Positions 1 to 36,586 of a stretch of DNA of 36,586 nucleotides are shown one piece after another (position 1 is the first letter of the stretch; each line of letters opens with the position of its first letter). The translations under genes were made by a program, and so were the position numbers. The DNA is from Singulisphaera sp. GP187. Lineage in GTDB: Bacteria; Planctomycetota; Planctomycetia; Gemmatales; Gemmataceae. The DNA is taken from NCBI GenBank assembly GCA_945905925.1, contig CAMDQN010000067.1, positions 1-36,586 of the forward strand. Direction: 5' to 3'. The notes beneath the pieces are model-generated. The model was not told the DNA's origin, searched no databases, and saw only the letters and a list, made by a program, of their open reading frames with translations.

Positions 1-174
1 GGGCTTCGGCGGCGACAGGAGTGGTCCGAACCATGTCTGTGTTCTCCACGAAATGGCGGTGCGGAAAAACACCCCTCAACTTGGGAAAAACAGACGGTTT
101 GGTCAGGTCACTTCACTGCAAATCTGTTACCCTCGGTTGAACCTGGCCCGCATTCGTTACTTTGGAGTCCGACC

Positions 175-1134
175 ATGTTTCCCGGTTCTCTCCCAAATCG
201 GCGTGGGTTTACGCTGATTGAACTGTTGGTGGTGATCGCGATCATCGCCATCCTGATCGGCTTGTTACTGCCGGCTGTGCAAAAGGTGCGCGAGGCCGCC
301 GCACGCATGAGGTGCCAGAACAACCTCAAGCAACTCGCCCTCGGTATGCATGGCCACCACGACGCGGAGGGCTTCCTGCCCTACGGTCAGGCGAACGACT
401 TCTACAACGAAGGCGACGGCACCCCGCCGGTCCGGTTCGGTCGCGGGTGTTGGGCGCACTTCCTTCTCCCGTACATCGAGCAAGCCAACCTCTACAGTTT
501 CTTCAAGGCCAGTTCCGACGCCGGCACCCCCCACGGCGCGCTGCTTTCGACCAAAAAGGACACCCTCGTTCCGGCTTTTGTGTGCCCAACGGACCCCAAC
601 AGTCCGAAGTTCTTCACGGTCGATGGGAACAATACCAGGGCTGGGATAAACGAGAAGCAGGGACTGCACCTCAACTACCTCGCGAACGGCGGGTCCACCC
701 ACTACGGGAACGGTCAGCAGGGGAGCACCAACGGTTTGTTTTGGGTGCGGTCCAAGTGCCGGCTCACGGACGTGACCGACGGCACCTCCAACACCCTCCT
801 GCTCGGCGAAATCTGTGTTGTGCCCGACACGGGCGTGAACGACCTTCGCGGCCGGTACAGCAACTCGTGGTACGGGAACAACTGGTTCAGCACCCTGAAC
901 TTGCCGAACACCACGGTCCCCGATCAAGTCGGTTACCAGGGCGTCAGTACGGCCAAGTCCCCCTCCGTTGGGAACTCCGGTGCCCCGTTTCTGTCGGCTC
1001 GCAGTTATCACACCAACGGGGTGAACGTGGCGCGGGGCGACGCGAGCGTCCGCTTTATCTCGAACAGCATCAACTTGCAGAACTATCAGGCGATGGGCAG
1101 CCGGGCCGGTGGTGAGATCATTGTCGACAACTAA
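175..1134 (+). CDS. DUF1559 pseudopilin-like protein
   Basis: A 319-aa protein of the planctomycete DUF1559 family. The N-terminus has a type IV pilin/type II secretion prepilin signal: a short basic leader, Gly11, then FTLIELLVVIAII with Glu16 at the +5 position of the mature protein, leading into a hydrophobic helix of about 20 residues. After the helix comes the family-typical PAVQKVREAAARMRCQNNLKQ segment, and near the C-terminus an H-x9-D motif (His279, Asp289; the usual following Gly is Ala here). The protein should be processed by a prepilin peptidase and exposed at the membrane or exported; the exact role of this very expanded family is not established. The start is supported by GGAG at 164-167, seven bases before the ATG. 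A small lipoprotein gene follows, a pairing often seen for DUF1559 genes. Confidence 0.93.
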   Translation: MFPGSLPNRRGFTLIELLVVIAIIAILIGLLLPAVQKVREAAARMRCQNNLKQLALGMHGHHDAEGFLPYGQANDFYNEGDGTPPVRFGRGCWAHFLLPYIEQANLYSFFKASSDAGTPHGALLSTKKDTLVPAFVCPTDPNSPKFFTVDGNNTRAGINEKQGLHLNYLANGGSTHYGNGQQGSTNGLFWVRSKCRLTDVTDGTSNTLLLGEICVVPDTGVNDLRGRYSNSWYGNNWFSTLNLPNTTVPDQVGYQGVSTAKSPSVGNSGAPFLSARSYHTNGVNVARGDASVRFISNSINLQNYQAMGSRAGGEIIVDN

Positions 1135-1233
1135 GCATCCGCGCGTTCGTCACGCGACCCCTCTTCGCACCCAAACGGTACGGGAATGGGTTCGTGTTTC
1201 ATTTATCGACCATCACATTTTTCAATCGAGGCG

Positions 1234-1626
1234 ATGATGATTCGGTTCTGTTCCTTTGGGGTTCTCGTTGGTCTGGTTGTGGCCGCCGCCGGGTGTGGGA
1301 AACCGGCCGCGACCAAACTCGATGTCTCGGGGACCGTCAAGTACGACGGGCAGGACGTGGCCGAGGGGTACATCACCTTCGTCCCGGGTGACAAATCGGT
1401 TGGCCCGGAAGCCGGCCCGATCAAGGACGGGAAGTACACCGCCAAGGTTGTGTCGGGGAAAAACACGGTGAAGATTCAGGCAACCCGCACCGTACCCGGC
1501 AAGAAGGGGCCGATGGGCGAGGACTTCGTCGAGCAGTACATTCCCGAGAAGTATAACGACAAGACTGAACTCGATGCCGACATCGCCGTCGGAAAGACCA
1601 CCCACAACTTCGACCTGAAGAAGTAG
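1234..1626 (+). CDS. Small transthyretin-like lipoprotein
   Basis: About 130 aa. It begins with a lipoprotein signal peptide whose lipobox ends AAGC (Cys21). The rest is a beta-rich domain with the pattern VSGTVKYDGQDVAEGYITF and a later DGKYTAKV segment, typical of carboxypeptidase-regulatory-like/transthyretin-like domains that are common in planctomycete surface lipoproteins. An in-frame ATG exists at 1186, but it would put 16 residues before the signal peptide, so I place the start at 1234 (the ATG at 1237 is also possible). It lies 99 bases downstream of the DUF1559 gene on the same strand. Function is unknown; a surface-exposed, lipid-anchored beta-sandwich is the safe description. Confidence 0.85.
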   Translation: MMIRFCSFGVLVGLVVAAAGCGKPAATKLDVSGTVKYDGQDVAEGYITFVPGDKSVGPEAGPIKDGKYTAKVVSGKNTVKIQATRTVPGKKGPMGEDFVEQYIPEKYNDKTELDADIAVGKTTHNFDLKK

Positions 1627-1635
1627 CGGTTGGTG

Positions 1636-2022
1636 TCACGCTCGCGGTGCGGTGTACGACCAACCGCACTGCGGGCACGTGTTCGCCCCGGTCGGGATCG
1701 ACCCGCGGCACGCCACACACGCGGCTGGTTCGGACACGTCGTCTGCGTCCGGCGGGTCGGGGTCTTCCGATACGTTCACTTCGTCCACCGGTTCACCGGT
1801 TCCGAAACTCCACCCGTACACGACACGGCTGATCGCCGCCGCGACCGAACTCCCGAAGAGCAGCACTTCACCGAGCGTGAGCGGCGCGGCGACCAATCGC
1901 GGGAGCATCAGCGCGACCCCGGCCAGGCGCACGGTCCAGTCGCGCGCGAACAGCAGGAACACCCCCGCGACCGCGACGAACAGCAGCACGTTCGTGAGTT
2001 CGGGTCCGATTGGTGTGCTCAT
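1636..2022 (-). CDS. Small membrane protein with C-terminal zinc ribbon
   Basis: A 128-aa protein I do not recognise as a named family. The N-terminal half has two or three hydrophobic segments (around residues 10-26, 30-48 and 52-70). An acidic linker rich in Asp, Glu and Pro follows, and then a C-terminal Cys4 zinc ribbon (CVAC and CPQC, 14 residues apart). The ATG at 2022 is preferred over an upstream start because it begins directly before the first membrane segment. It is convergent with the lipoprotein gene (stops nine bases apart) and divergent from the SDR gene. The codon pattern and coherent domain layout argue for a real gene; the overlapping plus-strand reading frames look like GC-rich shadows. 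Confidence 0.72.
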   Translation of the reverse strand: MSTPIGPELTNVLLFVAVAGVFLLFARDWTVRLAGVALMLPRLVAAPLTLGEVLLFGSSVAAAISRVVYGWSFGTGEPVDEVNVSEDPDPPDADDVSEPAACVACRGSIPTGANTCPQCGWSYTAPRA

Positions 2023-2124
2023 TGCTCCCTCGGTCCGCGCGCACAAGGCGACAGGTGAAGCCTAACGGGGCGGGCGTTCGTATGCAATCTGACACTCCCT
2101 CTGTACGAACCCCGGAGTCTCAGC

Positions 2125-2865
2125 ATGTCTTCTGATCGCAAGGTCGCGCTCGTCACCGGTTCGGCCACCGGTGTTGGTCGTGCGTGCGCCGTCAGGTTCG
2201 CCAAACTCGGTTATGCCGTGGTCGTCAACTACTCGAAGTCCGAAGCGGACGCGCTCGAAACCGTTAAGCTCGTGGAAGCCGCAGGCGCGCCAGTGTTGTT
2301 GTGCAAGGCCACTGTCGCGGACGCCGCGCAGGTGTACGAGATGATCGCGGCAACGGAATCGACATTCGACCGGCTCGACGTGCTCGTGAACAACGCGGGC
2401 ACCACACACTTCGTCCCGCACGCGGACCTCGACGCACTCACCGACCAGGTGTGGCACGATATCTTCCAGGTGAATGTGATGGGCACGTTCTACGCCACGC
2501 GCGCCGCGATGCCGCTCTTGAAGGCAAGTCGAGGGAGCGTGGTGAACGTGACGAGCGTCGCGGGGCTGACGGGCGCGGGCAGTTCGATCCCGTACTGTGC
2601 GAGCAAGGCGGCTTTGAACTGCATGACGCAATCGCTGGCGCGGGCGTTCGGGCCAGAAGTCCGCGTGAACGCAGTCGCACCGGGACCGATCCTCACGCGA
2701 TGGCTCGAAGGCCGCGAGGCACACGTCGCGAAGTTTCTGGAGCAAGCGCCGCTGGGCCGTGCCGCCGATCCCGACGATATCGCGGACGCAGTCGTTTACC
2801 TCGCGACCGGTACCACGCTCACCACCGGGCAGGTGTTAGTTGTGGACGGTGGGCGAACGATGTAG
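2125..2865 (+). CDS. SDR family oxidoreductase (FabG-like)
   Basis: A 246-aa classical short-chain dehydrogenase/reductase, cytoplasmic and NAD(P)-dependent. It has the Rossmann glycine motif TGSATGVG (11-18), NNAG (89-92), catalytic Ser144, and Tyr157/Lys161 in the YCASK motif, and it ends with the family-typical GQVLVVDGG. Length is normal. It resembles 3-oxoacyl-ACP reductases but the substrate cannot be read from sequence. It is separated from the fatty-acid/polyketide-like locus at 4.8 kb by the patatin gene on the other strand, so a shared pathway is only possible. GGAG at 2113-2116 supports the start. The stop codon is part of a palindrome shared with the converging patatin gene. Confidence 0.9.
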   Translation: MSSDRKVALVTGSATGVGRACAVRFAKLGYAVVVNYSKSEADALETVKLVEAAGAPVLLCKATVADAAQVYEMIAATESTFDRLDVLVNNAGTTHFVPHADLDALTDQVWHDIFQVNVMGTFYATRAAMPLLKASRGSVVNVTSVAGLTGAGSSIPYCASKAALNCMTQSLARAFGPEVRVNAVAPGPILTRWLEGREAHVAKFLEQAPLGRAADPDDIADAVVYLATGTTLTTGQVLVVDGGRTM

Positions 2866-2911
2866 TCATTGGTCATTTCGTGGCAACCGCAGTGCCAATG
2901 ACCAACGACTA
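2863..2911. repeat. Heptad-word palindrome across two converging stops
   Basis: Inverted repeat with arms 2863-2877 and 2897-2911 (14 of 15 positions pair) and an inner 5-bp stem. The left arm begins with the TAG stop of the SDR gene and the right arm ends with the TAG stop of the patatin gene. The arms are built from 7-bp words (GTCATTG, GTCATTT; on the right AATGACC). It could act as a bidirectional terminator, but there is no long T tract. Confidence 0.7.
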
Positions 2912-4258
2912 TTTCTCAGGAACAACCGCCGGGATCGAACTGAACGGCGGGCCGAGGGTGTTGGCGCCGACGCCGCGTCCAGTGTCGGTGAGGACCGTAC
3001 CCGCTCTGTACTTCGCGCCTTCGCCGGGTTCGCTGCCCGGAGGCGTGATCCGCCACTTCGGTCCTGCACTCGCCCACTCCACGCCGGCGCAGAACAACCG
3101 CGACATTTCCCGCGGTTCGAAGTCGGTACTCGCCAGCGGCGATTGCACGTCCGTTGGGATCACCGATACGTTGTAGTTCATCCCGGTCATCGTGGTGAGC
3201 AGGAACAGTTTGTGCAGGTCGCTTCGCGTCTGGTCGTAGACGATGGTGGAGATCGCGTTGCTCGCGATGGCGAACGTGCGCGACTTCACCGGGGTCGGGT
3301 CCGGGTACATCTTCCCCGCGACCAGCACATACACTTCGGAGCCGTGCAGCCCGCCCGCGGGAAGTTTCTCGCGCTCCGCTGGCGGCACCCACGGCGGCGC
3401 GAAGAACATCGACGACGTGGTGCCGCCGTCGATGTGGCGCTCAATGTACGGTCGGCCGTCCACCGTGATCGGAAAGCGCACCGGTGGGAAGAACCCGGGA
3501 ATGGTCGCGGATGCGAGCAGCACCTTGCGGAACAACTCGCGGTCGGCCGGCGTGTTGCGGGCCGCGATCGCGCCCATGTCCCACACGATCGCGCGGCGCA
3601 CATCGAGGTCCGTAGTGCCGACGTAGAACCGCCGCCCCTTGTGGTGTTCGACCGCGAACCGAGCGATGCGCTCGTCCGTCGCGACCTCGTGAATCAACTT
3701 GTTCAGCGGCGCGCTGTCCGCGAGCGATTCCGAGAAGATCGCCGGTAGAATGCGGTTTCGTTTGTAGATGTCCTTGCTCTGGAGCGTGGTGTAGCACCGC
3801 TGGAGTTCCGCGTCCTCGGACGGCCCGAGGAACGCGAACGCGCCGATCAGCGCGCCGGTGCTGATGCCGGTCACCACGTCGAACTCGGGGCGCGTGCCGC
3901 TCGCGGTCCAGCCCACAAGAACGCCCGCTGGGTACGCCCCGTAGGAGCCGCCGCCGGTGATGATGAGGATGTGTTTCTTCGGGACCGGGTTTGGCGGCTT
4001 GACCGCGGCGCGGGCCTTGTTCGCGAATTCGAGAAGGTGTTCGGGGCTGATGGTGCTGCGGCCGGCTTCCTGGGCTTCGATGTCGAGCCACCCGACGGAC
4101 GCCTTGAGTTCTTCCGTGGTGCGGTTGCCCCGCGCGGCCGCTCGCTTGGCAGGCACAAGTTGGTCGGCGAATGGCCCCGGGCTGGCACACCCGATGGTAA
4201 CCGCCAGGAGCAGTGCCAGACCGAGCGCTGGCCAAGGTTGCGTGAACGTGCGAATCAT
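2909..4258 (-). CDS. Patatin-like phospholipase lipoprotein
   Basis: About 449 aa. It starts with a lipoprotein signal peptide (hydrophobic stretch ending TIGC), so it is probably anchored to a membrane facing the periplasm or paryphoplasm. The patatin domain shows the oxyanion glycine motif GGGSYGAY, the nucleophile elbow GISTG (Ser of GxSxG), and a later DGG motif supplying the catalytic Asp of the Ser-Asp dyad. The family are acyl hydrolases acting on phospholipids or other lipids. The ATG at 4258 is chosen because a strong GGGGGAG lies just upstream and the lipoprotein signal follows directly; the reading frame stays open upstream only through repeat DNA. It is convergent with the SDR gene. 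Confidence 0.88.
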   Translation of the reverse strand: MIRTFTQPWPALGLALLLAVTIGCASPGPFADQLVPAKRAAARGNRTTEELKASVGWLDIEAQEAGRSTISPEHLLEFANKARAAVKPPNPVPKKHILIITGGGSYGAYPAGVLVGWTASGTRPEFDVVTGISTGALIGAFAFLGPSEDAELQRCYTTLQSKDIYKRNRILPAIFSESLADSAPLNKLIHEVATDERIARFAVEHHKGRRFYVGTTDLDVRRAIVWDMGAIAARNTPADRELFRKVLLASATIPGFFPPVRFPITVDGRPYIERHIDGGTTSSMFFAPPWVPPAEREKLPAGGLHGSEVYVLVAGKMYPDPTPVKSRTFAIASNAISTIVYDQTRSDLHKLFLLTTMTGMNYNVSVIPTDVQSPLASTDFEPREMSRLFCAGVEWASAGPKWRITPPGSEPGEGAKYRAGTVLTDTGRGVGANTLGPPFSSIPAVVPEK

Positions 4259-4313
4259 GGGCTCCCCCGAAGCGAGGGGATACCGTGAGCGGCCAAAACC
4301 CGCAAGAGGGGAA

Positions 4314-4425
4314 AACCAACCTCTCCCCCAACCCCAAGAAGGGAGGGGGAGCAGAACCAAAGACAAGAGCGCACAACCTTGTGTCTTTGGTTTGAAGCCC
4401 CTCCCTTCTTTAGGGGAGGGGTTCG
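4314..4425. repeat. Degenerate copy of the CT/AG-rich palindromic element
   Basis: A decayed relative of the element found inside smc and the TrmL gene. The left arm has CTCTCCCCCAACCCC and AAGAAGGGAGGGGG; the right arm has CCCCTCCCTTCTTTAGGGG. The loop contains a separate perfect 11-bp inverted repeat (4355-4365 with 4382-4392, AACCAAAGACA). It sits between the 27-residue small gene and the patatin start, so it would lie in the patatin 5' leader if the two are co-transcribed. Confidence 0.75.
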
Positions 4426-4430
4426 GTCTG

Positions 4431-4514
4431 TTACTTGCGGTGGCGAATCCGGGCGCGCATCCGTCGCTTCTTCCGACCCACCTTCCGCCGACCGGTGCCG
4501 CGACGCCGACCCAT
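4431..4514 (-). CDS. 27-residue highly basic small protein
   Basis: A small gene encoding 27 aa, more than half of them Arg or Lys, beginning MGRRRGTGRRKVGRKKRR and ending RHRK. On the coding strand AGGAG sits seven bases before the ATG, which is one of the best ribosome-binding sites in the window. The composition resembles tiny ribosome-associated basic proteins (for example bTHX, or the AURKAIP1/COX24-type small subunit proteins with a KKRR...HRK signature); that assignment is inference from composition only. The gene lies upstream of the patatin gene on the same strand with a repeat between them. An unrelated nucleic-acid-binding peptide is the main alternative. Confidence 0.6.
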   Translation of the reverse strand: MGRRRGTGRRKVGRKKRRMRARIRHRK

Positions 4515-4730
4515 GATTCGCTCCTACCAGAAATTGTAAGCGTGGTTTGTGTTTTGTGATGAAGTCGTGATTCTAAGCCACGAACCAGCGCGCGACAAGG
4601 GCCGACTCGCCAGCACAACCGCTGCGCGCCGCGCCTTCAGCCCGCGCCGCCCCCGTTCTCGCCCAGATGCGGAAACAGATGGTTGCGCTTCCGTGAACAG
4701 ACGGCACGATACCCGCAACCGGTGTCAGGG

Positions 4731-4759
4731 TTGTCCGCGTTCCGCCCCGGCCATATACT
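4731..4759 (+). promoter_or_regulatory. Putative sigma70-type promoter of the FAS/PKS-like locus
   Basis: TTGTCC at 4731-4736 and TATACT at 4754-4759 are separated by 17 bp and would start transcription about 50 bases before the first dehydratase gene. A 17-bp block in the spacer (4733-4749, GTCCGCGTTCCGCCCCG) recurs exactly at 7300-7316, just upstream of the CLF-like gene. The rest of the gene-free stretch 4515-4815 shows no gene, RNA or repeat that I can support. Confidence 0.5.
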
Positions 4760-4815
4760 TTCTACTCTTTTGAAGATGGGCGGCCGAAGGGTCGCCGACC
4801 GGAGTGTGTTGCGGA

Positions 4816-5301
4816 ATGCGGTTCCACCTGATCGACCGAATCGACCGCTGGGAGTCGGGCAAGTCGCTCGCGGCGACCAAGTACCTCGCACTGGGGGAAG
4901 AGTACCTCGCGGACCACTTTCCGCAGTTCCCTGTGATGCCCGGCGTGCTGATGCTTCAGGCATGTGTGGAAGCAGCGGCGTGGCTCTGGCGCGCGACCAC
5001 CGACTTCGCGCACCCGGTGATCGTACTCCGCGAACTGAAGAACGCGAAGTACGGCACGTTCATGCAACCGGGTCACTGGATGAACGTGACCGTTGACCTC
5101 ACGAAAGTGGACGTCGCGACAAGCGTCGCGACGTTTAAGGCTGAAGGCGTGAACGATGCGAACGAATCGACCGTGAAAGCAAACTTCGTGCTTCACGGGT
5201 ACTCGCTGGCCGGGCGCGGTTCCACGGGCGCCGCGACCGATGCAAAGTTGATCGAACACTGGAAGACCCGCTGGGCGCTGCTGACGGGCAGTCTTCGTTA
5301 G
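4816..5301 (+). CDS. Hotdog-fold dehydratase-like protein 1 (Gln in place of catalytic Glu)
   Basis: A 161-aa FabZ/FabA-like hotdog protein. The hot helix region DHFPQFPVMPGVLMLQ matches FabZ, where a His and a Glu 14 residues later are catalytic. Here His34 is kept but the Glu position is Gln48. The paralogue at 6646-7137 has the same spacing and numbering (His34, Glu48) and shares the N-terminal IDR...ESGKS...ADHFP pattern, so the two arose by duplication. Possible roles are a non-catalytic partner in a heteromeric dehydratase, or a hydratase/thioesterase-type variant. It is the first gene of a plus-strand cluster with FabG, ACP and two ketosynthases. The ATG at 4816 is preferred to an in-frame start four codons upstream by homology with the paralogue. 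Confidence 0.87.
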   Translation: MRFHLIDRIDRWESGKSLAATKYLALGEEYLADHFPQFPVMPGVLMLQACVEAAAWLWRATTDFAHPVIVLRELKNAKYGTFMQPGHWMNVTVDLTKVDVATSVATFKAEGVNDANESTVKANFVLHGYSLAGRGSTGAATDAKLIEHWKTRWALLTGSLR

Positions 5302-5321
5302 CCGCGAGCCGAAGGCGAGCG
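5297..5321. repeat. 25-bp dispersed repeat, copy 1
   Basis: Matches 16311-16335 at 24 of 25 positions. It starts GTTAGCCGCGAGCC and ends AAGGCGAGCG, can fold on itself (CCGC..GCC/GGC..GCGG), and includes the TAG stop of the first dehydratase gene. Confidence 0.6.
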
Positions 5322-5350
5322 GAGCATTCCGACGACAGGACGACGTACCG

Positions 5351-6115
5351 ATGATTTTGAAGGATCAAATCGCACTGGTGACGGGCGGGAGCCGGGGTAT
5401 CGGTCGCGGGATCGTGCTGACCCTGGCGCGCGAGGGCGCGAAAGTTACTTTCGTCTACCGCGGCAACGCGGAGGCGGCGCAGCAACTCGTCGCGGAAGTG
5501 GCGGCGACTGGCGGCGTTGCGAAGGCGGTTCAGGCGGACGTGGCCGACCCCACGGCGGGGGATACCGTCGTCGGTGGGGTTCTGGCGGAACACGGCCGAA
5601 TTGATATTCTGGTGAACAACGCCGGCGTCATCCGCGACAAACTGTTCCTCAAGATGGAAGCGGACGACTGGAACGCGGTCATCAACACCAACCTGACGGG
5701 AACGTTCGCGTTCTGTCGGGCTGTGGCCCAACCGATGGCGTTCAAGCAACGTTCTGGACGCATTGTGAACGTGTCGAGCATCGCCGCCGAACACGTGAAC
5801 AAGGGACAGGCAAACTACGCGGCGAGCAAGGGCGCGATCAACAGTTTCACGCGTGTACTCGCGGCGGAACTGGGCGCGCGGAACGTGTTGGTGAACGCCG
5901 TCGCCCCCGGCTTCATCGCGACCGACATGAGCCAGGCTGTGGTGAACATGGCCGGCGAAGACAAACTGAAGAAACTCATTCCGGTGCGGCGGCTCGGCAC
6001 ACCGGATGACATCGCCAATGCGGTCCTCTTCCTGTGCGGTCCTGCGGCGGCGTACATCACCGGACAGGTGATTACCGTGGACGGCGGCCTGAGCCTCGGG
6101 GCGGTATCCGGCTGA
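5351..6115 (+). CDS. fabG: 3-oxoacyl-ACP reductase (FabG-type ketoreductase)
   Basis: A 254-aa classical SDR ketoreductase that would reduce beta-ketoacyl-ACP to beta-hydroxyacyl-ACP with NADPH. Motifs: TGGSRGIG (11-18), NNAG (89-92), Ser143, Tyr156 and Lys160 (YAASK), and a C-terminal GQVITVDGG. All catalytic residues are present and length is normal. It lies 49 bases after the dehydratase-like gene and 23 bases before the acyl carrier protein gene, which fits a role in the same elongation cycle. FabG is also the name for housekeeping enzymes, so whether this is the cell's primary FabG or pathway-specific cannot be decided here. Confidence 0.93.
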   Translation: MILKDQIALVTGGSRGIGRGIVLTLAREGAKVTFVYRGNAEAAQQLVAEVAATGGVAKAVQADVADPTAGDTVVGGVLAEHGRIDILVNNAGVIRDKLFLKMEADDWNAVINTNLTGTFAFCRAVAQPMAFKQRSGRIVNVSSIAAEHVNKGQANYAASKGAINSFTRVLAAELGARNVLVNAVAPGFIATDMSQAVVNMAGEDKLKKLIPVRRLGTPDDIANAVLFLCGPAAAYITGQVITVDGGLSLGAVSG

Positions 6116-6138
6116 CCAGCCGGTTGGAGAACTCAGAC

Positions 6139-6531
6139 ATGACACGCGATGATATTTTCGGGATCGTCCGCAAAACCCTGGTGGAGGCACTGAGCGTCGA
6201 TGACGATCAGGTGACACCGACCGCGCGGCTCAAGGGCGACCTCGGCGCCGAGTCCATCGACTTCTTGGACATCGTGTTCCGGTTGGAAAAGCAGTTCGGG
6301 GTCACGATCCCGCGTGAGGAACTTTTCCCAGAGTCCATCTTCCAGGGCGATGCCGGTTACGTCGCCAACGGCAAGGTGACCCCGGTTGGGCTGGTCGAAC
6401 TCGAAAAGCAGATGCCCTACGCCAACCTCACCGATTTCAAAAACGACCCGCGGCTCGACAAGGTCGAAGACCTGTTCACCGTCGATCTGATCGTGCGATA
6501 CCTGGAAGGTAAGGTCAAAGACAAGAAGTGA
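6139..6531 (+). CDS. Acyl carrier protein with internal insertion
   Basis: A 130-aa carrier protein. The phosphopantetheine attachment site is LGAESIDFLD (Ser39), where the usual DSLD is ESID. Helices I and II look normal up to about residue 65. A stretch of roughly 45 residues (about 67-111, containing GYVANGKVTPVGL) then separates them from the final helix, TVDLIVRYLEGKV, which matches ACP helix IV. Ordinary ACPs are about 80 aa, so this is an enlarged form. The ATG is chosen because it follows the fabG stop by 23 bases and begins the ACP fold; the frame is open further upstream inside fabG only as a shadow. It presumably carries the growing chain for the neighbouring ketosynthases. Confidence 0.9.
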   Translation: MTRDDIFGIVRKTLVEALSVDDDQVTPTARLKGDLGAESIDFLDIVFRLEKQFGVTIPREELFPESIFQGDAGYVANGKVTPVGLVELEKQMPYANLTDFKNDPRLDKVEDLFTVDLIVRYLEGKVKDKK

Positions 6532-6545
6532 CCGATTCGTCTTGT

Positions 6546-6630
6546 TAGGGTGGGTCAAGGCTTTGCGCAGGCCCACCATCTTCTCTTCTCGTTGGCGTGG
6601 TGGGCCTGCGCAAAGCCTTGACCCACCCTA
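6546..6630. repeat. 33-bp perfect inverted repeat between ACP and dehydratase genes
   Basis: Arms 6546-6578 and 6598-6630 are perfectly complementary over 33 bp with a 19-bp loop. The arm reads TAGGGTGGGTCAAGGCTTTG and continues CGCAGGCCCACCA. It looks like a palindromic (REP/MITE-like) insertion rather than a simple terminator, because no T tract follows. In RNA it would form a very stable hairpin in the middle of the operon and could lower downstream expression or stabilise the upstream transcript. Confidence 0.9.
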
Positions 6631-6645
6631 CAAAAGCGACCCAAC

Positions 6646-7137
6646 ATGCGCTGGACCTGGATCGACCGGTTCGTGACGTTCGAGTCCGGCAAGTCGGCCA
6701 CGGCCGTGAAGAACCTCAGCCTGGCCGAAGACCACTTCGCCGACCACTTCCCCGGCTTCCCGGTGATGCCCGCCCCACTCATTCTGGAAGGCCTCGCACA
6801 GACCGGCGGTATCCTTGTGGGTGAGGCTCGCCAGTACCGCGAGAACGTAGTATTGGCGAAAATGTCGAACGTCAAATTCTACCGCGACGCACTCGCGGGC
6901 GAACAGTTGACCTACACAACGACGATCCTCGACCTGAACGACACCGGCGCGCGGGTGTCCGCGATCGCACGCAGCGGAATGGGCCTCGTCGCGGAAGGGG
7001 AAATCCTGTTTGCCCACGCGAATCCCAGCCAACTGCCACCGGGGTTGCCCGACACCAAGTTCGTCTTCAGCGGCGAACTAACACACCTGCTCCGCATGGC
7101 CGCAGCTGTGAGCAAACCCGCAGTGCCGACCGCCTGA
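6646..7137 (+). CDS. Hotdog-fold 3-hydroxyacyl-ACP dehydratase 2 (FabZ-like)
   Basis: A 163-aa FabZ-like dehydratase that would convert beta-hydroxyacyl-ACP to trans-2-enoyl-ACP. The active site is complete: His34 in DHFPGFPVMP and Glu48 in LILEGLAQ, 14 residues apart as in FabZ. It is a paralogue of the protein at 4816-5301, which has Gln at the second position. The two may pair as a heteromer with one working site. It is separated from the ACP gene by a 33-bp inverted repeat and from the CLF-like gene by a 189-bp leader. A primary-metabolism FabZ is possible, but the paired arrangement suggests a dedicated pathway. Confidence 0.9.
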   Translation: MRWTWIDRFVTFESGKSATAVKNLSLAEDHFADHFPGFPVMPAPLILEGLAQTGGILVGEARQYRENVVLAKMSNVKFYRDALAGEQLTYTTTILDLNDTGARVSAIARSGMGLVAEGEILFAHANPSQLPPGLPDTKFVFSGELTHLLRMAAAVSKPAVPTA

Positions 7138-7326
7138 ACCCTGACGCCGGCAACTTCACGCCCAAACAACCCAATTTACCCGCACTACTGAACCTTCCTC
7201 GTCGGAAACCCCTGCGCCACAAGTGAATCGGACGCAAGTCCGTCGAGCGAATACACTACTTCTTAAGATGACGGACGCCCTTCAAGCGGGCGGCCGATCG
7301 TCCGCGTTCCGCCCCGAGTGGCTGAT
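7138..7326 (+). promoter_or_regulatory. Structured leader upstream of the ketosynthase pair
   Basis: This 189-bp gap has no gene. It holds a small perfect hairpin with a GCAA tetraloop (7229-7242), a TACACT at 7252-7257 that could be a -10 box, a dyad CGGACG/CGTCCG (7272-7277 with 7299-7304) and, at 7300-7316, the same 17-bp block found in the promoter at 4733-4749. The segment ATACACT...TCT...AAGATG also resembles ATATACT...TCT...AAGATG at 4753-4778. A second internal promoter with a shared control element is likely but unproven. Confidence 0.4.
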
Positions 7327-8604
7327 ATGGTAAGTACCCCCCGCCGCACCGTGCTGACCGGGCTTGGTGTTCTCAGCCCGATCGGTTCTACGACCGACGC
7401 GTTCTGGGACGCGCTCGTCGCCAGCGTCTGTGGCGTCCGCACGGTCTCGCTCTTTGACGCGTACGAACTCCCGTGCCGCATCGCGGGCGAAGTGCCGGGA
7501 TTCTCCGCCAAAGGGATGATCGACAAGAGTTACCGGCGCTCACTGAACGCGATGGCAAGGACGGTCGAACTCGGCGTCATCGGCTCGCAACTCGCGATGC
7601 AGAACGCCGGGATCGCGAAGGGCACCGTCCCGCCGGCCCGAATCGGGATCGAGTTCGCCTCGCTGATGGGCGCGACCGATCTCAACGACATGGCAGCCGC
7701 GAGCAAGTTGTCGTCGCCGGACGACGAAACCGTCAGTCACGCGTTGTGGGGCAGCATCGGGTTGCCCGAAATCACGCCGCTGTGGATGCTGAAATACCTG
7801 CCGAACATGCCCGCGTGTCACACCACGATCCTTTACGACATCCAGGGGCCGAGCAACACGCAGATCCCCGGCGACACCTCCGGCCTGGTCGCACTGTTTG
7901 AAGCGGCTCGCATCCTCCGGCGGGGCACCACCGATGTGATGGTCGTTGGCGGCAGCGAAGCCCGCATCAACCCGATCACGCTCAGCCGCCACAACCTGTT
8001 CGTCGAACTGTCAAAGCGAAACGACGACCCCGCACACGCGGTTCGCCCGTTCGACGCGGCTCGCGACGGCACCGTTCTCGGTGAGGGTTCGGCGGTCTTC
8101 GCGCTCGAAGAACTCGAACACGCCCGTGGCCGGAACGCGACCATTCTCGGCGAACTGGTCGGCTGGTCGGCTGGAGTCGATCGCGGCAAAAAGGGTCCGG
8201 GTCTGGCGCGCGTGATACGAAACGCTCTCGCATCGGCCAACATCCAACCGAGTGACGTAGACCACGTGAACGCGCACGGCACCGGCACGACGGCCGGCGA
8301 CGCGTTCGAGGCACGCGGCATTGCAGAAGTGTTTGGGCGGGATGTTCCAGTTTTTGCGCCGCTGAGCCGGTTCGGGAACCTCGGCGCGGCAAGTGGGCTA
8401 ATGGAATTGGCGGGTAGCGTACTGGCTCTCAAACACGGGCTGTTGCCTGGGACGCTCAACCACGAGAAACTGGCCGCGGACTGTCCCATCAGCGTCCACA
8501 CGGGCGCGCCGAGGCCCGTGACGAAGCCGTATGCGGTCAAGGTGACGTACACCGACCTCGGGCAGTGCGCCGCGGCGGTGGTGAAGAGGTGGAGCGATGC
8601 GTAG
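7327..8604 (+). CDS. Ketosynthase-like chain-length factor (active-site Cys and one His lost)
   Basis: A 425-aa FabF/KAS II-fold protein. Aligned by eye to FabF, the nucleophile region normally ending ACTSG reads IPGDTSG, so the catalytic Cys is Asp183. The first His is kept (NAHGTGT, His317), but the second (KSMTGH in FabF) falls in LSRFGN, giving Asn351 and a lost Lys. It therefore cannot condense chains itself and resembles the KS-beta/chain-length-factor subunits of type II polyketide synthases. It overlaps the start of the intact ketosynthase by eight bases, as expected for an obligate heterodimer made in equal amounts. I prefer the ATG at 7327; an in-frame GTG at 7318 is also possible. 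Confidence 0.9.
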   Translation: MVSTPRRTVLTGLGVLSPIGSTTDAFWDALVASVCGVRTVSLFDAYELPCRIAGEVPGFSAKGMIDKSYRRSLNAMARTVELGVIGSQLAMQNAGIAKGTVPPARIGIEFASLMGATDLNDMAAASKLSSPDDETVSHALWGSIGLPEITPLWMLKYLPNMPACHTTILYDIQGPSNTQIPGDTSGLVALFEAARILRRGTTDVMVVGGSEARINPITLSRHNLFVELSKRNDDPAHAVRPFDAARDGTVLGEGSAVFALEELEHARGRNATILGELVGWSAGVDRGKKGPGLARVIRNALASANIQPSDVDHVNAHGTGTTAGDAFEARGIAEVFGRDVPVFAPLSRFGNLGAASGLMELAGSVLALKHGLLPGTLNHEKLAADCPISVHTGAPRPVTKPYAVKVTYTDLGQCAAAVVKRWSDA

Positions 8605-9886
8605 GCGTGTGGTCATCACCGGGATGGGCGTCATCACCCCGCTGGGGCACAGCCCAGCGGAGTTGTTCGCGAGCGTCGTCGCGGGGCGCAGTGCGGTCGG
8701 CCCGATCGTTCACTTTGACGCGCGCACGTTCCCGACCACGTTTGCCTCGCAAGTGTCCGACTTCGACCTTGCGAAGTACCTGCCGGACGCGGCGAAGTTC
8801 CGCAACTGTGGCGTGAACACCAAGTACGCGCTCGCGGCCGGGAAACAGGCGCTCGCGGACGCCGGACTACTGGAAATCAAGGGCGACCGCTCGCGGATGG
8901 GCGTGTACCTCGGGTCCGGCGAGGGCCAGGAGAACTTCGAGGTGCTCACGTCGAGTACCGCGAAGGCGACCGCGGCCGGTGAGCGCACCGCGAACCTCCG
9001 CGAAGCCGCGGGCTGGTTGTTCAAACGGCTCAACGGTCCGCAAGAAGCGGAAGCCGAAATGTACGCGCCTTCGGGCTACCTCGCCGACACCTTCGCGCTG
9101 GACGGGCCGTTCGCGTCGTGCCAGACAGCGTGCGCCGCGAGTTCGCAGGCCCTCGGCGAAGCGGGCGAAATGATCCGCACCGGCGAAGCGGACGTGATGC
9201 TCGCGGGCGGATCGCACAGCATGATCACGCCCACCGGCATCAGCGGTTTCAATCGGCTCACGGCGCTCTCTCAACGGAACGACAGCCCCAAAACCGCGAG
9301 CCGGCCGTTCGACCTCACGCGCGACGGCTTCGTCATCGGTGAAGGCGCGGGTTTGATGGTTCTCGAAGAACTGGAACACGCGAAGGCACGCGGCGCGAAT
9401 ATCATTGCCGAACTGAGCGGTTACGGCTCGACGGCCGATGCGTACCGCATGACGGACCCGCATCCGCAGGGCAAGGGCGCGATCCGATGTATGGCCGACG
9501 CGCTGACCGACGCGAAACTGAACCCCACCGACATCGGTTACATCAACGCACACGGCACGAGTACACAGGCCAACGACGCGGCCGAAACAGCCGCTATCAA
9601 AAGCGTGTTCTGCGACCACGCGTACAAGCTGCCGGTTTCGAGCAGCAAGAGTATGCTCGGCCACCTGATCGCCGCAGCCGGGGTCGCAGAACTGGTGATT
9701 TCCGTGATGGTGATTCAGAAGGGCGTGATCCCGCCGACGATCAACCTCGAAACGCCCGATCCCGCCTGTGATCTGGATTACGTTCCCCACCACGCACGAG
9801 AAGCACGCGCCCGCCACGTGCTGTCGAACAGTTTCGGCTTTGGCGGCCAGAACATCGCCCTCGTTGTAAGCGCGTTTCGAGGGTGA
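8597..9886 (+). CDS. fabF: Beta-ketoacyl-ACP synthase II-type ketosynthase (KS-alpha)
   Basis: A 429-aa FabF-type condensing enzyme performing decarboxylative condensation of malonyl-ACP with an acyl chain. The full catalytic set is visible: Cys179 in QTACAASS, His319 in NAHGTST, Lys351 and His356 in SSSKSMLGH, plus the C-terminal NSFGFGGQN loop. The start overlaps the preceding CLF-like gene by eight bases (GAGG at 8586-8589), implying coupled translation. Taken with its inactive partner, it fits the KS-alpha half of a type II KS/CLF pair rather than a stand-alone housekeeping FabF, though FabF-like activity in membrane lipid synthesis cannot be excluded. Confidence 0.93.
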   Translation: MRRRVVITGMGVITPLGHSPAELFASVVAGRSAVGPIVHFDARTFPTTFASQVSDFDLAKYLPDAAKFRNCGVNTKYALAAGKQALADAGLLEIKGDRSRMGVYLGSGEGQENFEVLTSSTAKATAAGERTANLREAAGWLFKRLNGPQEAEAEMYAPSGYLADTFALDGPFASCQTACAASSQALGEAGEMIRTGEADVMLAGGSHSMITPTGISGFNRLTALSQRNDSPKTASRPFDLTRDGFVIGEGAGLMVLEELEHAKARGANIIAELSGYGSTADAYRMTDPHPQGKGAIRCMADALTDAKLNPTDIGYINAHGTSTQANDAAETAAIKSVFCDHAYKLPVSSSKSMLGHLIAAAGVAELVISVMVIQKGVIPPTINLETPDPACDLDYVPHHAREARARHVLSNSFGFGGQNIALVVSAFRG

Positions 9887-9890
9887 GTGC

Positions 9891-9915
9891 GTTTAGCGTT
9901 GGTCCCGCAGGGGCC
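9891..9915. repeat. GTTTAGCGT-hairpin element, copy 1
   Basis: GTTTAGCGT followed by a 6-bp stem with a 3-base loop (GGTCCC/GGGGCC, one G-U pair) directly after the ketosynthase stop. A similar module lies at 27088-27112, where the stem is GGACCC/GGGTCC; the stem bases differ in a pairing-compatible way. Confidence 0.45.
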
Positions 9916-9961
9916 ATGCTTATTCGTATCATGAGAGGTTGGTGATTGTAACAGGACGTTC

Positions 9962-9989
9962 CTCGTCGTTGAGACGAGCGATTTATAAT
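9962..9989 (+). promoter_or_regulatory. Putative promoter and dyad before the hydrolase gene
   Basis: A perfect TATAAT at 9984-9989 lies 34 bases before the GTG start of the hydrolase gene. Immediately upstream is a dyad CTCGTC-GTTGA-GACGAG (9962-9978) where a -35 box would be; no good -35 is visible, so an activator or repressor site is plausible. Confidence 0.4.
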
Positions 9990-10023
9990 TTGGAAACGAG
10001 TCATTCAACCCGGAGGTTCCAGG

Positions 10024-11019
10024 GTGGTTTTCTGGTTGTGGATATTAATCTCAGTGCTCGCCGTCCCACCCATCGCGGTCGGACTAGTCATGGCCGTGAC
10101 GTACCTCTACGTTCGCTGGAAGTACATGGGATTTCTGACCCGTATTTTCACCGAGAAGCCGCTGTTCGTCGTACCGCGTGGCGAACCGGACCCGAGCGCC
10201 GAAGAGATCACGCTCTCGGCTCCCGACGGCTTGGCGCTTCGCGGGTGCTACCTCGCCACCACCGCACCGCGGCGCCGCGGTGTAATCCTGTTCGGTTTGG
10301 AGTTCGGTTCCAACCGCTGGGCGTGCCGACAGTATTGCCAGGCGCTCGTCGAAGCGGGCTACGACGTGTTCGCGGTCGAACCACGGAACCAGGGCGATAG
10401 CGGGCGAGACCCGAACTACGAACCGCTCCAGTGGGTGACCGACCGCGACGTGTCCGACATGCGCGCGGCCGTCGCGTACCTTCGGGCGCGCCCGGACGCG
10501 GACCCGAACGGCATCGGCATTTTCGGTATTAGCAAAGGCGGGAGCACCGGCGTGTTGATCGCGTCCACCGACCCGTGGGTGAAGTGCGTCGTGACCGACG
10601 GCATGTACGGCACGCACACCACGATGGTGCCGTACATGCAGCGCTGGATTCAGATTTACAGCGGCAACCGTCGGCTTCAAAAGGTGATGCCGTCGTGGTT
10701 CTACGGCATGGTCGGCAACGTGGGCGTGAAGCGCGTCGCCCGCAACCGCGGCGTGAGTTACCCGAGCGTGGAGAAGGCCGCATCGCGCCTGAACCGCCCG
10801 CTGCTGATGATCCACGGTGCCGGCGACACGTACATAAAACCAGAAATGGCTCAGGCGATGTTCGCGCGGGCGTCGGGCGCGAAGACGTTGTGGCTGGTGC
10901 CCAACGCGAAGCACAACCAGGCGCTGCACGTGGCCGGCGAAGAGTACAACCGCGCGGTGGTCGAGTTCTTCGACCGACACCTGGCGCGCGAGGACGTGGA
11001 ACTGCTGCCCGTGGGGTGA
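10024..11019 (+). CDS. Alpha/beta hydrolase with N-terminal membrane anchor
   Basis: A 331-aa alpha/beta hydrolase starting at GTG, supported by GGAGG seven bases upstream. Residues 5-30 form one hydrophobic membrane segment; the catalytic domain follows. The nucleophile elbow is GISKGGS (Ser170), a likely acid is Asp268 in HGAGDTY, and the His is His297 or His302 near the C-terminus. The fold covers thioesterases, lipases and peptidases. Lying between the ketosynthase pair and the GH3 gene on the same strand, it could release or trim an acyl product, but this is inferred from position. A perfect -10 box 34 bases upstream suggests it may also have its own promoter. Confidence 0.85.
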   Translation: MVFWLWILISVLAVPPIAVGLVMAVTYLYVRWKYMGFLTRIFTEKPLFVVPRGEPDPSAEEITLSAPDGLALRGCYLATTAPRRRGVILFGLEFGSNRWACRQYCQALVEAGYDVFAVEPRNQGDSGRDPNYEPLQWVTDRDVSDMRAAVAYLRARPDADPNGIGIFGISKGGSTGVLIASTDPWVKCVVTDGMYGTHTTMVPYMQRWIQIYSGNRRLQKVMPSWFYGMVGNVGVKRVARNRGVSYPSVEKAASRLNRPLLMIHGAGDTYIKPEMAQAMFARASGAKTLWLVPNAKHNQALHVAGEEYNRAVVEFFDRHLAREDVELLPVG

Positions 11020-11020
11020 G

Positions 11021-11108
11021 GAACCTAACCCCCAACCTCCCTGAAGGGAAGGGGAGCAAGACAGGTAACCATTCTCCCTTCCCTTCAGGGATGGTTGGGG
11101 GGTAGGTC
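11021..11108. repeat. Variant copy of the CT/AG-rich palindromic element
   Basis: Imperfect inverted repeat. The left arm, roughly 11023-11056, has CCCCCAACCTCCCTGAAGG; the right arm, roughly 11074-11107, has CCCTTCAGGGATGGTTGGGG. It is related in layout (CCCCAACC...GGTTGGGG ends) to the elements in smc and the TrmL gene, but has CTGAAGGG in place of CTAAGAAGGG. It begins directly after the hydrolase stop codon. Confidence 0.75.
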
Positions 11109-11115
11109 TCTTTCA

Positions 11116-11140
11116 AGCCCACGGCCTTTTCCCGTGGGCT
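11116..11140 (+). terminator. Possible terminator hairpin before GH3 gene
   Basis: Perfect 9-bp stem AGCCCACGG (11116-11124) with CCGTGGGCT (11132-11140) and a 7-base loop. No clear T run follows, so termination would be weak; it may instead be a leader hairpin of the GH3 gene. Confidence 0.4.
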
Positions 11141-11162
11141 TCGTCGCGCGCGGGGGTGAGTC

Positions 11163-12857
11163 ATGTCACTGAAACGCTTCCTGCTCGTTCGGCTCGGTCG
11201 GCTGCTCACGTACCCAGTGCGCCGGCAGTTGCAGCAGTTCGAGGTCGCCTGCCAGAACCCCGAAGCGGTGCAGTCCGCGCTGCTCTTCGACATCCTCCGT
11301 AAGCAAGCCGACACGCAGTTCGGCCGCGATCACAAGTTTAATGCAATCACGTCGGTCGCGGAGTACCGCAACAACGTCCCCGTTGCTCCTTACGAGTACG
11401 TGGCTCCCTACATCGAGAAGGTTCAAAACGGCGACACGCGAGCGCTCCTCAGCGACCCGCGAGTGCTGATGTTCGCGCTGACTAGCGGCACGACCGCGAG
11501 CCGCAAGTTGATCCCGGTGACGGACGCGTACCTCGCGGCGTACAAGCGCGGCTGGAATATGTGGGGCGTGAAGATGTACCGCGACAACCGCGGTCGGCGA
11601 ATCGCGATGCGCCCCATCGTGCAACTCGGCGGCGACCCCGAAGAGTTCCGCACGCCGTCGGGGATTCCGTGCGGCAACCTCTCTGGTTACACCGCGATGG
11701 TTCAGCGGCGGCTCATTCGCCGAATGTATGCGGTGCCGTATGTGACTGGCAAAATCAAGGACGCAAAGTCGCGGTATTACGTTGCGCTGCGGTTCTCGAT
11801 CGGCCGCAACGTATCGCAACTGATGGCCGCGAACCCGAGCACACTGGTTCAGCTCGCGCGCACGCTCGACGCGGAGAAAGAACACCTCCTCCGCGACCTC
11901 CGCGACGGCACCTTGCGAAGCGATCTCGACATCAGCGACGAAGTGCGTGCGTACCTCGCGGCGCGCGCGAAGAAGGACGCGCGCCGCGCGAACGAGTTGA
12001 GCGCGCTCGCATCGAAACTCGGGCGGCTGTACCCGTTAGACGTGTGGCCCACGGAAGGAACCGTCATCAACACGTGGACCGGCGGCAGCATGGGGCCGTA
12101 CCTGCGACAGCTTCCGCAATACTACGGCGAGCCACCGGTTCACGATCTCGGGTTGCTCGCGAGCGAGGGCAGGTTCACGATTCCGCTGCAAGGCGGCACC
12201 GCGAGCGGCGTACTCGACATCTGGTCGCACTACTTCGAGTTCGTCCCCGAAACCGAAATCGACTCGCCGAAACCGACCGTTCTCGGCGCGCACGAACTGC
12301 GCGAAGGCGGCAGTTACTTCATTCTGCCGACGACCGCTTACGGGTTGTACCGCTATCACATCTCGGATCTCGTTCGCGTGACCGGGTTCCACGGGAAAAC
12401 GCCACTCGTGGAGTTCTTGGGCAAGGGTCACCGGTTCGCGAACCTGACCGGCGAAAAGCTCAGCGAGTACCACGTCACGAAGGCGCTGGACGCGGTCGCG
12501 AATCGCATCAATCAGCCCGTGACCGCGTACAGTGTCAGCCCGGTGTGGCACGACCAACAGCCGTACTACGCGATCTATCTCGAAGAACCCGACGCGCAGA
12601 ACGAAATCGCGATGAAGCAGTTCCTCGCGGCATTTGACCTTCAACTTGGCGCGGAGAATGTGGAGTACGCGGCGAAGCGCGAGAGTGGGCGTCTGGGTGC
12701 GATCCGCGCGATGATCATCCCCGCGGGCGCGTGGACTAAGTGGGACAAAGAACGCCTTGCGCAGACCGGCGGTTCACCGGAGCAGTACAAGCACCCGTGT
12801 CTGATCGGCGACCTGAAGTTCCGCGACACGATGACTGTGCTGCGCGAGGTTGTGTAG
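11163..12857 (+). CDS. GH3-family acyl-adenylating amidosynthetase-like protein
   Basis: A 564-aa protein of the GH3 (auxin-responsive promoter) family within the ANL adenylate-forming superfamily. In plants these enzymes activate a carboxylic acid as acyl-AMP and transfer it to an amino acid. Visible motifs match the three family signatures: TSGTTASRK (107-115, phosphate loop), LLASEGR (331-337) and YRYHISD (396-402), followed by the hinge to a small C-terminal domain with TGEKLSE. Length is near the plant enzymes (about 580-610 aa). Bacterial GH3 proteins are mostly uncharacterised. Its place at the end of the KS/CLF locus suggests it activates or conjugates the locus product; this is inference. 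Confidence 0.87.
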   Translation: MSLKRFLLVRLGRLLTYPVRRQLQQFEVACQNPEAVQSALLFDILRKQADTQFGRDHKFNAITSVAEYRNNVPVAPYEYVAPYIEKVQNGDTRALLSDPRVLMFALTSGTTASRKLIPVTDAYLAAYKRGWNMWGVKMYRDNRGRRIAMRPIVQLGGDPEEFRTPSGIPCGNLSGYTAMVQRRLIRRMYAVPYVTGKIKDAKSRYYVALRFSIGRNVSQLMAANPSTLVQLARTLDAEKEHLLRDLRDGTLRSDLDISDEVRAYLAARAKKDARRANELSALASKLGRLYPLDVWPTEGTVINTWTGGSMGPYLRQLPQYYGEPPVHDLGLLASEGRFTIPLQGGTASGVLDIWSHYFEFVPETEIDSPKPTVLGAHELREGGSYFILPTTAYGLYRYHISDLVRVTGFHGKTPLVEFLGKGHRFANLTGEKLSEYHVTKALDAVANRINQPVTAYSVSPVWHDQQPYYAIYLEEPDAQNEIAMKQFLAAFDLQLGAENVEYAAKRESGRLGAIRAMIIPAGAWTKWDKERLAQTGGSPEQYKHPCLIGDLKFRDTMTVLREVV

Positions 12858-12896
12858 TCGCTATACTCTCCTCACCCACTCCTCCGAGTTGCTGCC

Positions 12897-14120
12897 ATGC
12901 CCGCTGCCGCCACGCCGCCCGCGATTACGTTCGACACCGCCGCCGCGGTTCAACGGCTGTTGCGGTTCCTCGCGGTCAACGCGATCACCGGACACGAAGC
13001 GCCCATTGGCAAGGCACTCGAGGCGGCGCTCAAGGAAGTCGGCGTGCCCGCGAAGGCCATCGCGTTCGACGACGCGCACACACGCATCCCCGAACCGACG
13101 CCGATCGGTAACCTCATCGTGAAACTGCCCGGCACCGGCAAGAAGAGCGCGAAACCGATTCTCTTCATGACTCACATGGACACGGTTCCGCTGTGCGCCG
13201 GTGCGAAGCCGAAGGTCAGCGGCAAGCGAGTCGTCAACGAACTCGAAGGCACCACGGCTCTTGGTGGTGACAACCGGAGCGGGTGCGCAGTGTTAGTCAC
13301 GCTCGCGGCCGAACTCATCAAGCAGAACCTCCCGCACCCGCCGATCACGTTGTTGTTCACGGTGCGAGAAGAAAGCGGGCTATTCGGCGCGAAGCACCTG
13401 AACCCGGCTGATCTCGGCGGGCCGGTGGTGGGTTTCAACTTCGATGGTCGCAGTGCTGCGGACGTGATCATTGGCGCCATCGGCGCGGACCGCTGGACCG
13501 TGGACATTCGCGGGAAGGCCGCGCACGCCGGCGTTGCGCCCGAGAAGGGGATCAGCGCGACGATGGTACTCGCGCTCGCGATGACCGAAGTCTACGAAGG
13601 CGGGTGGTTTGGCAAGGTCGTGAAGGGCAGCAAAGAGGGGACGAGTAACGTCGGGCTGGTCGGCACGCCCGACGGCAAGTGCGCCGGCGACGCGACCAAT
13701 GTTGTGACCGATTTCGTTCACGTGAAGGGCGAGAGCCGGAGCCACGACGCGAAGTTCGTGCGCGAGATTACGGCCGCGTTCAAGCTCGCATTCACCAACG
13801 CCGCGGCGAAGGTGAAGGACCACGAAGGACGCACCGCAAAGATCAAGTTCACGTCGCGCCTGGATTACGTTCCGTTCCGATTAAAGGCCGATTCGCCCGT
13901 AATTCAGTTAGCTGAGGTCGCGATCCGCGCGATCGGCCGCGAGCCGAACCTGCGCGTCACCAACGGCGGGTTGGACGCAAACTGGATGGTGAAACACGGC
14001 GTCCCGACCGTGACCTTCGGCGCCGGGCAGAACGAGATTCACACGGTGAAAGAGTACGTGGACCTGACCGAGTTCGAGAGCGGTTGCCGCGTCGCGCTGG
14101 CGCTGGCAACCGCGGAGTGA
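12897..14120 (+). CDS. M20-family zinc peptidase (peptidase T-like)
   Basis: A 407-aa metallopeptidase of the M20 clan. Metal and catalytic residues: His93 and Asp95 in THMDTVP, bridging Asp125 in LGGDNRSG, catalytic Glu158 with Glu159 in REES, and a late NEIHTVKEYVDL segment with the final His. A dimerisation-domain insert containing GKAAHAGVAPEKG lies between them. The family removes N-terminal residues from peptides or hydrolyses amino-acid amides, so an N-acyl-amino-acid substrate linked to the adjacent GH3 enzyme (39-base gap, same strand) is conceivable; a general tripeptidase role is equally likely. It is convergent with accC, 63 bases apart, where I see only a weak hairpin. Confidence 0.88.
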   Translation: MPAAATPPAITFDTAAAVQRLLRFLAVNAITGHEAPIGKALEAALKEVGVPAKAIAFDDAHTRIPEPTPIGNLIVKLPGTGKKSAKPILFMTHMDTVPLCAGAKPKVSGKRVVNELEGTTALGGDNRSGCAVLVTLAAELIKQNLPHPPITLLFTVREESGLFGAKHLNPADLGGPVVGFNFDGRSAADVIIGAIGADRWTVDIRGKAAHAGVAPEKGISATMVLALAMTEVYEGGWFGKVVKGSKEGTSNVGLVGTPDGKCAGDATNVVTDFVHVKGESRSHDAKFVREITAAFKLAFTNAAAKVKDHEGRTAKIKFTSRLDYVPFRLKADSPVIQLAEVAIRAIGREPNLRVTNGGLDANWMVKHGVPTVTFGAGQNEIHTVKEYVDLTEFESGCRVALALATAE

Positions 14121-14183
14121 TAATGAAAGCGTCCGCCGGTTAGCGCTGGCGTTCGGCTTGCGGCGTCTCTTCGTTGTACCTCG

Positions 14184-15536
14184 TCAGCTCTTGGGCTTTA
14201 GCAGCACGCGCTCGATGTACGTCGTATCCACCTCGCCCTTGATGAACGCCTCGTTGTCGAAGATCGTTTTCAAAATGGGAATGGTGGTGTGGATGCCCTC
14301 GACGATGAACTCGCGCAGGCACCGGCGCATCACCGCGAACGCTTCCGCCCGCGTTGGCTGGTGAACCAGCAACTTCGCCACCATGCTGTCGTAGGTGGAC
14401 GGCACGCGGTAGCCGGCGCACACGTGCGAGTCGAGCCGCACGCCAGGGCCACCGGGGGGTCGCCACGTCTTCACCACACCGGGGCTGCCGCGGAAGTCGT
14501 TGGCTGGGTCTTCCGCGTTGATACGCACCTCGATCGCGCAGCCCTTTTGCTGAATGTCTTTCGGCGTGTAGCGGAGCTTCTCGCCGGCCGCGACGCGGAT
14601 CTGCTCGCGGATGATGTCCACGCCGGTGACCAGTTCCGTGACCGGGTGTTCGACCTGCACGCGGGCGTTTACCTCGATGAAGTAGAAGTTGTTCTTCTGG
14701 TCCACGAGAAACTCGCAGGTGCCGGCGTTGTAGTAGCCGGCCTGCTTCGCGAGCCGCACCGCCGCCTCACACATTTCTTGCCGCACCTTGTTCGGCAGGT
14801 TCGGCGACGGCGACTCTTCCACGAGCTTCTGGTGCCGTCGCTGGAGCGAACAGTCGCGTTCGTAGAGGTGAATGACGTTGCCGTGTTGGTCGCCAATTAA
14901 TTGAACCTCGACGTGTCGTGGGCGGTCGAGATATTTCTCCAGGAACACGCTGCCGTCCTTGAACGCGACCTCGGCTTCGGCCCGCGCCGCGGCCAGACCG
15001 ACGACGAGCGACGCGTCGTCGTGGGCGACGCGCATGCCGCGACCCCCACCGCCAGCCGACGCCTTCACAAGCACTGGGTACTCGACTTGCTTCGCGAACT
15101 TCTTTGCTTGCTCTTCGGAGGTGATCAGTCCGTCGCTGCCGGGCACAGTCTGCACCTTCGCGGCTTTTGCCACCGTCTTCGACTTGTCTTTGTTGCCGAG
15201 GCGGTCCATCGCTTCGACGGACGGCCCGATGAACTCGATGCCGGACGCGCGGCACTGTTCCGCGAACTTGCTGTTCTCGGAGAGGAACCCGTAGCCGGGG
15301 TGGATTGCTTGCGAACTGGTCCCCTCGGCTGCGGCGATGATGCGGGGAATGTTGAGGTAGCTCGCTGCGGACGCGGCCGGCCCGATGCAGACGGTCTGGT
15401 CCGCGTGGTCGAGCCACGGCGCGCCGCGGTCGGCTTCCGAGTACACCGCGACGGCCTCGATACCCATATCGTGGCACGCGCGGATCACCCGCAGCGCGAT
15501 CTCTCCGCGGTTGGCAACCAGAATGCGGTTGAACAT
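14184..15536 (-). CDS. accC: Acetyl-CoA carboxylase, biotin carboxylase subunit
   Basis: A 450-aa biotin carboxylase, the ATP-grasp enzyme that carboxylates the biotin on AccB using bicarbonate. The N-terminus [19 protein letters not shown] is diagnostic, the glycine-rich ATP loop [12 protein letters not shown] sits near residue 156, and the active-site motif [16 protein letters not shown] follows at the expected place. Length equals that of the E. coli enzyme. It follows accB on the same strand, with a heptad-word stem-loop in the 111-bp gap. It supplies malonyl-CoA for fatty-acid synthesis and, given its closeness, potentially for the KS/CLF locus. Confidence 0.96.
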
Positions 15537-15541
15537 CTCGA

Positions 15542-15646
15542 AGTCTCAAGTCGGCAGGTCGCAAGTCGCAAGTCAACAGCCACGGCGCGGGACAGGCGAT
15601 CTACCCGTTCTCCGACTTGGGACTTGTGACTTGAAGACTTGAGACT
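15542..15646. repeat. Heptad-word stem-loop between accB and accC
   Basis: The outer arms AGTCTCAAGTC (15542-15552) and GACTTGAGACT (15636-15646) pair perfectly. Inside, both sides are made of 7-bp units: AGTCTCA, AGTCGGC, AGGTCGC, AAGTCGC on the left and GACTTGG, GACTTGT, GACTTGA on the right. It occupies almost the whole intergenic gap. It could attenuate or process the accB-accC transcript. Confidence 0.8.
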
Positions 15647-15647
15647 G

Positions 15648-16163
15648 TTACGAAGGATCGACCCGGAACAGGACGGTGTTGAACTCGACGAAGTCGCCGC
15701 TCTTGACGCAGATCTCGACGACGGTGCCGGTGCAGTCGGCGACCACGTCGTTGTACAACTTCATCGCCTCGATCGTGCAGACGACGGTCTTGGGCGAGAC
15801 CTTGGCGCCGATGACGACGAAATCCGGCTTCTTCGGGTCGGACTTGCTGTAGAACGTGCCGACCATCGGCGACTTGATCTCAACGTAGTTCTTGGCCGGC
15901 GCGGGCGGTGGTGAAACGGTCGCGGAGGCTGGCGTGCCCGGATTGTGCAGTGCTTGTGGCGGAGCGACAGAAGCGTGAGCGGTGGGCGCGGGTGCGTAAG
16001 TGACCGGAGCAGCGAGCAACGCGGAGCCTTTGCGGAGCCGGATGCGCTGATCACCCTCCTTCAGATCGACCTCGGCAAGATCGTGATCGGTCATGAGCTT
16101 CAGGAGGTACTCGACCGTCCTCACGTCGAACGGCCGGGGCGCATCCCGTTTGTCATCGGCCAC
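15648..16163 (-). CDS. accB: Acetyl-CoA carboxylase, biotin carboxyl carrier protein
   Basis: A 171-aa BCCP. The N-terminal part (TVEYLLKLMTDHDLAEVDLKEGDQRIRLRK) matches the AccB leader domain, a Pro/Ala-rich linker follows (about 50-95), and the C-terminal biotinyl domain contains EAMKLYNDV with the biotinylated Lys135. I place the start at a GTG (16161-16163), preceded by GAGGG seven bases upstream; the frame is open further upstream but encodes nothing AccB-like. It lies between pepP and accC in the same direction. In many bacteria accB and accC follow pepP (often with efp between); efp is absent here. Confidence 0.92.
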   Translation of the reverse strand: MADDKRDAPRPFDVRTVEYLLKLMTDHDLAEVDLKEGDQRIRLRKGSALLAAPVTYAPAPTAHASVAPPQALHNPGTPASATVSPPPAPAKNYVEIKSPMVGTFYSKSDPKKPDFVVIGAKVSPKTVVCTIEAMKLYNDVVADCTGTVVEICVKSGDFVEFNTVLFRVDPS

Positions 16164-16310
16164 CGCGAAACCCTCAATAACGAACCCCCCGCCGTCGCTC
16201 GCGCCGCTTGTGTTGTGTGGACCACAACGCGTGGTACGGGCGGAGGACCGGGAAATGATGAGGGGTAATGTATCAAGCGCGGGGCGATGTGGCAGCGGGT
16301 TCGGTGTTTG

Positions 16311-16335
16311 GTTAGCCGCGAGCCAAAGGCGAGCG
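16311..16335. repeat. 25-bp dispersed repeat, copy 2
   Basis: Matches 5297-5321 except for one base. It lies in the 194-bp gap between pepP and accB, just after the pepP stop. The rest of that gap shows no gene. Confidence 0.6.
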
Positions 16336-16357
16336 TAGCACACGCGCACCCTCCGGC

Positions 16358-17512
16358 TCAACTGGCGGTCAGCATCGCCGGTTCGCGTGAGAGCGTGGTC
16401 AGGAGTCTGTAGCCGTCATGGGTAACGAGGACATCGTCTTCAATACGGATGCCACCCCAGCCGGGGATGTAAACGCCCGGTTCGATGGTGACGACCATCC
16501 CGGCTTCGAGCACGTCTTCCGAGTTGGCGCGGATCCTCGGTCCTTCGTGAATCTCCAGTCCGATCCCGTGGCCCAACCCGTGGGTGAAGCAATTGCCGAG
16601 GTCGGTGTCCGGGTGTTTGTCCCCTTTGAACTTGTAGCCGGCGATCACCTTGCGGGCGGCGCTGTCGACGTCCTTGGCCTTCACGCCAGACCGAATGGCC
16701 GCGAGTGCCGCGTTCTGCGAGGCGAGCACCACCGCGTAGAGTTCGTCGAAGTCGAACCCGACACGCTCCATCTTGTTCCGCCGGCTCGGGGCGGTGCCGA
16801 ACGGGCTTTTGAGCGTGCGCGTGATGTCGGACTTGTACCCCAGGTCCGCGCCCCAATCGACGAGCAACTTGCTGGCCTCGCCGAGTTGCCGCGTGGTGGG
16901 CGGGGCGTGCGGCAGGGCACCGCGTTCGCCCACGGCCACGATCGGCGGGAACGAGGTGCTGCGGCCCCCCGCGCGCCGGACGTAACCCTCGAGCGCGTCC
17001 ACCATGTCCTTCTCAGTGTCGGCTTCGCGCAACGTCGCGATGAACATGCGGAACCCGCGCTCGGCGACGCGTACCGCCTCGCGGATCTTCTCCACTTCGC
17101 CGGGGTCTTTGACCACCCGTTGTGCCTCGACGACGCCATCGACCGGCACGAACGTGACCTTCGGCGCGAGTTGCTTGAGCGCCTCCAGTTCGCCGAGCGT
17201 TATCCGGTTCCCCTCGACCCCGACCGACCTGGCGCCGGACTTCGTCAGCGTCTCGGCTGCGGCTTCGAGAGTCGTTTTGTTGTGACCCCGGATCACGGCT
17301 TCCAGGTCCGGGCACTCTTCCTCAATCTGCGCACTGAACCGCGTATCGCTGATCAGGGTGTTGTTCTTCGGCAGCGCCGCGTAGAAACTGGCGTCCCCGG
17401 TGAACCCGGTCAAATACGTCACGTTCACCGGCGCGGTGATCAGGAACCCGTCAAACCCTTGCGCTTGCAGCGTCTGACTCAGTGCGGAACGGCGTTGGCG
17501 GATATAATTCAT
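16358..17512 (-). CDS. pepP: Xaa-Pro aminopeptidase (M24 family)
   Basis: A 384-aa aminopeptidase that cleaves the residue before a proline. It has the N-terminal creatinase-like domain (about 1-140) and the C-terminal pita-bread domain with all five metal ligands: Asp219, Asp229, His315, Glu344 and Glu358, in the motifs LVDWGADLGYKSDITRT, HGLGHGIGLE, TIEPGVYIPG and RIEDD. No Shine-Dalgarno is visible before the ATG; instead a CATAAT lies four bases upstream on the coding strand, so the message could be leaderless. It heads the pepP-accB-accC group and is divergent from the PH-domain-like gene. Confidence 0.93.
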   Translation of the reverse strand: MNYIRQRRSALSQTLQAQGFDGFLITAPVNVTYLTGFTGDASFYAALPKNNTLISDTRFSAQIEEECPDLEAVIRGHNKTTLEAAAETLTKSGARSVGVEGNRITLGELEALKQLAPKVTFVPVDGVVEAQRVVKDPGEVEKIREAVRVAERGFRMFIATLREADTEKDMVDALEGYVRRAGGRSTSFPPIVAVGERGALPHAPPTTRQLGEASKLLVDWGADLGYKSDITRTLKSPFGTAPSRRNKMERVGFDFDELYAVVLASQNAALAAIRSGVKAKDVDSAARKVIAGYKFKGDKHPDTDLGNCFTHGLGHGIGLEIHEGPRIRANSEDVLEAGMVVTIEPGVYIPGWGGIRIEDDVLVTHDGYRLLTTLSREPAMLTAS

Positions 17513-17605
17513 ACGATTATGCTATTGTTTGTGGTGGGGCAAGTGGAATCGGGGCGACATTGCCGCCAAATCGACACGCTCGGCCAGTTTCTGGGGAAGA
17601 TTTAA

Positions 17606-18232
17606 GTGGAGTTGGTAAATGTTACTATCGCATCCGGCGTGAGAGTTCAACAACTAACCGAACTAATTGTTGCGGGTCGGACAACACCCGAATCGCAGGA
17701 CAAGAGGCGGGGGCGGAGGTCCGATCGCGTGGCGACACCCCGGCGAGCGAGCGACCCGGCGCAGGTGGACCGGGCGTGGTTCGGGTATCACCCGCGGGCG
17801 ATGGCTCCGACCGTCGTGGCGGTCGCGGCGATGTCGCTGTTCGTGTGGACCGGGCGGTGGTACCTGGACGACCTGTCCGAACTGGCGAAACGGGCCGGTG
17901 CGCTGGCGGTGTTTGCGGTCGCGTGGGGCGCCTGGCCGGCGCTGGGGACGGTGTTTGTGTACCGCACTGTGACGTACACGTACCGGCTCACGGACCGCGC
18001 ACTTGTCGTCGATTTCGGATTCTGGTTCCGCCCTGTTCCGCCAATGCTGCTGGTCGATGTTATCGACGTGCGCGCCAGCGCCGGAATCCTCGGCCGCGTG
18101 CTGGGTGTGGGGGGGGTGGAGGTCCGAACCGCTGACCGCGCGGTGCGACTGGTCGGCGTGCGCCGCCCCGGCGCGGTCGCGGAACAAATCCGCGTTGCGG
18201 TCACGGCGAACCGTAACCGCGCCGCGGGGTAA
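17606..18232 (+). CDS. PH-domain-like membrane protein (bPH2/YdbS-like)
   Basis: Up to 208 aa. After a basic N-terminal region there are two membrane segments (about residues 67-83 and 93-113). A beta-rich domain follows, beginning YRLTDRALVVDFGFWFRPVPPMLLVDVIDVRASAG, the pattern of bacterial PH domains of the YdbS/YdbT type. Function of such proteins is poorly known. The start is uncertain: GTG at 17606 has GGGGAAG upstream, but an in-frame GTG at 17729-17731 would begin closer to the conserved part (ATPRRASDP). It converges on smc with 58 bases between the stops, where I see no clear terminator. Confidence 0.72.
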   Translation: MELVNVTIASGVRVQQLTELIVAGRTTPESQDKRRGRRSDRVATPRRASDPAQVDRAWFGYHPRAMAPTVVAVAAMSLFVWTGRWYLDDLSELAKRAGALAVFAVAWGAWPALGTVFVYRTVTYTYRLTDRALVVDFGFWFRPVPPMLLVDVIDVRASAGILGRVLGVGGVEVRTADRAVRLVGVRRPGAVAEQIRVAVTANRNRAAG

Positions 18233-18290
18233 ACGAACGGCTTGCTTCTTTGCCTGACGGGAAGAGGCACATCGGCCCGAACGCCACTTG

Positions 18291-21200
18291 TCACGCGGCT
18301 TGCGCGGAATCTCCATTTTCCGCGTCGGGCCAGTCCTCGAACCGCATCGGTAGCAGCCGGCTGATGCCACTCTCCTGCATTGTCACGCCCCAGAGCCGGT
18401 CCGCGGCGGCCATCGTTCGCTTCTTGTGTGTGATGACGATGAACTGACTGCGGTCCAGAAACTCGCGCAGCACGCCCGCGAGCCGGGTCGTGTTCGCTTC
18501 GTCGAGCGCCGCGTCCACTTCGTCGAGGATGCAGAACGGCGACGGCTTGTTGCGAAAGATCGCGAGTAACAGCGCGACCGCGGTCAGCGTCTTTTCGCCG
18601 CCGGAGAGCAGCGACAGCGCTCGCAGTTCCTTGCCCGGCGGCCGTGCGGTAATCTCGATGCCCGATTCCAACACGTCAGACTCGTCTTCGAGAATGATGT
18701 CCGCCTGCCCGCCACCGAACAACTTACGGAACAGTTCTTGGAAGTAGCCCCGGACCGCCGCAAGCGTGTCGGTGAAAACCTTCCGGCTTTTGCCGTTGAT
18801 GTCGTCGATGACCTCTTGGAGCGACTGCCGCGCGGCATTGAGGTCGTCGTGTTGCGATTGCAGCGCGTTGAACTCGGATTCGACGCGGGTGAGTTCGTCG
18901 AGCGCTTCCATGTTCACGCTGCCGAGCCGCGCGAGTTTGCGCTTCAGGTCGTCGATCTCTTGTTGCGCCTCGAAGGTATTCTGGGCGAGCGGGGGCGTGA
19001 GCCTCGCTGTTTCTTCTTCGGCGCTCGCCGGGTCAACGAGTTCATTCAACTCCAGTCCGTAGTCCTCACGGATGCGCTGCACGACTGTGTCGCGGCGGGC
19101 GCTGAGGTCGTGAACGGCCAACTCACGGGCGTGTGCGGCGGCTTGCTTCTCCTGCCACCCGTGGCGCAGTTCGTGCAGCCGGTCGCGGACGCGCTCGCGC
19201 GCGTCGCGATCGGTCGCGGCTTTCGTCGCGAGGTCGGTCACGAACCGCTCGCGTGACTCCTTTTCGCGATACGCTTCCGCTTGACCCGCCGAAGCGCGGA
19301 GCGCGGAAAGCACGCAGTCCGCGAGCCGACCCCCCGCGTTCCGATCCGCGGACGAAAGGTCAACCGCTTCGATTTTCCGCTTGCGCAAGTCGGCGTCGAT
19401 CTGCGTGAGTCGCTCGCGTGCCCGGTCGCGGTCGGCCGCGGCGCGACTGAGTGCCACCTGCGCGGCGGTGTGCGCCTGTTCTCGCGCGCCGCGCTCGGCC
19501 AGGCCGGACGCGAGCGCGAGCTTCACCTCCGCGAGCCGGGCCGTGAGTTCCGCCGCCGCGTAATCCGCTTCTTCCGCCGCCATTCGCGCCGCGACCCACG
19601 CGGCCTCGCCCTCCTGCACCTGTTCTTCGAGAAGGAGGCTCTCGGTCCGGTTCAGGTCGATCTCGGCGTCCAGGTTTTCGACCTGCTGCCGCTGCCTCGC
19701 GATGCGTTGAAGGAGGTCGCCGGCCTCGTCGGAGAGCAGCGAGACTTCGGCTTCGAGGGCTTCGATCACGCCCTCCGCGGACTCGGCCTGTCGGCGCAGA
19801 TCCGCGAGTTCACCCTCGGCGCCCGTGACGAGTTCCGACGTAGTACGGAACTGCTCGCGCAGTTCGCGCAGTTCGCTCTTCCGCGACACCAAACCCGCTT
19901 CAGCCTTGAGTGGACCGACGGTGAGCGTGCCGTCCGGCTCGAGCAATTCGCCGTTTCTCGTGATGACGCGGTGCGAAGAGTGAATGGCCGCGAGCCAGCG
20001 CGCGTCCGCGAGCGTATCCGCGAGCAGCACGCGCCCGAGCAACTGCGTTGGGAGTTCGGCGCAGTTGGGGTGATCACAGGTGACGTATGAGGCGAGCGAG
20101 GGGGAAGCACCTCTCCCCCCAACCCCCTCCCCTAAGAAGGGAGGGGGAGCCGGAATCGAAGAAGTTGCTGCTTCTTCTCTGACTCCCCCTCCCTTCTTAG
20201 GGGAGGGGGTTGGGGGGAGATGTGCTTCACGCGCCAAGAGCGGCACGAACCCCACGCGGCCAGCCACTTCGCCCACGGCCGCGGCGACCGCGTCCACGGC
20301 CTCCAGCGATCGCACCACGAACCGCTGAGCTGTGTCGCCGAGTGCGAGTTCGACGAGCGGCGCGACCTCGCGCGGTACCGTGAGCAAATCGGCCACTAGC
20401 CCGACGACGGCGTCGAGCGAAGCGTCCGTGTTGGTCGCGGCGTTTCGTCGGCGCCAGACGGCCGCGACGCCCGCACCCAGTCCCTCGAGCGCGCGCTCCA
20501 GGTCTTCGAGTACGTCGATGCGCCCGCGCAAATCGCCCTGCCGGACGCGGTAGGTTTCGAGTTGTGTCTGCACGTCGCCGAGGCGGTCGGTGAGCGTGTC
20601 GCGGTCCGCCGTCAGGTCATCGATTTGCTCGCCCGCCGCGGCGAGTCGCGCCTGCACGTCGGCGTCGGCCTGTGAAAGCCCGTCGAGCGCGTGCGCGAGC
20701 GCGGTCCGTTGGGAAGATTTGTGTTCGCGGTCCGCGAGCTTTCGCGTGTACTCCTTCTGCAATCGCGTCACTTGCGCGAGGTTCGCCTCGGCCGTGGACT
20801 TGCTCGACGCGGCGTGACGGATCAACTCCATTTGCTGTTGCTGTGCTTCGGCCTGTTCGCGGTCGAGTTCGGCGAGTTGTGCGGTAATGGCCGCGAGCGT
20901 GGCGCTCACGTCGTCGGCGCACGTCTGTTCTTCGGCCAGGCGCGACTCGGCGGCGGCGCCTTCCACCGTGGCGCGGGCCATGTCAGCTTCGATCACTTTC
21001 AACCGATAGCCCAAGTCCGCGCGCTGCCGCCCGACCTTCAGTAACTCCGCTTCGAGGCTCTGCGCGGTGGCTCGCTCGTGCTTGAGTGTTGCGTCGAAAC
21101 CGGTGATCTGCTGTCGCGCGTCGGCCAATCGCGCCTCGTGGTGACGCTGTGATTCCTCACCTCGCGTCACGGCCCAGTCGAGTTTCTTCGCCTGCTGTTC

Positions 21201-21992
21201 GAGTTGCTCGGCTTCGGTCGTCGCACCAGAGACCTCCAATTTGAGTGAAGCGAGCGCCGCTTGCTCCGTGGTCAGTGAGGCAGTGAGAACGCGGTACTCA
21301 CGCACGCCCAGCCCGACGCGCAGCTCGCGCAGCCGGTCGGAGTATTCCTTGTATTTCTGAGCTTTGGCCGCTTGCGCGCCCAGCGTACGGCGCTGACCGT
21401 CGAGCGCGTCGAGCCGGTCCTTCGACCGCGTGAGGTTCAACTCGACGGTCGTGAGTTTGCGAAGTGTCTCGGTTTTCCTCGCCTTGAACCGGCTGATGCC
21501 GGCGGCTTCGTCGAAGATCTCGCGCCGGTCTTTCGTGGATGCTTGAAGCAGTTCATCAACGCGACCCTGCGCGATGATCGTGTAGCCGCCGCTGCCGGCT
21601 CCGCTGCCGAGGAGAATGTCCTTGATGTCCTTGAGGCGGGACATCTGACTGTTGATGAGGTATTCGCCGGTGCCGTCGCGGTAGACCCTTCGTGTGAGTT
21701 GCACTTCGTCGGCATCGACCGCGAGCAGCCGGCGCGAGTTGTCGAACGCGACCGTTACTTCTGCCATGCCGAGGCTTTTACGCGAACTCGAACCGTTGAA
21801 GATCACGTCGGCCATTTCGCCGCCGCGGAGGCTCTTCGCGGACTGCTCACCCAGAATCCACCGAACGGCGTCGACGACGTTGCTCTTGCCGGACCCGTTC
21901 GGACCGACCACGCCCGTTACCCCGGGCGCGAAGTCGAACCGCGTCTTGTCGGCGAAGGACTTGAAGCCAACGAGTTCGAGTCTTTTGAGCAT
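18291..21992 (-). CDS. smc: Chromosome segregation ATPase SMC with repeat-derived hinge insertion
   Basis: A 1233-aa SMC protein. The N-terminal ATPase half has Walker A GPNGSGKS (30-37). Two long coiled coils flank a hinge, and the C-terminal half has signature LSGGEK near 1129 and Walker B CILDEVDAALDE near 1155, all intact. The usual length is about 1190; the extra roughly 42 residues (589-630) are encoded by a palindromic element inserted in frame within the hinge region. The peptide includes LPPTPSPKKGGG and PPPFLGEGVGGRG. The protein should still work as a chromosome condensin; an exposed hinge loop would tolerate the insert. No scpA/scpB is in the window. The 5' region is a heptad-word palindrome abutting the start codon. 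Confidence 0.96.
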   Translation of the reverse strand: MLKRLELVGFKSFADKTRFDFAPGVTGVVGPNGSGKSNVVDAVRWILGEQSAKSLRGGEMADVIFNGSSSRKSLGMAEVTVAFDNSRRLLAVDADEVQLTRRVYRDGTGEYLINSQMSRLKDIKDILLGSGAGSGGYTIIAQGRVDELLQASTKDRREIFDEAAGISRFKARKTETLRKLTTVELNLTRSKDRLDALDGQRRTLGAQAAKAQKYKEYSDRLRELRVGLGVREYRVLTASLTTEQAALASLKLEVSGATTEAEQLEQQAKKLDWAVTRGEESQRHHEARLADARQQITGFDATLKHERATAQSLEAELLKVGRQRADLGYRLKVIEADMARATVEGAAAESRLAEEQTCADDVSATLAAITAQLAELDREQAEAQQQQMELIRHAASSKSTAEANLAQVTRLQKEYTRKLADREHKSSQRTALAHALDGLSQADADVQARLAAAGEQIDDLTADRDTLTDRLGDVQTQLETYRVRQGDLRGRIDVLEDLERALEGLGAGVAAVWRRRNAATNTDASLDAVVGLVADLLTVPREVAPLVELALGDTAQRFVVRSLEAVDAVAAAVGEVAGRVGFVPLLAREAHLPPTPSPKKGGGVREEAATSSIPAPPPFLGEGVGGRGASPSLASYVTCDHPNCAELPTQLLGRVLLADTLADARWLAAIHSSHRVITRNGELLEPDGTLTVGPLKAEAGLVSRKSELRELREQFRTTSELVTGAEGELADLRRQAESAEGVIEALEAEVSLLSDEAGDLLQRIARQRQQVENLDAEIDLNRTESLLLEEQVQEGEAAWVAARMAAEEADYAAAELTARLAEVKLALASGLAERGAREQAHTAAQVALSRAAADRDRARERLTQIDADLRKRKIEAVDLSSADRNAGGRLADCVLSALRASAGQAEAYREKESRERFVTDLATKAATDRDARERVRDRLHELRHGWQEKQAAAHARELAVHDLSARRDTVVQRIREDYGLELNELVDPASAEEETARLTPPLAQNTFEAQQEIDDLKRKLARLGSVNMEALDELTRVESEFNALQSQHDDLNAARQSLQEVIDDINGKSRKVFTDTLAAVRGYFQELFRKLFGGGQADIILEDESDVLESGIEITARPPGKELRALSLLSGGEKTLTAVALLLAIFRNKPSPFCILDEVDAALDEANTTRLAGVLREFLDRSQFIVITHKKRTMAAADRLWGVTMQESGISRLLPMRFEDWPDAENGDSAQAA
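20104..20228. repeat. Palindromic element inside smc
   Basis: Arms 20104-20149 and 20183-20228 pair at 45 of 46 positions around a 33-bp loop. The arm contains CTCTCCCCCCAACCCCC then TCCCCTAAGAAGGGAGGGGG. It is nearly identical in the arms to the copy at 32594-32730, and both have GGGG immediately before and CACGC right after on the plus strand, which helps define the element ends. No transposase is encoded, so movement would need to be in trans. Confidence 0.93.
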
Positions 21993-21996
21993 CGTG

Positions 21997-22128
21997 TTCG
22001 GTGTTTAGTGTTTAGGTGTTTAGTGTTTGGTGTTTCAGTGGGAAGTTCCAGGTCGGTCGCGCTCCAAACGCGGTATGTGATCCCGAACCCAGGCTCCCAA
22101 ACACTAAACACCAAACACGAAACACGAA
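21997..22128. repeat. Heptad-word palindrome between smc and FlgI-like gene
   Basis: Left side (about 21997-22035) repeats GTGTTTA/GTGTTTG units every 7 bp. Right side (about 22098-22127) repeats AAACACT, AAACACC, AAACACG, AAACACG. The sides are complementary and fill the whole 137-bp gap between the FlgI-like stop and the smc start. The same word is used at 25857-25941. Confidence 0.8.
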
Positions 22129-22129
22129 T

Positions 22130-24151
22130 TCACTGTCCGCCTGCGGGAACCACGTTCGGGTCGAGGATCGGCGCGTCGGCGGCGCGCTTCGACCCGAACA
22201 GGCGACCGGGGTCGCGGTTGAGCGGTTGCTTCGGCAGAACCGCCCCGGCCGGCGCGATCAGCGGGTCTTGCCCGGTCGGCACCTCGAACCCGTTCGCGTC
22301 GATCGCCGGGCTCACCGTGCCAACTTTCGCCACTTCCACGTTCGCTTTCGCCAGCGTCGAATCGATCTTCGAGAACCCGGAGAGCTGTTGCATGCTCATT
22401 TCGCGCGGGATCGCGTCCACCACGAGCGGGGCCGTGAGCACCTCCGCGCGAGCGGCGCGGCGCACCAGTTCGACGGCCTCGGAGTACCCGGCGCCCAGGT
22501 TTGCCAGTGCGGCGAGCACCCCGCCGAGTTCCGCGGAACAGCGGAGTTCCTTCACTTCCGGTTCACCGCCCCGGAGTCGCACGACCCGCGTTACTTTCGC
22601 GATCCCGTCGGCCGGCACGGACACGGTGAACTCGTTGCCCACCGGCACCGGCGCCATCGGCCCGCGGAGCTTCACGTTGTCACCGAACACCAACACCTCG
22701 CTGCGCCCGCCCACGGTCAGGTGAACCGCCGACGTGCCGTTCCCGCCGATGCGGTGCAGGTAGTACGACTTGTTCATAAGTACCCCGCCGAGTGCCGGGT
22801 GCCGCTCGTCCGCAAGGCGCAGCGCGATGAACGCGCCTTGTCGAACTTCGGGGTCGGAATGTGCGAGCAACTCGACGAGCCGGTCGGTGCCGGCTGCGTC
22901 GTCCATTGACGCGAGAGCTTTCAGGCACTGGGCGCGGAGCGCGGGGTGATCTTCGGCGAGTCGGGCGAGTTCGGCCGCGCCGTCGGTTTGACCCAAGTAC
23001 GCGAGCGCCTCGGCCGACGCGAACCGTACCCACGGCGACGCGCTCTCCAGCCCAATCTTCAGGGTGCGCCGGCTCTCGCCGCCGAGCGCTTCGAGCTTCA
23101 CCGCCGCCGCGAGCGTGGTCGAAGGGTCCATCAACTCGTCTTCGATTTTCAGCCGGTACGCGCTATTCGCGGCGACCGGGTTGTACGGCACCTGCCTGGC
23201 GACGAGCAGAAAACGGTAGTGGTTGTGCCGGTACGCGATCGGCACGTTCACCAGGATGAGTTCGCGGTTCTTGGCGTCGCCCACTTTCAGGTTCGGATCA
23301 GAGGTGCTGTGGAACGTGCTGTTGAGCCGTTCCGCGATCTGTGCCCCGATCCGCGGGTTCTGGTCGTTCGCGTTGAGGAGCAGGTAGTACGGCCGGTTCA
23401 TGCTGACGCGCCCGCCCTGCCACGCGTCACCGGAACCGGTGCCGCTGACGAACCCGGCGCGATAGAGGGGCCGCCCGTCGGCGTCGGTGTCGGCCTTGCT
23501 ATCCTTCCCGTCCCCGCTGACGAAGTTGCCCGCGACGAGCGGACCCTTCGCTTGCGCCCACGGGTAGCCGTCGAGGATTCGCCCGCCCCCGCCGGCTTCC
23601 CCGGCGTGAACCTGCGAACTGACGTTCCCGGTCGTGTCGAACGTGATCAGTTCCGCGGGGAACAGTTCGCCCCCTTGAAGGCTCGTCGTCTTGCTGTCTT
23701 CCGGGAGCGTGATTTGCACGTCGATCAGTTCGCCCTTCCGCGCGCCCGGTGGGATCAGCGCAGACACGAGAACCAGCGATGTGGTGCGGCTTGGGGCGTC
23801 GAGTAGCTCTTTGAGGTTGAGCGACTGGTCCCGCTTGGTCTTCTTGAGGCTGCCCTCGAGCCGTGTGCGCCACCCGCCGGGGGTCGCGCTGCTGCCGGTG
23901 CCGGGCAGGTTGTACACCAGCCCGACGCCGCTAACGACAAGCGACTCGGTGTTACCCACCGTTGTTTTCGAGCCGATGGTGGCGACGGACTCTGGGTCGG
24001 CCGGGTCTTCGCCGATCTGCGACCTGGGTGTTTGGAGCTTGGCCGCGTCGGTGTTCTTGCACCCGATTACCCCTGCAGCGCCGAAGGCGGCGGACAGCGC
24101 GAGGAAGTTGCGCCGACTGATCCCCGCCGCGAGTTTCCACGCCCGGTTCAT
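22130..24151 (-). CDS. FlgI-like Tat lipoprotein with HEAT-like repeats
   Basis: A 673-aa exported protein. The signal has a twin-arginine motif (SRRNFLA, Arg13-Arg14) and a lipobox ending VIGC (Cys31). Residues about 55-400 match the flagellar P-ring protein FlgI: VSGVGLVYNLPGTG near 73-86, then SALIPPGARKGELIDVQITL and SLQGGELFPAELIT, later LLLNANDQNPRIGAQIAERLN and VPIAYRHNHYRFLL. A stretch of helical HEAT-like repeats follows (EALAYLGQTDGAAELARLAEDH and the next two units). No flagellar genes are nearby, so it may be a ring-forming envelope protein rather than a true P-ring subunit. The ATG at 24151 is supported by AAGGA upstream and by the signal peptide. Confidence 0.82.
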   Translation of the reverse strand: MNRAWKLAAGISRRNFLALSAAFGAAGVIGCKNTDAAKLQTPRSQIGEDPADPESVATIGSKTTVGNTESLVVSGVGLVYNLPGTGSSATPGGWRTRLEGSLKKTKRDQSLNLKELLDAPSRTTSLVLVSALIPPGARKGELIDVQITLPEDSKTTSLQGGELFPAELITFDTTGNVSSQVHAGEAGGGGRILDGYPWAQAKGPLVAGNFVSGDGKDSKADTDADGRPLYRAGFVSGTGSGDAWQGGRVSMNRPYYLLLNANDQNPRIGAQIAERLNSTFHSTSDPNLKVGDAKNRELILVNVPIAYRHNHYRFLLVARQVPYNPVAANSAYRLKIEDELMDPSTTLAAAVKLEALGGESRRTLKIGLESASPWVRFASAEALAYLGQTDGAAELARLAEDHPALRAQCLKALASMDDAAGTDRLVELLAHSDPEVRQGAFIALRLADERHPALGGVLMNKSYYLHRIGGNGTSAVHLTVGGRSEVLVFGDNVKLRGPMAPVPVGNEFTVSVPADGIAKVTRVVRLRGGEPEVKELRCSAELGGVLAALANLGAGYSEAVELVRRAARAEVLTAPLVVDAIPREMSMQQLSGFSKIDSTLAKANVEVAKVGTVSPAIDANGFEVPTGQDPLIAPAGAVLPKQPLNRDPGRLFGSKRAADAPILDPNVVPAGGQ

Positions 24152-24281
24152 GCGTTCGTCCTTGTTCGTCCGTGAACGGTGGCGACCGACCAGCCCCGGT
24201 TCCCCCGAACCGGGCCGCCCCCGCGAACACTGTGTTTCGATTGAGTCGCGGTAGATACCCGCGTGGAAGGTCGCGTCAAGA

Positions 24282-24782
24282 TCAGCTTGAGCGGAAAGCG
24301 CCAGAACTGGTCGATTGTCTCGGATGAAGTAACCGCCACGCGCACACACCCAGTCCGATCCCGAACCAGTCGATGAGCACATCGCGCACGCTTCCGAAGC
24401 GATTGGAAACGAACGTCTGGCCGATCTCGGTTGCCACGCCATGGAGCGCGAGCAGGCCCACGAAGTACCACTTCCAGTAGCGGGGCACCGGGAGCGTTAT
24501 GGCCAGTATCGTGAGGAACACGTACCCGCCCACGTGCAGCGACTTCGCGGCCCAGAACCGCCAGTCGCCGGGAGAGAACACTGACAACTGGGCGGACAGC
24601 GATTCGGGTACGGGGTTGGGTTCGAGGAGTTTCCACGTCCAGAGACCGAGGAACACCGCGAACACGAGGAAGCGGAAGAGGAAGAAACCTCTCCCCCCAA
24701 CCCCCTCCCCTAAAAAGGGAGGGGGGTGCGGACTTTCTCCCTTTTTAGGGGAGGGGGTTGGGGGGAGAGGTTCTTCCGTCAC
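24282..24782 (-). CDS. VanZ-like membrane protein with repeat-encoded N-terminus
   Basis: A 166-aa membrane protein with four hydrophobic segments and the pattern KSLHVGGYVFLTIL...HGVATEIGQTFV...SVRDVLIDWFGIGLG typical of VanZ-like domains (the D-x2-x-N/D-x-x-G motif is seen as DVLIDWFGIGLG). Family function is largely unknown outside teicoplanin resistance. The GTG start at 24782 overlaps the mcsB stop (GTGA), so translation is probably coupled. Codons 5 to about 31 come from a palindromic element and read PLPPTPSPKKG...PPPFLGEGVGGRG, placed directly before the first membrane helix. A start after the repeat is possible, but no good alternative start codon precedes the first helix. Confidence 0.8.
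   Translation of the reverse strand: MTEEPLPPTPSPKKGESPHPPPFLGEGVGGRGFFLFRFLVFAVFLGLWTWKLLEPNPVPESLSAQLSVFSPGDWRFWAAKSLHVGGYVFLTILAITLPVPRYWKWYFVGLLALHGVATEIGQTFVSNRFGSVRDVLIDWFGIGLGVCAWRLLHPRQSTSSGAFRSS
24686..24772. repeat. Palindromic element at the 5' end of the VanZ-like gene
   Basis: Arms 24686-24720 and 24738-24772 pair perfectly over 35 bp with a short 17-bp loop. The core differs slightly from the smc and TrmL-gene copies (CTAAAAAGGGA in place of CTAAGAAGGGA). It lies four codons after the GTG start of the VanZ-like gene and keeps the frame open. Confidence 0.92.
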
Positions 24783-25846
24783 TTGTGCGAACCGAATTCG
24801 CGGAGTTTGGTCTTGAGGTACTTCGCGCGAGCGGAGTTTCGTTCCTCGCCATCGAGGGTGTGCCCGGCGAGCTTCTGGAGGTGCGCCGACTGCGTGTGAA
24901 TGAACAACTGGTTCACGGCTGTGACCGGGACGCCGTCGAGCAGGTGCAGGTGGATGCCCAGGCGGACTGCGGAGAGCAACTCCATCGTCTCCTCGGCGGT
25001 GATCATCGTCGCGCTCCCGAGCGTGCCGATGGCCCGCGCGACGCGATCGTGTTCCGCTTGCCGCCGCTCCTTCACGAGCGCGTTTCGCGCCTGCCGCTCG
25101 TACTGCAGAATGGTGACGATCACTTCGCGAATCTCGCCCAGGATCTTCGACTCGCTCTTGCCGAGTGTGACGTGGTTCGAGATCTGGTACAGGTCACCGA
25201 ACGCGCGCGAGCCTTCGCCGTGCAGTCCGCGGACCGCGAGGTTGATCTTCTGTAAGGCGCGGAACACCTTGTCAATTTGTTTCGTGAGGCCGAGCGCCGG
25301 GAGGTGGAGCATCACGCTGGCGCGCATCCCGGTGCCGACGTTGGTTGGACACGCGGTCAGGTAGCCGAACTGCGTGTGGAACGCGTAGCTGAGCCGGTGT
25401 TCGAGCGCGTCGTCGAGCCGGTCGATGTCCTGCCACGCCTCGTCGAGCGCGAACCCCGAGCGGAGCACTTGTAGCCGCAGGTGGTCTTCCTCATTGACCA
25501 TCACGCTAGCGGTTTCGGTCGGGTCGAACGCGACTCCGCGTGGCCCGTCGAGACCGCCAGCGAGTTCGCGGCTAATGAGCTGCCGTTCGACAAGGAATTG
25601 CCGGTCGAGGGCCGCCATCGACGGGATGTCGATGTATTCGAACTTGAGTGCCGTGTCGGACTTGGCGATCGCCTCTTTCGCGCGGGTAATCACTTCGGCC
25701 TTGTGAACCGCAGTCGCACGCGTGGCGAACGGCAAGTCGGCGAGGTTGCGTGCAAGCCGGATGCGCGTGGACACGACCACGTCCGACTCGGGGCCGGTTC
25801 CGCGGAGCCATTCGCCCAGGTTGGGGAGCAGGCTGTCGAGGTTCAT
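24779..25846 (-). CDS. mcsB: Protein-arginine kinase McsB
   Basis: A 355-aa ATP:guanido phosphotransferase of the McsB type, which phosphorylates arginines in proteins and, in Firmicutes, marks them for ClpCP. Motifs: VVSTRIRLARNL (24-35), NEEDHLR (118-124) with the catalytic acidic residues, and the reactive Cys166 in TACPTNVGTG. Length matches McsB. It is preceded on the same strand by two McsA paralogues, its expected activators. No ctsR or clpC is present in the window. The start at 25846 has GAGGA six bases upstream and removes a long upstream extension that translates only intergenic repeat and shadow sequence. Confidence 0.94.
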   Translation of the reverse strand: MNLDSLLPNLGEWLRGTGPESDVVVSTRIRLARNLADLPFATRATAVHKAEVITRAKEAIAKSDTALKFEYIDIPSMAALDRQFLVERQLISRELAGGLDGPRGVAFDPTETASVMVNEEDHLRLQVLRSGFALDEAWQDIDRLDDALEHRLSYAFHTQFGYLTACPTNVGTGMRASVMLHLPALGLTKQIDKVFRALQKINLAVRGLHGEGSRAFGDLYQISNHVTLGKSESKILGEIREVIVTILQYERQARNALVKERRQAEHDRVARAIGTLGSATMITAEETMELLSAVRLGIHLHLLDGVPVTAVNQLFIHTQSAHLQKLAGHTLDGEERNSARAKYLKTKLREFGSHK

Positions 25847-25856
25847 CCAAATTCCT

Positions 25857-25941
25857 CGTGTTTGGTGTTTTGTGTTTCGTTCTTCAGTTCCGCACAACGC
25901 ACCGGAGACTCGCAACACCAAACACCAAACACCAAACACTA
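25857..25941. repeat. Heptad-word palindrome between mcsA1 and mcsB
   Basis: Left side 25858-25877 has GTGTTTG-type units and right side 25914-25940 has AACACCA repeated three times then AACACTA. They are complementary and fill the gap between the two genes, and the right side runs into the mcsA1 stop codon. Same 7-bp word as at 21997-22128. Confidence 0.8.
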
Positions 25942-26418
25942 TTCCGAGCAGCGGATCAGGTCGCGAAGCCTCGCCGCCTCTTCGTAATCTTCTGCCGCGA
26001 CCGCCGCGTGCAGTTGCTTCTTCCAGTCGCGAATACGGACGGCCCGCGGCGCCTTGCCAACGTGCGCCAAACCCCGGTGAATGCGTTCCAGCAGCGGTTC
26101 CAGAGTGGAACGTAGCGATTCGTAGTCGTGCGGGCAGCCGAGGCGCCCGGTGGCTTTGAACTCGGCGACCGTCATGCCGCACACCTCGCACGCAGTCGCA
26201 ACCGGTTCCGCTGTGGTTGGGTGGGCGTCGCCGGCTTGCGGGAACGGGTTCGTGAGAAGATTCAGCAGCGCCTTCAGGTCGATCTGCGGTCCGGGCTGTT
26301 CAGGAATGAGGTTGCGCTCGCGGGCGCACCGCTCGCACAGGTGCAGTTCCCGCTTCTTCTTGTTCACGATGTCGGTCAGGTGAACAGTGGCCGGGTTATC
26401 GCAGATCTGACACTTCAC
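25939..26418 (-). CDS. mcsA: McsA-like zinc-finger/UVR protein, copy 1
   Basis: A 159-aa McsA-type activator. It has N-terminal CxxC pairs (CQIC, CERC) and a second pair with CEVCGMT and later LGC, so two zinc sites are likely, as in McsA. The C-terminal UVR motif is WKKQLHAAVAAEDYEEAARL, used for contact with McsB or Clp ATPases. The start is a GTG (26416-26418), preceded by GGGGG. It lies directly before mcsB with only a heptad-word palindrome between, so it probably activates that kinase. Its similarity to the next gene (same CxxC layout, GxxGC, GKAPR and UVR motifs) shows a tandem duplication. Confidence 0.9.
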   Translation of the reverse strand: MKCQICDNPATVHLTDIVNKKKRELHLCERCARERNLIPEQPGPQIDLKALLNLLTNPFPQAGDAHPTTAEPVATACEVCGMTVAEFKATGRLGCPHDYESLRSTLEPLLERIHRGLAHVGKAPRAVRIRDWKKQLHAAVAAEDYEEAARLRDLIRCSE

Positions 26419-26431
26419 CCCAAACCCCCTT

Positions 26432-26526
26432 GGGGAAATTCAAACTTTCAAATTCGAAAAAAGCAGAAGACGGTCGGGCCGAGGCTGCTTTCTTTCGAAT
26501 TTCGTGCTTCGAATTTCGAATTTCCG
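26432..26526. repeat. Heptad-word stem-loop between the two mcsA genes
   Basis: Left arm (26432-26466) has GAAATTC and CAAATTC units ending AAGCAG; right arm (26485-26525) has CTGCTT then TCGAATT units with a 7-bp period. The two pair imperfectly over about 33 bases. AT-rich compared with its surroundings. Confidence 0.75.
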
Positions 26527-26535
26527 CGGATGCTC

Positions 26536-27009
26536 TCAGCCTTGTTCCAGCTCACGGATGCGGTCGCGGACGCGAGCCGCTTCTTCGTAGTTCTCTTCGG
26601 TCACGAACTGCTGGAGGCGGCGCCGCAGCGCGGCCAGTTCCACCTGCTCGCCCTGCGTGTGGGGCAGCCGGCGCGGGGCCTTGCCAACGTGACGCACGTC
26701 GCCGTGGATGCTCTCCAACAGCGGGAGCAGTTCCCCCTTGAACGCATCGTAGTCAAGTGCGCAACCGAACCGCCCGTGATTGCGGAACTCCAGGTACGAG
26801 AGACCGCACGACTCGCACGTCGGGCCGGCGAAGACCTCCTCGGCCGCTTCGGGCGCATCGTTGGGCTTGTCGGGCGTGGCCTTCTTGTCCGGCTCGACGA
26901 GGTACTTCTTGGCGCAGTCCTCGCACAGGTGGACCTCCTCGAACCGGTCCTCCGGGAGCACTTCGGTAATATGGTACGTGGCTTGCTTCGGACACCACAG
27001 GCACTTCAT
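26536..27009 (-). CDS. McsA-like zinc-finger/UVR protein, copy 2
   Basis: A 157-aa paralogue of the preceding McsA-like protein. Zinc-binding pairs are CLWC, CEDC and CESC with a later FGC; GKAPRRLP is followed by a C-terminal UVR motif (TEENYEEAARVRDRIREL). It is probably the first gene of the mcsA2-mcsA1-mcsB-vanZ-like run. The ATG at 27009 has GGAGG upstream; a longer upstream frame is intergenic shadow. Two McsA proteins might form different kinase complexes or recognise different targets; that is inference. I leave the symbol blank because copy 1 adjoins mcsB. Confidence 0.88.
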   Translation of the reverse strand: MKCLWCPKQATYHITEVLPEDRFEEVHLCEDCAKKYLVEPDKKATPDKPNDAPEAAEEVFAGPTCESCGLSYLEFRNHGRFGCALDYDAFKGELLPLLESIHGDVRHVGKAPRRLPHTQGEQVELAALRRRLQQFVTEENYEEAARVRDRIRELEQG

Positions 27010-27086
27010 CGACCACCCCTCCGCCCTTGTGATGTGCATTCTAACACTGCATGTCCCTATTGTCAGTGTCATTGGTGGTTGTCCTT

Positions 27087-27144
27087 CGTTTAGCGTAGGA
27101 CCCCGAGGGTCCGTTTGTCGCCCCTTCGGGACGATCGCTAAACG
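27087..27144. repeat. CGTTTAGCG-bounded palindromic element
   Basis: Perfect 9-bp ends (27087-27095 with 27136-27144) enclose two small hairpins, GGACCC/GGGTCC (27098-27112) and a CCC-TTC-GGG loop. It lies in the 274-bp gap between mcsA2 and the large membrane protein gene, which otherwise shows no gene. Its left half resembles 9891-9915. Confidence 0.55.
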
Positions 27145-27283
27145 AGGCGCACAAGTGCCACGTGGCTGGAACGAAGCGCAAAGCACCAACGCCAATGACC
27201 AAGAGCAAACCCATCTTGTCCCCTTCTCCTCACTCCTGTTAACCTTCGCTTCTTGTGATGGATAGTGGCGAAGGTGCGCAACC

Positions 27284-29185
27284 ATGACCGACACACCAAC
27301 CGGCGGATTTCGCGAGCGGCCCGCGTGGCTGGTGGCCGCGGCTGTTGTGGTGATCGCGCAGGCCGGACTCGCGCTGACGCTGTTCGGCCCGGCGCGCCAG
27401 TGGTCGGCCGTCACCGACGACCGGCCGATTCTGTCCGGCCGGCACCCGCTGCACCTGTACCACGGGACGCTCGGCGCCGCTGCGTTCCGCGACCACCGCA
27501 CCGCGACCTGCTACGACCCGGCGTTCCAGGCCGGCTACCCCAAGACGCCAGTGTTCGACGGTGGAAGCCGTCCGGCGGAACTGTTCGTGCTCATCGGGGG
27601 AGCGCGCGGCTACCGCCCTGCGGCGTACAAGGTCGGCGTGTTCGTGTTCCTCCTGTTGGTGCCGGTCGGGTTTATCGCGGCGGCGCGCGGCACGGGGTTG
27701 CCCGCGGGCGCGGCGGTTCTCACGGGCTGTTTCGGCGTGCTGATTGGGTGGTGCCCGGCTGTGCGGTTCATGCTGGAAGACGGACAACTCGACTTCTTGG
27801 CCGCTGGGATGGCGGCAGCGGTGTTCGTACCGTGGCTCGGCCGCTACGCGAAGCACCCCGGACCCGAATCGTGCTTAGTACTCGCGGGGCTGGCGCTGGT
27901 GGGCTGGTACGCACACCCGCTGGTGTGGGCGGGGTTACTCCCGGTTGTACTCATCTTCTACCTCGTGTTCGCACCGCAGCACGGACCGGGCTGGCACCTC
28001 GGCCTGGCTGGCATCACGTCGGCCGGGGTCGTGCCGAACGCCTGGTGGCTGATCGACTGGGGCAAGTATTGGTGGCTGCGGCAACCGTCGGCGGCCGATC
28101 ACATCCCGCTGCCAGAATGGCACGCGGTGTTGGGCGAATGGACCGACTACGCGAACCTGTGCTCGGGACTTCCTGGCGGTCCGGTGGTGCCGCTCGTTGC
28201 GGTCGGTGGGTTGGTGCTCCTGTGGGCAACTGGGCACCGCGCGGCGGCGTGGCTCGCGCTGTTCGCGGCGGTACTCGTTGTGTGTGTGGCGCGGCTTGCG
28301 GCAGCGTGGCCGCGCGTCCCAACCGATGTGCCCGGGCGTGTGGCCTCGCTCGCGCTCGCGCTGCTGGCCCCGGCCGCGGCGTTCGGCGTGTGGGAAACCC
28401 TGCGCCGCGCGCGTGCGGCGAACGGCGGCGCAATCGTCGCAGCGGTGGGATTACTCCTCGTCGGCTGGGTGGACGGCCCCGGCGCACCGCTCGCTCACGC
28501 GACCGGCGTTCACACCACGCCGTTCGTTCTCGGCTTTACCCAGGAACAGAAAGAACTGCTTGCCGCGATCAACGAACACACCACGCCGAACGCTCGCATC
28601 TTGTGGGACGACGCGGAACCGCGAACGGGGCGGAACTGGTCCGCGCTGCTCCCGGTGTACACGGGCCGCGCGTACCTCGGCGGTCTCGATACCGAGTCGG
28701 AAATCGATCACGGGCACTGCGCGCTTTGCGACCAGCGGTTGAACGGCCGCCCGCTCGCGGAGTGGACTGACGCGGAACTGACCGCGTTCTGCCGGTGGTA
28801 CAACGTCGGCTGGGTGGTGTGTCGCGGCGGGCGCACGGCCGAGCGGTGGGGAAAGTACCCCGCGGCGAAGCCCATCGTGCGCCTCACCGAGCGCGGGCAA
28901 CCGGTGATCCTCTTCGCGATCGACCGGGAGCACGCGTTCGTTCTTGGTGGTCACGCGGTCTGGGAATCAGCCGACACGAAGCGGATCGTGTTGACCGACG
29001 TGCGTCCCAACGCGGAGGGGTACATCGACCTCAGCCTTCACGCCTTCGAGGGCCTGCGCGTGTACCCCAGTTACGTGACCATCGCCCCGCTCCTCGACCC
29101 CACCGGTCGCGACCCGATTCACCACATCCGCCTGAGAACGCCGGGGCCGGTGCCCCGTGTCACGCTCGTGTGGGAGCACCCGTAG
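27284..29185 (+). CDS. Large multi-pass membrane protein, unknown function
   Basis: A 633-aa protein with about ten hydrophobic segments between residues 15 and 390 and a soluble C-terminal domain of about 230 residues. I do not recognise a named family. The layout (loop after the first helix with charged residues, many helices, C-terminal domain beginning TQEQKELLAAINEHTTPNARILWDD) is like GT-C-type glycosyltransferases or the DUF-type membrane proteins annotated beside them in planctomycetes. A catalytic acidic pair in the first loop (TDD at about 44-46) would fit but is not proof. The ATG follows GAAGGTG by eight bases. It stands alone, between two minus-strand groups. Confidence 0.8.
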   Translation: MTDTPTGGFRERPAWLVAAAVVVIAQAGLALTLFGPARQWSAVTDDRPILSGRHPLHLYHGTLGAAAFRDHRTATCYDPAFQAGYPKTPVFDGGSRPAELFVLIGGARGYRPAAYKVGVFVFLLLVPVGFIAAARGTGLPAGAAVLTGCFGVLIGWCPAVRFMLEDGQLDFLAAGMAAAVFVPWLGRYAKHPGPESCLVLAGLALVGWYAHPLVWAGLLPVVLIFYLVFAPQHGPGWHLGLAGITSAGVVPNAWWLIDWGKYWWLRQPSAADHIPLPEWHAVLGEWTDYANLCSGLPGGPVVPLVAVGGLVLLWATGHRAAAWLALFAAVLVVCVARLAAAWPRVPTDVPGRVASLALALLAPAAAFGVWETLRRARAANGGAIVAAVGLLLVGWVDGPGAPLAHATGVHTTPFVLGFTQEQKELLAAINEHTTPNARILWDDAEPRTGRNWSALLPVYTGRAYLGGLDTESEIDHGHCALCDQRLNGRPLAEWTDAELTAFCRWYNVGWVVCRGGRTAERWGKYPAAKPIVRLTERGQPVILFAIDREHAFVLGGHAVWESADTKRIVLTDVRPNAEGYIDLSLHAFEGLRVYPSYVTIAPLLDPTGRDPIHHIRLRTPGPVPRVTLVWEHP

Positions 29186-29209
29186 CACCAACGCGGCGCA
29201 AAAGAAAAA

Positions 29210-29239
29210 GCGGCGCGAACCCAACAAGGTTCGCGCCGC
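29210..29239 (-). terminator. Strong terminator of the VOC gene
   Basis: A perfect 12-bp stem GCGGCGCGAACC/GGTTCGCGCCGC (29210-29221, 29228-29239) with a 6-base loop. Read on the minus strand it is followed by CTTTTTCTTTT, a classical intrinsic terminator for the gene at 29260-29727. It may also stop the plus-strand membrane-protein transcript. Confidence 0.85.
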
Positions 29240-29259
29240 CCGAAGTTGTTCACGGGTGT

Positions 29260-29727
29260 TCACGCAACCTGCTTCATGAACTCCGCGCACCGGCGATGCA
29301 TCTCTTCGTCGGACACGTCTTCGATGTGCGTGGCGAGTGTCCACACGTGGCCGAACGGATCGATCACGGTGCCCGACCGGTCGCCGTAGAACTGACCCTG
29401 CACCGGCTTGAACACCGTTGCGCCGGCCGCGACCGCCTTCGCAACAGACGCGTCCACGTCGGGCAGGTAGACGCATAGCCCGCCGCTCGCGCCGCCGAGC
29501 GATTCCGGTCCGCGGTTGCCCCACTCCGGCATCTCGTCGCCGAGCATGATGCGCGAGCCGCTGATCTCGATTTCGGCGTGCGCGACGCTGCCGTCCGGTC
29601 CCGCGAACCGCATGAGTTCGGTCGCCCCGAACGCCTGCTTGTAGAACTCGATGGCTTTCGCCGCGTTGCGAACCGTGATGTATGGAACGATGGTGTGGTA
29701 ACCAGCCGGGACATAACTCACGGGCAT
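29260..29727 (-). CDS. VOC-superfamily (PhnB/glyoxalase-like) protein
   Basis: A 155-aa vicinal-oxygen-chelate protein with two beta-alpha-beta-beta-beta units. Motifs include HTIVPYITVRNAAKAIEFYKQAFGA at the N-terminus and GTVIDPFGHVWTLATH at the C-terminus, as in PhnB-like proteins. Such proteins include dioxygenases, glyoxalases and resistance proteins, so the reaction is unknown. A perfect GGAGG lies seven bases before the ATG, and a strong intrinsic terminator sits just after the stop, so it is a single-gene transcript. It may be cytoplasmic, as no signal peptide is present. Confidence 0.9.
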   Translation of the reverse strand: MPVSYVPAGYHTIVPYITVRNAAKAIEFYKQAFGATELMRFAGPDGSVAHAEIEISGSRIMLGDEMPEWGNRGPESLGGASGGLCVYLPDVDASVAKAVAAGATVFKPVQGQFYGDRSGTVIDPFGHVWTLATHIEDVSDEEMHRRCAEFMKQVA

Positions 29728-29828
29728 TACGAACCTCCTTCGGGTAATTAAACCACACCGAAGGTAACTGCCTCGCGAAGTGTACGCAATGCCAGATTGT
29801 TATCCTCACGAGCGGCGCGTCGCTCGCT

Positions 29829-32222
29829 TTACACCGCCGCCTTCTTGCGTGCATCCCACTCGTCGGGCGAAATCATCACCTGACGCGCGTTACTGCCGTT
29901 GAAACCGCCGACGATACCGTCTTCCGCCATGTAGTCGATCAATCGCGATGCCTTCCCGTAGCCGATACCGAGCGCGCGTTGCAACAACGACGTGCTGCCA
30001 CGCTGTTCGCGGATGACAATTTCCACCGCCTGCTCGTAGATCGGGTCGCGCTCGCGGAGCTTCTCGCCCATGGCGCTGTCGTCGTTCGTGGCGGCTTCCA
30101 TTTGCTCGCGCGTTTTCAGGTTTTGAAGCTCGCTGTCATAGGTCGGCGTGTCGGTTGCAATCGCGGCGACGACGCGCTCGATCTCCTCGTTCTCCACATA
30201 CGCGCCCTGCGCTCGTGTGAGCTGACCGGTTTGGAGGAACAGCATGTCGCCCATGCCGAGCAGCCGCTCGCCGCCTTTCTCGTCGAGAACCACGGCGCTG
30301 TCGGAACGGTTCGTGACGCGGAAGCAGATGCGCGCCGGCATGTTCGATTTGATGAGGCCGGTCACCACGTCCACGGTCGGCCGCTGCGTCGCGAGAATCA
30401 GGTGAATGCCACACGCGCGCGACTTCTGCGCGAGCATGATGATGTTCCCTTCGATCTCCTTCTTCATCTTCATCATGAGGTCGCCGACCTCGTCGATCAC
30501 GATGACGATGTACGGCATCTTGCGGGGAATCGCGCGCAGTTCGTCTTCGCTGTCGGGGTTGACGCGGCGTGCGATCTCTTCAAAGGGAAGTTCGTTGTAC
30601 GCGGCGATGTTCCGCACGCGGGCGCGGTGCAGCCACTCGTACCGCTCTTCCATCTTGTCCACGGCCCAAGCCAGAATCGCGTCCGCCTTCTTATCTTCTT
30701 TTACTACGGGCGTCATTAAGTGCGGAATTTGCGCGTAGTCGCTCAGTTCGACCTTCTTCGGGTCGATGAGGATCATGCGGCACTCGTCGGGCCGGCGCGT
30801 TAATAGCAAACTCACGATGATGGTGTTCAGGCACACCGACTTCCCGGTGCCGGTGCTGCCCGCGATGAGCAAGTGCGGCATCGTCGCGAGGTCGTAGGCG
30901 AGTGGACGGCCTTCCACATCCTTGCCGACAAACAGCGGCAACTTGAACTTCGACACCTTCGGCGTGCCCGCGAGCGCGGAGACGAGTTCCTTCAGTTGAA
31001 CGGTCTGGCGGATCTCGTTCGGCACTTCAATGCCGACCGTGTTCCGGCCCGGCAAAGGTGCGACGATTCGGACGGTGGGCACCTTCAGGTTGAGCGCGAG
31101 GTCGTCCGCGAGGTTCGTGACCTTGTTCAGCCGCAACCCGGTTTCGAGCGCGATCTCGTATTGCGTGATGACCGGTCCGGTGTGAATGCCGACCACCTTC
31201 ACGCTCACGCCATAGTCCAGAAACGCTTTCTCCAGAAGCACCGCGACCTCGCGCAACTTCTGTTCATGATCTTCAACCGGGAACGGTTCAGGGTCGTTGA
31301 GCAGCGACAGCGGCGGCAGTTCATAATCGACGTTCGAGAGCTGTTCGTCCGGTGGCGGGGCCGCGTGCAGAAGGAGCGAGGGCTTCGGTCCGGCGTGAAC
31401 GTGAATCGGGATGTCTTCGTGTTTCGCATCGTCCTCCGGTTCGCTCGCGGGCGGCGGAACCGGCGAGCGCACCAGTGGCGGCGGCGCTGTGGAAACGGAA
31501 ACGGGGTTGATCTTCAGTATCGGTGCGGAATGTACAGGAGGCGAAGTCGCCTTGCGCACAGGCACGACCGCGAGTGCGCGATTCGCCGCGCCCATTGTGC
31601 CGCGCCCGATGGCTTTCATCGCGGTTCCGACGCGAGTGAATACCACTTCCATCGCGTCCGCGACGCGGTCATTGACCCACACCGCGCCCTTCCAAACCGC
31701 GCGAAACACAACCCACGCGACGTGCCCGAGAAGCGCCGCGAGCCAGTCGGCCACGAGCATCACCCCGACGACGACCGAAAGCGCGAGCACGATTAGCGCC
31801 ACAGTCGGCTCGGTCGCGTCTTCGAGGCCGAACCGCAGGTAGGCGCCGACCGACCCGCCGCGACCCGCGACCGACGGTGCCGGCAAACCGATTCCGAACC
31901 AGTCCACGCCCACCGCGGCGGATGTGGTCACGACGCACCAGCCGACGACTCGCACCACGAACCGACCCGGCGTGCGCCGGGCGACGAGCAGCGCCACGAC
32001 CGCGAACCAGCCCGCGAGCAGCACGAACGACGCCCAGCCGAGCGGTTCGAGGAGCCAGCCCGCTGCTTCCTCGCCCCACGCTCCGAACAGGTTTGATCCG
32101 CCAGTCAAAGCGTGCGCCGACCCGACCGCGACCGCGAGCAGCAGGCCCACGACCAGGAGCGTGATGGCGAGCGCATCGACCCGCCACGGCGACTGAAGCG
32201 AAGGTGCGTTCTTTTCCGTCAT
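29829..32222 (-). CDS. ftsK: DNA translocase FtsK/SpoIIIE
   Basis: About 797 aa. The N-terminal 200 residues contain four membrane helices, followed by a Pro-rich linker. The motor domain has Walker A GSTGTGKS near 452, Walker B VIVIDEVGDL near 573, and the RecA-like core with PTVRIVAPLPGRNTVGIEVPN. The C-terminal winged-helix gamma domain (ALGIGYGKASRLIDYMAEDGIVG) would bind KOPS-type sites. It moves chromosome ends through the division septum and activates XerCD. The ATG at 32222 is preferred; a longer frame opens only with TTG. Divergent from the TrmL gene, it shares a 158-bp upstream gap with no other feature that I can support. Confidence 0.95.
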   Translation of the reverse strand: MTEKNAPSLQSPWRVDALAITLLVVGLLLAVAVGSAHALTGGSNLFGAWGEEAAGWLLEPLGWASFVLLAGWFAVVALLVARRTPGRFVVRVVGWCVVTTSAAVGVDWFGIGLPAPSVAGRGGSVGAYLRFGLEDATEPTVALIVLALSVVVGVMLVADWLAALLGHVAWVVFRAVWKGAVWVNDRVADAMEVVFTRVGTAMKAIGRGTMGAANRALAVVPVRKATSPPVHSAPILKINPVSVSTAPPPLVRSPVPPPASEPEDDAKHEDIPIHVHAGPKPSLLLHAAPPPDEQLSNVDYELPPLSLLNDPEPFPVEDHEQKLREVAVLLEKAFLDYGVSVKVVGIHTGPVITQYEIALETGLRLNKVTNLADDLALNLKVPTVRIVAPLPGRNTVGIEVPNEIRQTVQLKELVSALAGTPKVSKFKLPLFVGKDVEGRPLAYDLATMPHLLIAGSTGTGKSVCLNTIIVSLLLTRRPDECRMILIDPKKVELSDYAQIPHLMTPVVKEDKKADAILAWAVDKMEERYEWLHRARVRNIAAYNELPFEEIARRVNPDSEDELRAIPRKMPYIVIVIDEVGDLMMKMKKEIEGNIIMLAQKSRACGIHLILATQRPTVDVVTGLIKSNMPARICFRVTNRSDSAVVLDEKGGERLLGMGDMLFLQTGQLTRAQGAYVENEEIERVVAAIATDTPTYDSELQNLKTREQMEAATNDDSAMGEKLRERDPIYEQAVEIVIREQRGSTSLLQRALGIGYGKASRLIDYMAEDGIVGGFNGSNARQVMISPDEWDARKKAAV

Positions 32223-32380
32223 TTGGCCGACCCCGAAACCGCGCGCCGGGCACAACCCACATTATCATTCGTAAGACGCGCTCTCTGAACTCGAGAACAC
32301 GCCTCGCGCGATCGGTTTTCGTGTTCTCCACTCGGAAGTGCCGGTACAACACGAACGGCCGGAACAATCGGAGAAGTCGC

Positions 32381-32968
32381 GTGCTGCACGTTGCATTGTG
32401 GGAACCAGAGATACCGCCCAACACCGGGAACATCGCGCGACTTTGCGCCGCGACCGGGACGCGCCTCCACCTGATCGGGCGCCTCGGGTTCAGGCTCGAC
32501 GACCGCTCGCTGCGGCGCGCTGGTCTCGACTACTGGCACGCGGTCGATGTGGTGCGGCACGTTACGTTCGAGGACTTCGAGCGCGTGATGGGGGAAGAAC
32601 CTCTCCCCCCAACCCCCTCCCCTAAGAAGGGAGGGGGAGCCGGAGAAGAACCATTTCCTACTTCGTTACTTTCTTGTGCCTTTTCTCCCCCTCCCTTCTT
32701 AGGGGAGGGGGTTGGGGGGAGAGGTTCTTCACGCATCTGGTGCGTGGAGACGCCGAACCAGAAGCCGTACACGCGGGCCGACTTCGCCGATGGCGACTGT
32801 CTGCTGTTCGGCAACGAGTCGAGCGGGTTGCCAGCGTCCGTGCGCGAGCGGTATGCGGAGCAGCTCGTTGGCATCCCGATGCCCACCGGGGCCGTGCGGA
32901 GCCTTAACCTCGCGACCGCCGTCGGCATCGTCCTCTACGACGCACTGCGCCGCCTGCACGGCTGGTAG
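32381..32968 (+). CDS. trmL: tRNA (cytidine(34)-2'-O)-methyltransferase with repeat-encoded insertion
   Basis: A 195-aa SPOUT-fold methyltransferase of the TrmL family, which 2'-O-methylates the wobble nucleotide of tRNA-Leu. Motifs: EIPPNTGNIARLC at the N-terminus (trefoil-knot fold), LLFGNESSGLP, and the final IPMPTGAVRSLNLATAVGIVLYDAL. Normal TrmL is about 155 aa; residues 72-117 are encoded by an in-frame palindromic element and read PLPPTPSPKKGGG...PPPFLGEGVGGRG. They fall in a loop between EDFERV and RIWCVET, outside the knot. Start is GTG at 32381 with GGAGA upstream; the upstream in-frame ATG is unrelated sequence. Confidence 0.93.
   Translation: MLHVALWEPEIPPNTGNIARLCAATGTRLHLIGRLGFRLDDRSLRRAGLDYWHAVDVVRHVTFEDFERVMGEEPLPPTPSPKKGGGAGEEPFPTSLLSCAFSPPPFLGEGVGGRGSSRIWCVETPNQKPYTRADFADGDCLLFGNESSGLPASVRERYAEQLVGIPMPTGAVRSLNLATAVGIVLYDALRRLHGW
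32594..32730. repeat. Palindromic element inside trmL
   Basis: Two perfectly complementary 46-bp arms (32594-32639, 32685-32730) around a 45-bp loop. It is the best-preserved copy in the window, so probably the youngest. The reading frame stays open through both arms and the loop in the trmL frame. Confidence 0.95.
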
Positions 32969-33095
32969 AATCGGAACAGATTCGCCGAATTCTCACGTCA
33001 CTCAAATGTTGTTCGGCGTGACACTTGAGCCGCGAAACGGTTGGATAGGCGGAACAGCAGTTTGACGTGCAGCGCGAGACCGGGCCGAGGTGCGA

Positions 33096-33368
33096 ATGTC
33101 GCAAGCGGTGATTGCGTTTTCAGCAGTCGAAGAACTGGCCGAGTTCGTTCATTCGGTGTTGTGCGACAAGGATGCGCTCGACCCAACCCAGGCACCGCTG
33201 TTCCGCACGCCGCTCAAGCGCGGCGGTCGGGCGTGCGGGCTGGTGTTCCACGTCGAAGGACCGCGATTGTTGCGAACGAGCGCGGTCTGGTCGAGCGACG
33301 ACGGCCGCATCATCTTCTACGATTCGTCCGGGCTGCGCTTTCGGGAAGTGACGCTCTCGGAAAAGTGA
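33096..33368 (+). CDS. Small unrecognised protein
   Basis: A 90-aa soluble protein with no signal peptide or membrane segment. I do not recognise the family. It has a helical start (AVIAFSAVEELAEFVHSVLC), a central basic segment and a beta-rich end (GLVFHVEGPRLLRTSAVWSSDDGRIIFYDSSGLRFREVTL). GAGG five bases before the ATG and consistent codon use support it as real. It lies 127 bases after trmL on the same strand and converges on the thioredoxin-fold gene, with a stem-loop between the stops. The 127-bp gap before it holds no other feature that I can see. Confidence 0.72.
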   Translation: MSQAVIAFSAVEELAEFVHSVLCDKDALDPTQAPLFRTPLKRGGRACGLVFHVEGPRLLRTSAVWSSDDGRIIFYDSSGLRFREVTLSEK

Positions 33369-33440
33369 TGAGTAATGAGTAACAGGCAGAAGACCAGAAG
33401 TGTAAGTGCCTTTGGTCTTCTGCCTTTTACTCATCACTCA
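33365..33440. terminator. Bidirectional stem-loop between converging genes
   Basis: A perfect 13-bp stem AGGCAGAAGACCA (33384-33396) with TGGTCTTCTGCCT (33413-33425), extended by outer TGATGAGTAA/TTACTCATCA. The outer left side has 7-bp units (GTGATGA, GTAATGA, GTAACAG). It overlaps the stop of the 90-aa gene and lies just before the stop of the thioredoxin-fold gene, so it can serve both transcripts. Confidence 0.75.
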
Positions 33441-33444
33441 ACGA

Positions 33445-34059
33445 TCAATCATCCTCTTTCTTGTCCAACTTGATCTTGCATCCGGCCGCAGCCGGTGTCT
33501 CCGCGCTCGTCGCCGGTTTGCCCGCGAGCGCGGCTTTCACCGCGTCCACGACGTACTTCTCTTTCGGTTCGCCGCCCGCCTTGTCGTCGAACGCGCCCAT
33601 GTACATCACCTTCCGGTCCTTCGTTAACACGAAGCACTCGGGCGTGAACATCGCGCCGTACGCGACCGCGATCTTTTGCGAAGGGTCGTACAGGTACGTG
33701 AAGCCGAACTTCTTTTTGGTCGCGCGTTCCTTCATCGCGGGGAGCGCGTCGACCTTGCCGGTGTTCACGTTGATCGCGACGAACCCCACCTTGCTATCCG
33801 CCTTGTTGCACTCGGCCGCGAACGCGATGAGCCGGTCCTCGTAGCCTACCGCCACGATGCAACTGTTGCAGGTGAACACCACGACGAGCACGTCCTTATC
33901 CTTCCAGTCGGCGAAGGAGTGTTTCTTGCCGTCGGTGCCGTCGAGTTTCTCCCACGTCGGGGCGACGTCACCGATGTTGAGCTTCTTGTTGAACTTCCCG
34001 GCACCGGCTGGCGAGGTACACAGCGCGAGAGCAATCGCAGTGAAGAGAAGGACTTTCAT
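33445..34059 (-). CDS. Secreted thioredoxin-fold (AhpC/TSA-type) protein
   Basis: A 204-aa protein with a Sec signal peptide (about 1-20, ending AGA). Its thioredoxin-like domain contains a CxxC-type site, Cys64 and Cys67 in VFTCNSCIVA, followed by a cis-Pro-like region (AMFTPECFVL). It resembles redoxin/TlpA-like proteins that act as periplasmic thiol-disulfide oxidoreductases or peroxiredoxins. The C-terminus has a Cys in AAAGCKIK and a charged tail. Substrate unknown. Its start is 75 bases upstream of the GNAT stop region on the other side of a short palindromic repeat. Confidence 0.88.
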   Translation of the reverse strand: MKVLLFTAIALALCTSPAGAGKFNKKLNIGDVAPTWEKLDGTDGKKHSFADWKDKDVLVVVFTCNSCIVAVGYEDRLIAFAAECNKADSKVGFVAINVNTGKVDALPAMKERATKKKFGFTYLYDPSQKIAVAYGAMFTPECFVLTKDRKVMYMGAFDDKAGGEPKEKYVVDAVKAALAGKPATSAETPAAAGCKIKLDKKEDD

Positions 34060-34080
34060 GCGGATTCTCCTTAGGTTGCG

Positions 34081-34130
34081 AAGAAACCCACCCCCACCCC
34101 TTCAGTGGAGGGGGTTGGGGTAGGTTTCTT
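34081..34130. repeat. Short CT/AG-rich palindrome
   Basis: AAGAAACCCA (34081-34090) pairs with TAGGTTTCTT (34121-34130), and the inside has CCCCCACCCC opposite GGGGGTTGGGG. A compact relative of the larger palindromic element, between the GNAT stop and the thioredoxin-fold start. Confidence 0.65.
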
Positions 34131-34134
34131 CTGC

Positions 34135-35097
34135 TCAAACTTTCTTCAAATACGTGGTGCCGGTGTCCAGGTGTTCGAGCGTCGCGGAACGGCACAGACC
34201 CACGAGCGAGGGGTTGTCGGCCGGCGCGTGAAACTCGCAGATGCCGAAAAATTGATCCTGTAAGAACCGCAGGATCTGCGAGAACAGGAGCTTCGCAAGC
34301 CCCTGCTTCCGCAAATCCTGGCGCACTTGAATGTCAAGGATACCGGCCGACGGGAAGCCCCAGCGCCAGCCGTAGCCCTCCAGTTCCCACACGATCGCGC
34401 GAGCCGCGATGAAGTTGCTCGCGAGCTTATCGACCACCCGGAACTCGACTGGGTCCAGCGTGCCCCACACGCACTCGTGCCACCAACTCGGCACGCCCGC
34501 GGCGCGCATTACCTGCGTTTCGTATCGCCTCCGCAACATGCTGAACCGCGCGTCCGGGATCGACAGCGGTGCGTCGAGCTTCTTCTGGAAGACAAGGGTT
34601 TGCGCCCCCGGTTCGTAACCGAGAGACTTGAAGAACGGGTCCGCGGCCGGGTCCGACGCGAGGAACCCCGGGCAGTTCGTGCCGCCGTACAGACCGAACC
34701 CGAACGGGCAGTAGGGCCACACCGGCCCGGCTCGCAGCGTCGTCGCGCCGCGCTTTGTCAGATACTCTTCGCACTTCTTCACGAGGTCCGCGCCGAGGTG
34801 CTTGCGCCCGAGGTTCGGGCGAACCGCGACCGAGCAGATGACCCCGTGCGAGTGATCCAGCGCGGTGAGCGTCTCGTTCGGCCCGAACCCGGCCAGAGCG
34901 TAGCCCACGATGCGATTGTCCGTGTCGTCGTAGGCAACGATGAGGCCGTCGTGGTCGAAGTACGGTTTGGAGAACACCCACCGCTCGAGAAGCGCCGGCG
35001 TGCGGAGCGGGAAGCTCCCGCGAGCCGTGTGCGACTCGTTCCACACGTCGGCGAGCGCCGGCGGGTCGGTGTTGCGGAAATGACGGAAGGCGATCAC
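34135..35097 (-). CDS. Double-domain GNAT acetyltransferase
   Basis: About 320 aa with two GNAT folds. The N-terminal one (about 1-160) shows IVAYDDTDNRIVGYALAGFG and a coenzyme-A-binding segment VRPNLGRKHLGADLVKKCEEYL. The C-terminal one has VRQDLRKQGLAKLLFSQILRFL. Tandem GNATs often have one active and one degenerate half, as in mycothiol synthase. Substrate unknown. The start is uncertain: GTG at 35097 is given, with a TTG two codons upstream (35103). It is divergent from the PQQ gene, and the 95-bp gap between them holds no feature I can support beyond a possible shared control region. Confidence 0.87.
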   Translation of the reverse strand: MIAFRHFRNTDPPALADVWNESHTARGSFPLRTPALLERWVFSKPYFDHDGLIVAYDDTDNRIVGYALAGFGPNETLTALDHSHGVICSVAVRPNLGRKHLGADLVKKCEEYLTKRGATTLRAGPVWPYCPFGFGLYGGTNCPGFLASDPAADPFFKSLGYEPGAQTLVFQKKLDAPLSIPDARFSMLRRRYETQVMRAAGVPSWWHECVWGTLDPVEFRVVDKLASNFIAARAIVWELEGYGWRWGFPSAGILDIQVRQDLRKQGLAKLLFSQILRFLQDQFFGICEFHAPADNPSLVGLCRSATLEHLDTGTTYLKKV

Positions 35098-35198
35098 GGA
35101 CAAGTCTCGCGGTCCGCCGAGAGAGGAACGGCGGCGGTGGACAGATTACGCAATACTATAGGGGGAACCACGGCCCCGCAAGCCAACGGAATATCCCA

Positions 35199-36428
35199 AT
35201 GTTTCGCTTCGTTTTCTGTCTGTGCCTCACACTCACACCCACACTCACACTTCGCGCAGCCGACTGGCCCCAACTGCACGGCCCGGCGCGCGACGGGCAC
35301 TCCGCCGAAACCAAACTCAACTGGGACTGGCCCAAAGCCGGCCCGCCGGTGGTGTGGAAGATTGACACCGGCTCCGGCTGGGCGAGTCCGGTCGTCAGCG
35401 GTGAGAACCTGATCCTCTTCCACCGCGTCGGGGACGAGGAGATCGTTCTGTGCCTGAACGCGACCACGGGCAAGGAGAAGTGGAAGTTCGCGTACCGCAC
35501 GAAGTACAAGGACGACTTCGGTTTCGACGACGGCCCCCGCGCCACGCCTACCATCGCCGAGGGGAAGGTTCACACGCTGGGCGCCAACGGCGACCTGACC
35601 GCGGTTGACCTCGCGACCGGGAAGAAGGAATGGGCGTGCAATCTGATGGACGACTACCGACCCGCCAAAGGGTTCTTCGGAGTCGCGTGCTCGCCACTCG
35701 TCATGGGTAAACGGGTGCTCGTGAACGTCGGCGCAAAGGGCGCCGGCGTGGTGTGCTTCGACATCGCCGACGGCAAAGCGGTGTGGAAATCGACCGACGA
35801 CGGCCCGAGTTACTCGTCACCCACGGCCGCGGTGATCGACGGGAAGCCGGTCGCGGTGTTCCTCACGCGCGCCGGCTTGCGCGTGCTGGAAGCAGACAGT
35901 GGCAAGTCGCTGTACGACTTCGCGTGGCGCCCGCGCGACAACAATAGTGTGCAGGGCGCCACTCCTTTGGTGTGGGAAAGCGAAATCTTCCTGACCGTGT
36001 CGTACTCGACCGGCGGCGTGCTGCTGAAGGCGAAGAAAGACGGCGAACTCACGGAAATGTGGTCGAACGACAAGTCGCTATCAAGCCAGTACAACACGCC
36101 GGTTCGCGTCGGCGACTACCTTTACGGCACGCACGGCCGCTCGGACCTCGGCGCGGCGCAACTGCGGTGTGTTGCGTGGAAGACCGGCGAAGTGAAGTGG
36201 AGCGAAGCGAAGTTCGGCGTGACGTCGCTGATCGCGGTGGACGGCGGCCTGCTCGCGCTCAACGAAGCCGGCGAACTGGTGCGGTTCGACGCCTCGCCCG
36301 ACGGCTACAAGGAACGCGCCCGCGCGGCGCTGCTCACGAAGCCAACTCGCCCGTCGCCGGCGCTGGCGAACGGCCTGCTCTACGTCCGCGACGGGAAGCA
36401 GTTGGTGTGCCTGAGTTTGAAGAAGTAA
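35199..36428 (+). CDS. Secreted PQQ-type beta-propeller protein
   Basis: A 409-aa protein with a signal peptide (about 1-20) and an outer-wall repeat pattern of PQQ-like beta-propellers: WPQLHGPARDG near the start, then repeating units such as LCLNATTGKEKWKFAY, AVDLATGKKEWA and VCFDIADGKAVWKS. These are abundant in planctomycetes and often called outer membrane protein assembly factor BamB-like. A protein-binding or scaffold role outside the cytoplasm is likely; enzymatic PQQ binding is not shown. The signal peptide has a hexamer-like repeat (TLTPTLTL). The 158 bp after the stop hold no feature that I can see. Confidence 0.9.
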   Translation: MFRFVFCLCLTLTPTLTLRAADWPQLHGPARDGHSAETKLNWDWPKAGPPVVWKIDTGSGWASPVVSGENLILFHRVGDEEIVLCLNATTGKEKWKFAYRTKYKDDFGFDDGPRATPTIAEGKVHTLGANGDLTAVDLATGKKEWACNLMDDYRPAKGFFGVACSPLVMGKRVLVNVGAKGAGVVCFDIADGKAVWKSTDDGPSYSSPTAAVIDGKPVAVFLTRAGLRVLEADSGKSLYDFAWRPRDNNSVQGATPLVWESEIFLTVSYSTGGVLLKAKKDGELTEMWSNDKSLSSQYNTPVRVGDYLYGTHGRSDLGAAQLRCVAWKTGEVKWSEAKFGVTSLIAVDGGLLALNEAGELVRFDASPDGYKERARAALLTKPTRPSPALANGLLYVRDGKQLVCLSLKK

Positions 36429-36586
36429 GAGGAAAAAACGAGACTTCTCGCTGGACGCGACAGGCGTTCGGGGTTTGATGAGGAAGTTTTGGTTGTTTCC
36501 TATGGGCGAAACGCGCAATTTGGGCGACTCGACTCAACGGCGGTTCCCGCGTCCGCGCTGAACGTCTCTCCCGGTCGCAAAACGAC

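Follow-up and report, generated by a model that had tools for sequence, protein, structure and literature searches.

A dispersed palindromic element lies in frame in the SMC hinge of a planctomycete, at one of many sites that hold different palindrome families in related genomes

The smc gene in the 36,586-nucleotide stretch of DNA analysed here (the window) carries a long palindrome within its coding sequence, which raises the question of what this element is and how the protein accommodates it. The gene encodes a chromosome segregation protein of 1233 amino acids on the minus strand (18291-21992), identified from its open reading frame and from Pfam and NCBIfam. The NCBIfam model SMC_prok_B (TIGR02168) scores 915 bits against a cut-off of 567 and matches in two stretches, the better of which stops at residue 595, where the insert starts. 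The palindrome spans 20104-20228 and consists of a left arm of 46 nt (20104-20149, plus strand), a loop of 33 nt that varies among copies (20150-20182, plus strand) and a right arm of 46 nt (20183-20228, minus strand), with a small hairpin of its own in each arm, at approximately 20123-20147 and 20185-20209. An earlier, sequence-only reading had placed a mobile element with 46-bp arms and a single mismatch at these coordinates, in frame in the hinge, and our palindrome scan, codon frame and domain search agree: 45 of the 46 arm positions are complementary (98%), the insert reads as 42 stop-free codons (residues 593-634), and these fall within the Pfam SMC_hinge domain (PF06470, residues 528-668, converted to 19989-20411 on the minus strand), which the element splits. 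Folded as DNA the palindrome reaches -66 kcal/mol, compared with a mean of -23.3 (sd 2.9) for dinucleotide shuffles (z -14.5), and none of 200 shuffles was equally stable. From these sequence comparisons we consider it likely that the insert is a short, non-autonomous palindrome of a dispersed family, termed family A here, that inserted into smc in this lineage with the frame preserved, and that its translation would add a flexible Pro/Gly-rich loop of some 42 residues to the hinge linker.

To place the insert we used AlphaFold2 with an alignment of 35 sequences from this analysis, and obtained a hinge model with a mean pLDDT of 84.6. The hinge blocks mostly lie between 86 and 97, and almost all of the insert (model residues 104-145) falls in blocks of 54-63 with no secondary structure; structure prediction, which had been suggested as a check, shows a hinge that is well predicted apart from the insert, which forms a loop of low confidence. 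The best PDB match of the model is 1gxl, the T. maritima SMC hinge (E 2e-10). The insert follows GRVGFVPL and aligns by sequence with a variable stretch after GRATFLPL in 5h69, a solved bacterial hinge. Model and alignment together indicate that the insert lengthens a length-variable linker within the hinge. The conserved GELLEPDGTLTVG stretch, which lies later in the hinge and which we take to be the Gly-rich dimer-interface motif, is left intact. The location in the hinge stands, but to describe it as the place of DNA entry and dimerisation goes too far, since the insert sits in a variable linker and GELLEPDGTLTVG is untouched. SMC probably still works with the insert, which is probably without a designed function.

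The source genome (G000) is a 251-contig draft of 6.47 Mb, and a search of both strands with the smc element gave at least 94 matches, with 40 of 212 candidates scored. We identified 70 full copies (71 entries, one overlapping pair) in 639,220 nt of this genome, most of it chosen because copies lay there; the first three contigs, taken irrespective of copies, hold nine copies in 338,250 nt, a density equivalent to about 170 per genome. The arm core with at most one mismatch occurs 238 times in G000, compared with 44 times for the reversed pattern. When two mismatches are allowed the core alone is unspecific for family A (24 occurrences in 338 kb against 18 for the reversed motif), and for this reason our counts are based on paired arms and on the one-mismatch core. 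The two-mismatch core counts over the same 338 kb were 0, 3, 0, 8, 5, 2 and 1 for families B, C, D, F, G, H and I, with controls of 0, 0, 0, 0, 0, 0 and 1. The stretches of G000 that were scanned first (472 kb) contain 88 palindromes with arms of at least 22 nt. A query with another family A copy found matches in 14 of the 19 genomes of the genus, with no match in G007, G008, G014, G015 and G016. The genus is probably Gemmata, judging from SMC loci of that name that are identical in sequence to those of G001, G013, G014 and G016. In calling the element mobile we argue from its copy number and from sites in relatives that have no family A.

Two further family A copies lie in the window. Copy 2 (24686-24772) sits between two minus-strand genes, at a site where G005 has no element and G004 has a different but related palindrome. 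Copy 3 (32594-32730, with arms to 32587-32737) is in frame as residues 141-191 of a 267-residue, stop-to-stop ORF on the plus strand (32165-32965) encoding a TrmL-like SPOUT methyltransferase, in which Pfam SpoU_methylase matches in two stretches and the NCBIfam TrmL model scores 155 bits, under its cut-off of 190.6. Diverged palindromes at 4314-4432 (I18) and 11023-11107 (I17) have arms that resemble family A, and palindromes of other types are present at 6546-6630, 15542-15646, 21992-22120 and 33369-33440. Rfam gave 26 matches between positions 18000 and 33500, all of them to miRNA hairpin models and all under the gathering score; any long perfect hairpin may match such models, and a structured RNA identity was dismissed. 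Elsewhere in G000, two intergenic family A copies, at C118:5378 (L143) and C12:50707 (L166), provide the upstream gene with its final codons and its stop (TSPPNPLP-stop).

We also observed that smc is one host among many. A codon score on both flanks, a measure of codon composition, places 23 of the 70 family A copies in frame and stop-free inside genes, after three of 26 in-frame entries were dropped (C42:38482, a duplicate, and C1:115373 and C25:48488, which lie upstream of start codons). The attention given to SMC in the sequence-only reading was right about the in-frame insert but not about SMC as a special host, and its parallel with the Rickettsia palindromic elements holds, as this is a multi-copy palindrome found in frame in unrelated genes. 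All but two of the 23 hosts have a Pfam match: SMC, the TrmL-like SPOUT methylase, an FAD-linked oxidase, CobW, a type III polyketide synthase, three PMT-type glycosyltransferases, an amine oxidase, a methyltransferase, a 2-oxoacid dehydrogenase E2, a polyprenyl synthase (FPP synthase), chorismate synthase (AroC), a PSCyt2/PSD1 protein, a poly(A) polymerase/CCA-type nucleotidyltransferase, an SF1 helicase, QueG, a DEAD helicase, an acyltransferase/AMP-binding protein, an ABC transporter and RecD2. The best NCBIfam model is split at the element in SMC, AroC, QueG, RecD2, FPP synthase and the TrmL-like protein, the last with a two-stretch match below cut-off. The frame of the arms that contains stops is used in none of the 23 copies, although stops are scarce in GC-rich DNA and an open frame by itself is weak evidence. 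The 5' arm is translated as ..PPTPSPKKGGG in 16 of 23 and as ..SPQPPPLRREGE-like in seven, and the 3' arm as ..PPFLGEGVGGRG in 20 and as SPSLLRGG-like in three. Disorder-promoting residues make up 77% of the inserts compared with 49% of the 200 flanking residues, and proline plus glycine 38% compared with 14%.

The other 47 copies are not counted in genes, and lie between genes, upstream of starts or in places without a clear call; 27 of the 70 were scored as noncoding or other and three as in the same frame with a stop. Fifteen have coding sequence on both sides without a shared frame, 14 of them with both flanks on one strand. Among these 14 the upstream frame ends 5-19 nt before the element in 11, inside it in two (+28) and beyond it in one (+137). 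We read these copies as lying between genes and not as frameshifted hosts.

We next turn to the same hinge loop in relatives, which was measured between the anchors GRVGF(V/I)P(L/V) and (S)LA and was usable in 16 of the 19 genus genomes; G008, G010 and G012 gave no usable hinge. Nine of the 16 hold inserts of 72-223 nt whose inverted repeat exceeds those of 40 shuffles, and these belong to different families: A in G000, B in G005 and G017, C-rich and A/C-like in G001, G002, G004 and G018, B-like plus another in G015, and another again in G007. The loops of G009 (48 nt) and G014 (42 nt) are short and borderline, and those of G003, G006, G011, G013 and G016 (5/16) measure 30-69 nt and have no inverted repeat beyond shuffles. 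The same loop therefore holds other families in relatives, which goes beyond what a single sequence could reveal. The idea that all Gemmataceae SMC proteins share this segment as an ancestral domain does not fit, as inserts of at least 72 nt occur in only nine of the 16, in mixed families, and others have short plain loops; we reject an ancestral hinge domain on these grounds. Outside the genus, we started from 40 named Planctomycetota loci and removed 11 that repeated the genus, one other repeat and two without a flank, and an inverted-repeat insert was present in the hinge loop of one of the remaining 26 (L111). The length of the hinge stretch is a multiple of three in 15 of the 16 genus members. 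The exception is G001 (Gemmata sp. IIL30; L054 and L116), where a 223-nt insert contains stops and divides SMC into two ORFs, either through a real break or through an error of assembly. The SMC tree places G000, G005 and G017 next to G004, G001 and G002 and puts G003 outside them. Seven insert labels require eight changes on this tree compared with a mean of 10.4 when shuffled, and a value as low was reached in two of 200 shuffles; this clustering indicates that some inserts were inherited and others gained or lost separately.

The pattern extends to the other host genes. Using flanks we located the orthologous sites in G005, G017 and G004, giving 53 site-relative pairs from 22 of the 23 sites (C182:6489, with one flank only, was left out, and since C127:15094 is a member of a large family of paralogues, its counterparts may be paralogues and not orthologues). 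An insert of at least 30 nt is present at the junction in 45 pairs and a shorter one in eight. With family labels assigned from hand-made motif lists, ten of the 45 hold family A alone, seven family A plus another family, 18 another family, four unassigned palindromes, and six no palindrome; an inverted repeat that exceeds those of 60 shuffles is present in 35 of the 45 and absent from the other ten. Family C, a relative of A, accounts for eight of the 18 pairs with another family. In control flanks we found an indel of at least 15 nt in 3 of 106 (15.9 kb), although flanks and sites were sampled differently, the sites having been picked for an element in G000, and loops of this kind may be indel-prone regardless. 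In 51 of the 53 pairs the lengths differ by a multiple of three, the exceptions being C21:42925 and C42:38447, both in G004. Reading on from the left frame, the insert is free of stops in all 53, these two included, a weak argument in GC-rich DNA. Site sharing is partly inheritance, as in the ten comparisons with family A alone. At the eight sites with family A in both G000 and G005 the arms are 92.9% identical (654/704), the coding flanks 85.3% (819/960) and the loops 44.6% (145/325). Either the arms have been renewed, by conversion among copies or by new insertions at that position, or the loops have been replaced.

How might such a pattern arise? Palindromes of about 75-160 bp with a small hairpin in each arm multiply in these genomes, as the copy numbers show, and we think it most likely that family A is spread by an enzyme acting in trans, a mobiliser that is hypothetical. 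Insertions that shift the frame or bring stops would be purged, and those in frame in tolerant, flexible places would survive, as the frame statistics suggest. A tolerated spot, once occupied, would be dispensable, and other palindromic elements could nest in the resident, add themselves in tandem or replace it. Related species would come to hold different families at one place, although the order of these events is our reconstruction.

A stronger form of this proposal is that the sites are fixed docking loops, in which an existing palindrome or its hairpin is the preferred target, so that unrelated families are actively exchanged and, over evolutionary time, species come to swap in-frame peptide cassettes at an identical codon of SMC and other essential proteins. 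We offer this tentatively and regard it as somewhat unlikely. It is quite possible, if short of probable, that permissive loops are simply few and that unrelated elements land in them repeatedly, with no need for a resident. SMC itself fits such independent hits, as G015 has an insert and its sister G011 has none, and G018 has one when G013, G014 and G016 have none or a borderline loop; C17:57104 is similarly empty in G005 (7 nt) and holds three different inserts in G000, G004 and G017. Turnover of residents, however, better explains the nested and tandem elements, which indicate that elements do land in or beside others: a family B unit lies within the loop of a family A copy at C16:26258 in G005, and tandem elements occur in SMC of G001, G002 and G015 and at several G004 sites. 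It also better explains short tails that resemble an element end at sites of G004 that would otherwise count as empty, at C66:33851 (17 nt) and in the TrmL-like gene (25 nt; 19 nt in G005). A single old insertion at each site that has diverged beyond recognition, the explanation favoured for RPE-4/6/7 in PMC3767692, appears quite unlikely here. The relatedness of families A and C (local score 24 between arms of 46 and 42 nt) and the clustering of labels on the SMC tree speak for it, as does C42_L145:13437, where the loop can be aligned between G000 and G005 and the sequences look like plain inheritance. It is already strained for families F, G, H and I, however, whose arms bear no resemblance to A (scores 5-7) and which nevertheless occupy the site in eight of the 53 comparisons, at seven sites, a count that includes one 24-nt unit. 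Including family B raises this to 12 comparisons at nine sites, and B is a separate repeat in 16 of the 19 genus genomes, G000 among them.

The same observations bear on what the insert does. A long perfect hairpin in the mRNA of an essential gene may be an obstacle, and the insert could be missing from the mature product, through skipping in the RNA or by ribosomes or through cutting of the protein. We consider this very improbable; skipping would relax the constraint on frame and stops, yet frame is kept in 51 of 53 pairs and the stop-bearing arm frame is avoided throughout. There is just as little to recommend the idea that the insert tunes SMC, for example as a loop under selection in Gemmata for a role in binding or regulation. 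Long inserts do recur in the hinge loop across the genus, but their peptides vary by family, sister species are without them, and the same peptide is found in many unrelated enzymes. As to the mobiliser, family A could be a genuine REPIN that depends on a RAYT-type Y1 transposase for its movement, given its architecture of two hairpin-bearing units in inverted order. RAYT-type enzymes, many of them next to palindromes of other families, occur in 16 of the 19 genus genomes, and an inverted repeat scoring at least 15, in a score without shuffle control, lies near 18 of 32 Y1 loci. This remains unlikely, since a family A, B or C core was found in none of the 32 loci examined (of 80 matches in all) in flanks of up to 1.5 kb, and G002, which is 98% complete, has no Y1_Tnp match and yet 91 matches to the family A query. 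A RAYT linkage of family A was dismissed for these 32 loci. Two Y1 loci in G000 look from their sequence like RAYT-REPIN systems of other families: L022 (C29, approximately 9726-10521), a transposase ORF flanked on both sides by near-identical GTTAGCCGCAAGCCG-type palindromes, and L023 (C99), which has a different, GTTTAGCG-type palindrome downstream. No parent transposon for family A was met in the stretches we read, and target-site duplications could not be resolved because the nearest element-free sites are about 10-20% diverged. A candidate autonomous parent at L202 (C25:8730-9505), with arms 760 bp apart, was rejected as the ORF in the intervening DNA is small, has a best PHROGs E value of 0.093 and is not a transposase. 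At this locus several hundred bases, by eye richer in AT, interrupt a family A arm where its inner hairpin has its tip, through either an insertion or a misassembly.

Elements of this kind are already known. The Rickettsia palindromic elements (RPE) of Ogata et al. 2000, as related in PMC10969869 and PMC3767692, are about 150 bp, and nearly half of those in R. conorii are in frame (PMC10969869). Like family A, they are scattered palindromes (about 70-190 bp) that lie in frame in unrelated genes, with translations made in silico and falling in solvent-exposed parts, and in both systems different groups are found at or near the same place in orthologues. For the shared RPE sites PMC3767692 favours one diverged origin for RPE-4/6/7, with hotspots possible. 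The likeness is one of kind and we claim no sequence relation; our host is a free-living planctomycete, the families are GC-rich, and the residents of shared sites include families without sequence resemblance, where PMC3767692 leans to a common origin. Absence of family A from the same site in relatives, a mark of the RPE, was seen in the eight of 53 pairs below 30 nt, with another family at many others. The REP/REPIN and RAYT systems (PMC3116915) share with family A the inverted pair of hairpin units, the many copies, the conserved ends and the variable spacer, and differ in that 23 of 70 family A copies lie within genes with no RAYT beside A, B or C in the 32 loci. Among the GTAG/CGTC REPs, many intragenic copies lie in DNA repair genes, and different REPs occupy about the same recB site in two Xanthomonas species (PMC3733652). 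These too are repeats inside coding regions, but the paper describes same-site occupation for recB and, in its other genes of this category, different sites, whereas in Gemmata it affects most of the 22 sites compared; neither a GTAG nor a CGTC tag is visible by eye on the family A arm. Prokaryotic MITEs (PMC10969869) are similarly short, non-autonomous, multi-copy inverted repeats, and differ from family A in the parent transposon and target-site duplication, neither of which was found here.

As far as we have found, the extent of these insertions in Gemmata and the re-use of the same site by sequence-unrelated families are new; a search of the open-access literature, with subscription papers outside its scope, returned no report of such elements in Gemmata. 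In-frame palindromic insertion has so far been described mainly in Rickettsia, and the choice between a hotspot and one diverged insertion becomes testable here because the families at one site can be unrelated. Sister species also provide natural insertion mutants, in which a loop of SMC, chorismate synthase or RecD2 can be compared with and without 30-70 extra residues. A separate observation concerns L112, whose SMC is the same as that of G007: its hinge contains a second repeat-like peptide, GEGEAPAEPEPHGSAGASPS, at an earlier position, before GLVADLLTVP.
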